Assembly: GCA_020975725.1 (NCBI GenBank)
Contig: QXJR01000030.1
Location: forward strand, 186,001 to 250,000
DNA from: Picocystis sp. L7
Lineage: Eukaryota > Chlorophyta > Picocystophyceae > Picocystales > Picocystaceae
Direction of reading: 5' to 3'
DNA length: 64,000 bases
In this document: in pieces, positions 1 through 64,000 of the stretch
Position numbering within the stretch: the first letter of the stretch is position 1
How the letters are laid out: each line of letters opens with the position of its first letter
The notes under the pieces: generated by a model
Databases searched by the model: none
The model's input: the letters and a program-made list of their open reading frames with translations, nothing else
What the model was told of the DNA's origin: nothing
Translations under genes and position numbers: made by a program

Positions 1-702
1 CCAGCCAAGCAGAAGTCGGTCAATCAGCATACGTTTCGAATCGTTCCCGATCAGCTGGACAGAGGTGCATTCCGTATATCTCCAGATGTCACGCCGGAGA
101 CGAGCACACACGGAGAAGATCAGTATACTATCTTCGACATTGCACAAATTGCCCAGCGATCCTTCATCGGCAAGTTCGTAGATCCCACTACCGGCATGTC
201 TGGATGCAAGCGCATCTTTTCCACGAGCATGGCATCCAGCTTGGCCGTGTCGAGGACCATCGGAGACAAGGGAGCAGCGCGGTGCGTGACTGCCGAGCCT
301 GAGATCATCGACCAGAAGCTGGCACCTGGGGAGAAGGGGCGAATCATGATTGCCTCGGACGGCATTTGGGATGTCATGTCGAACCGCAAAGCTTCGGACT
401 GTTGGTATCCACGGGATCCACTGGTGGCATGCAGGTCGATAACAGACGAGGCCCACCAGGCTCGTCGGTACATGGGGTACCACCCGGATGATATCACTCT
501 TCTGCTGGTGGACATTCACCGGAGCGACAAGACTCGCAAGAAACGGTACTCTGTTGGTGGCAGTGGTGGAAGCAACAATAACAGCGACACTAGTGGTCCG
601 GGAGCTGGTGGGAGTGTCTATAATGGCATGTCCACCGAGTCTTCAGAAAAGAGCAAGTCGGCTCCTCCGATGCAGCCCCAAGCTTGTTGCAGCATTCAGT
701 GA
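1..702 (+). CDS. Protein phosphatase 2C, C-terminal part (cut by window edge)
   Basis: The frame is open from base 1, so the N-terminal half lies outside the window; 233 residues are visible. PP2C enzymes are Mn/Mg-dependent serine/threonine phosphatases. Family motifs seen are LAVSRTIGD, then a secondary-structure stretch with AEPEI, then IMIASDGIWDVM, where the Asp of SDG is a metal ligand in known PP2Cs, and finally HPDDITLLLVDI, the usual DDIT strand near the end of the fold. The tail after that is low complexity (Gly, Ser, Asn) and ends in two adjacent Cys followed by SIQ, which could be lipidated, though that is only a guess. The insert between the ASDG and DDIT motifs is a little short for the family. 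Which PP2C clade this is cannot be told without the N-terminus. Confidence 0.93.
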   Translation, partial: PAKQKSVNQHTFRIVPDQLDRGAFRISPDVTPETSTHGEDQYTIFDIAQIAQRSFIGKFVDPTTGMSGCKRIFSTSMASSLAVSRTIGDKGAARCVTAEPEIIDQKLAPGEKGRIMIASDGIWDVMSNRKASDCWYPRDPLVACRSITDEAHQARRYMGYHPDDITLLLVDIHRSDKTRKKRYSVGGSGGSNNNSDTSGPGAGGSVYNGMSTESSEKSKSAPPMQPQACCSIQ

Positions 703-2120
703 TTCAGTCTTTTGTGCGTGTTGTTTTGATTTTTGTTGTAGTTCAGGGACAAGGGATTCTTCCCCTGCGTTGTTGCTTGAATGTCTATTTCCTTTCCTGG
801 TTTGCCAGCCCGTCTTTGCACGAATGGTCTGTTTTCTGACCAAGAATCGGGCTTTGCACGAAAAGTCCCATTCTCCCACAATTCCATTTGTTGCCGACCC
901 AAGCTACCTTGCTTCAAGCGATGCTTTCTGTTGGCCATGGATGGTCGTGGTGGATCCAGCCTAGTCGGCTTTGAATGCCTTCATTTTTTTATTCATCAAG
1001 GATGTGCTTGAGTGAGGAAGCATTAGAGGAGAACACACGCCAACAAGCCAAGATGTCAACCAAAAGGTTCGCAAGTAGCGATTCACATACGATGACATTG
1101 GCTGGTTCTCAAAGTTGCGTCCCGCTATTGATCATGGAAGGAGGTTGCTGAGCAAGACCACTGCGTTTCCATTCATTGATGTAGGTGTCATGCTCGAGGG
1201 AGCGAACACCGAAGAGGTAAGCAAGCTATTGCATGTGCGACCACACTGACACATTCGATTCACGTATCCCTGGGGAGCATTGGAAGACAAAAACGACATT
1301 ATTTTTCTTCAACTTCGGGCAGCAGAGGGTGCTGTCTAGCACATCCGACATACAAGTTCACGATTGTGCATCTTTTGTTTTCCACGGAGAGACGCATGGA
1401 AGGTTCCCCGGGAGATGAAGAGTTGAAACGCATTCGGGATTGTCTTCTATCCCTCTTCATACCTCGTGGGCGGTGTGGTTTCACGCAACAGACGAACGTT
1501 GGGTAGGAGCTCAGCCATCCCGTCCTCGAATGTTTTTTCCTTGTGTTTTATTGGTTCTTATTTGGGGAGCTGGTGTGGTCCGAATCGATTTTCACAAGGT
1601 GTTTCTAGGGAGAGAGACCGATGTATGACCGCCATTCCTTCCACTCGAGTTGTGCCCTTCAAAACTCACCCGCACACGCGTCGCAACACCATTTTTCAAG
1701 TTGGACCGCTTGTGTTCCAACGGTTCCGATTGCCGTGGACTTCGGATCTCTCGTAGCTTCACGTGTCCGACCCGGGAGCAAGCGTCCACACCTGTCTCTA
1801 CCCCTCGCATTTGACACTCCATCGGGGCTCTTCCCATCGAGGCAACGCCACCGTCACATGCACGTCGTGCAACCTATCTCCACTCGATTCTGCACGAGGG
1901 GGGTCCATGTCCCATCGCCGGGTGATCCGAGTTCATCCTCACGAGAGCATGGTGGTATGGCATCGTGGTCGCACAACTTTTCGTTGCTTTTTGCTCCCAT
2001 CTGAATTGAAACCCCTGAAAATCCTCTCTTTTTCCATTTGTTTTTCGAGGTTTTGAACGCGCGCATCGAGGCGAGGGAGGTCGGGTTGGAACCTTCGATC
2101 CCCCCCTTTCACCTTCCGGT
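703..2120. other. Intergenic, no gene recognised
   Basis: Only short open frames in several phases, none with recognisable motifs or a consistent coding signature. A run of seven T lies near 984. No tRNA-like T-arm with pairing flanks was found. It serves as the 3' region of the PP2C gene and the upstream region of the EDR2-like gene. Confidence 0.5.
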
Positions 2121-2130
2121 CTGTCGGGTC

Positions 2131-2262
2131 TTCGAAAGGGACCTCCTTTCGGTTTCGAACCGAAGGGCGGTGCTCCTTCCTTTCTCAAGGGAGAGCGTTC
2201 CGGTTTCGAACCCGGAAGGCCTCTCCAATCGATCGGGTTTCGATCCCCTTTCGATCGGTTCA
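2131..2262. promoter_or_regulatory. Cluster of TTCGAAAGGG / TTTCGAACC palindromic elements
   Basis: Within 130 bp there are TTCGAAAGGG at 2131, a TTTCGAACC palindrome near 2153, TTTCGAACCCGG near 2205 and TTTCGATCCCC near 2246. The same family recurs upstream of many start codons in this window (see findings). It lies 160 to 290 bp before the chosen start of the EDR2-like gene. Function is inferred from position and recurrence only. Confidence 0.5.
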
Positions 2263-2422
2263 CCTCGAGGACCACGTGGACGGCGTCCATCGCGCGCGTC
2301 CATCGCGCGCGCATCCGCCTCCTTTTCGCGCTTGTTTGGTCGTCCTTCACGCGCTCTCGCGGACCTCCGGCAACCGTGGAAGGCGCCTGGCGACCTGCAG
2401 GAGCCCCAGGATCCGCAGGAGC

Positions 2423-3733
2423 ATGCGATACGCGAAGCTTTCCACGGAAGGAGGACGCGGATGGACGCACGAGGCGGCGGACGATGGCGATGGCGCGGAA
2501 TCGACGCCTTCTGCGTCCAGCACGAGCTCGGAGGACGGTTCAGGAAGGTCCAGGACGGCGTGGGACGGCTTCGACATGCCCAGGAGAGGCGGCAGGAAGC
2601 TCCGTCGGCAGCGTTTCAAGCGTTGGATGCGCAAGCTGCTGTGCTGCGGCATCGGAAGCACGAACGCGAGCGAGGTTTACTTCGACGCATGCGAGCAGAT
2701 CCCGTGGGAGATGACGCATTGGAACGTGGAAGACACCTTTCCGAAAGACATGGACGCCGATCCACGCGTTTGGAGGGAAGGCGATGCGGACGGCGGGTTC
2801 GACAGCGACGAGGACGCGCCTGGACCCACGTGGAGCCAAGCACCGGCCGCCGAAGAGGACGTGCTGCGAGCGGAGGCGGTGGAAGGAATGGACGAGAGGA
2901 CAGCCGAAGGGAACCAAGCGCTGCTGCGAAGGAGGAAGACCTCCCAAGCCGTCGTTCCCACCGCCGCCCACCACCACCAACAACCACAACAACGGATGGG
3001 AAGGAGGACAGGAAGGAAGACCGAACATCCACCGTGTCCCATCTCCAGGAAGCATTGGTGCGAATCCGACCTCCTGTACAAACTCAGAGGTGCCAACTAC
3101 CTGGAGGATCACGTCAAGGAACCGGTGGATTGCACCGAATCCATCTTCGAACTGGGCGCCGTGGACCTGATCAACCGTAAACACAAAGAACACATCTGTG
3201 CGCAAGAAGACAGCTGGGTGCATCGATCCAGCGCGCCCTTCCACTTCGTACTCTACCTCATGGTGCCGCCCTGCTACGCGCTGGTGTTCTACTGGGTGCT
3301 GCCCGAACACAAAAGAGAGGAAGTGCTGGAAGGAGACACCCCGTTTGCGAGGGTACTCCAGGGCTTCCTGGACGGATCGGACGAGCACAGGAACCGGACC
3401 TTCAAGCTCATCCCCACCGCCGTGGAAGGACCCTGGCTGGTGCGCAAGGCGGTGAGATCCACGCCCACTCTGATCGGATGCAGGCTGCTCCAGACCTATC
3501 ATTTCGGGAAGAACTATGTGGAAGTGGACGTGAACATCGCCACGAACCGAGTGGCCCAGAGGACCTGCAGCCTATTGGTGGGTGCCATGAAAGGGGTGGT
3601 GTGTGATCTGGCCATCGTGCTGGAGGGCAAAGAAGAAGACACGCTGCCAGAAGCGCTGCTGGGCACCGTGCGCATGCAGAAGGTGGACCTGGCAGAAGTC
3701 TCCCGGAAAGAGGGGGAGTTCCTGCCAACATGA
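2423..3733 (+). CDS. EDR2 C-terminal domain (DUF1336) protein
   Basis: 436 residues from the chosen start; an in-frame ATG at 2276 would add 49 residues that look like upstream sequence rather than protein. The first 200 residues are acidic, Ser- and Arg-rich and low complexity, with a basic Cys-rich patch (RKLLCCG). The C-terminal 230 residues match the EDR2_C family of plants, algae and oomycetes: KHWCESDLLYKLRGANY, a stretch reading FILYLMVPP-like, then TPTLIGCRLLQTYHFGKNYVEVDV and the NIATNRVAQ motif. Plant EDR2 binds phosphoinositides and negatively regulates cell death, but here the PH and START domains of full-length EDR2 are missing, so only the lipid-associated C-terminal domain can be claimed. 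Convergent with the FtsH-like gene. Confidence 0.82.
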   Translation: MRYAKLSTEGGRGWTHEAADDGDGAESTPSASSTSSEDGSGRSRTAWDGFDMPRRGGRKLRRQRFKRWMRKLLCCGIGSTNASEVYFDACEQIPWEMTHWNVEDTFPKDMDADPRVWREGDADGGFDSDEDAPGPTWSQAPAAEEDVLRAEAVEGMDERTAEGNQALLRRRKTSQAVVPTAAHHHQQPQQRMGRRTGRKTEHPPCPISRKHWCESDLLYKLRGANYLEDHVKEPVDCTESIFELGAVDLINRKHKEHICAQEDSWVHRSSAPFHFVLYLMVPPCYALVFYWVLPEHKREEVLEGDTPFARVLQGFLDGSDEHRNRTFKLIPTAVEGPWLVRKAVRSTPTLIGCRLLQTYHFGKNYVEVDVNIATNRVAQRTCSLLVGAMKGVVCDLAIVLEGKEEDTLPEALLGTVRMQKVDLAEVSRKEGEFLPT

Positions 3734-4074
3734 CGAACACTGGCAGGTGGGCAGAGGCCCATGTAGGAAAGGATCCACGCATCGAGGGGGCATCTAGCCC
3801 GGACGAAACGGAAGTGTCCACCGCATCGGCAAACGCGTCCATGCTACGTCCAGGACGTTGGGCAGGGCAAAGGGGTATTGGGGAGATCGGGTGACATTCG
3901 ATCGTGCGTCATCGTGCTGTGGTGCCGCGCGATGCAACGGCTGTCAGGGAAGCACGAACCGATCCATATGGGGGTGCCGGGAAACAAGCATTGCCAGGAG
4001 CATGCATTACATGGCAACTGTCTTATGAATAAAGCCCCCCACCACTATTCTTCAGGTCCCTGAACGTTTTTCCT
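3734..4074. other. Intergenic gap between convergent genes
   Basis: 340 bp between the stop codons of the EDR2-like gene and the FtsH-like gene. It contains AATAAA at 4028, a candidate polyadenylation signal for the plus-strand transcript. No coding sequence seen. Confidence 0.5.
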
Positions 4075-7000
4075 TCACCGGGAGCGCACTTTCTCCACGG
4101 ATGTCCTGGGCGCTCCCTGGTCCTGCCGTTCGGTTTCGCCTGTCCTGACTATCCAATCCCGTAGCAGATTTCCTCTGTACTCAGGAACCATGGGAGCAGG
4201 AGGGAAAGGTGCTCCATTTTCCGATTCGCTGTATTCCTTTACTGCCATGACCCTTTCTTTTTCGACGGGGGGCGCACGGGGAGCGTGGTCCTGGACTTCC
4301 CTCAACTTTCTTGCAAGTTCCTCAATCTCTTCCTGCAAGCTCGAAACTCTGCCTGGAAGGATATCACTCGTGCCTGGCCTTCTGTCCTGGGCCACACCTT
4401 CAACGACCCCTCTGTCTGTTGGGACTTCCCTCGCAAAGTCCACACCAATGTTGCCCAGCATGTCTCCACCTTGGAAGGCAGACGGCACGATTGCTGCGGG
4501 GTCGCCAAAACTCACGTACCCGACATGCCCTTTATTTGTCTGCGGGCAGTATCTCAACGCATGACGGCTGATTCCACGGGTAATAACCGAGCCATAACCA
4601 GCATGTCCGACTCCCTGCTTGCGTCGGACCCCAGGCTGATGTTCTATGCCCGACCCACGCGCTGCAGCTCGGATAGTTTGGAATGATGCAGTAAGAACAC
4701 AGCCTACCCCTTCTTCTGATTGCACTTTGCCCACAGCCACTTGCGCGTGCTCACTCGGCACCGAAAGGGTGAGAGAAGGAAGGTCCGTGGGGGGATAGAG
4801 AGCAACGATCTCTTGCAAGCGCTCACCCGTGATCTCTTCCAGCTCGTTATTCTCGTCCAGCAGCTCCTCTGCGGCCACCCGTATTGCATCCTTGTGGGCC
4901 AAAATGATCTGTTTTGCTCGCATTTTCGCTTGGTTCTGAATCTCAACCGCCCTGCGCTCATAGACAACATCAAAAGGCTTGGATTTTTCCCCTAGCTCGC
5001 GGTTTTTGCCTGCCAGGGCGTGCCATATTTTCAACGGAGGGTGCTTCAGATCTTCTGGATGCAGCAGACTGAACTTCACGAGCCAATCCGCAATCACACT
5101 TGCCCGTGCCAACTCTGTAGAGGACGACAAAGTCACGCCACTTCTCCCATAGAAAACTTCCTCTCCGCACCTTGCAGCATACAGGGGGGTCATCAGCTGC
5201 CTCACAAAGTCATAGGTTCCCCTACCAGCATACCCAAGGCCACCTCCGCCGTCCTCTTCCCGTGCATACGCGAGATTGAGTAGATTCATCCGGGCATCGC
5301 CCCCTCTCAGAATCTTGTACGACGTACGGCTTAGACTGAAACCTCTTGGGGCAATGCTCACCATGGCCACCTCGGGGAGCCCAGGTGTTCTAGCGGAAAC
5401 GATCGCTCTACAAACTTCTGCCATCGCTACCCTCTCCTTACCCAGAGTTCTCTTCAGCCTCCTCACAGAAAGCCCAGTCATCTGTTTGTCCATGCATTCC
5501 TGAATAATCCGTAGGTCAATCTGATCTACCTCCTTGCGCACCATCAAAATCGCTGCTTCGTTGAGGAGGTTTGCCAAGGCGGCTCCGCTGTATCCATCTG
5601 TTCTCCTCGCAACTTCCTGCAGGAGCTCATCTTCATTTTCATGAGGAATCTTCTTTTCGTGGGCATGCACCCGTAATATGCGAAATCGAGATTCTTCATC
5701 CGGCAACCCCATGAAAATCCTCTTATCCAGTCGACCAGGACGCACCAAAGCTTCATCGAGCACCTCTGGACGATTAGTGGCTGCGATAACCAGAACCGGC
5801 TCTTTGGAAGTCACGAACCCATCCATTTCCACCAGCATTTGGAGAAGGCCTTGCTCGCGCTCCTGGGTGCCTCCATCACCTGCAGAATTTTGTCGAGCTT
5901 TTCCGATGGCATCGATCTCGTCGATGAAGATAATGGCCGGCGCATTCTTCCTTGCAGTCGCAAAGAGATTCCGAATGCGCGCAGCGGCCACTCCCACGAA
6001 CATTTCGACAAACTCAGCACCATTCGCCGAATAAAAAGGTACTCCGGCCTCTCCTGCTATTGCCCTTGCTAAGTATGTCTTGCCAGTACCTGGAGGACCA
6101 CACAAGAGGATTCCTTTCGGCATTTTTGCGCCAACACCGCGATACCTGGGATCCAACATCATCATCTGGATGATTTCTTTCATTTCATTTACGATGTGGT
6201 CCACGCCCGCCACATCTTTGAACGTCACCCCAGTCTTTCCCCTACCCATCAACCCACTGGTAAATTTCTCTTTCTTCTCCAAAGCCTCTTTCTCCTCCAC
6301 ACTCAAATTGTCAAGCTCCTGCTGTGCAGCCTTTTCTGTGTTGTATTCACGTGCCCTAGGTTTGGAGAACTCATCTGCTATAGCCTGGAGGGGATCTTTC
6401 TTCTTCTTCTTCTTTCTCAGTTTGTCTGACAGCTGGATGACTCCTCTAAGTAGCAAAAGAATCACAGCAGGGGCAACTGCCTCTGCGATAGTGTTCGCAG
6501 TGGCATATGCATTGTTCGGATCCACGACCATCAGTTCCAGATGACACTGGTTCTCCTGCAGACGGTATTCCTTCCTTACTTCTCCTGTCCATGCACGTTG
6601 GGGCATGTTTCGTTTGATGAGGTGCAAGAAGTAAGGGTCTTCCCAAATATCACCAGGGAGCGGGCAGTAGTATCTGCTTTTTTCCATCATGTTTTCAGGG
6701 AGCTCGTTGGCAAACATCACCGGTTCCTTGGGCAGCCGCTTGCCGGCTTTGTACTGCAGTGTGTTGTTTTCAGGGTACCAGATTTCCAACGAGTTGGGAT
6801 CGGAAGTGAACCCTTGAACGGGCACTTCCACGATGGCTTCGGTTCCATCCGCCATGAGGAAAAGCCTCTTGACCCGTTTCTGATGCAGCAGCTCCAGCAG
6901 CCTCGCATAGGAGAGCACGGCTCCTCCCACGGGCGGGAACGCATCTCCGTAGAATATTTTGTCCCAGAATTCCCTGGTTTGTCTCCACAACTTGCTAGCA

Positions 7001-7434
7001 TCCAATCCACCGTCATTCTTGTCTTGTTCCTTGTTCTTGTTCAAAGCAGGATTGATGGGATTGATGGCGGCCAAGGGCGGTATGTGCTTCTGCCCTTTCG
7101 TCCCGAGTTCCAGGCACTCGTCGATCCTGCATCGTGGCAACGTTCCATCGGTCCATCTTTCGGTCAGCCTTGTCATCCACGCACGCGCACGACGTGCTTC
7201 CACGTGCGCTCGCCACGTCTCGTGCTGGCTTCCACCTTTTCCTTCCGTTTCGTGTGCCTTCCTTCCCTCCACGCACCTCACGAGCACCTCCGTGTCGTGC
7301 ATTCGGTCCTTGTGCATCCCTCTGCACCGTCCCAGGCGCCATTCCGGCCCCTCTCGAGCCGTGCGACGCGCGTGTTGTCCGCCATAGCTGCGCATCATCG
7401 TCGACGGACTCGTCCTTGGGACCTGCGCCGCCAT
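4075..7434 (-). CDS. FtsH-like AAA ATPase lacking the protease motif (FtsHi type)
   Basis: AAA ATPase of the FtsH family, probably anchored in a plastid membrane. Unspliced numbering: a hydrophobic segment APAVILLLLRGVIQL near 321-335, the DVAG start of the AAA module near 407, Walker A GPPGTGKT at 446-453, Walker B IIFIDEIDAIG near 501-511, and the RPGRLD arginine finger near 565. The zinc-protease motif HEAGH expected before VSIAPRG is replaced by AEVCR at 672-676, so proteolysis should be absent, as in FtsHi proteins of the plastid import motor. A 150-nt in-frame intron is likely at 7127-7276: GTGCGT donor, CTGAC at 7163-7167, CAG acceptor. Spliced exons 7277-7434 and 4075-7126 give 1,069 residues. 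The true ATG may be a later one (7398, 7317 or 7302), because a promoter-type element sits two bases upstream of 7434. Confidence 0.88.
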   Translation of the reverse strand: MAAQVPRTSPSTMMRSYGGQHARRTAREGPEWRLGRCRGMHKDRMHDTEVLVRCVEGRKAHETEGKGGSQHETWRAHVEARRARAWMTRLTERWTDGTLPRCRIDECLELGTKGQKHIPPLAAINPINPALNKNKEQDKNDGGLDASKLWRQTREFWDKIFYGDAFPPVGGAVLSYARLLELLHQKRVKRLFLMADGTEAIVEVPVQGFTSDPNSLEIWYPENNTLQYKAGKRLPKEPVMFANELPENMMEKSRYYCPLPGDIWEDPYFLHLIKRNMPQRAWTGEVRKEYRLQENQCHLELMVVDPNNAYATANTIAEAVAPAVILLLLRGVIQLSDKLRKKKKKKDPLQAIADEFSKPRAREYNTEKAAQQELDNLSVEEKEALEKKEKFTSGLMGRGKTGVTFKDVAGVDHIVNEMKEIIQMMMLDPRYRGVGAKMPKGILLCGPPGTGKTYLARAIAGEAGVPFYSANGAEFVEMFVGVAAARIRNLFATARKNAPAIIFIDEIDAIGKARQNSAGDGGTQEREQGLLQMLVEMDGFVTSKEPVLVIAATNRPEVLDEALVRPGRLDKRIFMGLPDEESRFRILRVHAHEKKIPHENEDELLQEVARRTDGYSGAALANLLNEAAILMVRKEVDQIDLRIIQECMDKQMTGLSVRRLKRTLGKERVAMAEVCRAIVSARTPGLPEVAMVSIAPRGFSLSRTSYKILRGGDARMNLLNLAYAREEDGGGGLGYAGRGTYDFVRQLMTPLYAARCGEEVFYGRSGVTLSSSTELARASVIADWLVKFSLLHPEDLKHPPLKIWHALAGKNRELGEKSKPFDVVYERRAVEIQNQAKMRAKQIILAHKDAIRVAAEELLDENNELEEITGERLQEIVALYPPTDLPSLTLSVPSEHAQVAVGKVQSEEGVGCVLTASFQTIRAAARGSGIEHQPGVRRKQGVGHAGYGSVITRGISRHALRYCPQTNKGHVGYVSFGDPAAIVPSAFQGGDMLGNIGVDFAREVPTDRGVVEGVAQDRRPGTSDILPGRVSSLQEEIEELARKLREVQDHAPRAPPVEKERVMAVKEYSESENGAPFPPAPMVPEYRGNLLRDWIVRTGETERQDQGAPRTSVEKVRSR

Positions 7435-7435
7435 T

Positions 7436-7500
7436 CCCTTTCGAAAGGGAAACCTGCCGGGTCTGTACCCGGAAGGTCCGCGGGTCTGTCCCAGTCAAAC
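7436..7500. promoter_or_regulatory. CCCTTTCGAAAGGG palindrome and GGGTCTGTACCCGG repeat
   Basis: A perfect 14-bp palindrome at 7436-7449 followed by an imperfect GGGT/ACCC inverted repeat. It belongs to the recurrent family described in the findings and lies between the divergent FtsH-like and HRD3 genes. Confidence 0.5.
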
Positions 7501-7541
7501 CGGATGGACAGTCCGGGAAGGTGCCCGAACCCGAACCAGGA

Positions 7542-7680
7542 GGGAGAAGAAACTCCCTCGCCCCCCGACGCTCCCCCCGGGAGTTTTTTCTCCGCGGGAT
7601 CCGAACCCAGGGCAGCGGGGGAGAAGAAACTCCCTCGGGGAGGAGAAGGAGGAAGGGGGATGCGCGGGAGTTTTTTCTCC
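7542..7680. repeat. Four copies of a GGAGAAGAAACTCCC-type palindrome in alternating orientation
   Basis: GGGAGAAGAAACTCCC occurs at 7542-7557 and near 7618-7633; GGGAGTTTTTTCTCC, nearly its reverse complement, occurs at 7579-7593 and 7666-7680. Each could form a hairpin with a six-base loop. Related copies lie at 45148-45167 and 53497-53515, also in non-coding or upstream sequence. Confidence 0.6.
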
Positions 7681-7925
7681 GACGCGGGAAGGAGGAATGT
7701 GGGCGATTCCCACGACAAGGCGCATGGGCGTCGTCCAGAGGCCGCCGTTCGGACGGCACCTCGCTGACTGGTGCTTCTCCCTGCGAAAACCGCGCGTTCG
7801 AGCGCATCCGCCGTTCCCACCCGCACCGCTCTCAGCCAAAACCGCACGGTTGTGAAGGCGTTGTGAAGGAAGCCTTCCCATCCCTCCGGGCGGGCGGAAT
7901 GGGAGGACCCCCTTTTTTTTCTGGG

Positions 7926-7983
7926 GATCCGGGTTCTTGGACGGACCAAAGCACGATCCGGGTTCTGGGACGGACCAAAGCAC
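7926..7983 (+). repeat. 29-bp tandem duplication upstream of HRD3
   Basis: Two adjacent 29-bp copies differing at one position, each containing GGGTTC and GGACCAAAGCAC. They end 23 bp before the HRD3 start codon, so they lie in the 5' untranslated region or core promoter. The 14-mer GGACCAAAGCACGA also occurs at 44176-44189 between RAD50 and release factor 2. Confidence 0.75.
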
Positions 7984-8006
7984 GATTGACGCCTGTGAAA
8001 ACCAGC

Positions 8007-9803
8007 ATGGCGTGGCGCCTCGCGTCCTTGGCGATGGCCACGGCGACGATGGCGGTCGTGCGCGCCGCCTCGAGCGTTGCAGACGACGCCAAGACCGTCC
8101 TGCTGGCCGCAGAGGCGATGGAGGAGGCAGGGAAACACGGCGATCCGAACCTGACGCAGATGTACGCGTCCGCTGCAGAACACGGATCCGCACACGCGCA
8201 CTGGGAAATGGCCGTGCAAAACGCGCTGGGATGGACGCACGACTTGGACGAAGAGAAGGCCCTCGTGCACCTGTACTTTGCATCGGCCGGGAACCACACG
8301 ATGGCGCAAATGGCGCTCGGATTCCGACATATGCACGGACTCGGCGTGCCCAAGTCGTGCGCAACAGCCGTGCTGTACTACAGCGAACCAGCCATGTCCG
8401 TGGCCGAACGATCGGCCGTGCCAGGAAACGTCAAACGCGTGGAACGGTTCCGCATCGACACGGGCGACAGCAGGAAGATGGCCGGTAGGCAAGAAGAAGT
8501 CGTGGAATACTACAAGTACAGTGCGGACCTGGGAGACACCGCGGCGCAGCTCGTCGTCGGATACCTCTTCAACGAGGGAGGCGCTGGCTTCGAAAAAGAT
8601 CGAAGGAAAGCGTTCGAGTACTTCCAGAGGGCGGCAGAAAAGGGAGAACCAGATGCAGTAGCACAGCTCGGACATATGTACGCCAACGGGTTTGGTGTGG
8701 ACAAGGATCCGGAGGAGGCCATCCAACACTTCCAAGAAGCCATCAATGAAGGGAGCGCGAGTGGTAGCTACGGGTTAGGATACATGTACCTGGCAGGAGA
8801 AGGAGTAGAACAGGATTATGCACGCGCCTACCAAAATTTCAAGGTAGCCGCAGAAAAAAAACACCTCGAATCGCACTTCCACCTCGGAGTGCTCCACCTC
8901 CTTGGACAAGGTTGTCGCAAGGACACAACCAAAGCCCTGCGGTACTTCAACATAGCAGCACAGCATGGACACACACTGTCGATGTATAACCTGGCAATGA
9001 TGTACTTGAAAGGCCACGGTACAGCGCCCAGCTGCAGCTCGGCACTCTCCATCCTGAAGTCCGTTGCGGAGCAAGGGGAAGTATCAGAGGCACTCGCAAC
9101 CGCACGCAAGGCGTTCAGCAACCGCCAACTTGACAAAGCGATGACATGGTATGCAAGGGCAGCGCTTGCCGGATTCGAACTGGCGCAGATCAATCTCGCC
9201 TGGCTCCTTAGCCAAAAGAAGCGTACCAAGATCACTGCAACGTGGAAGAGAGACGACTTTGAAAGGGAGGCACTCAAGTTTCACCACCTCGCTGCCCAAC
9301 AAGGAAACATACACAGCCTCCTCGAGACAGGCGACGGCTTTTACTTTGGGAGAGGGGTGGAGCAAGACATCGAGAAGTCCATTGAAGTGTATGTGCAGGC
9401 TGGAAGAGCTAACCATCCCCAGGCCCTCTTCAACCTAGGACTGATGTATGAGCATGCCGTTGGAGTCGAGCAAGACTTTCACATGGCGAGGCGTTACTAC
9501 GACTTGTCTGTGAGTGCGTCTGAGGAGGCCACCGTGCCCGTCAGGATTGCACTGGCAAAGCTGTGGATTCATATGAACGTATGGCCATACCTTGGCAACT
9601 GGACCAGGATCTTCGGGCAAGAGAACGAATCTGATACTGCGGAGGGGCCCGTGCACGCTGCCTATGTATCCAAGGTCGCCAAACGTTTTTTTCTGCAGGA
9701 CGCCGATATGTTCATCATGGCAGTTCTGGCCGTGGGGCTTGTAGCGTTGTTGCTGGAAAGAGCACGTAGGAGGACACTGGTTGCTGACAACCAGACTCCT
9801 TGA
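8007..9803 (+). CDS. HRD3: HRD3/SEL1L-like ER-associated degradation adaptor
   Basis: 598 residues. The start at 8007 gives a hydrophobic signal peptide (MAWRLASLAMATATMAVVRAASS); the open frame continues upstream but only through repeats and promoter sequence. About nine Sel1-type helical repeats follow, with motifs such as ALGFRHMHGLGVPKS, LGHMYANGFGVDKDPEEA, LGYMYLAGEGVEQDYARA and LGLMYEHAVGVEQDFHMA. A C-terminal transmembrane segment (MFIMAVLAVGLVALLLE) ends in a short basic tail. This order (signal peptide, luminal Sel1 repeats, C-terminal anchor) is that of HRD3/SEL1L, which in known systems hands misfolded luminal proteins to the HRD1 ubiquitin ligase in the ER membrane. The stop codon lies 40 bp from that of the convergent RAD51 paralogue. 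Confidence 0.9.
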   Translation: MAWRLASLAMATATMAVVRAASSVADDAKTVLLAAEAMEEAGKHGDPNLTQMYASAAEHGSAHAHWEMAVQNALGWTHDLDEEKALVHLYFASAGNHTMAQMALGFRHMHGLGVPKSCATAVLYYSEPAMSVAERSAVPGNVKRVERFRIDTGDSRKMAGRQEEVVEYYKYSADLGDTAAQLVVGYLFNEGGAGFEKDRRKAFEYFQRAAEKGEPDAVAQLGHMYANGFGVDKDPEEAIQHFQEAINEGSASGSYGLGYMYLAGEGVEQDYARAYQNFKVAAEKKHLESHFHLGVLHLLGQGCRKDTTKALRYFNIAAQHGHTLSMYNLAMMYLKGHGTAPSCSSALSILKSVAEQGEVSEALATARKAFSNRQLDKAMTWYARAALAGFELAQINLAWLLSQKKRTKITATWKRDDFEREALKFHHLAAQQGNIHSLLETGDGFYFGRGVEQDIEKSIEVYVQAGRANHPQALFNLGLMYEHAVGVEQDFHMARRYYDLSVSASEEATVPVRIALAKLWIHMNVWPYLGNWTRIFGQENESDTAEGPVHAAYVSKVAKRFFLQDADMFIMAVLAVGLVALLLERARRRTLVADNQTP

Positions 9804-9843
9804 GCACGAAGGAACATGTCCTCAACAGTCGGGTGTCAGAGAA

Positions 9844-10653
9844 TCACGACACTAAGCGCGATGCAGCCCCTCTTTCTGTTGGATGAAGGCTTACACTAGC
9901 AAATTTACCGGTCTGCGTCAGGCAACTGTGGGAAACTCGGATAGCCACTTGCACGTTTGGTTTGAATTCTCCTTCATGTTCATCTCTGGTGAGCATCAAA
10001 CGGGTGTGTGGTTGGTACACCCATCCCTCCCCCAGAGCAGGAACCGCACGGTTACTGTTGTTTGCATCTTGCTTCACCTGATGGTTCGTGGTCAGCACTG
10101 CCACTCGATGCGCGTGGGCCAGCTTGCGGATGGAATGAGCCAGCGCAACCATCAGAGCGTATCCAAGGCCAGCTCCTGCGCCAAGGTGCGGCGAAATAAT
10201 ACTGGACAGAGAGTCCATGATCAGCACGCGCGATTCCGTCTCTCCTTCCACGTCTTTCCTGGCGTATTCCACGTTGAGCGCGTCCAACAGCTCGAACGCA
10301 TCGAACAAGTCAAACAAGCGCACGAGGTGTATGTTTCTCAGCTCGTCTGCTCTCTCCATCTCCGCCTCCGGGTCCCACCCGGCGAGTTCTGCCGCTCGTC
10401 TGGCGCAGAAAGCGTTCTGGGTGTCCACGTACACGACGTGGAACCTTTGTTTCGCGCAGGCGGCGGCCATGGCCATGCAGATCTGCGTCTTTCCGGTGGC
10501 GGGCATGCCCGCCAGTTCCACGTGTTGGCATGGTCGCACGCCTCCTCCCAGCAGCTCGTCCACTTCCGGGAACCCCGTGGAGAAGCTCCTTTCCTCGTCC
10601 TCGTCGTCGCAATGCGCCAATGCGGTCCGATGGGCCTCGTATGCCTTCTCCAT
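9844..10653 (-). CDS. RAD51/RecA paralogue (RAD51D/XRCC2-like)
   Basis: 269 residues from the start at 10653 (MEKAYEAH). An upstream in-frame extension runs through promoter-type palindromes and is not used. RecA-fold core: STGFPEVDELLGGGV, Walker A GMPATGKT at 49-56, Walker B RVLIMDSLSS, and VAVLTTNHQV, where other RAD51 proteins have the second DNA-binding loop region. The N-terminal helix-hairpin domain of RAD51 is absent and the length matches single-domain paralogues that support homologous recombination. Which paralogue (RAD51B, C, D or XRCC2) cannot be settled by eye. It is divergent from SEH1 across a 430-bp region with several palindromic elements. Confidence 0.85.
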   Translation of the reverse strand: MEKAYEAHRTALAHCDDEDEERSFSTGFPEVDELLGGGVRPCQHVELAGMPATGKTQICMAMAAACAKQRFHVVYVDTQNAFCARRAAELAGWDPEAEMERADELRNIHLVRLFDLFDAFELLDALNVEYARKDVEGETESRVLIMDSLSSIISPHLGAGAGLGYALMVALAHSIRKLAHAHRVAVLTTNHQVKQDANNSNRAVPALGEGWVYQPHTRLMLTRDEHEGEFKPNVQVAIRVSHSCLTQTGKFASVSLHPTERGAASRLVS

Positions 10654-10732
10654 CGCACCTCGATGCCGAAACCTTCCCTCTTGCAACCTTTCGTCCCAAC
10701 CGGACCGTCCCTCCCGCCTCCGTCGACATCCG

Positions 10733-10882
10733 TCCCGTTCGAACGGATACCGATACCGGCCACAACCGACCCACCCCCCCCCTCCGTCCTTCCTTTCGAA
10801 ACCGGAGCGCGTGCGGGTTCGAACCCGGATCGATCTCCCTTTCGAAAGGGAATGGCAAGGGGAACCGAAAGGGGATCGAGTC
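10733..10882. promoter_or_regulatory. Palindromic elements in the RAD51 paralogue / SEH1 divergent region
   Basis: The densest group of the recurrent family: GTTCGAAC near 10739, CCTTTCGAAACC near 10793, GGGTTCGAACCCGG near 10813, CCCTTTCGAAAGGG near 10841 and CGAAAGGGG near 10871. It sits 80 to 230 bp before the RAD51 paralogue start and 200 to 350 bp before the SEH1 start. Confidence 0.55.
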
Positions 10883-11081
10883 CAACCGGACAGGTTTCGA
10901 CGCCGAAAGCAGAAAGGCGCCGAGCGCATCGCGGTCATGGCGATCATGCGCGCCACGAAGGACGCCAATCGAGGTGGAACGGTGCGTGGTGCACGGTGAA
11001 GAACGACAGGACACGTGCTTGCCGCGAAGGAGGTCCGAAAGGGGGGCGGGAACGAAGGGAAGCGGCCGACGAACGAGTGGG

Positions 11082-12158
11082 ATGCTGACACCTGGAAGCT
11101 TCGTCGACGATCTGCAGGTGATCAAGGAAGCGTTTTTGGAAGCACAAGGCGTGATGCGTGTGGCAGAGAGCCAGCAGGGAGACAGAATGGCGACCTGCTC
11201 CTCGGACCATACCATACAGGTGAGTGGCAGCCAGGAAAAACCCCACACCCTGTGAGCCGACGCCGCAAAAACGCAGGGATCCACTCGAGCTGACCATTCC
11301 GAACTCGAAAACGACAAAAAAAAATAGGTGTACAATGTAGAAGAGGAGTCCTACACCCTCAAAGGGCAGTGGAAAGTGCTTGGAAACGGGGGTCCGCAAT
11401 CCTTGGCCTTGTCGCCCATCGAATTTGGCAGCATTCTTGCTGCGGGCATGAGAGACGGGACAGTCTGCATTTGGGAGGAGCTCCCGCTGAAGGACGTCGA
11501 TCAGGACGAAACACACTGGAAACAGAGAGCCGCACTTCGTGGAGGGGTGGGTGTAGAAGTGGCAGCCTTGAAGTTTGCACCCACCCTGCTGGGATGTGTC
11601 CTGACGGTGCTGTACAAGAACGGCCTAATTTGCATGTATGGGGCATCTGATATCCTCTCGGCACATTCGTGGAGACAAGTGAGCAAATTCCACGTGTGCA
11701 TCGAGGATCCTTCTTTGCAATGCTATTCTTTGTCCTTCAGACCTCCCTCGGAAGATGGCCCGCCCCTTTTCACGATCGGCACGAACAAGGGGTTCCAGGT
11801 GTGGATGTACGACTCGAAAACCTTGAAATGGCAGCTGTACCGAAAGCAAAACGGACCGTCCATCAACTCCATAGACTGGGCCTGCAATACAGGACGTCCA
11901 TTGGACTTCATTGCCGCGTCCACCCCAGAAGCAAAGTGTGTGGAAATCTGGACCATCGACGGCAACTTGAATTTCTCGAGGTCAGCTGCTCTTGAATGTC
12001 CTTCTAAACCACTTCAAGTAAGTTGGGATATGATCGGCGGCACACTGGCCGTTCGACTGGCAGATCATAAAATTGCCTTGTGGAGGCAAAACCTCGTCGC
12101 CACGTGGCAATGCACGTGCACGCTTTCCATGGGAGATGAGATGGAATCGATGGAATGA
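11082..12158 (+). CDS. SEH1: SEH1-like WD40 nucleoporin / GATOR2 subunit
   Basis: Two exons, 11082-11219 and 11328-12158, encode 322 residues. The 108-nt intron has a GTGAGT donor, CTGAC at 11290-11294 and an A-rich TAG acceptor, and is phase 0. The junction restores the first WD-type blade: DRMATCSSDHTIQ joined to VYNVEEESYTLKGQW, a close match to the SEH1 pattern. Later blades show ILAAGMRDGTVCIWEE, VEVAALKFAPTLLGCVL and LAVRLADHKIALW. SEH1 forms an open six-blade propeller completed by a NUP85-type partner in the nuclear pore Y complex and also serves the TORC1-regulating GATOR2/SEA complex. Neither partner is in the window. The start gives FVDDLQVIKEAFLEAQG before the first blade, where SEH1 has its DLIHDV-type helix. 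Confidence 0.87.
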
Positions 12159-13140
12159 TTCCGAATGGTGCTTTCGTTGCATTTTTCTTTCCATGATCAT
12201 TCAGGCACGATGAAAGCATTTTGATGGGTTCTAATTTGAAGAGCACCCTCAAGGTTCACACTGGAGCAGCGCACTCGAAATATTGCAGGGGTTCGATGTC
12301 TTTCCTTTCCCGTGGTGCGAAGCATTGCAGAGTCGCGGTGGGTTGGACTTTTTTTCTTTCAGGCCTTGCACATCGATGCAAGGGAAGGATCCGGCTTCTC
12401 TTGAAACCGCCTGTATCTCGATCACTCGTGGCTTCGTGGTCGGAGTTTCTGCCATCAGCTCCGAAGCAGCTTTCTTCGCGCCTCCACTGTGCATGCCTAA
12501 GAACTTTCATGGCATCGCCACGGTTCAGCAGTTTTCTGTCCATCTCGCGGTGCCGCTTTTCCAGCACCGGTGTGTTGCTTCACACCTCTCTTCGCTTGCT
12601 TGATTGAGCCTCTTCAAGGTGGGTTCCCGTGTTTCAAACCACGCCCTTGTGTTCACTGCACCTTCGATTCCCGCGATGACCGACGGTCCCCACGGGAATC
12701 GCCCGATCCTTCTTAACCATCCCGGTTTCCCCGGGTCAGACCCGTCGGGTTGAACGGGACCGCCCCGGTTTAGAAGGGGGACGTGGTGGGGTCGCCCCGG
12801 ACATGTTGGGGTCGCCCCCATCCTTCCATCCTGGGGTCGTGAGCGCGTGCCGGAGAGTCGAGGGACGCGTTCCATCACCACCACACACTTCCAGGGTCCG
12901 TTTGGAGCGCTGGAGGACGCTCTTCCACGCAGAAAAGCAAGGAAAGGACGCTCCTGAGCTGGGAAGCTCGGGTCCACGCCCGTGCAAGGGACAGATAGCG
13001 TCCCGATACCCTCCGTGGCGCGAAAAACACACACACACAACCCCACCTGGAAGATACATCGCACTGCAGGTAGGCCGTGTTCAAGGAATACAAGTGCTGA
13101 AAAAGTGGTCCGTCGGTGAAAAGAGAAGTTCATCAGCACC
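12159..13140. other. Intergenic, no gene recognised
   Basis: About 1 kb between SEH1 and the BAR protein. G/C-rich inverted repeats with a CCCGGGTCAGACCCG core lie near 12730, comparable to the promoter palindromes elsewhere. The T-rich stretch near 12348 is not preceded by a recognisable tRNA. No credible coding frame. Confidence 0.45.
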
Positions 13141-15194
13141 ATGAAGAAGGCTTTCACCAACTCGTTCGGCCTGGCCAGGCAAAGGACCCAAGAGCGGATG
13201 GGAAATGCAGTGGTAACTCAAGACCCAGAAGTAGAAGCTCAGACAAAGGTGCGTGCGGATCCTGACGCTGGCCGTCGACGGATGCGCTTGCGATGCGTGA
13301 AAAGCGCTGACACCGTCGGATTCGTGGCTGACCTGTGGTACGGTGAATGTAGGGGCTTCTGAATACCCGGAAGCAATACGACACAATAGCCAAAGCCTCT
13401 GAAGAGTCCATCAGACGTGCCAGGAAGCTGTCTGAATCCTGGACTGTCTTGGCAGAGGCATTGCAGTCTCCCTTCCAAGGACACAATTTGGCAAGTGCAG
13501 GTGGGTGGACGGACCCAACCATTGCGAAACAGGCAGCACAGCTTGCCGAAGCAGGGGCAAAGCTTGCCATGCTCCTTCAGGACTACGTGGTTGCCGCAGA
13601 GGCCGTGGTTCTTGGCCCGAGCAAAGACTTCTTGGACGGACCGCTTGAAAGGGCCATGGAGTCCCGAAGATATTACGAACAAAGGAGGCAGAAGCTTGAC
13701 ATGAGGAGGAACAAGAATATCGACGAGCGTTCCTCTGACATGGTCACGGCATTGGCCAAATATGACAATGGTAAACGTCGCTTCATCGAAAGCGTGAAGT
13801 CTGTCCGGTCAAAGACCAACCAGATCATGGTGAGACAGGTCACGTTGCACACGGCAGCACAAGCAAAGATCTTCAGCACAGCTAGCCAATATGTCCAGGA
13901 GCTGGGTTCCCTTGCAAGTGATGTTTGCCAGCTCTACAACTTTCGATTGCAATTGCCTGGCACATCGGATCAAGAAGCTCGATTGAAGAAGGCCGGTTTG
14001 AAATCAGGACTGCCACCGGGTTCTCTTCCGCCAACCCAGAAAGGGAACCAGACTGGCCGTCAACAGCAAGGTCCCCGGCCTGCAAACGCACGCCAGCCAA
14101 CGGGAGCAGCAGGTTATGGCAGCGACGCCCTTCCTGCTCCAGAGGCCATCCAAAGCAGTTCTCCCCGTGGCGCAACCACTCCTGTTCCCATCGGAGGTAG
14201 GGATTCACTAGAAGACGAGCCTTATGCAGAGGAGCATGGTGCTACCCAAAACTACAGTCCTACACATGCAGCTGGTCAGCCACAGGAAAAGTACAGGCAA
14301 CCATACGCACAAGACCGTTACGGAGGACCAGAGGGTCCGCCTAGCCGAGGGTATGGCAATGATGAACCAGATGGCACTCGTGGGTACGAAAACGGCCCCC
14401 GTGGAGCGCCTGGTCATTCACAGACATACAGGAGTGGCGCCGCGTCATACGAGCCAAGTCAACCTGCAAGAGTTCACGACCAGGCGAGAAACCACCCTCC
14501 TCCATATTCAGGTGAATCAATGGAGTATCCCAACAGGGGAAGAAACGATCCTCTAGATGGAGGTTATCGTCAGGACCCACGTGCCACTAGCAGGCAGACA
14601 TATCCTGAACCACATCTCCGCGAACAGGGCATTCAATATGCACCTCCCCCGGCTCCATACCAGCATAGCTACGACCAACAGGACCCATATGGCCAACCAG
14701 ATGGCCCTGATCCTCATGCTGGCGGGCACTACCGCCCAGGTGGTATGCCTGAAAGGCCTCCGGTGCCACCACCAAGAGAGCAGACGCCTCCATCTTATGG
14801 GCAACCCCCTGTGTCCCAGGGGCAATATGGCCAGGCGTATGGACCACCACCACCACACCCGCCACAGTATGGGCAGGCGTATGGGCAGCCACCGCCTTCA
14901 CAGGGGCAGTATGGCCCATCATACGGTCAACCCCCGTCTGGGTACACTCGTCCGCCTTCCCAGCAACAGTATCAAGATCCCATGATGGGGGATTTGTTGG
15001 CCATGTCCTCTCACACGGACATGCCTGCTCCCCCTGGTCAACAGTACGGCGTGGGTGACCTGTCCCATGGTATGGCGAATGCGCACATTCGAGACCAGCC
15101 TCCTCCAGTGTATGGTGGACAGCCAAGCTCCCAGATGCAACGGAAGCCCAAAACTGCTCCCAGTGCAGCGGATTGGCGCAATCCTTTCGCGTGA
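13141..15194 (+). CDS. BAR-domain protein with Pro/Gln/Tyr-rich tail
   Basis: Exons 13141-13248 and 13353-15194 give 649 residues. The 104-nt intron has a GTGCGT donor, CTGAC at 13328-13332 and a TAG acceptor, and is phase 0. Residues 1-250 form a long helical region: MKKAFTNSFGLARQR, LNTRKQYDTIAKASEESIRR, ESRRYYEQRRQKLDMRRNK and LGSLASDVCQLYNFRLQLP. These resemble N-BAR/AMPH-type domains that bend membranes during endocytosis or vesicle traffic. The rest is low complexity, with repeated YGQAYGQPPPSQGQYG-like units rich in Pro, Gln, Gly and Tyr. The tail could recruit partners through SH3 or other proline-binding domains. No SH3 domain is present in this protein, which sets it apart from amphiphysin. 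Confidence 0.82.
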
Positions 15195-15537
15195 ACCAAG
15201 TTCCCAACTTGTAATTTTCTCTCCGACGTAGGTCTGCTGCTGAATCCACGCTGTCTGGAAGTTTCTATCGCTTGCATCCATTTGGCAGCATGTGCATCTT
15301 CCTGTTGATCCTTGGTACCATCTTCGTTGAAGAGGCACGAGTGTATCATGCGACATGGAATCCCACCAGTACCGTTCCTTGTGGATCCCACAACCATTTC
15401 AATCGAATAGGACCCATAATTCCGACACGTCGTGTGGATTACTGCTTCAATCGCGCGCCTCTCGACCTCCACACAAGCTTCTGCGTGGCTTGAACTGGTC
15501 TGTGGACGGGAGGAACAGCGCCTGCACACGTGGTAGC
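15195..15537. other. Intergenic, no gene recognised
   Basis: 340 bp between the BAR gene and the SRPBCC gene. An open frame in phase with the downstream gene runs back to 15355 but has no start codon context or family similarity. No palindromic promoter elements of the recurrent type were seen. Confidence 0.4.
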
Positions 15538-15957
15538 ATGCCTGAAGCGCGACACAGCGAAGTGGTGGATGCCACACCCGAGGCGGTGTGGGCGCTGCTG
15601 ATGGACAAGATGGAGAATCCAAGCAAGTACGTTCCAGGCGTGCAAGAGTGTCGCATATTGCGCAAAGACGGACCGTATTCGATGCTTAGGAGGATGAAAA
15701 CTGGAGACTTCGAGGTGGAAGAAGAGATCGTCGCAGATGTAGAGCATCGGTCGGTGGACTTTGTCCTGGTGGACCACCCCTTCTACACTGGTAAGGTGAC
15801 CAATGTCATCACCGTGGGTCCAAAAGACGAAACCACACTCACTTTCCATTTGCAATGGGTGGAGAAAGAAGGTGCCAAAGCACCGCCACTCGATCCACAA
15901 GAAGCCGTGCGCAAGGCAGTCGTGCACACCAAAGAACTGGCTGAAGGGAAGCAGTAG
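15538..15957 (+). CDS. Small SRPBCC/START-like protein (AtaL/DUF1857 type)
   Basis: 139 residues from an ATG at 15538. The order matches the helix-grip fold: ATPEAVWALLMDKMENPSKYVPGVQECRILRKDG, then SMLRRMKTGDFEVEEEIVADVEHRSVDFVLVDHPFYTGKVTNVI, ending in a C-terminal helix (PQEAVRKAVVHTKELAEGK). These proteins enclose a hydrophobic ligand cavity. The closest family by eye is the AtaL-like/DUF1857 group known from bacteria and fungi, whose ligands are unknown. It is unusually bacterial-looking and intronless, which could mean old lateral transfer, but base composition is like the neighbours. Confidence 0.75.
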   Translation: MPEARHSEVVDATPEAVWALLMDKMENPSKYVPGVQECRILRKDGPYSMLRRMKTGDFEVEEEIVADVEHRSVDFVLVDHPFYTGKVTNVITVGPKDETTLTFHLQWVEKEGAKAPPLDPQEAVRKAVVHTKELAEGKQ

Positions 15958-16065
15958 GCGTCGAATGGGCCGCTCGCGGCAGCCCTAGGAACAACCAACA
16001 TGATGACATGAACTTTGTAATGATATTGCATGGGACGTTTATTGAAAGGGTGCAAAGTGAGCCAC

Positions 16066-18585
16066 TCAATACCTCGAGAGAAGGCACGAGACCTGCTGTT
16101 CGAAACTCTTGTCCGCAAAGTGCTGGTCATTGTCAGCGTTGACAGCCAGAAAAGCAGTGACCAGCTCCTCGCCCAACATCCTACGGATGGGCTCCGCCTT
16201 TTCAGACATCAAGCAAGTTGCTGCTTGCTGGAAGTTCCGTGGTAAAATTTCGAGTTGAACTGAAGATGTCGATGGATTGATTTGCACGGGAAGGGGCAAG
16301 CGCCTTCTCGATGAAATCCCCTCCATGCCCGCAGCAACGACCGCAGCGATCGCCAGGTATGGATTGCTTGTAGAGTCCATGGTCTTGATCTCCCAATACA
16401 GAGGTGGATCTTGCTCTCCACACGATATTGCCCTCAAAGGTGCCTCCCTGTTTTGGTAGCCCCAACACTTGTAAGCTCCACTCCACGTGTTTGGGGCCAA
16501 CCTGTCGTAGCTCAGAGGGGAAGGGGCGAGGATGGCTGTAAGTGCATCAAGATTGTGTAGAACACCTCCTATGAACTGGGACGATGTGCTGCTGATCTCC
16601 CGGCCACATTTTCCACCGCAAGACATCATGCTCTCACCCTTGTCGTTCCAAAGACTGATGTTCATGTGGCACCCATTCCCCGCTTCTCCCAAGAAGACCT
16701 TGGGGAGAAAAGCAGCTTTGCATCCGTGCTTACTTGCAATCGATGCAATCGACAGACGAGCAAGAAGAAGGCCATCAGCAGAGCTCATCGCATCGTCGTG
16801 TTGCAATGCCACTTCAAACTGACCTCTTGCAGATTCTGCATGCAATAGCCCAACTTTGAGGCCAAGCTCACTGAGCGCCGTCAACACATCGTCCAAAAAA
16901 GGTGCAGTCTGGTCAAAGGATGTGGCAGAGCAATAAGGAGAGTCATCCACTGGCTCAAAGGAACCTGGAGTGGTTGGATTGGTCTTGAGCAAGATAAACT
17001 CAATCTCAAAGCCAACCCGTAGAAATATCCCACGTTCTTGGAGCGCATGCAGTGCATGTTGAAGCTTGGACCTAGGGCAATATTGCCACACCTGGCCATT
17101 TTGACACCTCATGTAACCGAACGCCAAATCATGATTGGTCTTCCAAGGAATGCACCTCAGAGTGTCCTTGTCAGGAACAATATTGATTTCTCCGACAGGT
17201 GTAAGCCCACTGTGTGGAGAGGGGGCATCGGTATAAGCAGGAGTTGCCATGCAAGCTTTGGTCAAGCCTATGCCTCTCTCAGCAACCCAATCAAACCGTT
17301 CTGCAGGTACTGCCTTGCAGCGAGTGATTCCTGCTGCGTCGCACCAAAGAACTCTCAAGATGTCTGCTGCACTCTCAATCTTCATCGGCATGTGCGAGGC
17401 GGGATCTGCAGGTCGAATCTTAAGTTTGTACAGGGTACAGGCATTTCTATAAAGTAGATCCTCGGTGATACTGATTGCATCGCACTCACTTATTTCATTG
17501 GTGCGGAGAAGACCGGCCAAGATTCTGAGAAGCGCATCTCTAACATCTGCTGCGGCTATGAAGAAACCCTCTGGCATGAAGTGCGCATCTGTGCTGAACA
17601 GCAGCTTGTTGGACGGGCAAAGTTCCAGCGCCATGCTCACGACTTGGCCGATTCCCGATTGGCTCAGCATAGGGATTGCCAAACCTAGATCCAAAAAACA
17701 ATTCTTGTGCGCGGAGCAGAGGTGTCCTGCTTCACGAGTGAAAGGGTACCCTGCGTGAAGTATGACCACAGGGACTCTCAGCACATCTTCTTTCTCGAGA
17801 AAAGGTTTGAGGAGCAACGGGTTGGCCTGTTGCAGGTCTAAATCTGTGTCCCCAAAGCCTGTATGGATTTGGAGAGGAACGACTTTGGAGGCACGGGTAG
17901 CACACTTCAGCGCTTCCATCACGCACCATGAAACCAAGGGCGCTTCGACTATTCTCACTTTTCCATCCGCAGCGGTTGCTTGTATGGTCTTGTGGTACGC
18001 TTGGTCCACCTCTGAAGCTTCGAAATCCGTTCCAAGTGCAGCGAGGCCGCATCTGTACGCGGCGATTGTTTTCCAAGACACGACGTTACCCTGTTGGATG
18101 GTCTTGGAAAGGTTGGATTCGAACGCCTTCTGGAACTGTTCCCACGTGGGAAACGGGTTTGCGTTCCTCTCCTTTCGTTGTTCCATCGTTTCTTCGGCGA
18201 TGCGTTCGATCCTTGCAACTCGATACACGTGCTTCACGACCTCCTTGTGCTTCTCCAGCGACCACATGTTTGGTGCGACGAGCCCGTCGTCCACGAGGAC
18301 GGCCTGGATGTTCGCCTTCTCGAAGCACAGGCGCGCCATCTCCACCGTGTCGATGGCGTCTCGCGCTTCCTGCACGCCTTCGAAGCTCCTTTCGCATCCC
18401 AGCAGCTCCGCCAGCCGTCGCACCGCGCGCTTCGCCGCGAGTGTGTGCTTGGCGTCTTCCTGTGCGTTTCCTTCCGCTTCCGACACGCAGGTCTCCAGCC
18501 GCGCTTTCCCTTCGCAGATGACGTGGCAGTGGTGGTCCACGATTGGACAGCTGGCCACGAAACCTCGCCATCGACGTCCATCCAT
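16066..18585 (-). CDS. Amidohydrolase fused to type-I glutamine synthetase (FluG/NodGS type)
   Basis: 839 residues from the ATG at 18585; an ATG at 18630 would add 15. The first ~390 residues form an amidohydrolase-like TIM barrel: VDHHCHV (metal-site HxH), VVILHAGYPFTREAGHL, NCFLDLGL and LLFSTDAHFMPEGFF. The last ~430 residues resemble bacterial-type glutamine synthetase: GFEIEFILL (acidic metal ligands), GNGCHMNISLW (the GxHxH-like glutamate loop) and RLAPNTWSGAYKCWGYQNREAPLR. The same fusion is known as fungal FluG and plant NodGS, linked to developmental signalling rather than bulk nitrogen assimilation. Activity cannot be inferred: plant NodGS lacks standard synthetase activity. It ends 109 bp from the stop of the convergent SRPBCC gene. 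Confidence 0.9.
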   Translation of the reverse strand: MDGRRWRGFVASCPIVDHHCHVICEGKARLETCVSEAEGNAQEDAKHTLAAKRAVRRLAELLGCERSFEGVQEARDAIDTVEMARLCFEKANIQAVLVDDGLVAPNMWSLEKHKEVVKHVYRVARIERIAEETMEQRKERNANPFPTWEQFQKAFESNLSKTIQQGNVVSWKTIAAYRCGLAALGTDFEASEVDQAYHKTIQATAADGKVRIVEAPLVSWCVMEALKCATRASKVVPLQIHTGFGDTDLDLQQANPLLLKPFLEKEDVLRVPVVILHAGYPFTREAGHLCSAHKNCFLDLGLAIPMLSQSGIGQVVSMALELCPSNKLLFSTDAHFMPEGFFIAAADVRDALLRILAGLLRTNEISECDAISITEDLLYRNACTLYKLKIRPADPASHMPMKIESAADILRVLWCDAAGITRCKAVPAERFDWVAERGIGLTKACMATPAYTDAPSPHSGLTPVGEINIVPDKDTLRCIPWKTNHDLAFGYMRCQNGQVWQYCPRSKLQHALHALQERGIFLRVGFEIEFILLKTNPTTPGSFEPVDDSPYCSATSFDQTAPFLDDVLTALSELGLKVGLLHAESARGQFEVALQHDDAMSSADGLLLARLSIASIASKHGCKAAFLPKVFLGEAGNGCHMNISLWNDKGESMMSCGGKCGREISSTSSQFIGGVLHNLDALTAILAPSPLSYDRLAPNTWSGAYKCWGYQNREAPLRAISCGEQDPPLYWEIKTMDSTSNPYLAIAAVVAAGMEGISSRRRLPLPVQINPSTSSVQLEILPRNFQQAATCLMSEKAEPIRRMLGEELVTAFLAVNADNDQHFADKSFEQQVSCLLSRY

Positions 18586-19029
18586 GGCCACGTGGAACGC
18601 GCTCTGCACAGGTTGTGTGCACGGCAGCACCGCCTAGATGGTCCAGGTGATCGACCAAGTGGATCAGGAAAGGAACACCACCACTTCTCCCAGTCCTGAT
18701 CCTACTTGTTCGCCCATGCTACCTTCCTCTCAACTTTCGTATCCATCGCTGCAATGCAAAGGAACACGGCACACGCGCCCGTCACGCCCAAGCTCTGTTC
18801 GCAAAACTCCATCAGACCACCGGGAAGGAAACCTCAGAGAACATAGACAAAGGCCTGTAGATCCGCGATGGTATGGACAAAACTACCGCGCCTACAGAAG
18901 AAACACTGGTGGGAAGTGCACTCACCAGACACAAACCCCAACACTCCGCTTGACAACAAGGAAAGCATCGCTCCAACAACAGTCCGGAACGAACGGGGGT
19001 GGAGATACTGGGATCGCCAAACCCTTCGC
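18586..19029. other. Upstream region of the amidohydrolase-GS gene
   Basis: 444 bp between two minus-strand genes. A plus-strand open frame of 218 codons begins at 18638 but runs antisense through the next gene and has Thr/Pro/Gln-rich composition without motifs, so it is not called. None of the recurrent palindromic elements is present. Confidence 0.4.
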
Positions 19030-20427
19030 TCAACCAGCTGTTTGGAGTATGCTGCGTACCTTTGCCACAAGGTCGGAGACGTATTCTTTTGTGCCATTGT
19101 CATCTTCATCGGAGTGGATCAGGTACTCATTTGCCCACCTGTCTGGAGCAGGGCCGCTGGTCCTGGAAGGCGTCTCGTGCGGGTACAACCTCAAAGAGAC
19201 CTTCCCTCTTGACTCCAAGGAAGAGAGGTATCCGCGATCCTGCAATGCTTTCGCTGGAATCAAGTACATGAACGCGAGCTTGGAGTCTCCCTGATCTGGT
19301 GTGCCATCCGGCATTGCGCCTGGAAGGGATACCCGCAGCAAATCAAAGTCGTCCACATAAAAAGGTTGCAAGGTCCTCCGGTGGCCATCCACACTCCTTC
19401 CTCCGTTCTTACGGAGGGATACAAGAAGGCCGTGTTGGTCCTTCACCCGGCTGGCCGTTGCATCCTGGATGCGAATGCGCCGACCGTCCACGTAGGCAAT
19501 GACGTTGTAGGTATATCCCTTGATGGAGATGACATGCTCGAAGCTCGCACGGACGTTGCATTTGTTCAGCAGGAGTTCTAAGAAGTGGTTGAGTGCATTC
19601 GAGTTCTGAACTCCCTTAGATGCTGCCACAGAAGTAATTTTCTTCCAGTCCTTTGCCGATTGGGACCACAAGACGTCGCCCAAGAGGTAGGTGATTTCGG
19701 CCAGGTGATCTGCCAGGTCAGTAGGGGATACTTCCATGTCACTCCACTTCCCACCCTCCACGATCTCCAAGAACCTCATGCCTTGTATTTTCTTTGCTGG
19801 GATGACCCACAACCTTCCTTCCTCCAGTGCCACGAACACCATGATTTGTCGATTGAGTGGATCGAGCTCGCAGAAGGACTTTCCGACCGTGAAGCAGGCC
19901 ACCATCTCTTCCCTCCTTCCTTTTCTCTTCATGGTTTTCGTGGTCCTGACACTCAGCCCGAACCAGCTGTCTGATTTCATCTCTTGGCTCCCTTCATCGC
20001 CCATGCGGTAGCACATGTTGGCCGGTGACCCTTCTGGGAGCACCTGGACTTCCATGGGTTCATCGTTGCCTGCATTGTTCAGGCTGTCCAGCACCAGTTT
20101 CCTTCCTCTGGCTGCAGTGCTGTGTATTTCTGAGTTCCTCCGATACTCCACTGCTCCTCCCACTTGATCCTGCTTGATCCATTCTTGTGGATCAGGCATG
20201 CCAATGGCTTCCAACCATCGTTCTGGTATGGCGGATTCGCGGCTTTGTCCTGGTTCGGGCTGGTTCTGTCTCCCTTTCGCTGCCCTCCACCGCTCCAATC
20301 CCAGGTTTCTCACCTTCCTCTCTCTCGCTTCCCTCGGGTGCGCCTCGTGGGCGGCATCCCAAGCTTCATGGCTGCTGCTGGTGGCGTACATCTTCCACTT
20401 CCTCCCACCAGCGGCCTTCTGCGCCAT
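19030..20427 (-). CDS. Uncharacterised protein with two similar halves
   Basis: 465 residues from the ATG at 20427; the open frame reaches 20547 but that part overlaps upstream sequence. I do not recognise the family. The N-terminal ~70 residues are basic and helical (EAWDAAHEAHPREARERKVRN). Two globular stretches follow with partly matching signatures: VACFTVGKSFCELDPLNRQ then MVFVALEEGRLWVIPAKKIQG, and FEHVISIKGYTYNVIAYVDG then KLAFMYLIPAKALQDRGYL. The alternating strands, the charged residues in IRIQDATAS and EMKSDSWFGLSVRTTK, and the IPAK motif recall restriction-endonuclease-like (PD-(D/E)XK) folds, but this is inference only. No signal peptide or membrane segment. It may be lineage-specific. 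Confidence 0.7.
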   Translation of the reverse strand: MAQKAAGGRKWKMYATSSSHEAWDAAHEAHPREARERKVRNLGLERWRAAKGRQNQPEPGQSRESAIPERWLEAIGMPDPQEWIKQDQVGGAVEYRRNSEIHSTAARGRKLVLDSLNNAGNDEPMEVQVLPEGSPANMCYRMGDEGSQEMKSDSWFGLSVRTTKTMKRKGRREEMVACFTVGKSFCELDPLNRQIMVFVALEEGRLWVIPAKKIQGMRFLEIVEGGKWSDMEVSPTDLADHLAEITYLLGDVLWSQSAKDWKKITSVAASKGVQNSNALNHFLELLLNKCNVRASFEHVISIKGYTYNVIAYVDGRRIRIQDATASRVKDQHGLLVSLRKNGGRSVDGHRRTLQPFYVDDFDLLRVSLPGAMPDGTPDQGDSKLAFMYLIPAKALQDRGYLSSLESRGKVSLRLYPHETPSRTSGPAPDRWANEYLIHSDEDDNGTKEYVSDLVAKVRSILQTAG

Positions 20428-22694
20428 CCCGAAGCGCACGTGGACGCCTTCAGCGATCGCACATGGTTCCAGCACCACCACCACGATCTTAGAAGACCTC
20501 GTTCCGCCTCGAAAGCGGAGCAGGCGAGGAGAAACGAGGCGCAGCACGAAGCAAGATCAAGCGCGCGATGGACATGAAAAGGAAACCAATGCCATGTGCC
20601 TCGACCCCCTTCCTACCTAAACCCTACACGAGTTAACCTCGAAGGCTCCCCCCCCCTCACTCCCACCCACCCACCTCGGGTCCGTAGGATCGAAAGGGGG
20701 GGACGAACCGGGGAAAGGGAGGTCTTGAAAGGGAAGAAAGGGGTTCCACTCTCGGGTCGGGGAGCACCAGAACGGCGGGTTCGTGCAGTACAGGCGCGCG
20801 GTTCGTGCCCAGAGGAAGGTCCGGTCCTTGCCCTTGGGAGGGAGATGAACGTGCGGCGCAAAACAAAAAGACCTGGTCCCTCATGAAGTAGCATGCGTCA
20901 CGCACAGCCACCGGTGTTCCTCGTGATGCGCTGCCCATTCCCGTGCAACGCAAACCCGCCGCCCACGAAGGAACAACGGATCGGTTCTACAGAAAAGCGC
21001 TTCACCGGACCAAAGGATGCCCCCACGGTGAAAGCCGGGGTGTAGTGAGGGAGCACCGTGATAGAGAAAAGATGATGTCTACAGCCACTGCCCATCCCCC
21101 CGATTCACAATGCACGTATCCTAAAACGTGAGTACCTTCGAGCAGGAGCCAAACTCCACATCTGATTCTCGAGGAAGGAAATTTGTGCGGAAAAAAGCCT
21201 TCTCCTTTTCCACGTTCGAATCCCATTGGAGGAAAACTTCTTGCCATAGATATGAAGACGTGATCAATTCGACAAGTGCAGCTACCGCATGAAGGCGTCG
21301 AATGGTTCCCTCCTTTTAACATTTTGATCGATGTACATGGACCGCACAAAAAATGGGGGAAATCAAACGGACGGAACAAGTGGACGAGGACGCTTTTTGA
21401 TGGTGATCCCCGAATGACAACGTATGTAAAGCGTGAAACCCCCAACGCTCTTCGCAAAGATGGTCATGCAATGGGTAGACCTTCTTGTAGGCATAATCGA
21501 AAAAACATCCACAATTCACGGCCTCAATCGATCAAACGATGCGTTGCAATGCAAGAAAAGGAAACAATGACGAGGAGACAATGTTCGAGAGGACAAAGGA
21601 GGAGCACCATTGTGTGCGATTCCTTGAAGAGTTTGCCATGTTGGTTTGACTGTTTACCCCATGATGCCCGTTTTCTATTATTCCATGCTCCGACCACTTC
21701 TTGTATGCTGCACGAAAATTGGTACGAAGTGCGTTGGCTCGTTCAAGCCACGCTTGTATATTTCTCGGTTGCACTTGCGTGCAGAATCGGACACGTTTTT
21801 CGACAATGCTCCACACACCTTGCGCCTCACGATTGGGCGCCGGACCACATGTGGATGGTTTTTTTATAAAAGCGTTTCGGTGCCCAACGCTTTGATTGAC
21901 ATCGCGTTTGAAAACCTCGAGTGGCAGCACTTTGATCCCACTTTTGGTGATTGCACCACACGCTTCGTTCTATCGTGCAGGAATTCAAGTATATCCCAAA
22001 GTCAATGCACCGAAATCGTAAAAGGAACAGGTTGCATTTGCGCGTTACGGTTGGGCAAAAGCAGAGTCCACATACGCGTACGCCTTGGAATTTCTTGCGG
22101 TCTCCTTGCACAAATCGATTGCATGTCTTGCCCATTGTTCTATGGGCTGGACCCCATCAGCATGATCGTATCGGTGTTCGTTGCTACATATTCCGTGTCT
22201 CGGAAGCTTTTCCGCTTCTAGGAACTTGGAAACGGAGCCTGGCATGGACCGAAGACGTGTTTTTGAAACCGAAACATCCTTTGGGACCACGTGCCGCTCG
22301 CCGATACACGAGTGTACCTTTGCGTTGCCTTGGATCCATCCCCATCGATTCATTGCGATCGCATGCGCCCCTTTCCCTTGCGTTCTTCCTTTCCACTCTT
22401 CTTCCAAGGACGCATGCGAGATGGTCGCCGGAGGTCCGTGTTGTGTGTTTCTACGCCACTGCACACGTCCATCTTCGCCACGTACGTGTGCCTTTTCCTG
22501 TTCATTTCCAAGGATTTCCCTTGGGGCTGATCCGTTCCCCTCTCTCCTTCGAAAGGGCCTTCGCGTTCCTTTCGATTGGGAATCGCACTTCCCATCGATT
22601 GGGGACCTCGTCCCTTTCGAACCCGGGGTCTTCCTCGACCAAGGTCGACGGTTCGCGACAGAATCGACGCCATTCTTGCAGCTTCGCGACGAAG
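20428..22694. other. 2.2-kb divergent intergenic region
   Basis: Upstream region of the duplicated-domain gene (minus) and of the dehydratase gene (plus). Contents: CGAGTTAAC at 20629, ATCGAAAGGGG near 20689, and a GTGAGT donor-like site near 21129 that I could not attach to a convincing exon. The part from 21200 to 22200 is lower in G+C. Open frames of up to 197 codons (21276-21869) lack motifs and are not called. No structural RNA recognised. Confidence 0.4.
22548..22632. promoter_or_regulatory. TTCGAAAGGG and TTTCGAACCCGGG elements
   Basis: TTCGAAAGGG near 22549 and CCCTTTCGAACCCGGGG near 22613, separated by AT-richer sequence with two CATCGATTGGG-like segments. They lie 65 to 145 bp upstream of the dehydratase start codon, a typical spacing for this family in the window. 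Confidence 0.55.
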
Positions 22695-23747
22695 ATGGCG
22701 AAGATGGAGAACGTGCTCGTGACCGGTGTGGCTGGATTCGTGGGCTCCCACTTCGCCAGGAGGATCCTGCACGCGTCCAGCGTGAAGACGGTGGTCGGTG
22801 TGGACAAGATGTCCACCACCAGCAGCTGGAACAACCTCCAGGAACTCCAGAGGCAGGAAAGGTTCGTCTTCGTGCAAGGAAACGTCCTCTCCGAAGGATT
22901 TGTAGGACTGCTGTGCGAAGCGTACGAAGTGGACACCGTCGTGCACTTTGCCGCACAGACCGTCTGCGACGAAGACCTGGCCCACAGTCCAGATTTCACG
23001 CTCAACAACGTCCTGGGAACCCATGTGATTCTGGAATCCTTGCGAATGTATGGGAAAATCGAAAGGTACCTGTACATCAGCACAGATGAAGTGCATGGAA
23101 AGAGCATCAAAATGTGCGAAGCGCAGGAAGAAGAACAGCTGCTCTTGGAGCCACCGAATCCCTACTCCGCAGCCAAGGTGGGAGCGGAGTTGATGAGCAA
23201 GGTGTACGCACTAGCGTACGGGCTGCCAGTCATCGTGGTGCGTCTGACCAACGTCTACGGACCCTGCGAGTTTCCCTTCCGTGCCATCCCGAAATTCATC
23301 ATGCTGGCGTTGAGCGGCAAGCCACTTCCTGTCCACGGAGATGGTTCCGCAACACGGTCGTTCATCTACATCGACGATGTCGTGGATGGCCTGTGCACCA
23401 TACTCAAAAAAGGGTCAACACAAGAAACCTACGTTCTGGGACCATCTTGCCAAAAAAAGATGGTCGACGTTGCGAACGATGTTCTAGCTATAGTTGGAGA
23501 CACATCACAGGAAGCGACAGCGATTTTTGTGGACCGGAGACCGTTTGTCGAAGAACGTTACTTTGTGTTGGACGAAAAGCTGCGGTCACTTGGATGGGAA
23601 GAAAAGGTAACTTGGTTAGAAGGTCTCAAAAAGACAATTTATTGGTATAGGCACCATGGTGCCACATGGTGGAACATGCAGCCAGAGAGGAACAGTACAA
23701 GTGCCCTGCTTGGTCTCCATGCTGCGATCAAACGTAGCAAAGACTAG
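22695..23747 (+). CDS. NDP-glucose 4,6-dehydratase (extended SDR, RmlB/TGDS/RHM-like)
   Basis: 350 residues. NAD-binding glycine motif GVAGFVG at 11-17; catalytic Tyr157-x3-Lys161 in PYSAAK; and STDEVHG at 129-135, whose Asp-Glu pair is diagnostic of 4,6-dehydratases rather than epimerases. Other family segments are TVVHFAAQTVCDEDLAHSP, LTNVYGP and HGDGSATRSFIYIDDVV. The expected reaction converts UDP- or dTDP-glucose to the 4-keto-6-deoxy sugar, the first step toward rhamnose for wall or extracellular polysaccharide. It is a single-domain enzyme without the epimerase/reductase domain of plant RHM. The open frame extends upstream to 21951, but that part contains the promoter-type elements. 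Its TAG stop overlaps the stop of the convergent PIF1 gene. Confidence 0.93.
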   Translation: MAKMENVLVTGVAGFVGSHFARRILHASSVKTVVGVDKMSTTSSWNNLQELQRQERFVFVQGNVLSEGFVGLLCEAYEVDTVVHFAAQTVCDEDLAHSPDFTLNNVLGTHVILESLRMYGKIERYLYISTDEVHGKSIKMCEAQEEEQLLLEPPNPYSAAKVGAELMSKVYALAYGLPVIVVRLTNVYGPCEFPFRAIPKFIMLALSGKPLPVHGDGSATRSFIYIDDVVDGLCTILKKGSTQETYVLGPSCQKKMVDVANDVLAIVGDTSQEATAIFVDRRPFVEERYFVLDEKLRSLGWEEKVTWLEGLKKTIYWYRHHGATWWNMQPERNSTSALLGLHAAIKRSKD

Positions 23748-25474
23748 TGATCTGACACTGTCACCATATGCACCTGCACCTGCTCGTAAAATTTTTGGAC
23801 TTTGGGATGGGCCTTGATGCTCGACCTGGAAAAATGACCGGACATCTGGAGCCCCGAAAGAGAGCGAACCCTGCTGAGGGCAACATATGCTTGCCCGTAT
23901 TCCCAAACCTTATCAAGTGAGACGACTACCCTGTCCAGAGACATGCCTTGTGATTTGTGAACTGACAACGCCCATGCAAGCTGTAATGGTATTTGTGTAC
24001 GTTTGATCTGCATCGTGTTTGCGACCGCAACCCAAGTCTCCCGGCTGATGGTGTGTTGTTCGCCAGAAGCAAATTTAACAATGGGAAGATGGAGGCTACC
24101 TGCAAAGCCAACCACCAACCCTCTGGAGCCGTTCACAAGCTTCTGCGACACGTCCAGGGTCTTGTTGAGCACCACTTGAGCTCCTACTTTCAAACGCAGA
24201 AGTGGTTGCGCTGGGCACAAAGCATTCAGCAGTGACTCAGGGCCACTATCGATCGCTTTGAAGTCAATGCTCTCACCTTCCAAATCGCGCAAGTGCGTTT
24301 CATTGGCGGCCTGTAGATCGATTTTGTGCGTGCATAGCCTTGTAGGCAGGATGCCATCTCCAGCATCTTTCGGGCGACCATAGCATCCTTGTAAACGCTT
24401 GAGAGTTTCGTTTGTGCAGATGCCTTTCCGTAGATCGTTCAACATTTCTGCAAACATCCCATCATTCTGCCTGAAGATAGTGGAAAGCTCTACCACGCTC
24501 TGAATGCAGGTTCCCCAGGTGTTTGACTCGAAGGCAAATCTAGTTTCCATCTGCCCTCTGGTGACTGGCGGGAGCTGGTAAAAATCTCCGGAGAGCACCA
24601 ATTGTATTCCCCCGAAAGGACGCTCGCTTCTGCGAACTGCACGTGCGATGGCCTCCAACGTGTCAAATGTATCGGCATCTAGCATGGACACCTCGTCAAT
24701 GACCAATCGTTTTGTTTTGATCCACCTTTTCCTCGCCTCCCCGCGAGATGCTTTCAAGATGAGAGAATCAAGTGACCCGTCACCCCTACCTATCCCTGCA
24801 AAACTATTGACGGTGGTCCCTCCAATAAGGCTTGCAGCCAGTCCAGTTGTTGCAGTTGCAAACGTGTTTTCCTGGTTGCACGTCTGCAGGATGGTTTGGA
24901 TTAGCATGGACTTTCCCGTGCCTGCGCTTCCAGTGAAGAAGACGTTGCGACCCGCATGGACTAGCTCCATCACTTTTTGTTGCGAAGGTGTTAGTTTCAG
25001 ACCCCCCAGCTCCCGCAGCTGTTGCGTTTGCGTCCTCCGACCGGTTCGATTTGCTGCACCTCCATCGTCGACTTTCTTCTTTTCCGTCTCCTGTATCTTC
25101 TCTCTGTGTATTTGGTTTCTGCCGTGCGTTTGTGGACGGCCTTGTGGCAGGACTGTGTGGTGTGTGTTGGGGCATCTTCGGTGGTTTAGAAGCATTTGCG
25201 CCAGTTCCTTCAGTTCCCTCTCCACGGCCTCCGAGAGCATGACGTGTACCCCTTCACTTTCGATGACGACGGTCATTCTCCCTTTGTTGATCCACTTGGT
25301 GTGGAGCTGAAGCTTCCCCAGCTTCAGGCACACGGGTTTGGGCTGCAAGCCCAGTTCCAGCACCGTCTTACCCGTTCGTCCGTCCACGAGCCCTACCGCG
25401 CAGTTCCTGGCCGTCCTTCGCTTCACGAGTCCCCTGGTTTGGCTGTTCCATTCTACGGTCACGTCTGCGAGCAT
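23744..25474 (-). CDS. PIF1: PIF1-family 5'-3' DNA helicase
   Basis: 576 residues. Helicase motifs in order: LTPSQQKVMELV (Q-like motif), Walker A TGSAGTGKS at 181-189, TATTGLAASLIGGTTVNSF (Ia), VIDEVSMLDAD (II), LSGDFYQLPPV (III), VELSTIFRQND (IV), VHKSQGMSLDRVVV (V) and GQAYVALSRVRSLSGL (VI). PIF1 helicases unwind G-quadruplexes and act in mitochondrial and nuclear genome maintenance and at telomeres. The first 150 residues hold an extra domain: VEWNSQTRGLVKRRTARNCAV and VVIESEGVHVML look beta-rich, followed by a basic linker. No Helitron Rep domain is present, so this is a host helicase rather than a transposon fragment. The last codon and stop share bases with the dehydratase stop on the other strand. 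Confidence 0.95.
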   Translation of the reverse strand: MLADVTVEWNSQTRGLVKRRTARNCAVGLVDGRTGKTVLELGLQPKPVCLKLGKLQLHTKWINKGRMTVVIESEGVHVMLSEAVERELKELAQMLLNHRRCPNTHHTVLPQGRPQTHGRNQIHREKIQETEKKKVDDGGAANRTGRRTQTQQLRELGGLKLTPSQQKVMELVHAGRNVFFTGSAGTGKSMLIQTILQTCNQENTFATATTGLAASLIGGTTVNSFAGIGRGDGSLDSLILKASRGEARKRWIKTKRLVIDEVSMLDADTFDTLEAIARAVRRSERPFGGIQLVLSGDFYQLPPVTRGQMETRFAFESNTWGTCIQSVVELSTIFRQNDGMFAEMLNDLRKGICTNETLKRLQGCYGRPKDAGDGILPTRLCTHKIDLQAANETHLRDLEGESIDFKAIDSGPESLLNALCPAQPLLRLKVGAQVVLNKTLDVSQKLVNGSRGLVVGFAGSLHLPIVKFASGEQHTISRETWVAVANTMQIKRTQIPLQLAWALSVHKSQGMSLDRVVVSLDKVWEYGQAYVALSRVRSLSGLQMSGHFSRSSIKAHPKVQKFYEQVQVHMVTVSDH

Positions 25475-26008
25475 CCAGGCTGCGCACTTGCTTCGTCAAC
25501 GCGCTTGGCTCTCCTCAGCTGTCGCTGTACCGTTTGAACTCGACACCCTGTCCACCTCCCCCCCTTCCTTCGTTCCCCCCTGTGTCCTTCTCTCCCCTTT
25601 TCATCGATATCAACCCGAAGATCGCGATGGTCGATCCGAAGAAGATCTCGATGCGACCGGGGACTCAACGGTCCGCTCCCTGGCCCCGAAGCTGAAAGGG
25701 ATCGGTTCCCTTCTAAAAGGGGAATGCGTTCCCTTTCGAACCGAACGATCCGTCCCTTCTGAACCCGTCCCTCGCCCCCCTTCGCCCCCTTCCTCGTCGG
25801 TCATCGCTCCCTTCCCCCTCCTCCTTCAGGGTCCGTTTCCGACGTTCGTCGAAGCGCGGGTACGTCCCGCGGAGGATCTCCTGCGGGTTTTGGCGCCTGC
25901 TTTGCATTCGAATGGATTCATTTTTTCGTGGATCGCATCGAAGACGCGCGCATCTGGCGCGCCTCACGTGGACGAAACGAGGCGCGATCGACGTCCCAGG
26001 AGGCAGAG
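25475..26008. promoter_or_regulatory. Divergent promoter region with CCCTTTCGAACC elements
   Basis: 534 bp between the PIF1 and coiled-coil start codons. CCCTTTCGAACC lies near 25731, with imperfect copies (CCCTTCTGAACCCG near 25756, CATTCGAATGG near 25907). It is also rich in TCCC/CCTTC pyrimidine stretches. No coding sequence recognised. Confidence 0.5.
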
Positions 26009-27670
26009 ATGGCGGACAGCACGCCCCTGAGCCGACGTGCGAAGCTGGAGGCGTGGCGGAAGGAGCGTCGGATGCGCCTGGAGCGAGCCCAGGAAGGAGG
26101 AGGCGTGGGGCCAGCAGGAGCACCGCACGGATCCGCGGCCACCTCTGCTACGCCGGTGTCCGTGCGACTGGGAAGGACCGAAGGCGTGGAAAGGACGGCC
26201 GTGGAATTGAGGAGCCATGGGAAGGAAGAAGAGGCGCATCGCCTGCGACAAGCCCTGCGAGAGGCCGAAGAGAGGAGGCAAGAGGTGCAAGGCAGGCTGG
26301 AAGAAAAGGACAGAGAGAATGCTCGGCTGATGGGCGAGCTGGAAGGATTGAGAAAAGCCGTGGAAGCATGGGAAACATGGGAAAGTAGAGCCACGCAGGA
26401 CATCAAAGCGGAACTGCAAGAAGCACGGGACAGGGAAAGGAAGCTGGAAAGGGAGATGGCGATCATGGAAGCAGGGGCGGCACAAACCGAGAAGGAAACG
26501 GTGCGACTGAGAGAGGAATGCAAGAACATGCACGAACAGCTCCAGGAGATCGGGGCCAGGCACAGGGAGCGAGAGGAGAAGACGAGGAAGAAGCTCGAGG
26601 AGGCCGAGAAGAACGTGGAGGAACTGCAAGACGAGAACCGTAAACTCAAGAAGGCCTCCTCCACGTCCAGGAACCACGGCTCTGCCATGTCCAGGGAAGA
26701 AATGGACTCACTGCAAGCTACCGCCGCAGCCGCACAGCAGGAGCTCATCGATCTCATCCAACAGAAGAAGGGCGTGGAGGCGGACCTGAACAAGTGGATT
26801 CGGGCGGCAGACGGCCATCAAGCAGAGCTGAGAATGAAAGAAAAAAGCATTCGTTCCTTGCAAGGGGAAGTAGAGAAGGCAGAACGACTCGTTTGGGAGA
26901 AGGAACAGGAATTGGAGCGCATGCGTGAGGAATCAAGCCAGGGGGGAGCCGCCGAAGCGCTGGCGACGCTGGAGGAGAAGCTTCAAGAGCAAGAGGAGTG
27001 GCTTGCCGAAGAGAAAGCAGAGAACGAGCGTTTACGACTCAGACTTGCCCAAGTCACGTCCGAGAAAGAGGAACTATCAGACAGGCATCATGCCCTAGAT
27101 TCGGAACTGCAAGAAGCGGTGGACGGGCAGCGGGCTGCCGAAGAGCTGGTGGAAGGCATTCGTTTGGAAGCCGCGATCGAAGGGGAGGAGCTGCGTGCAG
27201 AGATCAGTCGTATGGACACCTTATTAGAAGAAGCGAAGAAAGAGATCGAGGCGCTGCAGCAACGTTTGCAGGAGGCACACATCACTGTCCACGCCCACGA
27301 CCACCCCCCGAATCCGAATATCGCATCCACAACTCCTTGTTCGGCCGAGAGCCAGAAGAGCGCTTCCCACCACATTGAATCGCTCAAGGCACGCTTGTCC
27401 CGAGTGCTCAGCCACCAGCCCACTGATTCCATGCAACGGTCTCACTGTCCGGTACAGGAAGAGGACCAGGTGGCCGTTCGTCTTGGTTTTGGAACGGAGG
27501 AATCCCATGGGGCACCGGACGGTCGGCATCACCGTGGTCAGGAACAGACGGGAGAGACCCATCCCCCCAAACCGCGCAGCCAGGCGATGGCAGAGAAGGT
27601 CCACGCGGACGCCGGGGGCCATCGGCCAGCGCGCAAGGTATTGGGTCGCATCGACAACTTGAACCATTGA
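26009..27670 (+). CDS. Long coiled-coil protein
   Basis: 553 residues from the ATG at 26009; an earlier in-frame ATG at 25928 lies in likely untranslated sequence. Residues ~70-460 are an almost continuous Glu/Lys/Arg/Leu heptad coiled coil (for example EALEKLEEKLQEQEEWLAEE-like stretches). The N-terminal 60 residues are basic with a Gly-rich linker. The last ~100 residues change character: His-, Arg- and Pro-rich, without heptads. Other frames are also open there, so the annotated C-terminus may be wrong, for example because of an unseen intron near 27400. Such proteins act as golgins, centrosomal or cytoskeletal linkers; nothing here decides among these. Its end lies 88 bp from the TrmJ stop. 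Confidence 0.75.
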   Translation: MADSTPLSRRAKLEAWRKERRMRLERAQEGGGVGPAGAPHGSAATSATPVSVRLGRTEGVERTAVELRSHGKEEEAHRLRQALREAEERRQEVQGRLEEKDRENARLMGELEGLRKAVEAWETWESRATQDIKAELQEARDRERKLEREMAIMEAGAAQTEKETVRLREECKNMHEQLQEIGARHREREEKTRKKLEEAEKNVEELQDENRKLKKASSTSRNHGSAMSREEMDSLQATAAAAQQELIDLIQQKKGVEADLNKWIRAADGHQAELRMKEKSIRSLQGEVEKAERLVWEKEQELERMREESSQGGAAEALATLEEKLQEQEEWLAEEKAENERLRLRLAQVTSEKEELSDRHHALDSELQEAVDGQRAAEELVEGIRLEAAIEGEELRAEISRMDTLLEEAKKEIEALQQRLQEAHITVHAHDHPPNPNIASTTPCSAESQKSASHHIESLKARLSRVLSHQPTDSMQRSHCPVQEEDQVAVRLGFGTEESHGAPDGRHHRGQEQTGETHPPKPRSQAMAEKVHADAGGHRPARKVLGRIDNLNH

Positions 27671-27757
27671 GTCCACCTCACGGTCGGTTGCGACCGAGGT
27701 CGGATTCTCCGTGGGTTGTCTCGTTTGGGCATGTGCTCGGGTGCTTCCGTCATTGCA

Positions 27758-28558
27758 TCATCGATGCTGTTCGGTTCCGTTCCACGCTTCGCTTACGGCG
27801 CTTCCGTGGAGGCTGGTGAGGATGCCGTGCAGGGCTTGTAGCTCTTGCACGTCCACGTCGGTCCTTTTGAGCAACCTTTCGAGGTGCCTGATCCTCCTCC
27901 TCCCTTCGTGTGGCAGGCATTCGGACGTGGCCATGGCCCTTCGCACGCGATTCAGCCAGGCTTCTTTTTCCACCAGCTCTGCGTTTCGATGGGTCCTTTC
28001 GCGTCCGAATGGCTTGGCCACGTCCATGGCGGTGGTGGCGTGTCGGAATTCGTCGCTGAGGGCCAAGCACACCGCATGGGACAGGTTGAGGCTGCCTTGT
28101 GTACGTCCTGTGGGCAGGTAACATCCGTGCGTGCACGCCATGATTTCTTCGTCGGTGAGTCCGGACTCTTCGCGTCCAAACACCAAGGCCACCGTCGATG
28201 GCGCGTCGTGGGCGGACGTGCGCCACGGCAGTGGTCCACGTGCGTCGGCGCGCAGGAGGGAAGGGCGCATGCCTCCTGCACGTCTGGTGAAGGCCACGGC
28301 GTAGCGTGCGCCTTGCAGAGCCTCTTGGAGGTCTTCGTGCACCTGCACCATGGCCATGGCACGTGCGTCTCGCGACACCTTCACGAGGCGTCCTTCGTCT
28401 CGGTATCGACACCGCGGACGCACCAAGCGCAGGTCTTCGCATTCGAAGGCGTCGCAGGCCCGTGCGGATGCCGCCACGTTCTCGGACGTGCGTGGCGACA
28501 CCAGGACGGTGCGCACGTGCCACAGCATCGATCCAGGACGCGGCGAAGGCGTCGCCAT
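27758..28558 (-). CDS. trmJ: TrmJ-like SPOUT tRNA 2'-O-methyltransferase
   Basis: 266 residues from MATPSPR at 28558. SPOUT motifs: VLVSPRTSENVAASARAC (motif 1, normally VLVEPQHPGNIGAAARAM), STVALVFGREESGLTDEEI (motif 2) and GSLNLSHAVCLALSDEF (motif 3), which together form the knotted SAM site. The C-terminal ~70 residues (RHLERLLKRTDVDVQELQALHGIL) match the bacterial TrmJ C-terminal helical extension. TrmJ methylates the ribose of nucleotide 32 in several tRNAs. The Asn and Arg contacts of motif 1 are kept. The N-terminal 15 residues could be a short organelle signal; the compartment is not certain. An internal ATG at 28528 is an alternative start. Confidence 0.86.
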   Translation of the reverse strand: MATPSPRPGSMLWHVRTVLVSPRTSENVAASARACDAFECEDLRLVRPRCRYRDEGRLVKVSRDARAMAMVQVHEDLQEALQGARYAVAFTRRAGGMRPSLLRADARGPLPWRTSAHDAPSTVALVFGREESGLTDEEIMACTHGCYLPTGRTQGSLNLSHAVCLALSDEFRHATTAMDVAKPFGRERTHRNAELVEKEAWLNRVRRAMATSECLPHEGRRRIRHLERLLKRTDVDVQELQALHGILTSLHGSAVSEAWNGTEQHR

Positions 28559-28911
28559 GGACACGCAGTTGTCGCGTTCGTACGTTCCACCCTGTCTTGG
28601 TGGAGGTCGAATCCAAAGCAAGGGATAGGAAGGGGGCGAACAGGAAGGAAGGGTCCGCCACCCAACCAAGACAGGTCGAACGGTAGGAAGTGGAGAAGAG
28701 GAGAACGAACCACGGAGGGAGCTGTGGAACTGGAGGTGGACGGACAGAGGTGATCCGTCCTACCCCAGCAGGCGAGGATCGAAAGGAGGGAGGAAAAAAA
28801 GAGGGAAGGAAAAAAAAGAATACGTGCATGAACGGGAAACGTTGCGGTCCCCCGACGGACGAGCCATCCCGTCCTGATTCTCCACGCCCAAGCCAAAATA
28901 GAACGGAAGGA
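28559..28911. other. Upstream region of trmJ, downstream of ABCG
   Basis: 353 bp between two minus-strand genes. It contains ATCGAAAGGAGG near 28778 and two A runs (7 near 28796 and 8 near 28811) that read as T runs on the minus strand. No RNA gene was recognised upstream of them. Confidence 0.4.
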
Positions 28912-31014
28912 TCAACCTGCACGCACGTTGGTCTTCCAACGCAGTGCAAAATACACCAAAAAACGCAAACCCACCAGCATAGCGAACAACGCGCCCACCT
29001 CCTCCCCCACGCTGCTGTTCACGTCCAACGGGAGGATGTTCGTATCGGATATGGGTTCCACTTGACCGCCCGACCGGACGTTTTCGTCCCGAAACTGCAA
29101 CTTCAAGGTGATGAAGTAACCGTAACGGATGAAACTCAGGTACTTGAGCCAATCGATCCACACCGGAATGTTGTCCACGTAAAAACCGCCCACCAGCATG
29201 ATCGTCAGCACCGTGACCGTGGACACGGCCTGGGCCGTCTTAACGTTCTGATACAGGGCCCCGAACAGAAGGCCGACACTCTGGGAGACCAAGGTGCTCA
29301 GGATGATCGTGCACAAGTACGCCAGGAAGGTCCAACCGTTGCGCTGCAATCCCCCCAGCCAGTACAAAAGCGTCACCATGATTGCCGGCGTGATCCCGTC
29401 CATGGGAAGGTCCGACAACGTCCTGGAGATGTAGTACGCCGACAACTTGTACATGCTACTCGTTCTCTCCTTGGTGATCATCCTGAACTCGTTCGGGAAC
29501 GTGAACAATGCCGCGAATAAAGCTTGGAAGCTGCAAAAGAGGACGGAGAAGAACAGCAGCCCCGCCACGTCCAACACCGTACCCTCCGAGTAGTATTTGA
29601 CCCCATCTTCGTCCCGCTCGGTATCTTGCCCAGCATCGAACCATAGGAGGCCACACACAAGGCCCACGAATGTTGTTTGCAAAATTTTCTGTCCACTGTA
29701 CGCTTCGAAACGCCTAGCCCTCAGTGTCCTGATCATGAGGATGTAGAACTGCCGCGAGTAAGACGCCCTGCCCGGATTGCTCGAGCCACACAGACGACGC
29801 ACGAAGGAAGCGTGCTTGGGATCGTCTTGGTCCAGGGTGAGCATGCCATCGCCTGAGTCCGCCGTGGACAAAGATGCACGCGCTTTTCCATCCTGTCGGA
29901 ACGACTCCTTGAGATGTGATCGAATTTTCTCGCTGTCGCTCACCATCTCCTCCCCGTTCTCTGCATGGCTCGACCATTTCTCCTTCACCAATCCCACGTC
30001 CAAACCATCCGAAGACTTCAGGCCGATGTCCGTCAGTAGATCCCCCGACGCCAGATCAAGCAAGAAATCTGCAGGATTGACCCCATAGGGCAACTCATAG
30101 CCGATGCTGGAAAAGTAGGATATGGATTCCTTGGCAGATCCATAATAGATGACGGATCCCTCACACAGGAGGAGCAATTTGTCCAGCATGTGATAGATTC
30201 GGGAGGAAGGCTGGTGGATGGTGGTGATGATGGTGCGTCCCCCGTTGCTCAAGGTACGCAAGGTATGCACCAGCCTCAGAGCTGTCGTAGAATCCAGTCC
30301 GGACGTTGGCTCGTCCAGCATGAGCAAGGACGGATTGACCAACAGTTCGTGTCCAATGGAACACCGCTTCCTCTCACCTCCCGAGACCCCTCTCCTCAGG
30401 TATCCACCAATGATGGTGTCCCTACACCGGTCGAGTCCCAAGTTGAAAATGATGGTCTCCACGCGTTGTATTTTTCGAGCTTTGGGCATCTTCTCCGGCA
30501 GCCTGAGCATGGCCGCGAAGTAGAGCGTCTCGTAGACGGTCAGGTCTTGGAAGAGGATGTCGTCCTGGGTGACAAAGGCGGTCCGTTTTTTGAACTCTTT
30601 GTTGAACGGTCCATCGTTGTAGGTGATCTCTCCGTCCACCTTGAAGGGGCTTCTACCGCCCAGGATTGTCAGCAAGGACGTCTTCCCACTCCCGGAAGGT
30701 CCCATGCACGCCAGCAGTTCTCCTGGCCTGGCCCTACCCGATACGTCGTGCAACACTTGCATCTTCTCCGTGCTCTGCTGCACCGTGCATTTATACCAAG
30801 GGGTTCCTTCCGGCGTCAGAGGAACCCAGCTGTTGATGTGTTCGAAGCGCAGCACGATCCTCTTCTCCGGCGGGACGCTTCCCAAGTCCGCTGCACGGCT
30901 CTTGGTCCGTTCCCGATCCACCGCACCGAATTTCCTGCCTGGCACGTTCCCGTTCTTCTTCCCTCCCGTTTCCACGTCTTCCACCGCTCCAGGGACGTCC
31001 CTCTCGACCGCCAT
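28912..31014 (-). CDS. ABCG half-transporter (white/WBC subfamily)
   Basis: 700 residues in the reverse order typical of ABCG: nucleotide-binding domain first, then six membrane helices. Walker A GPSGSGKT near 123-130, QDDILF (Q-loop), signature VSGGERKR, Walker B SLLMLDEPTSGLD and switch TTIHQPSS are intact. The membrane part contains KILQTTFVGLVCGLLWF, VAGLLFFSVLFCSFQALFAALF, LVSQSVGLLFGALYQNV and ALFAMLVGLRFLVYFALRW. A half-size transporter must dimerise. ABCG proteins export lipids, sterols, waxes or hormones; the substrate here cannot be inferred. A 100-residue acidic/Ser-rich linker joins the two domains. The start MAVERDVPG lies 107 bp from a GAGTTAAG element and ~175 bp from a CCGAAAGGG element. 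Confidence 0.94.
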   Translation of the reverse strand: MAVERDVPGAVEDVETGGKKNGNVPGRKFGAVDRERTKSRAADLGSVPPEKRIVLRFEHINSWVPLTPEGTPWYKCTVQQSTEKMQVLHDVSGRARPGELLACMGPSGSGKTSLLTILGGRSPFKVDGEITYNDGPFNKEFKKRTAFVTQDDILFQDLTVYETLYFAAMLRLPEKMPKARKIQRVETIIFNLGLDRCRDTIIGGYLRRGVSGGERKRCSIGHELLVNPSLLMLDEPTSGLDSTTALRLVHTLRTLSNGGRTIITTIHQPSSRIYHMLDKLLLLCEGSVIYYGSAKESISYFSSIGYELPYGVNPADFLLDLASGDLLTDIGLKSSDGLDVGLVKEKWSSHAENGEEMVSDSEKIRSHLKESFRQDGKARASLSTADSGDGMLTLDQDDPKHASFVRRLCGSSNPGRASYSRQFYILMIRTLRARRFEAYSGQKILQTTFVGLVCGLLWFDAGQDTERDEDGVKYYSEGTVLDVAGLLFFSVLFCSFQALFAALFTFPNEFRMITKERTSSMYKLSAYYISRTLSDLPMDGITPAIMVTLLYWLGGLQRNGWTFLAYLCTIILSTLVSQSVGLLFGALYQNVKTAQAVSTVTVLTIMLVGGFYVDNIPVWIDWLKYLSFIRYGYFITLKLQFRDENVRSGGQVEPISDTNILPLDVNSSVGEEVGALFAMLVGLRFLVYFALRWKTNVRAG

Positions 31015-31350
31015 CGCCGCGAAAAAAGGCGGCGTGCTCCCGTGCTCGACCGCAGCACGACGAGGCGATTCTGACGGTCCAAGGCGCCTCGACGTGGACC
31101 TGCCCCTCGTGTTTACGAACGAGTTAAGTCAGAGCGTCGTGGGGGGGGGGAAGGGGCGCGCGAGACCCGGGAATCCCATCGGACGCGTCCGAAAGGGATC
31201 CCCCTTGGGAAAGGGGATCGCACCCGGGTTCAGAAGGGGGACGGAACCGGGTTCGTGGAAGGGTGCTCCATCCTGTGGGAGACGTCGGACGGGGCATGAC
31301 GAGAGGCCCACGTAACCGCCCCCCTCCTTTTCTCCCAGGGTTTCCAAGAG
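31015..31350. promoter_or_regulatory. Upstream region of the ABCG gene with recurrent elements
   Basis: Contains GAGTTAAG at 31121-31128, a run of ten G at 31141, CCGAAAGGGATC near 31189, GGGTTCAGAAGGGGG near 31228 and AACCGGGTTC near 31248. These match the two upstream element families described in the findings. Confidence 0.5.
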
Positions 31351-31352
31351 AG

Positions 31353-31362
31353 AAAAAAAAAA
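31353..31362 (-). terminator. T10 run on the minus strand (possible Pol III terminator)
   Basis: Ten consecutive A on the plus strand, that is T10 on the minus strand, about 170 bp downstream of the terminator runs of the permuted tRNA gene. It may be a backup terminator or belong to a second short transcript between 31530 and 31363, in which no known RNA was recognised. Confidence 0.3.
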
Positions 31363-31530
31363 GATCAATGGAAACGTTTCGTGCAGGACGGAAGGTCCGC
31401 GACGGCACGCTTCAAGACGGACGAACCGGGAGGTCGAAACCGATGGACAGCCGGACGGCTGCCACCCGTCCCATCGAACGCAGGCAGCACGTGCACCGTG
31501 CGCGTCCAACTCGATCCACCGTCGGGACGC

Positions 31531-31549
31531 AAAAAACAAAAAACAAAAA
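31531..31549 (-). terminator. Pol III terminator of the permuted tRNA gene
   Basis: On the minus strand this reads T5 G T6 G T6, three adjacent T runs, 48 to 66 nt downstream of the tRNA 5' half. RNA polymerase III terminates at runs of four or more T. Position and strand fit a primary transcript that starts upstream of the 3' half and ends after the 5' half. Confidence 0.75.
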
Positions 31550-31596
31550 GTTCGGCCGTCTCCACGGAAAGCCTGGGACCACCGTGACGTTGTCTT

Positions 31597-31739
31597 CCCA
31601 AAGCGAGAATCATACCACTAGACCAAGTACCCGTCCCAATCGAACCCGAAGGTTCCCTTGGGTCGAACCCGATCAACCGCGGGGGAAACGGATTCCCCGG
31701 ACCGGGGTACTGCGAGAATCGAACTCGCGACCTCTCGCA
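31597..31739 (-). tRNA. Circularly permuted tRNA-Pro(UGG) gene
   Basis: On the minus strand the 3' half (31739 to 31704, 36 nt) precedes the 5' half (31632 to 31597, 36 nt), with a 71-nt intervening segment (31633-31703). Joined in tRNA order they make a complete cloverleaf: acceptor GGGTACT pairs with AGTACCC (7 of 7); D-arm GTCTAGTGGTATGAT with canonical AG...GG; anticodon stem CTCGC/GCGAG, loop TTTGGGT with anticodon TGG; T-arm GCGAG-TTCGATT-CTCGC (5 of 5); discriminator C; CCA not encoded. The break lies between positions 37 and 38, where canonical introns sit. Flanks GACGTT (upstream of the 3' half) and AACGTC (downstream of the 5' half) are exact complements, so both ends of the precursor can pair. 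No D-arm precedes the 3' half in the ordinary order. The A box and B box are intact. Confidence 0.92.
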
Positions 31740-33149
31740 GGTTCGTCCAAACGTCGCCTTCGTGCCTGTCCACATCTCTCCCACGATCCTTCACAGGAAC
31801 GTCACACGCTACTAGCACACCTATCCTTGAATTCGGAGCGTATCTGTAAATCGCAAAGGAGAAGAAGCGAGGAAAGGGGTCGCCGCTCACGTCGATCGCG
31901 ACGTCGCGACCACATGTGGTACATGAACACGAAAAGGAGGTCAAGGGGTGGATGCCAAAGCCTCCACCGAACCGGAATCCGAAGAGAAGGAACGGACAAA
32001 CGAGTATCGGGACACCCACAACACACGTGCTAGCGAGTTGGGCCTTCCGATAAAAGTGCACGATGCACTCGAAAGACAACGGAGAACGGCGGACCGCTGC
32101 CACCTCTTGCTGGCTATGGGTGCTCGTGCACGTGCGCGCGAAAATTTAGAAAAAGAACACCACCTTCTCAAGCTAGCCAAGGCTAGTGATGCCCCTCCAA
32201 TTGAAGTATAGCAATTAACATTGGTGGCTTGACTTGCGATCGTCTCTACGTTCTGGATGGGATTCTTCAAACCAAACCAGCGCCACTCCATTCGTTGTAT
32301 GCCATACCATGAAGCGCATTTCCCGAACAGAACATCTATCTCCGTCTTTTCGAATTGCCATCGGAACCGTCTTCTTGGATCGAAAAGGGGCTCGAGTGAG
32401 ACCAATTCGAACTTTCAACAGCAAGCTTCGTCGAACGCGAACATCTTGCAAGGCCCAATCCACCCACACCTTGACGAAGGTGTTCGACAAAAACCCAAGT
32501 TCTTGATGAATCAACCTAAAAAGTAAATGACTAGCATATCAAAATCAAATCAAAGTAGGATATCCCTTTTCAATCAATGTTCCAAAATTTAGTAAGGGAC
32601 GTGAGCTTTTCCCTACATCTACAAACGGCAAGCTTCAAATTGCAAGTCCGTTGCAACGTGAAAGATGCGGGTTGCAAGGCCCGTTCCCAAACGTTCCTCT
32701 AGTTTCAAGGAACTCACCTTCTCCTCCATGCTGCGTCTCATTGCCATTTGTAGTGAAACTCGACCACATCCGACCGATGCATGCGTAAGGAACACATTTG
32801 TTTTTCGACAAGGAGGAAGAAACTCAAGATACGGACCAGAAGCAGTTCACCTGCGCGAGTTGCAACGGCCAAGACCCGAAGGGAACGTGTCCAATCCTTC
32901 AAGCCCGTTTGCTTCGATGAACCCAAGGTTAAGCGCGTTCATCTTTGGTTGCAAGCCACGGCGTGGTCCGCAGGATAGGTTGGGGAGTAGACGGATCGGA
33001 TGCGATCCGGGTCGCTTCCGTTTGGCTGGTGCCTCGAGCTGTCTTTTTCTGTGTGCATTGATCCATCCATCCACCACCTTTCTCCCATCCACCCGTTGGA
33101 CCCTGATTAACTCGGTCCAAGTTAACAACCGATCGCCCCTCTTACCTTT
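31740..33149. other. Intergenic region between the tRNA gene and the CSC1-like gene
   Basis: Contains a CGCGACGTCGCGA palindrome near 31900. A frame open from 31927 to 32211 encodes a Lys/Glu/Arg/Leu helical stretch but has no usable ATG. A minus-strand frame at 32215-32514 starts with ATG (99 codons) and lacks motifs. Both are too weak to call as genes. From 32210 to 32700 the base composition is clearly more A+T-rich. GATTAACTCGGT lies at 33105-33116, with GTTAAC just after. Confidence 0.4.
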
Positions 33150-33236
33150 CCACCCGGATCGAAAGGGAGCCTTTTTTCCTTTCAATTGGGGAGCACCGTC
33201 CGGTTCGATCGGGAGGAAGCTTGGGTTCGAAAGGGA
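33150..33236. promoter_or_regulatory. TCGAAAGGGA / GGTTCGATCGGG elements upstream of the CSC1-like gene
   Basis: ATCGAAAGGGA near 33157, CCGGTTCGATCGGG near 33200 and GTTCGAAAGGGAG near 33225, 60 to 140 bp before the start at 33295. They belong to the recurrent family. Confidence 0.55.
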
Positions 33237-33294
33237 GATGGATCCCCTTTCGTGCGACCAAATTCGACGAACGTCGTCGGACGCGCGCGCGGCG

Positions 33295-36200
33295 ATGGCG
33301 ACGTATCACGTGCTTCGTGCGCTGCTTCAGGAGGAAGGGACACCGGAACCTGTTGCACCAGCACCAGAACCCGAAGCGGAAGTGGGAGAACCGCCTCCTG
33401 CGGTGGGATGCGTGCAAGGTGGAGACGAGCTGTTGGATTTTTTCTGCACCGACAACATCCGATCAGGCGACGAGCTGTTGACCTCGATGGTGACCAGCCT
33501 GGTGATCGGAACCTGCTGTTTCTTGTTGTTCGCGACCGTACGGACCCGACTCGTCACCTTCAAAACCAGGTTGCTGCATCCGCAAGTTACCCATCGGCCC
33601 GATCCGTTGCCTTCTGGAGGATGGCAACACCTGTGGAACTGGATTCCAGCACTAGTTCGAGTCACAGACCAACAGATACTGCGAGACGTGGGGCTGGATG
33701 CATTGGTGATGGACAAGTGCATCCGCATGTTTGCGCATCTCTTCCTTGTGTACTGCATCCTTGGCATTGGGATCATCTTGCCAGTGAACTGGAGCGGCAA
33801 CGTGGTCGACAACAGGGGAGAGCAGGGCGCTACTACCACCTTTGACAAGATGTCACTCACAAACATCCCGCAAAACTCATCCTTGCTGTGGGTACATTTT
33901 GTCGTGCTGTACGTTCTTGTGTTCTACACCCTTTTCATCCTCTACAGCAAGTACAGGGAGTTCATTTGGCTGCGGCACAAATACATCACAGATCCCGGCG
34001 ATGTCAATCACTGGCGGGACCAATACCTGACGGAACAAAAGAGGCAGATGGGAAGGTGGAGGCAGGACATCAAGCGTGAAGTCAATAGGGTTTTTTCGAA
34101 AATTCTGGACAAACAGGGCTCTCCACAGCAATCCTCAACCTCCGAAGAAGCTGTTGCCCATGAGCTCGACCCTTTTGAGATTCACACACCAAAATCACCA
34201 CCAGAAGAAGAGAGCCCACCTTATGGAAGAATGAGAGAGAGCTTGACGATTGAAATGGCAGATCAATCGTTCCAAGAAAAACTCAGTGCGAGTCTCTCGG
34301 CCGTCCCACCACCCATTCTGGGTGCAGTTACCAAGGACCTGGGCCCTGTTGATGATTCCTCAGCAAGGCTCACCAGGGGCAGGCATCGCCGATCACACTC
34401 GAAATCGCTGGAGGAGGTCTTTCATGAAGAGCTGATGATGCAAGCAGGCGATCGAAATATTCAGTCAAGCCCAAAGTTGTTTGTAGATCGTGCAGTGGAT
34501 CTTTCCCCCCGCTTTCGTAATTTTGAGGCCATTGGCGGAGTTGCGACAAAGTGGTGGGATGAAGTCACTAGAACTGACCAGACTGTTAAAAGACAAGCTG
34601 GTGACGAGGAGCCTCGAACCGATCTCGAAGGGCGGTACTTTCCACTGCCTAGTGTAAGGCACCGCCAACAGGTTAACACCGTTGATGGAGAAGGCAGAGA
34701 AATTTCTGTGAATGCTGCGTTGTACGTTGTCCTTCTCCAGAATATCGCCTGGCGCAGGAGCGAGTCCGAATTGCACAGTTACCTCGAAATACAAACTGTT
34801 TTCCGAGAGCTCTTTCCTGGTGAGGTGACTGCCATAGTACCAGTGAAAAACCACTACAAAGTTGACATGCTTCTGCTTAAATGGGATAGGGTACTGGCAG
34901 AGTTGGAAAGGGTGTACGAAAGAAAAAGACAGGGAGAAAACGAACCTACGATGAAGGTCAAGTGTGGCTCCAGGTTTTGGAAGAAAGAGGTGGTAGTAGC
35001 AGAGACCTACCTACAGGACTTGTGTTCGAGCCTGGAAAAGCAGATTGTCGAAGCTAGGCAGGATGTGATGGAAGGTCCATCAAGTCCCGCATATTTTGTC
35101 ATCTTCTCGTCTGCAAAAGCTGCTGCAATTGCAAGTCAGTGCGACGTACGTGGCAGTACCGTTCAACAGTGGAGGACAATGCCAGCACCCGCGCCTGATG
35201 AAGTCAGATGGCAAAGTTTATGGAAGGATTGGAAATCCAAGGGTTCTAGGGGACTAACAGTGTTTGCGTTTATCTTCTTGGTGATGATCTTCCCTGTGGG
35301 AATATTCACCGGTGCACTTTCACAGTTGAATAATGCTTTTTGCAATGAAGCCGGGGACTGGTTCTGGCCTTGGTATTGTGATAGTACGGGCACATGGCCC
35401 TCTTTCGTTCGAAATCTTCTTACAGGCTGGATACCCGCCATTTTGCTGGGTCTTTGGAACAACATCATCGTGCCAAAGACGTTCTACTATTTAGCTGCAG
35501 CGGAGTGCTCGTGCGTCAGCAACTCGCAGCTGGACAGGCGAATTGGATCGCTTTTTTTCTACTTTGATGTGTTCAACGTCTTGATTGGTGGTGTCATAGG
35601 CGGTACGGCTCTTGCACAGCTTGACCAGATTATCTCAGACCCAGGGCAAATTTTAAATCTGTTAGGAGCCGGTATACCACAGTCAGCTAACTTCTTCATA
35701 TCCTACTGCATGACAAACGCTTTGCTTTTTGCTCCATTGAGGTTGACCTTTCCTCATATTGGCGTTTTGATATACCTCATGTCCAAGCTCCTCCTGATTT
35801 TGAGGGTCAAAAAGATAAAGTCCCAAACTACGAGGGACTACCACGCCTCCTGGGCGCCAAAGAGCAACAGGTATGGACGAGAATTTGGGCTGCTTCTGCT
35901 TATTTTCCTTGTTGGTGTGTCTTACTCTGTCATGAACCCAATCATTCTACCTTGGTGTTTCTTGTACTTTTTGTTTGCATTCGTTGTGTGGAGATATGGG
36001 CTGCTCTACATCTATTTGAGGGTTTATGAGAGTGGGGGAAGAATGTGGCCGTTTGTTTTCACTCGTATCGTGCTCACCCTTTTCGTGCTGCACGTCTTCA
36101 CCTCTGCCCTCTTTTTTGTGAAGCTGGCCTTTTGGCAGTTTGCACTCATGTGGTGCACGCTTCCTCCCATTTTGTACAAGTTTCATAATCACTGCAATGC

Positions 36201-36375
36201 ACGATACAAGCAAAACGTACATTCGCTTCCTCTGGAGTGGGCAGAACATATGCCTCGAGTGCACATCAGCAACACAGTTTACCAGCCTCCTGCATTGAGA
36301 TATGGATCTGCAGGTTGGACTCCAGAAGCTGGCAAGGCTTGGGCTAATTGGGCAGCGCCACTGTACACCCTTTGA
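33295..36375 (+). CDS. CSC1/OSCA-like hyperosmolality-gated ion channel (DUF221)
   Basis: 1,026 residues from MATYHVLR; an in-frame ATG at 33238 would add 19. Domain order is that of the OSCA/CSC1/TMEM63 family. First come three N-terminal membrane helices (SMVTSLVIGTCCFLLFATV, MFAHLFLVYCILGIGIILPV, HFVVLYVLVFYTLFILY). A long cytosolic domain follows, with an unusual ~350-residue Ser/Glu-rich insert. Then KSKGSRGLTVFAFIFLVMIFPVGI leads into the seven-helix pore region including YFDVFNVLIGG, GIPQSANFFISYCMTNALLF and YSVMNPIILPWCFLYFLFAF. Family members are mechanosensitive Ca-permeable cation channels of the plasma membrane or lysosome. The insert is larger than in plant OSCA proteins and looks disordered. 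Confidence 0.92.
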   Translation: MATYHVLRALLQEEGTPEPVAPAPEPEAEVGEPPPAVGCVQGGDELLDFFCTDNIRSGDELLTSMVTSLVIGTCCFLLFATVRTRLVTFKTRLLHPQVTHRPDPLPSGGWQHLWNWIPALVRVTDQQILRDVGLDALVMDKCIRMFAHLFLVYCILGIGIILPVNWSGNVVDNRGEQGATTTFDKMSLTNIPQNSSLLWVHFVVLYVLVFYTLFILYSKYREFIWLRHKYITDPGDVNHWRDQYLTEQKRQMGRWRQDIKREVNRVFSKILDKQGSPQQSSTSEEAVAHELDPFEIHTPKSPPEEESPPYGRMRESLTIEMADQSFQEKLSASLSAVPPPILGAVTKDLGPVDDSSARLTRGRHRRSHSKSLEEVFHEELMMQAGDRNIQSSPKLFVDRAVDLSPRFRNFEAIGGVATKWWDEVTRTDQTVKRQAGDEEPRTDLEGRYFPLPSVRHRQQVNTVDGEGREISVNAALYVVLLQNIAWRRSESELHSYLEIQTVFRELFPGEVTAIVPVKNHYKVDMLLLKWDRVLAELERVYERKRQGENEPTMKVKCGSRFWKKEVVVAETYLQDLCSSLEKQIVEARQDVMEGPSSPAYFVIFSSAKAAAIASQCDVRGSTVQQWRTMPAPAPDEVRWQSLWKDWKSKGSRGLTVFAFIFLVMIFPVGIFTGALSQLNNAFCNEAGDWFWPWYCDSTGTWPSFVRNLLTGWIPAILLGLWNNIIVPKTFYYLAAAECSCVSNSQLDRRIGSLFFYFDVFNVLIGGVIGGTALAQLDQIISDPGQILNLLGAGIPQSANFFISYCMTNALLFAPLRLTFPHIGVLIYLMSKLLLILRVKKIKSQTTRDYHASWAPKSNRYGREFGLLLLIFLVGVSYSVMNPIILPWCFLYFLFAFVVWRYGLLYIYLRVYESGGRMWPFVFTRIVLTLFVLHVFTSALFFVKLAFWQFALMWCTLPPILYKFHNHCNARYKQNVHSLPLEWAEHMPRVHISNTVYQPPALRYGSAGWTPEAGKAWANWAAPLYTL

Positions 36376-37056
36376 CCGTCTACATTCGTATCACGTGAAC
36401 ACTGCCTTCCACTTCCAACTATGCAGAAGCCTACCTACTTTGCTGGAAGATTGGTAGAATAAGATTGCTTTAAAACGAGGAATGATTGAAATGATACCTG
36501 GCTCGTGTGCATGGCATGTCTCTGATTTGCATGTTTGCTGCACCTTGCCGTGATGCTGTCTCATATTTTTCAATCAAAACAGAGGATCCATAGCCTGGTT
36601 GCATAGGTGCCGTTCTAGTTTCTATCTTACGAACCAACACATGTGGAAAACTGGGTTGCATTATTGGTGTAGCCTCCAGGAACGCTATGTTGTAATGCTG
36701 GAGGTTGTTGATCGCTCGAGTGCAAAAGCTCCACTAAATAAACATTTTTGATACGAACCCAAAGCAGCGTTATCAATACATCAAGAACGGACCAATAAAA
36801 CGCTCTCTTCCAAGGAAGCAGAAGGCTCCACATCACCCTCCAGGATGTCTCATATGTCTGTCAGGGGTGTCCACGTAGTATTCCTCACATCGGCCTCACG
36901 ACGAAAGGTGTGTCTACTAAATACAGCATTTCACAAGAGCATCTTACCAACGGTGCCACAGGTGCACCTAAGGCAGCAAACCTGGAAATAAAGATCCCGA
37001 GAGAATGGGAACAATAAAAATAGAGTTTCATGTTCTCACTGCCTCCAACTTCTTCT
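36376..37056. other. Intergenic gap between convergent genes
   Basis: 680 bp between the CSC1-like stop and the MYB stop, A+T-richer than its surroundings, with candidate AATAAA-type signals (for example near 36738). Only short frames without motifs. Probably 3' untranslated sequence of both genes. Confidence 0.45.
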
Positions 37057-38007
37057 TCACCTTGGCTGGTATGGATTTTGGGGGACAACCGATTTCCCGA
37101 AAAGCTCCATAGTTCTCTCTTCACCCACGCCATCATGCTGTCTGTAGCTGTGACTACTTGAGGCTTGGGTATGAAGGATCACAGAGGGAGCGAATTCCTG
37201 TGGGTGATGTGCTCCAAGTGGCGATGGTTGTGGATGTGGTGCGTGAGCCCTGGGAAGACCCCTGTCTGTCCCAGGATAGAGCCCCATGCCCATGGGATTC
37301 TGTCCAACCTGCGAAAGTGCAGTGAGGTAAGCATTTTGAATGTTTGGCAGAGGAACGTGCATGGGCATGTTCAGGTATTGTGCGTAGTTTCCTGCTGTGG
37401 AAGCTTTCAGGTGGTCTTCATCTTGGTCACCCTTGATGTTCGTCCTTACACCCTGTTGTTCACCACGAGAATGACCTGGATCGCTACTCCCCCCATCAGT
37501 ACTCTGCCCATCACTGATCGAAACTGAAGCCGTAGGATCCAATCCTCTGGATTTCCTGTGATAATTATACCAGAAATTCTTCACTGTGTTGGGGCTACGG
37601 TTCCCTAGTTCTTGGGCGATGACGGTCCATTGATTGCCAAATTTCTGCTGCAGTTCTACGATTGCTTGTTTCTCTACTTCAGTAAGTGGATCCAATCGCA
37701 GGGCCGGATTGAGATGTTCATTCCACCTCTGCCTGCAGCTTTTTGGGGATCTCCATTTCCTCCCTTCCTTGCTGACATATCGGTTGACGGCATCTGCAAT
37801 ATCTTGCCAATTCTGTGCACCACGAGCAGTGACGGTGGCCTTCAGCAGTTCGTCTTCCTCCGGCCTCCACAGCTCTCGCATGTGCCGATCCGTCTTGTCG
37901 GTTTGGAACACGTCCCAGCTCCTAGGTGGACGTTGCAGTTCCTTTTGTCCACTAGTCGATTGTGCAGCACTCTCCCACTGCTGGTCCTCCAGGTACCTCC
38001 TGTCCAC
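37057..38007 (-). CDS. R2R3-type MYB transcription factor
   Basis: 316 residues. Two MYB repeats: ELWRPEEDELLKATVTARGAQNWQDIADAV ... CRQRWNEHLNP, and LTEVEKQAIVELQQKFGNQWTVIAQELGNRSPNTVKNFWYNYHRK. The regularly spaced Trp residues and the recognition helices (SPKSCRQRW and SPNTVKNFW) are visible. The first repeat has an insertion (YVSKEGRKWR) before its third helix, longer than in standard plant or animal MYB. The C-terminal 150 residues are Gln/Pro/His-rich and likely an activation or interaction region. Nuclear, sequence-specific DNA-binding. The gene faces a 1.9-kb upstream region carrying CCCTTTCGAAACC near 38209. Targets are unknown. Confidence 0.9.
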   Translation of the reverse strand: MDRRYLEDQQWESAAQSTSGQKELQRPPRSWDVFQTDKTDRHMRELWRPEEDELLKATVTARGAQNWQDIADAVNRYVSKEGRKWRSPKSCRQRWNEHLNPALRLDPLTEVEKQAIVELQQKFGNQWTVIAQELGNRSPNTVKNFWYNYHRKSRGLDPTASVSISDGQSTDGGSSDPGHSRGEQQGVRTNIKGDQDEDHLKASTAGNYAQYLNMPMHVPLPNIQNAYLTALSQVGQNPMGMGLYPGTDRGLPRAHAPHPQPSPLGAHHPQEFAPSVILHTQASSSHSYRQHDGVGEERTMELFGKSVVPQNPYQPR

Positions 38008-39905
38008 TCTTCCACGTCGTTATGTTTCGCTCAGTCGAGTCTCCTGGATCGAATGGGACCGTTGGTAGCACGAGTGCCGCCTTCAGTACAACATGTGCAC
38101 AATCTCAAGCTCTCCATACGTTCCCCCTGTCCTTTTCTACACCCTTTGCATCCCCTGGACCTCCAACCCCCACCTCGGTTCTCCCCGGGTCTGATCGGAC
38201 GCCCCGTCCCTTTCGAAACCGTCCCCAACACGGGTCGGAATGGGGATCGAACCGATGAGCAAGCCACACCCTGTGTCACTCATCAGGGGTTCGCCCCAAT
38301 CGTACCGGGGCGGGACGTCCACGTGGTCGATCGGTCGCGGCGGCTGAAATCCTCCCCCGGGTAGGGCAGATGCACCCCGAAGCGGTAGTTGCACCCGTTT
38401 GGAAGGGGAGGGGATCCCTCGAGGTGGAGGCGCACCTCGAACCAGGGAGTTTTGACGGTTGTGAAGGACAAATCTGTTCCCAACGAACCGCGATGGGCCG
38501 TGGACGTGGACAAACGGATGGACGATCCGTAGTTGAAACAGGGATGCGTACATTGCGACTTGAAAAGAACGGTGCACGATTCCAGCCCGAACTGGAAGAC
38601 CACCATTGGCGTACCCAACCATCTTGCGACGTGGGCCAGCCGAATCCACCGTCTTCCGCATCTCGCGTTTCGTAACTGAGCATGAAGGACCTCGTGCATC
38701 GAACGGATCGATCCTGCCGATACGTCCGCGTTCCCTTCTTGCGTTGCACGGGACGTTCGCGTCCGCAGCCGCGGTTCCACCTGCGAGGGTGTGTCTGCGA
38801 CGAGGGTGCAACTTGGCACGGACCTGGCCCACCCCGGGCTGGGTGACAACATAATTTAAGCGGGAAACCGTCATGGATCGTCATCGTGCGGATGGCACGA
38901 TTCTGAAACTCCCAAGCAACCACGGGCCGGGCTCGCCCCAGGGCTCCTCCGCGAGATACGGTGTCTTCCGGGCAAAACGTGGATCTTTTCCCCGATTTCG
39001 CACGGGGAAGGGCCAGTGCCGATGAGGAAGAAGTGGATGCTCACCTCCATCCTCCACTTCGCGCAACTCCGTACGAGTGGGGCGTGTTTTCAGACGGCGT
39101 ATAAGTTCCCCCGTGGACGTTCCGTACTTCGATGACACTTGCATATCCAACCGACCATACATCGCGTGCCATCTGGCATCCCTCGTTTCCGATCCCCATC
39201 ACGTCATATGTCGTGCAACCGCCAACTGGGGTTGGATCGACCTCCTTCGAGGGACACCTGTGGGATGGCACAAGGGTCGATCCCCTCAGCCACAACCCTG
39301 GATGGGAGGGGTGGAGGCATTCCCACCTCTCCTGGGTGCCAGGACCGTACCCGATCGTCCCTCCTGAATCTTCGGATGGGGCAGATCCCAGGCCTTCCAT
39401 TCAACTGTCCCTACCACACAACCCATCGGTGTTAGGAGGAACGCGATGGCCCTACATCTTCTCCATGTTCACGGCCTGACCAAACCTGCACCGGTGAACA
39501 GATCGTACGAGACGGATCAGGCTCGATCCAGAAGATTCTGCACACCGTTGTGCCATCGGGAGAGGATGGATATGGGTCCAAGGGAAGAGCGATGAGTACA
39601 AAGAGCACAAGACAGGACTCTACGAACTCGAAAAATGGACATCGAGCCATCCCTCACGAAGATGGGATGCATGTGGAACTTTACCTCGTCCCACACGTGG
39701 TACCAGAAAAGGCAGCCACGGTCGTACGCCACGCGACTGGGAGGATGTCCGGCACGGCCAGATTCGAGGGAAGGCCATCAAATTACGCCTCGAGCTCTAC
39801 AATAACACCAACATAAGAAATAGGGGCAAGCACACGGATAGGGATTTCATGATCCGATCGTGAAAAGTGCTGCCTGTAGTCAGTGGAGGATGTGGTTCAG
39901 CAGCC
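38008..39905. other. 1.9-kb intergenic region upstream of MYB
   Basis: Holds CCCTTTCGAAACC near 38209 and GGGGATCGAACC near 38241 (recurrent family), plus several GC-rich inverted repeats up to 38450. A 245-codon minus-strand frame (38137-38874) and a plus-strand frame ending at 39860 have no motifs and lack coding character. No tRNA, snRNA or SRP RNA was recognised on either strand. It may hide a non-coding RNA, but nothing supports one. Confidence 0.4.
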
Positions 39906-42900
39906 TTAAGAACCATCCACAAGCTGTTCCCGAATTTTGGAGTGCTGGTACTCATCCTTGGAAATTCTGTAGTACGTTTCGGCGTGTTCCCTCTTGCCGA
40001 TCATGTGGGCAAACTGCTCGTCGTGTGTGATGACGATCAGTTGGAAGCTGTCTTGATTGCGTCGCTGCTCCATCAATTGGTGCAGAGATTGAGCGAGTGA
40101 CTGGGAATTTGCTGGGTCCAAATTGGTCGTTGGCTCGTCCAGGGCCAAAATGCCACAGTTCAAGCAAAAAACCTCTGCTAAAGCTAGTCGAATGATCAGG
40201 CACGCCAAGACCTTCTGGCCTGCACTGCACCTGCCCCGCATATCAAGCTCTGCGTCCCCGCTGCGCATCACGACACGGTAGTTGTAGCTCCTTGTGCTTC
40301 CACTCTTAGCATTCTCTGTATCAGCCTTTATTTGCACATAATCAATATCTTGATTTCTGTAAGTCTTTTGCCACAACTCCCGAATTATTTTGTTCACCTC
40401 TTCCATCCTCGAGCGATGAAAAGTCAACAGTGCTTTGTCCAGTGCAACATAGTACCTTTCCAGGTCTTGAACCGCCATTTTGTTGGTCTCCAACTCAATT
40501 GTTGCCGTCCTGTGCCTTCCGTGTACATCCCTGTACTCTTTCGCCCGTAACTCTTTCTCTTTCGAAACAATCTGTTGTGCATACGTGCTGAGAGAGCCCT
40601 TCAACATCTGTTGCTTGTCTCTCAACAATGAAAGTTCCTTGCTTTCACATTCAGCAGTTTTTTCCAGGCACGCAGCATCTGCAATGGTGTCACGCTGCAA
40701 CGATAACTCTTGCATCTCGCTTTGAAACTTTTGTAGGGTGTTCTGTATCATACGATATTGCAAATTGTCATCAATATTGGCTTTCCTCGTCTGAAGTTTG
40801 CTCATTTGAGCCTCAACGTCCTGTATGGCGTTCCTGCAGCTCTCCATAGAATTGGCGTGATCTTGCTGGAGCTCTCTGGTCCTGCTTAGTGCCTTGAGGG
40901 TCCTTGCAAGTTTTTCTGCACGCCCTTGCTCTGTATACTCTGCCAAGAGCTGCTGAATCCCATCCAGTGTCTCCAATTCTCTTTGGAATCCATGATACTT
41001 TGCTGTGACACACTCTTCCTGCTGGGTGAAGGATTCTCGAAGCTCTGCACGTTTCGCCACAAGCTCATTCTGTTGATGGTAGAGTGGTTCAAGTTGTGCT
41101 CGGACCATCTTCACTTGTAGCTGCAACGTGTCCTGTGATTCGATCATTTGCTCCCTTTCGTGCTGGAGAGACAACACATTTTCCTGCATCCTTCTAGCCT
41201 TGAATATTTCCTCTTGTAGAGTTCGCCAGGCGTTTTCCATGGAAAAAATCTCGCTACGCTTTGCAGAAATCACTTTCGTAAGGATTTCTTTTCTTTTTTC
41301 AAGTGCAAAACAATCAGCCTCGGTCTTTTCGATTTCTTTATCTACTTCATACAGGCTCTTTGATTCGTCCGTGATGTTGCAAGATTGCTTGATCGTAGCG
41401 ATCTCAAGGTCTATCAATGATATATCATGCGTTAGCCCAGTGATGGGGACCACCGCATGGTCGTTCAGTTTTAACAATTGCTGCAGCTTGTGCTCTACAA
41501 ATGCGCTTTCAGCAGTGGCGGCTTCTAGAGAAGAATCAATACGTTGAACATCAGCTTGGAGCATCTTAACCAAGCTGGCTTTTTCAGGAAGCTCTTGTTC
41601 GGTAAGCAGCTCCAGCCGTGTCCAAACAGGTTTCAGCTTCTTGAATGTTGAGACCTGCTGCTCCGCCTTGTAAAGTTTCTCTCGTTGTTCGTTGATTGCA
41701 TCAGGGAAGGTACTAGTAAGTTTTTGGACCCGGTCGCAGAAGAGACTCTCTTCTCCTCCTGAAAATTGATGGTGGCAAACAGGACACCGATGATGCTCAG
41801 ATGCTTCAGTCGCGAAGGTTTGATAGACAGTAGACATAGCTTCAAGCTTCGAAACCTCTTGCTGCGGCATTCTCTTCTCTTCCTCTGCCAATGCCAGTAG
41901 CTGTTCAAATTCTGGGGCACCAGTAGGTTGGGCAAGCTTAGACGCATTAGCGAGGGCCTCTTGGCATTTTTTTATCTCGTCTTCAATACTTGACAATGCC
42001 TGACATGCTGCATCGAGACGCCCTTGAAAAATCCCTCGGCTCTGTTGCAAAGACTGCAACTGCTCTAAATGTGCCGTTTTCTCCCTTGCAAGGATTTCAT
42101 GTGTAGCCTGACTTTTTTCAGCTATGCTATCAATGCCTTTGTAGCAGTCAAGGCCAAGCAATTGTAGCAATTCTTCTTCGTGCTTGGATAGAAGTGTGTT
42201 CCTTTTTTCTATTTTCAAACCTCTCTCTTCTTCTTTGAATTGCAACCTGGAAAGATGCGTGGATAGTGTTGCAAGGCTTTCACGTTCTCTCCTCAAAGAG
42301 GAAATACAACTGCGAGATTTCTCTATGTTTGAAGATACAGTTTGCAATTCAGAATCCATGTCATCTGCGTTTAAATGTTCCTTCTTCTCTACCAAGGCCA
42401 AACGAGAAGCGGCCTCACGGGCCTCCAGTTCAGCAATGTTTGTCTGGCTACATGTCAAAGTCTCCAGCTCCTTCTCAATCTCAACATGACGCGTGTTGCA
42501 CTCCGCTAGCGATCCTTCTTTAGATCTTTTTGATTCCTCCAGTAAAGCTATTTGCTTCGCAATATTCCCTACCTGGACCTGACACTCATCTTCTTCAATT
42601 CTATGTTGTTCCTTCAGATTCAGAAGCTCGGATTTCATCGAAGCCAATAAACGTTGGCAACTGGCCATGAATTCGGTGGTCGACTCCTCGTTTGAATCCA
42701 GGTCTGGAAGCAGGTCTGAATGAGCAGCTTTGATGGATCGCATCAATGCCTGGGCTTTCTTCACATTCTTGGCATGGGCATCTGCTTCAGCCATCAGCTT
42801 GCCCTGTTGTTTTGTTTCCCGATTGAATTGCTCTCTCAAAGCCTCCTCATCCAGTGAAAGTGAATGCATTTGTTCAAGCAAGTTTGACTTATCTTCTTCC

Positions 42901-43862
42901 AGTTGCCGCATATTTGCCATGTGCTGCAATTGAAAGCTCTGTAACTGCTCCGTACTTTCGTCAAGAAGTTTGTCTTGAAGCTTCGTGGCAAAGACCGAGC
43001 ATTGATTGGAAGTTACCTCGATCCTTGCTTCTAGGTTGCTAATTTCTATAGCATACTCCTTAATTCGATTCATTTTGCCTTGCAAATCTTGTACCTTCTT
43101 CTCTTTTTCCACGATCAGGGCTTCAAGTTCTCTGATCTCTCCTTCGATTGACTGGCTTTGATGCTTGTCTTCCGTGACAGAGGCCATGAGTTTTTCTGCA
43201 TGAGTTTTGTGGCTTTCAATGGTCTGCAGCATGAGTACCATTTCTTTCGACTTTTGATTGTGCTCTAGCTTCAGTTTGCGCAAGGCCTCGAGAGCTTTAG
43301 TGTAACGCGTCGCCGAGAAGATCTCATCGAATTTTTTTTTCAGGGTGCTTGGATCCGACAGCGGCCAATTGGCTTCATCCTGATGCACAAAGATCACACT
43401 ATCCAGTACGGCCTTGGAAACACCCATCAACGCTGGTACGGCTTTATCCATGTCTGCGCATCTGTGGCTAAGTGCTTCCGGTTTGTCTGTTTTCTCGTTC
43501 CATGTCTGTATCAATCCTTCCAGGGCTTTGTACTCCATCTTGGAAGCTTTCTGCACTAGCCTCAGGTTTCTCACGCAAACCACAGGTTTTCTAGCCGTCG
43601 GAGTGAGGAAGCGCAACTTGATTTGGGCTTTCACTTCAGTTTCTCCCGCCACTTTTGGATCGTGGACGAAGGTCTGCCCCGATCTGGCATTGGGCGGTAG
43701 ATCTCCGGTGCAGGCCATTTTCAGGCACTCTATGATGGTGGTCTTACCAGCCCCATTTTCTCCCACAATCAACGTCAATGGTCGATGGAATTCAATGGCA
43801 TCTACGTTTTCAGGACTGAAGCTCCGGATGCCTTTTATGAGCATCTTTTCCACCGTGCACAT
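39906..43862 (-). CDS. RAD50: RAD50 DNA double-strand break repair ATPase
   Basis: 1,318 residues, the usual RAD50 length, with no intron. N-terminal half-ATPase: MCTVEKMLIKGIRSFSPEN and Walker A GENGAGKTT at 34-42, then VIFVHQDEANWPLSDP (the conserved Q-loop region). Two long coiled-coil arms flank the zinc hook HRCPVCHHQF near residue 694 (CxxC intact). The C-terminal half-ATPase has MRGRCSAGQKVLACLIIRLALAE (signature), ILALDEPTTNLD (Walker B) and LIVITHDEQF (switch His). RAD50 works with MRE11 and NBS1/XRS2 to tether and process broken DNA ends and to activate ATM. The partners are not in the window. It is divergent from the release factor 2 gene. Confidence 0.98.
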   Translation of the reverse strand: MCTVEKMLIKGIRSFSPENVDAIEFHRPLTLIVGENGAGKTTIIECLKMACTGDLPPNARSGQTFVHDPKVAGETEVKAQIKLRFLTPTARKPVVCVRNLRLVQKASKMEYKALEGLIQTWNEKTDKPEALSHRCADMDKAVPALMGVSKAVLDSVIFVHQDEANWPLSDPSTLKKKFDEIFSATRYTKALEALRKLKLEHNQKSKEMVLMLQTIESHKTHAEKLMASVTEDKHQSQSIEGEIRELEALIVEKEKKVQDLQGKMNRIKEYAIEISNLEARIEVTSNQCSVFATKLQDKLLDESTEQLQSFQLQHMANMRQLEEDKSNLLEQMHSLSLDEEALREQFNRETKQQGKLMAEADAHAKNVKKAQALMRSIKAAHSDLLPDLDSNEESTTEFMASCQRLLASMKSELLNLKEQHRIEEDECQVQVGNIAKQIALLEESKRSKEGSLAECNTRHVEIEKELETLTCSQTNIAELEAREAASRLALVEKKEHLNADDMDSELQTVSSNIEKSRSCISSLRRERESLATLSTHLSRLQFKEEERGLKIEKRNTLLSKHEEELLQLLGLDCYKGIDSIAEKSQATHEILAREKTAHLEQLQSLQQSRGIFQGRLDAACQALSSIEDEIKKCQEALANASKLAQPTGAPEFEQLLALAEEEKRMPQQEVSKLEAMSTVYQTFATEASEHHRCPVCHHQFSGGEESLFCDRVQKLTSTFPDAINEQREKLYKAEQQVSTFKKLKPVWTRLELLTEQELPEKASLVKMLQADVQRIDSSLEAATAESAFVEHKLQQLLKLNDHAVVPITGLTHDISLIDLEIATIKQSCNITDESKSLYEVDKEIEKTEADCFALEKRKEILTKVISAKRSEIFSMENAWRTLQEEIFKARRMQENVLSLQHEREQMIESQDTLQLQVKMVRAQLEPLYHQQNELVAKRAELRESFTQQEECVTAKYHGFQRELETLDGIQQLLAEYTEQGRAEKLARTLKALSRTRELQQDHANSMESCRNAIQDVEAQMSKLQTRKANIDDNLQYRMIQNTLQKFQSEMQELSLQRDTIADAACLEKTAECESKELSLLRDKQQMLKGSLSTYAQQIVSKEKELRAKEYRDVHGRHRTATIELETNKMAVQDLERYYVALDKALLTFHRSRMEEVNKIIRELWQKTYRNQDIDYVQIKADTENAKSGSTRSYNYRVVMRSGDAELDMRGRCSAGQKVLACLIIRLALAEVFCLNCGILALDEPTTNLDPANSQSLAQSLHQLMEQRRNQDSFQLIVITHDEQFAHMIGKREHAETYYRISKDEYQHSKIREQLVDGS

Positions 43863-45201
43863 GATTCAGATCTTACCGCGGGGTGCTCTTCGATCCTCTG
43901 TGTGTATCTTTTATTCCTCCTGCGAATGGGACGTATTTCCTGCTTCCCTGTTTGGTCGATTCGGATCCTTCCGATGCTGTCCACCACACCCTTTCGATCG
44001 TTTCCTTTCCCTGCTGCGTTCGACCGCGTCTTGACGCCACGTCTTCCAGGATCCGCAACGTTTCCAATGCTTTCAACACTGTCCCAACGTTCCCTACACG
44101 TGCTCCACCTCGTCCTCGACGCGTTCGTGACGCGGCAATTCGCGATGCGGATGGCGCGATTCGAGCTCGAAAATGGACCAAAGCACGACACCACCTCCGA
44201 GTACTTAACTGGTGGGTTAACTGGATCGGAGGGATGGGGAGGGAAGGGTCGAGCTCAACCCACCACCGTGGTTGGTTGGTCATGGAGAAATGGCATGGAA
44301 GGGGTGCGAACGAGGCACCGTGGAAGAAGAAGGCGTGTCGAGGAAACAAGGAAGGAGGGATCCGTCCTTCTCCGTGATTCCATGCCGTAGGAATGGTGAG
44401 AAGTCCCTCTCGTGGGACACAAAGCGACGACAAGGCCCATGAAAGGATCAACCCCAAGTGTGTGGGATGCTACGAGTGGAATCTTCCTTCTCGTACGAAA
44501 TAATAGGTTCCATGGCGTCTTTCGACCGAATGAATTCCACGCGGGGTCCTCGAGATCCAAGCTTCTTGGCAAGTCCACCGTGCGATCCCGTAGGATGGCT
44601 TGGGCACCTCCTTTCATCTTCCTTCGTCTATGCGAACTTCACTAGGAATCTGTGCACGGTTGCCCTTGAGAGACGGCAACTCACCGTTTTACTCAGCACT
44701 CATTCGATGTGTTCACTCACCTCTTCACGGGAATCGCCGACGAGTATTGTGGATTGGATGGAACATCTCCCACGCGAGAAACGCTCTCATTTCCCACGCT
44801 CAACGCTCCACTTGAAGGATTCCTCCGACGTGTTGGTTGGCGAAGGCATTCACTTGGGATTGCAGAGCGCATCCTCCTTCCCCTTGGTGAAGAGAGCCTC
44901 GCACCAGTGGGACCGAGGTTCCTCTCCGTTCCCCCTCCTCCTTCGTCCATCCGCCGTGCTAGAAACGAGTCTTCTCTTGATCCCCCTTCCAATGCAAGAG
45001 CTTCACCTCAAGAGAAGGAGGAGAGGAATGAGAAGGAGAAGACACAGGGGCAGACAGGCGGGAAGGAGAGAATGGAGAAGACAAGAGGGAAGGGGAGTAA
45101 GGAGAAGAGAAAGGAGGAGGGAAACAAGGGATGTGAGGAGGACGGGGGGAGAGAGAAGAAACTCTCCATTTTCACCTGGTGGGTGTCCAAGAGGGTGGTG
45201 G
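43863..45201. other. Divergent region between RAD50 and release factor 2
   Basis: 1.3 kb. Contains GGACCAAAGCACGA at 44176-44189 (shared with the HRD3 upstream tandem repeat), a GTTAACT pair at 44205-44222, and GGGGGAGAGAGAAGAAACTCTCC at 45145-45167 described by its core GAGAAGAAACTC. The release factor frame is open back to 44458, but that part resembles purine-rich untranslated sequence. Confidence 0.45.
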
Positions 45202-46491
45202 ATGGCGCGAGGAATGCGACAGGCGTGGACGCAGATGTTGCGCCATCACTGGATGCGATGCGAACCATGGAGGGTGAGAAAGGGAGCCTGCAGATCCATG
45301 GGAGACGTACAACCGGACATGGGAACGCAAGGTGCAAAGAAGAAAGCAGAACACGTCAGGAAGAGAGTGGAAAGCGCAGCCCAAGTGTACGACCTGAACA
45401 AGAAAGAAGCAGAACTCAAAGAAATGGAAGCACGTGCAGGTCAAGACGGGTTCTGGGATGATCAAAAGGGAGCGCAAAAAATACTGCAGGAAATCGATCG
45501 AACGAAAGGCGAAGTGCAGCGATTGCGTGGGTACTTCGCCACGCTCGAAGACGTCGCCACCGCACTCGAACTGGTCGAAGAGGAAACCAAAGGACACACA
45601 AACGACCCGAAACAGGAAAAAAACCAACAGGAAGAAGAATTCCTCGCCGAAGCCCAACAGAATCTTGAAAAAATCGAGAAGGAAATGGAGTCCTGGGAAC
45701 TGAAGCAGCTGCTCTCCGGACCCTACGATCGATGCGGTGCCAGGCTCAACATCACCGCTGGTGCTGGAGGCACAGATGCACAGGACTGGGCGGAAATGCT
45801 GGAAAGAATGTACCAAAGATGGTGCGAAAAGAAAGGATACAAAGTCAAGAATGTGGATCGTTCGCCCGGAGAAGAAGCAGGCATCAAAAGCACCACTCTA
45901 GAAATCCAAGGGGATCTGGCCTACGGGCTGCTCTCCTCCGAAAACGGGACCCACCGCCTGGTGAGGCAGAGCCCTTTCAATACTAAAGGGGCTCGACAAA
46001 CGAGCTTTGCTGGGGTGGAGGTCATGCCGCTGCTCGATGACGACGTGCAGGTCGACCTCCCAGAGGCCGACTTGGAAATATCCACCATGCGATCTGGAGG
46101 AGCAGGCGGACAGAACGTCAACAAGGTAGAAACTGCCGTTAGAATTAAGCACATCCCCACCGGGATCGCAGTCAAATGCACGCAAGAGAGAAGCCAGATA
46201 CAGAATAAGGCTCTGGCAATGCAGATCCTCAAGGCCAAGTTGTTGGTCATCGCGCAGCAGCAGCATGCCAAGGAAATTGCAGAAATAAGGGGAGATATGG
46301 TGAAGGCAGAATGGGGACAGCAGATACGTAACTACGTCTTTCATCCTTACAAGATGGTGAAAGACTTAAGAACAGCTGAAGAAACCCCCAACGTCCAAGG
46401 GGTCATGGATGGGGACCTGGATGATTTTGTGAACGCTTATCTTCGATGGATGGGATCGAAAAAGCAGGACGAAGCTGTACCCACTATTTGA
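45202..46491 (+). CDS. prfB: Organellar peptide chain release factor 2
   Basis: 429 residues from the ATG at 45202; earlier in-frame ATGs exist back to 44458. The first ~55 residues are Arg-rich without a conserved fold and fit an organelle transit peptide. The rest aligns with bacterial RF2: coiled N-terminal domain ([21 protein letters not shown]), [22 protein letters not shown], the stop-codon motif SPF within [23 protein letters not shown], and the catalytic [20 protein letters not shown] (GGQ), then [14 protein letters not shown]. It should release peptides at UAA and UGA codons in plastid or mitochondrion. Plastid is the likelier site in algae, but targeting is not proven. The bacterial RF2 programmed frameshift is absent, as expected. 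Confidence 0.93.
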
Positions 46492-47275
46492 AATGATTTG
46501 ACAGAGAAATGGACCGAATTTCCCTCTGTTGCAAGGTTGTGGCTGCCCATCGATGGGACCCAACAGTTGCACATGCGTACACACCTGACCTGTCTTTTAT
46601 ACGAACATGATGGATGGAACGTCGGAGAGGGCATTGCACTTTCCCTTCCATAGAGTTCTGGTCGATATCTTTAAGATCAGGCTGTGGGGGTCCCAAAGAG
46701 CTTTCGGCATGCAGAAATCTTCCCATTGCGCGAACTGCGTGGGTCAAACTTTCTTGGTGCGATTGTTTTTTTTGTCAGCACTCGGGAAGATACAATGCAC
46801 GGCTTGAAGTTCAGCGTGCTCGAATCCATGGATGCCTCATTAAGCTGGTTGATGATTGCTTCCTAGCACCTTGCATGCATGCATGCAACCTCATTCCCAT
46901 CCCTTCTAGTTTCTTGCTCGCATGTTGGAGGGCAAAGTCAATGCAGCTGCGTCGCTGCTACGTGCAGCCCATGGTTTCCATAGCCATCCACGAGCCTCGA
47001 TCAGCTTCTGCAGAGGTGCAGCGTTGGTTTTGGTGGGAAACGAGGGTCATCTCCACATCACATTCGGATGGTCCGAGGATCCGCCCCGAATGACCGTCCC
47101 CAGACGATTATTTTACGGTCTTTCACGGTCCAAGGACGGTCTCTGGGTGGTACCAGGTCTTCTCCCATGCCCCAACCGAGCGATATTCCTACAGCAGATG
47201 GACAGGGCAATTTTACCGAACGGGGAACGATCGGGATTACATCCTGGTGGTGGGATATGAACGAGGGAAGGACAG
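46492..47275. other. Intergenic, no gene recognised
   Basis: 784 bp after release factor 2. A run of eight T near 46764 and a GCATGCATGCATGCA tract near 46874. Short frames (66 codons plus, 87 codons minus) lack motifs. No RNA gene recognised upstream of the T run. Confidence 0.4.
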
Positions 47276-48304
47276 ATGGAAAAACATATGAATCGACACC
47301 ACGAACCCATGGTTGCAACGCATTCGAAGGAGACATCGACAGGCTCACACTTGGTGTCACGGGCAAAGCAAAGCGAGGAAGCGATGAAGGTAAGGGGCAA
47401 GAGAAGGTATCCCCGAAGGAGGAACCGAAAAAGTGGAACCAAGGAACCTAGCTCTGTTCCAGAGCAGACATGTGGATCGTCTCGGTACATCGGCTTAAGC
47501 TGGATTGCAAGCGCGGCGGTGAAGGATGAGGAGCGCGAGGGCACCGATACGAACCCCCATGCCGGCGATGATGTATTGAACAATCCGGGCGCATATGGAA
47601 GAACGCAACAAGGGGTGCTGGAGGAATCCACGTGCCATACAATTTTTTTATCACCGGAATGCTCGATACCATCTTCATGCATGTCCATGAACCGCCAAGA
47701 CTCGCAAGAATCAGAAACTCTACCCCTGAAAGCCCGCAACTATATGGATCGACTTGACATGCTTCCCAAGCAGAGGAAAGGACCACGTAGCAATCCCCTG
47801 AAAATTGACAGCAAACCACGTGTGCCATCTCCTTCCAAAGGAAGTCGATCTCCAAATCAGCCACTTTGTCTGTCCCGGCACGGAAAGCAGATTGAAGATT
47901 GTGAGTGTGCATGCGAGAAAAATGAAGGATCTTTATTTCATAAAAGAATGCATGAGGGTAGCATTCAAACAAAAAAGCTGCTACTAACAAAGCCCTCAAA
48001 ACGAAACAGGGAGGATATCACAGCAGCATCCACACTATGGGGTATGCTCCATGCGCATGTGGAGGGAAGAATTACACCTGTTGACCCCATAGCGCGAAGC
48101 ATGAGAAATGTACAAACGGAGCTCAACCAAATGTCACTGCATGAACTGGTCCAGCTACTTGCCACCCTTTCTAACAGGACAATCAGTCAAGTCTTGAAAC
48201 TCAAGAAGGGGAGAAAGAAACTAGTTGAAAAAATAACCAATGCTTGGCAACGAAGAGTAGGATCCTCTCTTCCCAAACAAGCGAAAACAAAGCCTGACAA
48301 ATAG
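47276..48304 (+). CDS. Uncharacterised basic protein with small C-terminal helical domain
   Basis: 342 residues, family not recognised. The first 230 residues are basic, Ser/Pro/Lys/Arg-rich and probably disordered (RGKRRYPRRRNRKSG, a plausible nuclear signal). Around 200-215 a short Cys cluster (CECACEK) appears. The last ~75 residues look folded: VDPIARSMRNVQTELNQMSLHELVQLLATL, then LKLKKGRKKLVEKITNAWQRR, two or three helices ending in a basic helix. This resembles SAP-like or SLX4 C-terminal helical modules that contact DNA or nucleases, but similarity by eye is weak. The gene is convergent with the R3H gene, stops 65 bp apart. Confidence 0.65.
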   Translation: MEKHMNRHHEPMVATHSKETSTGSHLVSRAKQSEEAMKVRGKRRYPRRRNRKSGTKEPSSVPEQTCGSSRYIGLSWIASAAVKDEEREGTDTNPHAGDDVLNNPGAYGRTQQGVLEESTCHTIFLSPECSIPSSCMSMNRQDSQESETLPLKARNYMDRLDMLPKQRKGPRSNPLKIDSKPRVPSPSKGSRSPNQPLCLSRHGKQIEDCECACEKNEGSLFHKRMHEGSIQTKKLLLTKPSKRNREDITAASTLWGMLHAHVEGRITPVDPIARSMRNVQTELNQMSLHELVQLLATLSNRTISQVLKLKKGRKKLVEKITNAWQRRVGSSLPKQAKTKPDK

Positions 48305-48369
48305 AAGACCCGCATCCAGAGCACAGCAGAGTTGCAAGTTGTATGAGCCTTTTCACGCTGATGCACCTT

Positions 48370-50178
48370 CTAAACTCCATATTCACTCTCAAGAGCTTCC
48401 CATTTGTTCTCACTGCTTGAGATTGGAGACAGTACCATAACGCCAGGGCAAGCGTCTGCCATTTCCTCCCAGCTTTCGTGCGCCAATGCCGCAAGATCTG
48501 TCTGCCTCGCAGAACTTTTAGAAGAACCAGCCTCGCTATCCCATGGGTCAGAGATCATTTCATGTTCACTTGAACACAAGCCTGGTGCACTTGATGCATG
48601 ATCATTGCTCACGGCACCAGATGTGCTGCAGCCAAGTTGACCGGATGGCTCCTTTCCTAATGCTCCCCTGCCTTCGAGAGATTCATCCCCAATGCCTCCT
48701 TGCCGCATTGTGAGATCCGTACAGGAGAGTGATCCTTCAGCCACCCTGCTCACGCTTGATGAAGGCAGTGCCTCTGTGGAAATGCTCTGGGCAATTTCCA
48801 AAGCCTTGTGCATTGCGTCATTCAAAGTCTGGTACGATTGATTTATTTGCACCCCTCTAAATATATGGATCCTTCTTGCTGAACCATTTCCTAGCGAACA
48901 AGATGTCAGACCACGGCTTTCACAGAGAACATGGCCCACTTCCCTCCACCTTGCATCTGCCGGAGCCAGCACGTATCGCTTTTTCCCAGAGAGAATGAAC
49001 GATTCCACTTCCTCTTCCAACGCATACGCCCGAGATGGATCTGTAAGAGCAGTGCGCAAAGATCTCGCACTGTACATTCCTTGAGCTTCCATCACTGCGT
49101 GAGCGTGTACGACACTAGGTCTTTCTCTGGAGGGGCGCTCCTGGCCTAGCTCCGACCGAGAAACTTCCAACTCTGCGGGATGCGTGCTCGATCCAACTCC
49201 GTTCGAGTTTGTCGGCACTCTCTCTCTCCAAAGGGCTGGCCAACGGGGGGTTTGCAGAGTCTGTCTCGTAGGTTCTGAAGACCGTCTACTCTGTGCCAGG
49301 GTTGGCCACAAGGGTGTCCTCGTCCCTTGGTTGGGAAGTTCGGGATAGTCCTCCTGCGTGCTGACCATTGAGGCATCTTCGACTTGTCTGTACTCCTGAT
49401 GCGACTCCCTCACCGCTCTTCTAGTGCGTGTCTGTCTGGTAGGGCCTTCTACGTAAAGCTGTTCCAACAGCTCCCTGGCTTCCTCTTCCCTGTTGCTCCT
49501 GCGTTCTTCATCGGTGGAGGGTGCACCTTGTGCATCTCCGTTGGCCTCTTCTTTCTTCTTCTGCTCCAGCACTAGGTCGTATTTTCGTGTCACGATTGCA
49601 CACGCATCCAGTCCGCTTGATTTGAGGTGTTTGTCCAGTGCACCACACTCTTTCCTTGACAGCGGTCTCCTGGTGATCGGGTGGCAGAACTGCCCAGAAC
49701 TGACCAAGTACTGGGCAAGCACTTCCGCATCGAAATAGTGGCAGACGCGGCTCCCTTCTCCGGCTTTCAGTTTGAACGGTGCTGCATTGAGCTTCCTCAA
49801 TGGATCGAGCGTGATTGGATCCGAACCTCGAAGTTTCGACCACCAACGTGGCGAAGCTTTCGGCACGACGTCCACAACGTCCGCTTCCACCGCTTCCTTC
49901 CTGTCGCAGGAACCTTTCTCGCCTTCCGAATTTTCCTTGGAGACGCAAGATACCTCGAACTTCGGTTCGCACTTCTCGAAAGGTTGCGACGTGCGATTCG
50001 CTTCCGTCGCTTCCGCATCACCAAGCACGACATCCTTCTTTCGTGCATCCACGTGGCGGCTCCTCCTGGACCTCCTGCTCCTTCCAGACGGTCCAGGACC
50101 AGAGGCACTCGTTCCTTGGCTTCCTTTCGCTTCGTTTCGATCCGGAAAGGAGCGGTCTTCGTGCGCCATCGCTCGCAA
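48370..50178 (-). CDS. U-box/RING-like plus R3H domain protein
   Basis: 602 residues. Residues ~110-190 read DPITLDPLRKLNAAPFKL, then HYFDAEVLAQYLVSSGQFCHPITRRPLSRKECGALDKHL. This is the pattern of a RING/U-box-like fold without zinc ligands, as found in a little-studied family across eukaryotes. A charged coiled stretch (EERRSNREEEARELLEQLYVEG) follows. Around 400-460 is an R3H domain: ALEEEVESFILSGKKRYVLAPADARWREVGHVLCESRGLTSCS, with the R-x3-H position occupied by R-x3-GH. R3H domains bind single-stranded nucleic acid. The remainder is Ser/Gly-rich. Likely an RNA-associated ubiquitin-type factor, by inference only. The upstream region has GGGATTCCGGGTTCAACG near 50385. Confidence 0.75.
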   Translation of the reverse strand: MRAMAHEDRSFPDRNEAKGSQGTSASGPGPSGRSRRSRRSRHVDARKKDVVLGDAEATEANRTSQPFEKCEPKFEVSCVSKENSEGEKGSCDRKEAVEADVVDVVPKASPRWWSKLRGSDPITLDPLRKLNAAPFKLKAGEGSRVCHYFDAEVLAQYLVSSGQFCHPITRRPLSRKECGALDKHLKSSGLDACAIVTRKYDLVLEQKKKEEANGDAQGAPSTDEERRSNREEEARELLEQLYVEGPTRQTRTRRAVRESHQEYRQVEDASMVSTQEDYPELPNQGTRTPLWPTLAQSRRSSEPTRQTLQTPRWPALWRERVPTNSNGVGSSTHPAELEVSRSELGQERPSRERPSVVHAHAVMEAQGMYSARSLRTALTDPSRAYALEEEVESFILSGKKRYVLAPADARWREVGHVLCESRGLTSCSLGNGSARRIHIFRGVQINQSYQTLNDAMHKALEIAQSISTEALPSSSVSRVAEGSLSCTDLTMRQGGIGDESLEGRGALGKEPSGQLGCSTSGAVSNDHASSAPGLCSSEHEMISDPWDSEAGSSKSSARQTDLAALAHESWEEMADACPGVMVLSPISSSENKWEALESEYGV

Positions 50179-50933
50179 TCGCCTTCTTCATGGAAGCGCG
50201 CATCCGTCCTCGCGACTCGGCAACCACACCTCCATGCTTTCCTCGAACGCACGCGGTCGCATCGTCGCGAACCCGTCCGGGCCGGAGGGGCGTTCGGGGG
50301 CGGTAGGGAACGGGACCTGCAGAGGAAAGGGAAGGGGGATCCCGACCCGGGCAAGAAGGGAAACGTCGTCCTTTCTTCGAAGGGATTCCGGGTTCAACGA
50401 GGGGTCTCCTCCCCGATCAACATTTCGGGTCTAAAACACGCGTTTGATAGGGTAGATGGAACGCCCAGCACGATCGGGTGTCCGGTGGATGCCCATCGGA
50501 TCTCGAATCCATGGTCTCCATCACATAGGAATAGGAAACCAATGCTACACCACCTGGAACACCATGCCTTCAAGAGAAACGTGTGTGCTCGAACGATTGC
50601 GGGCGAGAACCAGGCACCTCGTTGAATGGGTGAGATGCAACCATCCAAACCTCTAACCAAGCGCAGGCCGGGGGGAGGAGTCAACCGGGAACTTGAGGAG
50701 GGATGACCCAACGCAACCGGGGCGTGCCGATGAAACTGAACCTCCAGCGACAAGGAACACAGAAATGATGCAGACAGGGAATCGCTGCAAGACTCTGGCC
50801 TGTGTGCATCCATGCAACCAGTCAAGCACGGAAAAGGCACGAGCGCATCCCGCCCCAACGCTCTTCGTTGTCGGCGTCATGGCCTCTTCGAGCATGCGTT
50901 GCCTAGGCACACGGGATCCACTGGAACGAATCC
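50179..50933. other. Upstream region of the R3H gene
   Basis: 755 bp. Recurrent-type elements occur as GGGATCCCGACCCGGG near 50335 and TTCGAAGGGATTCCGGGTTC near 50377. A T-arm-like TTCGAGA loop near 50507 on the minus strand has only three pairing bases and no matching acceptor, so no tRNA is called. Confidence 0.45.
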
Positions 50934-52115
50934 TCATTGCACCTTTGTCCTGGGAATGGAAAATGTTCCCTGTAGCTTTATGTGATCAGAGAGCTCCGTT
51001 TCGTTCGGAAATGGACCATCGACTTCATTCCGCAAGGGAAGCTTTGGCATTTCCAGGATGCCAACGTTCCTGGAAAGGAAAATGTAATCCAAGGTTCCAA
51101 TGAAGGGCTCGGAGTTCCTCGCCGACCTGGCGTAGTTGGTGAAATCAGGCTCCTTGCCATGAGCTTCACGATACGCACTTCGAAGGGGGGCAGCCAAGGT
51201 TGGTTTCCAATCGTCCCATGGGGGTGGGTGGGGGTAGTCTGAGCTCTCTTCTGGCAGCACTCCATCGATGTACATCTGATAGGGAGCGTCACCGGGTTTG
51301 AAATTGAAATCTCCACAAAAAATGAACTCGCACTCGTCTTCGCTTCCCGTTTTGGCCAGCTCTTGCACACGCTGAGCTGCAAGTGCGGCGTGAATGTTCA
51401 TCACTTTCGGGGCATAAAATGCGCACGGCATGTGATAGGTGGCCACACAAAGCTCTTGTTCCGTTTCTTTGCACTTGAGTTTCGCAACGAGCAGCCTATT
51501 CATCCTCTCCTTGGAATACGCCCAATCGTCAAACTTGGGCTTGCGTCGGAGAATCCTGCGCAAGCCGGCGTTTGCCCTCCGCAGAACCGCCTCTACGACT
51601 CTTTCAGGAAACGGTTTCTTCGGTGGGTTGGGCCAATGTTTCAGGTCAGACACGCGCGCGATGTCCATCGTTCGTGCTTCGAACCTGTTGTTGGGAAAGC
51701 ATATTGCGCTACCCATGTACCCCGAGAAGGGACTGCTATACAGCGATATCAGCACGTGATAATCGTGCCTTTGAAACCACGCATGCAATGGGCCCGCCCA
51801 CTCTTGGGAAACTTCTTGGAGGCACAGGACGGTTCCCTTTTCCACTTCGCTCTGAAGGAAGCGAATCAACTTCTGGAAGCGGTGATCAGGATCCAAGTGT
51901 TCCGGATCGTTGTAGCAATAATACGTGGGCGAGCAGAGCTTGGAACTCAAGACGTTGTAGGTGGTGACACGCACGGTGGTCTCCACGCTGCCGACGCTTG
52001 GCACTGCTCCACGTGCCATCCGACGCGACGCGTCTCGTCCGATCACGAAAGGACGCACGCTCTGCCTGATCCGAAAGCAAGAGACGCCACGCGCCGTCGC
52101 TCTGGCGAAGAGCAT
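50934..52115 (-). CDS. Endonuclease/exonuclease/phosphatase (EEP) family protein
   Basis: 393 residues from the ATG at 52115 (MLFARATARG), which gives an Arg/Ser-rich leader suited to an organelle; the open frame extends to 52415 through non-conserved sequence. EEP motifs: RVTTYNVLSSKLCSP (Asn), LCLQEVSQEW (catalytic Glu), VATYHMPCAF (His), FIFCGDFNFKPGD (DxN), GTLDYIFLS and ETELSDHIKL (SDH). Family members include CCR4-type deadenylases, Angel 2',3'-cyclic phosphatases and PDE12-type 2'-phosphodiesterases. The NPPKKPFPERVVEAVLRRA insert does not decide between them. Divalent-metal phosphodiester cleavage is likely; substrate unknown. It ends about 430 bp beyond the end of the SNARE gene on the same strand. 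Confidence 0.85.
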   Translation of the reverse strand: MLFARATARGVSCFRIRQSVRPFVIGRDASRRMARGAVPSVGSVETTVRVTTYNVLSSKLCSPTYYCYNDPEHLDPDHRFQKLIRFLQSEVEKGTVLCLQEVSQEWAGPLHAWFQRHDYHVLISLYSSPFSGYMGSAICFPNNRFEARTMDIARVSDLKHWPNPPKKPFPERVVEAVLRRANAGLRRILRRKPKFDDWAYSKERMNRLLVAKLKCKETEQELCVATYHMPCAFYAPKVMNIHAALAAQRVQELAKTGSEDECEFIFCGDFNFKPGDAPYQMYIDGVLPEESSDYPHPPPWDDWKPTLAAPLRSAYREAHGKEPDFTNYARSARNSEPFIGTLDYIFLSRNVGILEMPKLPLRNEVDGPFPNETELSDHIKLQGTFSIPRTKVQ

Positions 52116-52539
52116 GCACCGTCGCGACGTTTCCTTCTGCCTCCTTCCGAACCACTCCAACCAGAAATGGAAAGGCACCACCAAGGCAGGTCTGGGATGC
52201 ACCCATGCGGGCATCGGTGCATTGCCAAGGAAAACTACCAATCCATGGATGGGTTCAAACAACAATTGCTGCTGCAGGTTGGTGTTCATGCTTCCATCCA
52301 AGCATCCGATGCTCCGTCGGTAGCGGATGGACGCGTGCGAAGCGCTTTGCAGAGGAACGAGACAAGGATGCACGTGGACGCATCCTTTTGGGTTCTGCCC
52401 CGAATGCAAGGACATGCCATGTTACACGGGATCCCATGACAGGCATCGACGCACAATCACAAAGATGCTGAAATATTGGAGAGATGGACTCGGGATACTA
52501 CCTTTGCTACGAGGGTCAACCGATCGACCCGACTTGCAG
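52116..52539. other. Gap between the SNARE and EEP genes
   Basis: 424 bp between two minus-strand genes. In frame with the EEP gene but without conserved residues; no recurrent palindromes. No RNA gene seen. Confidence 0.4.
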
Positions 52540-53226
52540 TCACGAGAACACGATGGTGACGAGTAACACGAGCACAATGATGAGGACGACGATCACGCAT
52601 ATTTGTCCCTTGAGGCCACTCTTCTTCGCTAAGTGCGCAAGGTTGCGCCTGACACCAGCTAATCGCGTGGTGAAGCCGTCTACCTCGCCCTCGAATTCAG
52701 AGAGTATCCTGCCCTGCTGATCGAGCTCTTCGCCGATTTCTAGTCCTACCTGGCCCAACCTAGACACGCTGTGACTCAACATGTCCAAGTCTTCATCCTG
52801 GCGACGGATCAGCAAGGCTTGCCGATCTTGCATGCCTGCATCCGCATCATCGCTCTGGGCTGATGAAGAAACTGCGTTTGGACTCACCGGGTTGGTGAAT
52901 GGATAGCTGGCTTTGGTCTCTGCCTGGACAAGATGATCACGTATCTGCTCCAGCTCCTGCAGGGTGGTGCTGGTCCACCTGCGCCTCCGGCTGATTTCGT
53001 CTTTGTTCAATCCGAATCGCGCAGGGTTCCTTTCCGACACTCGCACAGCTTTTTCCAGTTCTTTGACTTGCCACGCGACGCTGTCCATCAGCTTGAACAC
53101 GTCTTGTGCCGACGAAGCCTTGGTCGGATCATGTTCGGCTATCGCGTCCCATTCCGCAAAGGCATGGTTCAGCTTCTTGAACGTCCCTTCCACTTCTTCT
53201 TGCACGATGTAGAAGGGATCTTTCAT
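52540..53226 (-). CDS. Qc-SNARE, syntaxin-6/SYP61/Tlg1 type
   Basis: 228 residues, complete. The N-terminus MKDPFYIVQEEVEGTFKKLNHAFAEW is the signature start of the syntaxin-6 N-terminal three-helix domain, ending near SRRRRWTSTTLQELEQIRDHL. The SNARE heptad region RRQDEDLDMLSHSVSRLGQVGLEIGEELDQQGRILSEFEGEVDG has the central Gln (EELDQQG). A tail anchor ICVIVVLIIVLVLLVTIVF ends the protein. Syntaxin-6 proteins mediate fusion at the trans-Golgi and endosomes. All parts are of normal length. The start is fixed by the family N-terminus. Confidence 0.95.
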   Translation of the reverse strand: MKDPFYIVQEEVEGTFKKLNHAFAEWDAIAEHDPTKASSAQDVFKLMDSVAWQVKELEKAVRVSERNPARFGLNKDEISRRRRWTSTTLQELEQIRDHLVQAETKASYPFTNPVSPNAVSSSAQSDDADAGMQDRQALLIRRQDEDLDMLSHSVSRLGQVGLEIGEELDQQGRILSEFEGEVDGFTTRLAGVRRNLAHLAKKSGLKGQICVIVVLIIVLVLLVTIVFS

Positions 53227-54313
53227 GTCTGCTGATTTCCCTTGGTCTTTCCCTTTCTACCGGCGTTCCAGGTGTGTCGGACGCGTGCCTGCTTTTCCTG
53301 CTTCTGGCTTCCGCCTGGTCGATTCCTGCGTCTGGGATCGGTTTTCGTGCGTTCGAACCGGCTCGTGCAAATCTGCATGGATGTGGTCCAGCTACCAAAC
53401 CACCATCCCAAACCCAACACCACCCAACACCACCCAACACCACCCGAAGGACCGACCCCAACACGGAACCGACAGGGTCGATGGGATGCCCCCCCCGGGG
53501 GAGTTTCTTCTCTCCTCGGAGGAAGGGGTGGGATCCAGGCGATGTGCTGGACCCCATCTTTGTGGAACTCGTGCTGGTGCAATGGAGAGGGAGACAGGCA
53601 CACCACGTGGTGCAACGGGAGCAAAGGATCAAGACGGAAGACGAGGACAGCCGTGGAGAACCAGGGTGGATGGAGAAGACAAAGTCATCCTGCACGCTCG
53701 CCCCTCGGCGGTGCCCCAAACCAAACCATCCGTTTCCTGTAAGAATTCAGGTCCACCACCGCATTCGACTCGTCTCGTCAAGCTGCGGTGTTTCTCGTGG
53801 AAATCTCTGCGCCTCCATGTTGGAAGAGGTGCCTTGCTTGAACCATCACTGCATGTGATGAGTGAGGTGGAGGGAAAAGGGCGCTACAGAGCCAACTCGG
53901 AGGTGGGAACAAGACCACCCAAGGAAGATCTGTTCATCCTCGGGTTTGGATGTGCGTTGAATCCCAATAAAGAAAGAGCAGATAGACCACTCAAAGAGGC
54001 TCATACAGGATTGTGGCGGAGAAGACGAAGAAACAAGCAATGGACGGGGCAAGTGATCCCACAACTGCACCTTCGTGAAGAAAGGGCCAGTACGGCATTG
54101 GCGAACCAAGAAAGATGGTTGACCAAACACACCGATTGCGCAAGCGAAACATCGCGTACCCACATCCATGCCATCTCAAGAGGGCGGTGGACATCTGGAA
54201 GACTGTGCATGAGTGAAGCATCGATGACTGGACAGATCATTGAACAACTCAGCAGCAAATCCCAAACTTTCCCACGGTGCCGCGTTCCTTTTGCTAAGAA
54301 ACAAAGGGCCATG
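53227..54313. other. 1.1-kb intergenic region with an uncertain open frame
   Basis: Contains three tandem CCCAACACCA units at 53413-53445 and a GGGAGTTTCTTCTCTCC palindrome copy at 53497-53515. A plus-strand frame is open from 53225 to 54385 (386 codons) and overlaps the 3' end of release factor 1 on the opposite strand. Its Arg/His/Pro-rich composition, inclusion of the microsatellite and lack of motifs argue against a real gene, so it is recorded only as a possibility. Confidence 0.35.
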
Positions 54314-55719
54314 TTACTGACTCAGCATGGACTGCAAGACCTGTACCTTTTTCCAATGTGCCAACGACTCGAGCAGGGAGGATAAGCCATCCCCACCCAT
54401 GAAATTCTCGATCCCGTGTACTGTGATATTAGCTCTGTGGTCGGTGATCCTTCCTTGAGGAAAGTTGTAAGTTCGAATACGCTCTGACCTGTCTCCTGTC
54501 CCAATCTGTTGCATTCGGGTGGACGAAGCCTCTCTAGCTTTTTGCTGTCTATCTATGTCATACAGCCTAGCGCGAAGTACTTTGAGTGCTTTTGCTTTGT
54601 TCTTGTGCTGAGATCTCTCATCTTGAATGGCAACTATCACACCGGTTGGAAGATGTGTGATCCGGATTGCACTGTCTGTGGTGTTTACGTGCTGGCCGCC
54701 TGCCCCACTTGCTCGGTATGTGTCGATCCGTAGGTGCTCGGGTCTCAATTCGATATCTGTTTCTTCTGCCTCCGGTAAAACTGCCACGGATGCAGCGCTG
54801 GTGTGGATGCGACCGCTTGTTTCCGTCTGAGGAACTCGCTGGACCCTGTGAACCCCGATCTCGAACTTAATGTTTCCATAGACATTGGGGCCCGATATGG
54901 AGGCAGTTGCCTCCCTGCAACCGCCCCGTTCTAGAGAGACAACGTCAATGACCTCGAAATTCCAATTGTACAACGCTGCAAGTTTCTGATACATCTGGAA
55001 GAGCTCCAGTGCAAAGAGCCCTGCTTCCTCGCCTCCCGTTCCGGAACGCACTTCCAGGATCACATTCTTCCCATCTACTTCGTCTTCAGGAACAATCGAC
55101 AGCAGCAATTCTTCCTCTACTTTTTGTATTCTTTCTTTCACGTCGTGCAATTCTTGATCTGCAAGAGCTTTGATGGATGCTTCTTCGGCCGTATCGTTCA
55201 GGATATCCTGGAGGCCCAGCAACTCCTTCCTGAGATGCTCTAACTTGTCACTGCAGAGCAGTGTGGGCTGCAGTTTCGCCAATTTTTTGTTGATTTCTAT
55301 CATTTCTTCGTTGGAAAGATGTTCCACTTCCTGTAGCTTCTGGTTCAGTTCGCTGTGGTTGCGCCTTGCATTGTCTACCGTCTTCTGAACGAACTCGTGC
55401 AATTCTGCGTCCACACTCGTTCTGGCACGGTCAGTTTCGATCCTCAACCCCTGCTTTGGTTCGTCCTTCGATCGTATAATCATCTCTCACCTGCACCATC
55501 CGTGCTTTTGCATCGTATCTGGCGGAAATTCCAGGGTGTTTCTCTCTCGACATGTGCACCCAAGCTTCGTTGGGCGTAGTCTCTCGTCGGCTGCCCACGC
55601 GTCCGCAACGCGTCTTTTTCGATCCGGATGTCCACCATGCAGGTTTTATAAAGCTTCCTTTCCATCCATTGCATCGTCCTTTGCATCGCTCGACCGCGAG
55701 AAACGATGAACTGCGCCAT
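54314..55719 (-). CDS. prfA: Mitochondrial-type peptide chain release factor 1
   Basis: Proposed exons 55491-55719 and 54314-55404 give 439 residues. The 86-nt intron 55405-55490 has a GTGAGA donor, CTGAC 22 nt before the acceptor and GCAG at the end; phase 1. Without splicing the frame begins inside the intron (ATG at 55483) and lacks a presequence. With it, the protein starts MAQFIVSRGRAMQRTMQ, Arg-rich and basic, and joins CKSTDGA to ELHEFVQKTV, the true RF1 start. RF1 hallmarks: EVRSGTGGEEAGLFA, RVPQTETSGRIHTSAASVAVLPE with the stop-recognition tripeptide P-x-T as PQT (PAT in bacteria, PKT in animal mtRF1a), and ASGAGGQHVNTTDSAIRITH (GGQ). It reads UAA and UAG. Predicted target is the mitochondrion. 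Confidence 0.88.
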
Positions 55720-56865
55720 GGACGTGACTTGGCCGACGATGCCGCCACCAGGTCCATCGACCAGCATCGATTAACTCGGTGCTTAACTCATCCCCGGTCA
55801 CGACTCGACGGTTCAGGTCGAGCAAACACCCCAAGGGACGTTGCCCAAGTGCATGGACATGGAGCAAGGCTTGATCCACGAGTCCTTTGGTCCTTTCAGC
55901 GTGGTGTGCGGCAATGGATCCCACGTGGTGCGTCTTGCTCCATCCCTCACGTCCCAAGCGGACCGATTCCCGATGGGTCTTCGTGTCGTGGCGATGCAAA
56001 CTCATCCATCCGTGGTCGGAAGGATCCGTCTCTGGACCCATCCCAAGCCACCCATCGCTGCGCGTCACGCCCCCGCGCCTCCTCTTGAACGGGAGCGAAA
56101 CATCGGACTCTTTCTACCGCCTCCGTGGAGGTCCCTCCCTCTTGTCGATTGGATCAAGTTGATCCAACACACAATGTTGTAGAATGTTGAAGATCGTCAT
56201 CGTGGTAGGAGGGGACCTTCACCAACATGGGCTCGTGCTCTCATTGAAACCTTCGCTCAAAACGCGTGCCTAAAGGTGTTGGAGGGAGGAAAGGAACCCG
56301 TGTGCACGTGGCCGTACAATGCGTTTGGTGCAATTTTCATCTTCGTGCACCGGTCGCATCTTCCTTGGCCACACCCTTCCCTCGGATCGATTGCCAAAAC
56401 AATCTTCCTTGTGAGGGGTCTTGCGAAGTTGCGAAGGGATCACATGCACAATCTCCGGCGTTGCGAAAGGAACCATCCGCAACGAAGAAGAACGGCTTCG
56501 TTCCCATCGTCGAGGCTTGCTCCTACCGCCGCGAGAGATGGCAAGAGGGGATCGCTTTCGGTGCCAAAGCACCCCCATTTTGCCGTTGTGGTGGTGGAAA
56601 CTCTTGCCTCTCGATCCCACGGTGGAGAGGAAGCTTCCCAAGGAGGGCCCCAAGGGATCTCGATCCGACATCGATATCTCAAGGAGGATTCATCGAGATC
56701 ACGTGGATAAGATATCGATTGCCGACCGAGGGGATGGGTGGGTGGAGCACGTCTTCTCCGTACCAAACCTCGCCGAATCAGGATCGACGGTCATCACCGT
56801 TCGCGAAGAGGTTCGCACCTGCATCTTCGCACTCGTTGGAACGAACTGCGTGAGAGACACGAGAC
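55720..56865. other. Intergenic region upstream of release factor 1
   Basis: 1.15 kb. GATTAACTCGGT with a second TTAACTC lies at 55769-55789, 50 to 70 bp before the RF1 start. No gene with motifs; frames between 56266 and 56853 are open in several phases and not called. GGTTCGCACCTGCA at about 56811 is repeated at about 56986 inside the microprotein gene. Confidence 0.4.
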
Positions 56866-57111
56866 ATGAGTGGAGCCATGGCCCATGCAGCGACGTCCAC
56901 CTCGATGGCAGGGAAGAAAACCAAGTGCATCCATCCCGATCGTCCGGTGGCCAAGGCGTGCGCCGACTGTCCCAGGAGGAAAGGGAGGTTCGCACCTGCA
57001 GGTGCGGCCACCAACGACGCCCAAGGATGGATGGTGATGGCCAAGAAGGAAAAGTGCATCCATCCCGATCGTCCTAGGGATAAAGCTTGCGCGGACTGTC
57101 CCAACAAATAG
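56866..57111 (+). CDS. Microprotein with duplicated CxH...CxxC motif
   Basis: 81 residues; no known family recognised. It contains the same 16-residue unit twice: CIHPDRPVAKACADCP (Cys21, His23, Cys32, Cys35) and CIHPDRPRDKACADCP (Cys64, His66, Cys75, Cys78). Both are preceded by Lys-rich stretches (AGKKTK, AKKEK). C-x-H-x8-C-x2-C would suit a zinc knuckle or similar metal site, by inference. At the DNA level the two 52-bp copies (56923-56974 and 57052-57103) share their first 23 bases exactly, so the duplication is recent or kept alike by gene conversion. Start alternatives are the ATGs for Met5 and Met14. The linker is Ala/Gly-rich. The TIM44 gene ends 188 bp downstream on the other strand. 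Confidence 0.65.
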   Translation: MSGAMAHAATSTSMAGKKTKCIHPDRPVAKACADCPRRKGRFAPAGAATNDAQGWMVMAKKEKCIHPDRPRDKACADCPNK

Positions 57112-57299
57112 ACTCGCAGACGGGTGTGGTCTGGATCCGAGGTGCTCCAGCTCCAGGAGAACGTGCGATCTTGGTCCACAACAACGGTGCCACAGATCCA
57201 TCCGCTCCTCGGCCGCGTCAAGGGAAAGCATGCGCGTGTTACGCGTGAAAGAATGTATCGTTGATTGAACAACCAAGCAAAAAACTCCACTCCGTCCCT

Positions 57300-58823
57300 T
57301 TAAATCGTCGCGTGCATCCCTCGCACGAGCATTTCCCTCAAGTACCACCTTGGCGCACCACCGGTCTCTGGCACTTCGCCCGATTGCTGCAATGCCCAGA
57401 GATAATAGACGCTCTGAATGTCATCCGGTGCACCTTCCAATACGTTGCCAAACTTGTCCCGCACGCAATTGATCTGCTGAGCAACAAATTGGACGATCAC
57501 GAGGGGCTCGCCGTTGAACAGTTTGACTTCTACCATTTCTACGTCCGCAACGTCCAATATATTCGGATCGACCACAGCACCCTCAGCAGCCCAAACACGT
57601 GCCTGACCGGACATCCTCTCTATCATCTCCGGAGAACAATACACCTTCAACGGTTCCACGTTGCCCTCGAGATAGCATCGCAGTACCATGGGAATGTCCT
57701 TTTTGAGGGTTCCCAAAAAACGCACGGAATCGAAATCTGGATCCCTGCTACGGATGATACGCACTGCTTGTGCGGTTTCAGTCTCCCCGAACACGGAGTC
57801 GCTGAAATCCTGAATGCGATGGACGAGAGGATTGTCCGAAGTCTCCCATCTATCCTTCAAGTCGTCCGCCATCTCTCGAGCTCTCACAAAGACACTGGAA
57901 TCCTTTACCCCATGCAGCTTCTGGAAGAATGGGTTTGCCCCCGCTTGTTCTTTGAAAGCTCCCCACCTCTTCTGCCATGCCGTTTCTGGTTGATTGACTT
58001 TCATGATGTCCGTCGAGTCCGAAGCAGGGGCATCGGAGCCGCCATAGACAGACGATCGTGATTTCGCAGGAGGGGTCGCTGTAAAGATGTTATGGATCTC
58101 TTCCTTGAGGATGTTGTAGAGCTTTATGTGGACCGGTTCCTGCTTCTCCTCCGATTCCTGCTTCCCTTCGGATTCCTGCTTCTCTTCCGATTCCTGCTTC
58201 CCTCCGGCTGCCTTATCTCCTTCGTCTTTGTATCCATCCTTCGGGTTTTGTTTCTGCTCGTCGTTGCCGTTCTTTTTCTTTTTGGATTCCTTTTTCGCCT
58301 TGCTTTTGCCATCGTTTTTCTTCGTCTTTTTGGTATCGGTGGAGGCCGACGGGGTCGTCGAGAAGGACAACCCGTTCCCTTTCTTCGCTCCACCGAACGG
58401 TCCATGGTGTGGCGTGACGGCATGCCATTCGGGTCCTACCCATCCAAATCCATTCCCTCTCCTTGTTCCGGCCAAGCTTTGGGGTCGTCGGTGGGTGGTT
58501 CCACTCCCTTGTCGTCCTTCGTTGCGTTCCTTCCTTCCTTCGTCCGCGGTGTGGCTTGGATGTCCTGGTTCACACCTCCACCCATGCCATCCATGCTTAT
58601 CTTCCGAGTCTTCCCTTCCATCCATGTTCGCACATTGCAGGGCTTCTGGCACGGCGTATTCGCTTCGACACCCACGCATCACCTTTGGTTTCGCCGTCGG
58701 TCTTCCGGTCAGTTCCACATTCCTCCCATCGTCTCCGTTTCGTCCACCGTTCGTTCCCCATTCGATTCCCACCTCGTCCTTCCACCTTCTGGCCATCCTG
58801 ACCGCTCCTCTGACCCGCGCCAT
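57300..58823 (-). CDS. TIM44: TIM44 subunit of the mitochondrial protein import motor
   Basis: 507 residues from the ATG at 58823, which gives an Arg-rich presequence-like start (MARVRGAVRMARRWK). The C-terminal ~200 residues are the TIM44/MBA1 domain: NPLVHRIQDFSDSVFGETETAQAV, RDPDFDSVRFLGTLKKDIPMVLRCYLEGNVEPLKVYCSPEMIERM, VEMVEVKLFNGEPLVIVQF. TIM44 tethers mtHsp70 to the TIM23 channel on the matrix side. A Lys/Glu-rich region precedes it, with four tandem 18-bp repeats encoding KQESEE-type units. Residues ~20-130 are poorly conserved and a 5' intron may be hidden there (CTGAC near 58709 on the minus strand, no clear donor), so the N-terminal structure is uncertain. Confidence 0.88.
   Translation of the reverse strand: MARVRGAVRMARRWKDEVGIEWGTNGGRNGDDGRNVELTGRPTAKPKVMRGCRSEYAVPEALQCANMDGREDSEDKHGWHGWRCEPGHPSHTADEGRKERNEGRQGSGTTHRRPQSLAGTRRGNGFGWVGPEWHAVTPHHGPFGGAKKGNGLSFSTTPSASTDTKKTKKNDGKSKAKKESKKKKNGNDEQKQNPKDGYKDEGDKAAGGKQESEEKQESEGKQESEEKQEPVHIKLYNILKEEIHNIFTATPPAKSRSSVYGGSDAPASDSTDIMKVNQPETAWQKRWGAFKEQAGANPFFQKLHGVKDSSVFVRAREMADDLKDRWETSDNPLVHRIQDFSDSVFGETETAQAVRIIRSRDPDFDSVRFLGTLKKDIPMVLRCYLEGNVEPLKVYCSPEMIERMSGQARVWAAEGAVVDPNILDVADVEMVEVKLFNGEPLVIVQFVAQQINCVRDKFGNVLEGAPDDIQSVYYLWALQQSGEVPETGGAPRWYLREMLVRGMHATI
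58134..58210. repeat. 18-bp tandem repeats inside TIM44
   Basis: Four imperfect copies of an 18-bp unit on the minus strand encoding KQESEE, KQESEG, KQESEE and KQEP-type hexapeptides. They lie in the charged linker before the TIM44 domain and are a likely length polymorphism. Confidence 0.75.
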
Positions 58824-59571
58824 CGTCCACCAGCGACCGCAGCAGGCACCTCTTCCCACGTGCGCGACGTGGTGATGGACGAATGGACAACGAGCAGGCG
58901 GCGGACCTGGGGTCTGTCCCCTTTTCACCCCGGATCTGCCCCCGATGGAACCCGAGGTCGAACCCGGTCCGATCCCGGTCGAAAGGGACGCGAGACCGGG
59001 TGGGCAGAAGACGAGGACCCTCCCATCCCTTCGGGATGGGCCAAGCCACACAAGGACACGGGCGTGGAAGGAGGTGAAACGCATGGAAGGTTGTGCTGGC
59101 GCGTGTGAATCGATGCATGGATTCCCATGCAAGCTTCTTCGCAACCTCGACACTGGGGAGGAGACAGGGAGGAAGGGGAACTTGCACACCCATCCATCCA
59201 AGCGTCGCGATCGACACACACGCGTGCCAAGACGGACAGGCGAAGGGATGGGAGTAGAGAGGAATCCGAATGGATGACGGACGGGGACGTGCGTCCTGTG
59301 CCACACAAGACACAACGATCCGAACGAGAGGCGTGTCCGTCTTTGTCTCGGTGTGACTGCCGGTATGTGAATCGAATGTGGGTGTGGGTGTGTGGGCGTG
59401 TGTGTGTGGTTGTGGGTGTGGGAATCGCAGTCGAGGGAGAGGTAAGGAGGGTCCCAGAGGGGGAGGATGGGAGAGGGGCAGGCAGGGGATGGGAAGGGTG
59501 CAAGAGACATCGAGAGGGTGCATCTGCCTGGGTTGTGTGCGAGGAAGGTGGCGACTCTCAAGACCGCTGCC
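58824..59571. promoter_or_regulatory. Divergent region between TIM44 and FolB
   Basis: Contains GGTCGAACCCGGTCCGATCC near 58966 and GGTCGAAAGGGACGCG near 58987 (recurrent family), 145 to 175 bp before the TIM44 start. A GT-rich tract (alternating GTG and TGGG units) covers 59376-59423, upstream of FolB. No gene is called in it. Confidence 0.5.
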
Positions 59572-60137
59572 ATGGCCACGTGGAGGCGAAAAGGAGCGCT
59601 CCTGGCATGGGTGAATGGGAGGTGGATGGCCACCAAAGCCATGGGACATCCAACCGACAGGATCCTGCTGCACGGACTCGTGTTCCACGGGAAACACGGT
59701 GTCTTCCCAGAGGTGCGTGGGACGTTCCACGCCACGGACACACAGGACTGCGTCCACGTCCCGGAGGCATGCATACGAAGCTGACCACGCATGGACGTGT
59801 CCGACGGACCTCTCGGATGCGTTGTTCGATGCAGGAGAACGTGCTGGGCCAGAAGTTCGAAGTGGACGTGGAGCTGTCGACGGACCTCCAAACCGCAGGA
59901 CGAACCGACGACCTCCAACATTCCGTCAATTACGCACAGGTATACGACGAGGTCAAGACCATCGTGGAAGGACCGCCGAAGAACTTGATCGAATCCGTCG
60001 CCGAAGACATCGCCAGGACCATCCTGAAACGTCACCCGCGGGTCCAAGACGTCGTCGTCCGTGTGAGCAAGCCTCACGTGGCCGTGGTGGGCGTGTTGGA
60101 TTCGTTGGGGATCGAGATCACACGTGGTCGAGGATGA
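59572..60137 (+). CDS. folB: Dihydroneopterin aldolase (FolB)
   Basis: Exons 59572-59712 and 59835-60137 give 147 residues. The 122-nt intron has a GTGCGT donor, CTGAC at 59781-59785 and a GCAG acceptor, phase 0. The junction restores the family: DRILLHGLVFHGKHGVFPE joined to ENVLGQKFEVDVELSTDLQTAGRTDDLQHSVNYAQVYDEV, then NLIESVAEDIARTILKRHP and VVRVSKPHVAVVGVLDSLGIEI. FolB cleaves dihydroneopterin to 6-hydroxymethyl-dihydropterin and glycolaldehyde in folate synthesis. Standalone FolB is about 120 residues; the extra 27 at the start (MATWRRKGALLAWVNGRWMATKA) are basic and could target an organelle. The unusual part is this leader, since plant FolB is mostly cytosolic. An ATG at 59641 would give the leaderless form. 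Confidence 0.92.
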
Positions 60138-60242
60138 CGTGCGTTAAAGACGATCGAGGCGTCCTCGTATCCTTTTCCATCCGGCAAAAGCGAGCCATCG
60201 TGCGTCTCGTCCCTGGATCCCTGTGGGACACCGTCACGACGT

Positions 60243-60749
60243 TCATTCGCTGAGCCTGGTTCTTCCTTTCGCCCTCCTCCTGCGCAGGACGCGCCTTCCG
60301 TTCGGCGTGGACATCCGCTTCAACCATCCATGCTTCCTTTTCCGCTGGAGTGTGTTGGGTTGGAACGTACGCTTCACCGCCCACATCGCTTCGCCTTCTT
60401 CGCCGGGTGCGTCGATCACCCAAGAGACCATCGTTTCTTCTCTCCACGTGGATCGTTCGTGCTCTTCTCGGGGGACCGTCTCCGGCGATCCTTCACGCAT
60501 CCATGCTGGCAAGAACGCGCACGCGTGGGACGGGTGCGCGTTCCTGTCCATTGGCTTCAAATCCACGGCGAACGGTCCCAACCACACCACGGGTTCCTTT
60601 CCAGCGCCCTTCGCACGCGTTCCTTCCGTCCAAGCGTGCGACAGGGTGCTCCCAGGACCCGTCTCTGCCTCCACCGCGCGAATCCCACACCGACGGGACG
60701 CCCACGCCAACACCGAAGACGCACTTCGCCGCCACGTCGCCATCGCCAT
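60243..60749 (-). CDS. Mitochondrial ribosomal protein bL34
   Basis: 168 residues from MAMATWRR at 60749. The last 44 residues are a full bacterial-type L34: [20 protein letters not shown] followed by [21 protein letters not shown]. The preceding 120 residues are an organelle leader plus a linker ([19 protein letters not shown] at the start; [16 protein letters not shown] just before L34). bL34 sits near the tunnel of the large ribosomal subunit. Mitochondrial rather than plastid location is inferred from the basic, Trp-containing leader and because plastid L34 is plastid-encoded in red algae but nuclear in green algae; it could be either. The stop is 105 bp from the FolB stop (convergent). 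A long purine tract lies just upstream of the start. Confidence 0.9.
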
Positions 60750-61299
60750 CCTCCTGCCCAGCGCACCTCCACACCTCTCCCTCCCTCTCTCCCTCCCTCT
60801 CTCACTCTCCCTCTCCTTTCTCCTTTCTCTCCCTCTCCCTCTCTCCCTCTCTTCCCCTCTCTCCCTCCCTCTCTCCCTCCCAGGTCCTCTCAACCCCACC
60901 CTCGCTCTCGACCCCTCCCAAACTGTCCCCGCCCCTGGGTCTCCCTTGTGGGTCCAGCTGGGGGATGGCCCTCGTTCCCGACCCACCTGCCTCCCACCGG
61001 ATCCACATCCGTATCCGTTTGAAACGGTTGTGGACGATATCCGTGCCGAAGCGGGACGTCGCGATGTCGCGACGTGGATCGGATCCGACGCGGCATGCGC
61101 GTGCAGGCGCGTTGCACCTCTCCATCGCACCTGACACGCCTCGATCGGAACAGGAGAGGCGTGCGAGAGGGCAGAAGGAAGGAAGACGAGGCGAAACGAC
61201 CCTGGGAAGGAGCGGATCCTTGAACGACGAACCCAGGAGGGAAGCACGAACAGAACGAGACGTTCCGATCCGAAGAGGAACGAGGAGGAACTCGTCCAC
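60750..61299. other. Divergent region between bL34 and the aldo-keto reductase
   Basis: Begins with a ~118-bp C/T tract (separate feature). Further along are CGTTTGAAACG near 61018 and GACGTCGCGATGTCGCGACGT near 61054 given here only as its CGCGATGTCGCG core. Open frames on both strands are by-products of base bias. Confidence 0.45.
60774..60893. repeat. ~118-bp polypyrimidine (CCCT/CTCT) tract
   Basis: Almost pure C and T on the plus strand (G/A on the minus strand) with a single A. It is built from CTCC, CTCT and CCTTT units. It starts 25 bp upstream of the bL34 start codon, so a GA-rich strand would be in its 5' untranslated region or promoter. Such mirror-symmetric tracts can form triplex DNA. 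Confidence 0.85.
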
Positions 61300-62460
61300 A
61301 TGATCCACGTGGTAACACGCGTTCGAGTCCATCGGAAAACGAAGAGAAGGATTGGATCGACGAAGAGGATCGCCACGGTCCAAGCGTACGCCGGACAAGC
61401 ACATCACGTCCCCCTGAAAGGGACCGAACTCGTCGTGTCCAAGCTCTGCCTTGGAACCATGATGATGGGAACAGGAAACGACGTGAAAGAGAGCCACGCG
61501 TTGCTGACGGAGGCGTACGAAAGAGGCATCAACTTCTTCGACACCGCGGAAATGTATCCCGTGCCACAAAGTGCAGAAACCCAAGGGGATTCAGAAAGGA
61601 TCCTGGGGTCCTTTCTGAAACACAAAAGCAGAGACAAAGTCGTCATTGCCTCGAAAGCCACCGGACCCTCGGGTCAAATGGAATGGATCCGTGGTGGACC
61701 TCAACGATTGGGACACCAGGACGTGCTGGACGCAGTGGAAGGAAGCCTGCTGAGGCTCGGTACAGATCACATTGATCTGTACCAGATACACTGGCCGGAT
61801 CGGTACGTCCCCATGTTCGGGGAGGAACACTACGACAGCACGAGACACCACGCATTCGTACCCTTCGAAGAACAGTTCTCTGCGTTGGAAAAGGCTGCAA
61901 AGGAAGGCAAGATCAGGTACATCGGACTGAGCAACGAGACACCCTGGGGGTTGATGCAGTTTCAACGCATCGCCGACGCCTGCGGCATGCCCGTCGTATG
62001 CTTGCAAAATGCTTACAGCCTACTCTGCAGGACCTTTGAAACCTCGCTCGCAGAGTGCTGTCACATGGAAAACATAAGCCTGCTGGCTTACAGCCCGCTT
62101 GCCATGGGCCTCCTCACGGGCAAATACACCACCTCGACCAGCCCGCCACCCTCTGCCAGACTGAACAAATACAAAGGTCGCTACGCCGAAGCAGAGTGCC
62201 GATATGCCCTGTCCAATACCAGCATGCACGAAGCAGTGGCCCTGTACGCCCGGGTGGCAAAAGAGGCGGGGCTCACCACCACGGAGCTCGCCATTCGTTT
62301 CGTGCTGCAGAATCCCTTGACGGCAGCTGCAGTGATTGGAGCATCCAATTCAAAACAGCTGCTGGAACTCGTGCAAGCCTCCGCTCTACCTCCCCTGACC
62401 GAAGAGATCATGGAGAAAGTGCGGGCAGTACACCGCATGTACCCGAATCCCTGCCCTTGA
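61300..62460 (+). CDS. Aldo-keto reductase (Tas/AKR-type)
   Basis: 386 residues. (beta/alpha)8 aldo-keto reductase with catalytic Asp81 and Tyr86 ([11 protein letters not shown]), Lys119 (VVIASKATG) and His near 164 ([10 protein letters not shown]), all intact. Other family segments are [54 protein letters not shown] and [16 protein letters not shown]. It is most like the bacterial Tas group and plant-type plastid AKRs, which use NADPH to reduce aldehydes. The first ~35 residues ([21 protein letters not shown]) are basic and fit a transit peptide. Its stop is only 20 bp from that of the convergent FCP1 gene. Substrate unknown. Confidence 0.92.
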
Positions 62461-62480
62461 CCGACCTGGAGCAGCCGAGT

Positions 62481-64000
62481 CTAAATCTCAATCTCGATGA
62501 TTTCCTCCTCATCTTTCGCAGATTTTGGAGCGGATGACACTTGTTCCTGGTGCGTTCCTGGGTGGGCGATCTCGCGTGGGTCTTTGGATTGCAGATCCTT
62601 GCCCACGAATTCGCCTTCGGTGCTTGATTCCACAGGCAATGGGCGTCCTCTCCATAGCTTATAGGTTGGTTTCTTAAAGTGGAACTCCCTTTCGTCCAAC
62701 CTCGTCCACATTTGGAGCGATTTCTCTATCCAATCGGGCGTGACTATGTGCTTTCTGTGCTTCAGTGCCCATTTTACTTTTTCTGTGTTTGATCCACCAG
62801 CAACAACGTGCGTGATGTTTTCTGAGACCGTGAGATGACAGACTGCACCTGCACTCTCTGCCAATTTCCAGAGCGGATGTAGCTTTGGATGAGTTTCCGT
62901 CTCTGGCCAAATTCTACTGAAGAGGACCCTCACCCCCCTGAGTATCTCAGAGCGAAGCAGGTGAAGCTGTTCCCGGATGTCTCCCTGCACGCCAGGCACG
63001 GGTGTGTGGCTGCCGGTGCCAAAGATGGCCGCGTGCGTTGCTTGCAGAGTTCTAAATACAGCGGCCAGCTGTCCTCCTTCCTTCTCCCTCACGGCCTCGT
63101 CTTTGCCGTAGTTTAGACAGCACGAGCTGGGATCCAGACCGAATTGCTTGGCACTGGAGGGGAAAAAGTGGTATCTTCCCACTTGAAGGACGTTGTATTG
63201 ATGCTTCGTCCACACGTTGGGCGAATCATCCACGATGCATACTTCAGAAGGTTCTCCAAGCACTATGTCCAAGTCTTTTTTGGCATCAGATGAGCTGTCC
63301 TGCTGCGAAATGATGTGTCCATTGAAAAGCTTACGTGTGGGGTCCAGTAGCTTGGCCATCTCTGCTGCATACAGCTTGTGCCCCATCGTGTAGACATGCA
63401 AGTCGAACAGCTTGGACGTTTGCTCCAGGAACTCGTAGGCACCCGGTCTTATTTTGGTCCAGATCCGTATATCCCGGAGATCGAACAGCTCTGGTTTCCC
63501 GCCGTCTCCCATTTCTTCGCACCTCTTTTTCTGATCGGTCAAGTAGGCTTCAAGCTTCTGTCGTGTCTGTTGATCGACTTCCGTGTATTTGGTCGAGTTG
63601 AGCAGTGTGTGGTCTAGGTCTAGGACGAGGTAGAGTTTCTTGGCTTCCCTCATCCTGCTTCGTTCGAGACCGCGTATCCTTTCTGCTTCGGCATGGCTGA
63701 CACGGAATCCTTCTTTGATGTAGCTGAGTTTGACCTCGTGGGCCTGTAGATTCTTCGTGCATCCTTTATCTTCCCTTCGAGTGGCTTTTTTCTCTCTTTC
63801 CCATCGCTCTCGCTCTTCTTCTTGCTGCACGTTCTTCCCACAACGTATGCATACGCCGTGTATGATCCCTGGATGAGGTGGACAGCCTCCATCTTGTCCT
63901 TTTCCTTCTCTGCTGGGTCCCGTTTTTCGCTTTCCAACGTCTCGTGCACCGTGTCCTCTGTATTCTGCCTGTCCAACCACGTCCTGGATGGGTACGTGTC
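62481..64000 (-). CDS. FCP1: FCP1-type RNA polymerase II CTD phosphatase (5' end outside window)
   Basis: About 506 residues visible; the frame stays open to the window edge, so the start is not resolved. An N-terminal Cys/His patch CPPHPGIIHGVCIRCGKNV is followed by the HAD-type FCP homology domain LVLDLDHTLLNST (DxDxT nucleophile), IWTKIRPGAYEFLEQTSKLFDLHVYTMGHKLYA and VCIVDDSPNVW. After that comes the BRCT domain LWKLAESAGAVCHLTVSENITHVVAGG with TPDWIEKSL. The acidic tail (DEEEIIEIEI) resembles the TFIIF-binding tail of FCP1. The enzyme removes phosphate from Ser2/Ser5 of the polymerase C-terminal domain to recycle it. Domain order and spacing are normal. Confidence 0.94.
   Translation of the reverse strand, partial: HVPIQDVVGQAEYRGHGARDVGKRKTGPSREGKGQDGGCPPHPGIIHGVCIRCGKNVQQEEERERWEREKKATRREDKGCTKNLQAHEVKLSYIKEGFRVSHAEAERIRGLERSRMREAKKLYLVLDLDHTLLNSTKYTEVDQQTRQKLEAYLTDQKKRCEEMGDGGKPELFDLRDIRIWTKIRPGAYEFLEQTSKLFDLHVYTMGHKLYAAEMAKLLDPTRKLFNGHIISQQDSSSDAKKDLDIVLGEPSEVCIVDDSPNVWTKHQYNVLQVGRYHFFPSSAKQFGLDPSSCCLNYGKDEAVREKEGGQLAAVFRTLQATHAAIFGTGSHTPVPGVQGDIREQLHLLRSEILRGVRVLFSRIWPETETHPKLHPLWKLAESAGAVCHLTVSENITHVVAGGSNTEKVKWALKHRKHIVTPDWIEKSLQMWTRLDEREFHFKKPTYKLWRGRPLPVESSTEGEFVGKDLQSKDPREIAHPGTHQEQVSSAPKSAKDEEEIIEIEI

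Follow-up and report, generated by a model that had tools for sequence, protein, structure and literature searches.

Can the two halves of a tRNA, encoded in inverted order, still form a working gene, and from where does a cell with such a gene obtain its cytosolic tRNA-Pro? The question is raised by a minus-strand locus at 31597–31739 of the window, that is, the whole 64,000-nucleotide stretch of DNA analysed here, which corresponds to bases 186001–250000 of contig C28 in a genome of 20.5 Mb and 30 contigs. The locus is flanked on one side by an ABC2-type ABC transporter frame (28912–31014, minus) and on the other side by an RSN1-type channel frame (32665–36375, plus), both assigned by Pfam. 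Direct reading and a script both place the 3′ half of tRNA-Pro(UGG) ahead of the 5′ half, with the following features:

31755–31750, minus: GACGTT in the leader, possible outer helix
31742–31745, minus: leader strand CGAA, central helix of 4 bp with positions 32–35 (31602–31599) as partner
31740–31741, minus: CC, the two leader bases of a 3-nt bulge (CC↓U38, predicted 3′ cleavage site)
31739–31704, minus: 3′ half of tRNA-Pro(UGG), positions 38–73, 36 nt, with the anticodon stem 3′ strand, variable loop, T arm, acceptor 3′ strand and, at its end, discriminator C
31703–31633, minus: spacer of 71 nt joining position 73 to position 1, T runs of at most 3 nt
31632–31597, minus: 5′ half of tRNA-Pro(UGG), positions 1–37, 36 nt, with the acceptor 5′ strand, D arm, anticodon stem 5′ strand and anticodon
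31600–31598, minus: anticodon TGG, positions 34–36
31591–31586, minus: AACGTC in the trailer, partner of the possible outer helix
31549–31531, minus: three T runs (5, 6 and 6), presumed Pol III terminator, starting 48 nt past the 5′ half

Joined at the 37/38 break, the halves yield a tRNA of 72 nt with Watson–Crick pairs throughout the acceptor (7/7), anticodon (5/5) and T stems (5/5), while the D stem comprises only three pairs, one of them G-U. T8, G18G19, T33 and the TTC of the T loop are all kept. In the minimum-energy fold of the joined RNA the acceptor, anticodon and T arms form, the D arm stays open and three extra pairs lengthen the anticodon arm. The first-pass annotation of this DNA had proposed just such a gene, with inverted halves on the minus strand 71 nt apart, a break at 37/38, perfect 7-bp acceptor, 5-bp anticodon and 5-bp T stems, anticodon TGG and three T runs past the 5′ half, and each of these elements was confirmed. 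An intron-type order, in which the 5′ half comes first and an intron lies between the halves, is refuted by the reversed order in all three loci of the family described below. A coding reading of the locus was rejected, as its two overlapping ORFs (at least 150 aa) lack any Pfam match that clears the cut-off.

ARAGORN and Rfam at gathering scores call no tRNA in the window and miss the UGG locus, in line with the expectation that ordinary tools would overlook it; a routine annotation could therefore seem to lack cytosolic tRNA-Pro. We scanned instead with a permuted-tRNA descriptor, which demands a 5-bp T stem with a TTCRANN loop, a 7-bp acceptor, a 5-bp anticodon stem, T8, T33, three D pairs and a spacer of at most 200 nt. 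Its sole match in the window is the UGG locus, and 100 dinucleotide-shuffled versions of the window gave none. Over 87 partly overlapping loci (274,055 bases) only two further genes match, tRNA-Pro(CGG) and tRNA-Pro(AGG), in five overlapping loci, and single-base shuffles of these two loci gave 0 matches in 2000 (1000 each).

Covariance models were trained on nuclear tRNAs of the same genome, rotated into the order 3′ half, random spacer, 5′ half. Training used 20 of the 22 available nuclear tRNAs, two near-duplicates having been dropped; models R1 and R2 additionally contain the UGG and AGG proline tRNAs, whereas R3 was trained without any proline tRNA. R1 and R2 score the three proline loci at 57.6–68.1 bits, and ordinary tRNAs reach at most 25.4 bits in one test set and 31.8 bits in a crowded mitochondrial set. 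The hold-out model R3 still gives 50.4 bits for UGG and 47.1 bits for CGG. For AGG it returns 12.8 bits with a wrong alignment, likewise with filters off, so that support for the AGG gene consists of the exact descriptor match and direct reading rather than the hold-out model. The annotated reading of a permuted tRNA-Pro(UGG) gene with a T-run terminator stands as the best reading of the locus.

The two relatives also came to light when a 301-nt query spanning the UGG locus was searched against the genome at DNA level, with paralogue matches confined to the halves; at the AGG locus only the 5′ half was matched, and its 3′ half was found by reading. Both show same-strand halves in inverted order:

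C26:272539–272708: tRNA-Pro(CGG), spacer of 98 nt, break at 37/38
C24:806384–806528: tRNA-Pro(AGG), spacer of 73 nt, break at 37/38

Acceptor, anticodon and T stems are perfect in the UGG, CGG and AGG genes alike, and these three anticodons constitute the usual complete eukaryotic proline set. The 16-mer GGTATGATTCTCGCTT is nearly invariant in the 5′ halves of eukaryotic tRNA-Pro. In the sequence outside N stretches it occurs genome-wide at exactly three places, one per permuted proline gene; at one mismatch there are no further places, and at two mismatches there are seven, compared with three in the reversed control. An exact copy of the intact proline anticodon arm CTCGCTTHGGGTGCGAG is absent from the genome outside N stretches. 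Its one place with a single mismatch (L056) was rejected as an intact arm, having the loop CGC and no tRNA call by ARAGORN. Genome searches with the joined tRNAs returned half-length matches at the permuted loci only and no intact nuclear tRNA-Pro; the sensitivity of this DNA search is limited, because the UGG query missed the AGG gene despite a long identical stretch. The Rfam RF00005 scan scored 63 of 710 candidates at both thresholds, and the 22 intact nuclear tRNA genes sampled are a partial inventory with Ser, Leu, Met, Gln, His and Tyr not among them. An intact tRNA-Pro(UGG) elsewhere, which the first-pass annotation had named as evidence against its reading, was sought genome-wide and found only as copies on C29 and C30, contigs with mitochondrial and plastid genes, respectively, as expected for organelles.

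Proline accounts for 194 of 4377 codons in four ORFs of the window and all four proline codons are in use, so cytosolic tRNA-Pro is needed. Judging from these searches, the three permuted genes together probably make all of it. We also lean, with rather less assurance, towards the wider statement that the whole isoacceptor family of three cytosolic tRNA-Pro genes exists in permuted form only and that every proline codon is read by a circle-born tRNA.

An hBH junction at 37/38 has a central helix in which leader bases −3 to −6 are the partners of bases 32–35, and cleavage falls in a bulge made up of bases −2, −1 and 38. All three proline genes can be drawn in this form, with 5 bp in the anticodon stem, 3 nt in the bulge and 4 bp in the central helix. 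The central helix is in register with 4/4 pairs in 3/3 genes (UUUG/CGAA in UGG, UUCG/CGAA in CGG, UUAG/CUAA in AGG), and the bulges are CC↓U, CG↓U and CG↓U, respectively; we take the cut of the UGG precursor to fall at CC↓U38 (31740–31741), as set by the known bulge-helix-bulge (BHB) rule. Sliding the leader from −2 to +8 leaves 0–3 pairs, with UGG at +4 (4 pairs) as the sole exception. By eye, the leaders share little past their last bases. Wobble base 34 differs in each gene, and leader base −5 pairs with it every time (U-G, C-G, A-U). With equal base frequencies, such pairing in all three genes has a chance of about 0.03, so the co-variation of 34 and −5 supports use of the motif without proving it. 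It is nonetheless the best evidence for BHB use that the sequences offer. The family may have arisen by duplication of a single permuted gene followed by anticodon changes, each at base 34 being matched in the leader, and the BHB may thereby have constrained its diversification.

Thermodynamic folding gives a different picture. A full BHB fold, left unverified in the first-pass annotation, can be drawn at 37/38 and is repeated in both paralogues, but the anticodon stem and BHB helix appear in 0/3 minimum-energy precursor folds. Acceptor and T stem form in the CGG and AGG precursors, and neither does in UGG; the fold z-scores are unexceptional for UGG (−0.15) and AGG (−1.38) and reach −2.47 for CGG. 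The exact complements GACGTT and AACGTC, which the annotation had suggested might bring the precursor ends together, are both present as described but make weak evidence: Watson–Crick stems of at least 6 bp arise by chance in 301/2000 shuffles of wide flanks and 29/2000 of near flanks, and the longest leader–trailer stem in CGG measures 4 bp, leaving that gene without an outer helix. AGG has one of other sequence, including a G-U pair, at nearly the same place as in UGG. The outer helix, near chance and without a CGG counterpart, was set aside; the weight falls on the pairing of bases 32–35 with the leader at 31742–31745.

The first T run downstream of the 5′ half is 5 nt long at +48 in UGG, 5 nt at +38 in CGG and 4 nt at +32 in AGG, the last being a bare TTTT, a word that occurs about 3.5 times per kb. 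Halves and spacers of all three genes have no T run longer than 3 nt. Among intact tRNA genes, 18 of 21 have a run of at least four T within 100 nt downstream. Upstream regions of 24 genes (21 intact, three permuted) contain no AT-rich zone. TATATA was found in three of these regions, none of a proline gene, CTCCCC in nine including CGG and AGG, and CGTGTTTC in four, above expectation; all lie at scattered places, and these above-expectation k-mers were not counted as promoter elements. The spacers have no common fold, with z-scores of −3.74 (unusually stable) for CGG, −0.33 for UGG and −1.66 for AGG, and B-box-like words within them were discarded as a signal because such words are abundant across the genome.

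These data also bear on other explanations of the locus. Tandem duplication is a proposed origin of permuted genes (PMC3978253, as far as consulted), and the halves might be the dead remnant of such a tRNA-Pro duplication, in which the outer halves have decayed, the inner ones persist as non-functional relics and tRNA-Pro comes from an intact gene; the unexceptional precursor folds of UGG and AGG would suit this reading. Against it stand the genome searches that gave no intact nuclear tRNA-Pro gene, a trio of genes whose acceptor, anticodon and T stems are all perfect, and a leader pairing that survives the change of anticodon. Same-strand traces of the outer halves are likewise absent from the ~2 kb around UGG, where the next ungapped matches amount to 18/36 and 19/36, and we judge a remnant very improbable.

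In a split tRNA of the Nanoarchaeum kind, each half would have its own transcript and be joined to the other in trans, their closeness in inverted order being incidental; the 37/38 joint and leader–trailer pairing would appear no different. Yet the halves share a strand and lie 71–98 nt apart in all three loci, and T runs of more than 3 nt are missing from the spacers and present past the 5′ half, which fits a single transcript, so that trans-joining strikes us as slightly less credible again. We give next to no weight to chance or to an assembly artefact that mis-joined an ordinary tRNA gene, as the same arrangement recurs on C28, C26 and C24 with differing spacers and flanks, same-strand halves are unlike the product of a simple inversion, and shuffled windows gave no descriptor match in 100. 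We favour, with high confidence on sequence grounds, the view that this is a circularly permuted nuclear tRNA gene that works, and that it and its two paralogues probably supply the whole of the cytosolic tRNA-Pro.

Enzymes that might process transcripts of such a permuted gene are encoded in the genome. Two proteins belong to the tRNA endonuclease family (PF01974); in sequence, the nearest solved chains are those of Sen2 for one (best E 9.5e-33) and of Sen34 for the second (best E 1.7e-18). RtcB is encoded at C7:819885–821198 (+) with a full-length match of 547 bits. The plant/fungal-type tRNA ligase PF08302 had no match in the genome, in a search whose control likewise matched nowhere. As judged from these matches, the alga may splice its tRNAs by the RtcB route. 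At its start, the Sen2 frame (L088:613–1854) carries a series of nearly identical repeats, each about 30 residues long, which may belong to the protein.

For C. merolae and green algae, PMC3978253 outlines, in the parts available, a Pol III transcript that is cut at the BHB and ligated into a circle containing the spacer, from which RNase P and tRNase Z excise the spacer before CCA is added. By analogy with this pathway, RNA polymerase III would make a single RNA of leader, 3′ half, spacer, 5′ half and trailer that ends at the T runs. The halves would fold into the tRNA body, with the spacer closing the acceptor stem, and leader bases −3 to −6 would pair with 32–35 to build the bulge-helix-bulge at 37/38. 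A Sen2/Sen34 endonuclease would then cut both strands, freeing leader and trailer, and RtcB would ligate 37 to 38, closing the RNA into a circle. The 71-nt spacer would be removed at the acceptor end by RNase P and tRNase Z, and CCA, which is not encoded, would be added last.

By arrangement, junction, motif and T stretch, the proline genes are, at sequence level, type II circularly permuted tRNA genes of the sort found in C. merolae and prasinophytes. Table 1 of PMC3978253 (2014) comprises 34 permuted tRNA genes from six algae and one archaeon with a longest spacer of 74 nt, and none of these 34 is a proline gene; compared with that table, proline, a family of three isoacceptors and a spacer of 98 nt seem to be new. 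In the consulted parts of the same source, the genes of C. merolae resemble ours in having the 3′ half upstream, a 37/38 break in 6/11 genes (type II), a BHB at the precursor ends, a downstream T stretch and an unencoded CCA. They differ in additional breaks at 20/21, 50/51 and 59/60, in the absence of proline (0/11) and in mostly carrying TATA-like upstream elements, none of which were seen for the proline genes; their spacers measure 7–74 nt, compared with 71, 98 and 73 nt in the latter (PMC3978253). The green-algal nuclear set of 2010 is type II in 18/19 and intronless in 18/19 with the hBH motif, but it comprises Ser, Leu, Cys, Arg, Asn and iMet genes with spacers of 11–64 nt (PMC3978253). 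Thermofilum pendens shares permuted halves and a BHB; unlike the proline genes, its genes are archaeal, broken at 59/60, encode CCA and have spacers of 1 and 7 nt and an intron at 37/38 (PMC3978253).

Nucleomorph tRNA-Ser genes offer a further parallel, that of Bigelowiella being type II like the proline genes, whereas the permuted genes described for Bigelowiella and Amorphochlora are nucleomorph-encoded and restricted to serine, with spacers of 5 nt in Bigelowiella (PMC4494063, PMC3978253, both as far as consulted). Auxenochlorella, according to the portions of PMC12633428 and PMC12636532 at hand, is another green alga with permuted genes for which an ordinary tRNA search is incomplete, and its permuted set may include proline. 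The consulted passages of PMC4494063 and PMC4033280 name no permuted proline tRNA, those of PMC13353863 and PMC12301720 contain nothing on it, and the tRNA-Pro of PMC4090602 concerns, in the part seen, ordinary introns. Within the open-access full text consulted, no permuted proline tRNA was found.

The host itself appears from its proteins to be a green alga, a chlorophyte outside the core groups sampled. The Rad50 encoded here shares 100% and 76% identity with two database sequences and 37% with the best named green alga at full cover. In a midpoint-rooted tree of 25 chosen matches, a sample without Mamiellophyceae, the window protein sits on a long branch, separated from land plants (100/100) and falling outside a clade (100/100) that unites eight named core chlorophytes with one contig; two unplaced entries lie beside it. 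Plastid RpoC2 matches contigs at 100, 86 and 74%, named plastids among the 120 matches listed reaching at most 51% over about half the length. Plastid AtpA matches contigs at 98 and 97%; the closest named sequence at full cover is that of Cymbomonas (88%), and the two named entries that score highest are plant proteins of greater length, covered in part (82 and 68%).

Of the organellar contigs, C29 carries mitochondrial genes, has 65–66% G+C in three sampled stretches, which is G+C-rich for a mitochondrial genome, and repeats the same tRNA clusters and frames in both orientations. C30 (L008, L031) is a small plastid contig of 61.6 kb, whose frames we take by a look at their sequences to be ndhB, ndhD, ccsA and chlL; plastid ndh genes are uncommon in chlorophytes. 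Elsewhere in the window, a single open frame (16066–18630, minus) fuses an amidohydrolase domain and a glutamine synthetase domain (Pfam), presumably a FluG-like arrangement.

Two words are strongly over-represented in this genome. GGTTCGAAYCC occurs at 338 places genome-wide, compared with 12 in the reversed control, and GGATCGAAACC at 68 compared with 4; many GGTTCGAACCC places are the palindrome GGGTTCGAACCC, and a 12-mer of these words occurs once in the window and not at all in its reversed control. We cut 30 GGTTCGAAYCC loci and tested 22 of them, one per palindrome pair, with R1, R2 and ARAGORN. These 22 contained neither a tRNA gene nor a permuted tRNA; all that was returned was a single T-arm-like stretch of 15 nt in L057, scoring 12.9 bits. 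The over-represented palindrome is perhaps a genome-wide intergenic or regulatory element.

Permuted tRNA genes are rare. In Ostreococcus and Micromonas they may already meet the entire need for amino acids with a single isoacceptor, such as Cys; what seems new here is a permuted family with three isoacceptors. Three genes that differ in their anticodon represent a natural experiment on BHB use, and with this family one can test whether permuted genes multiply in permuted form or arise singly from intron-bearing genes. If there is indeed no intact gene, an amino acid with several isoacceptors would depend wholly on circular tRNA precursors in this alga.
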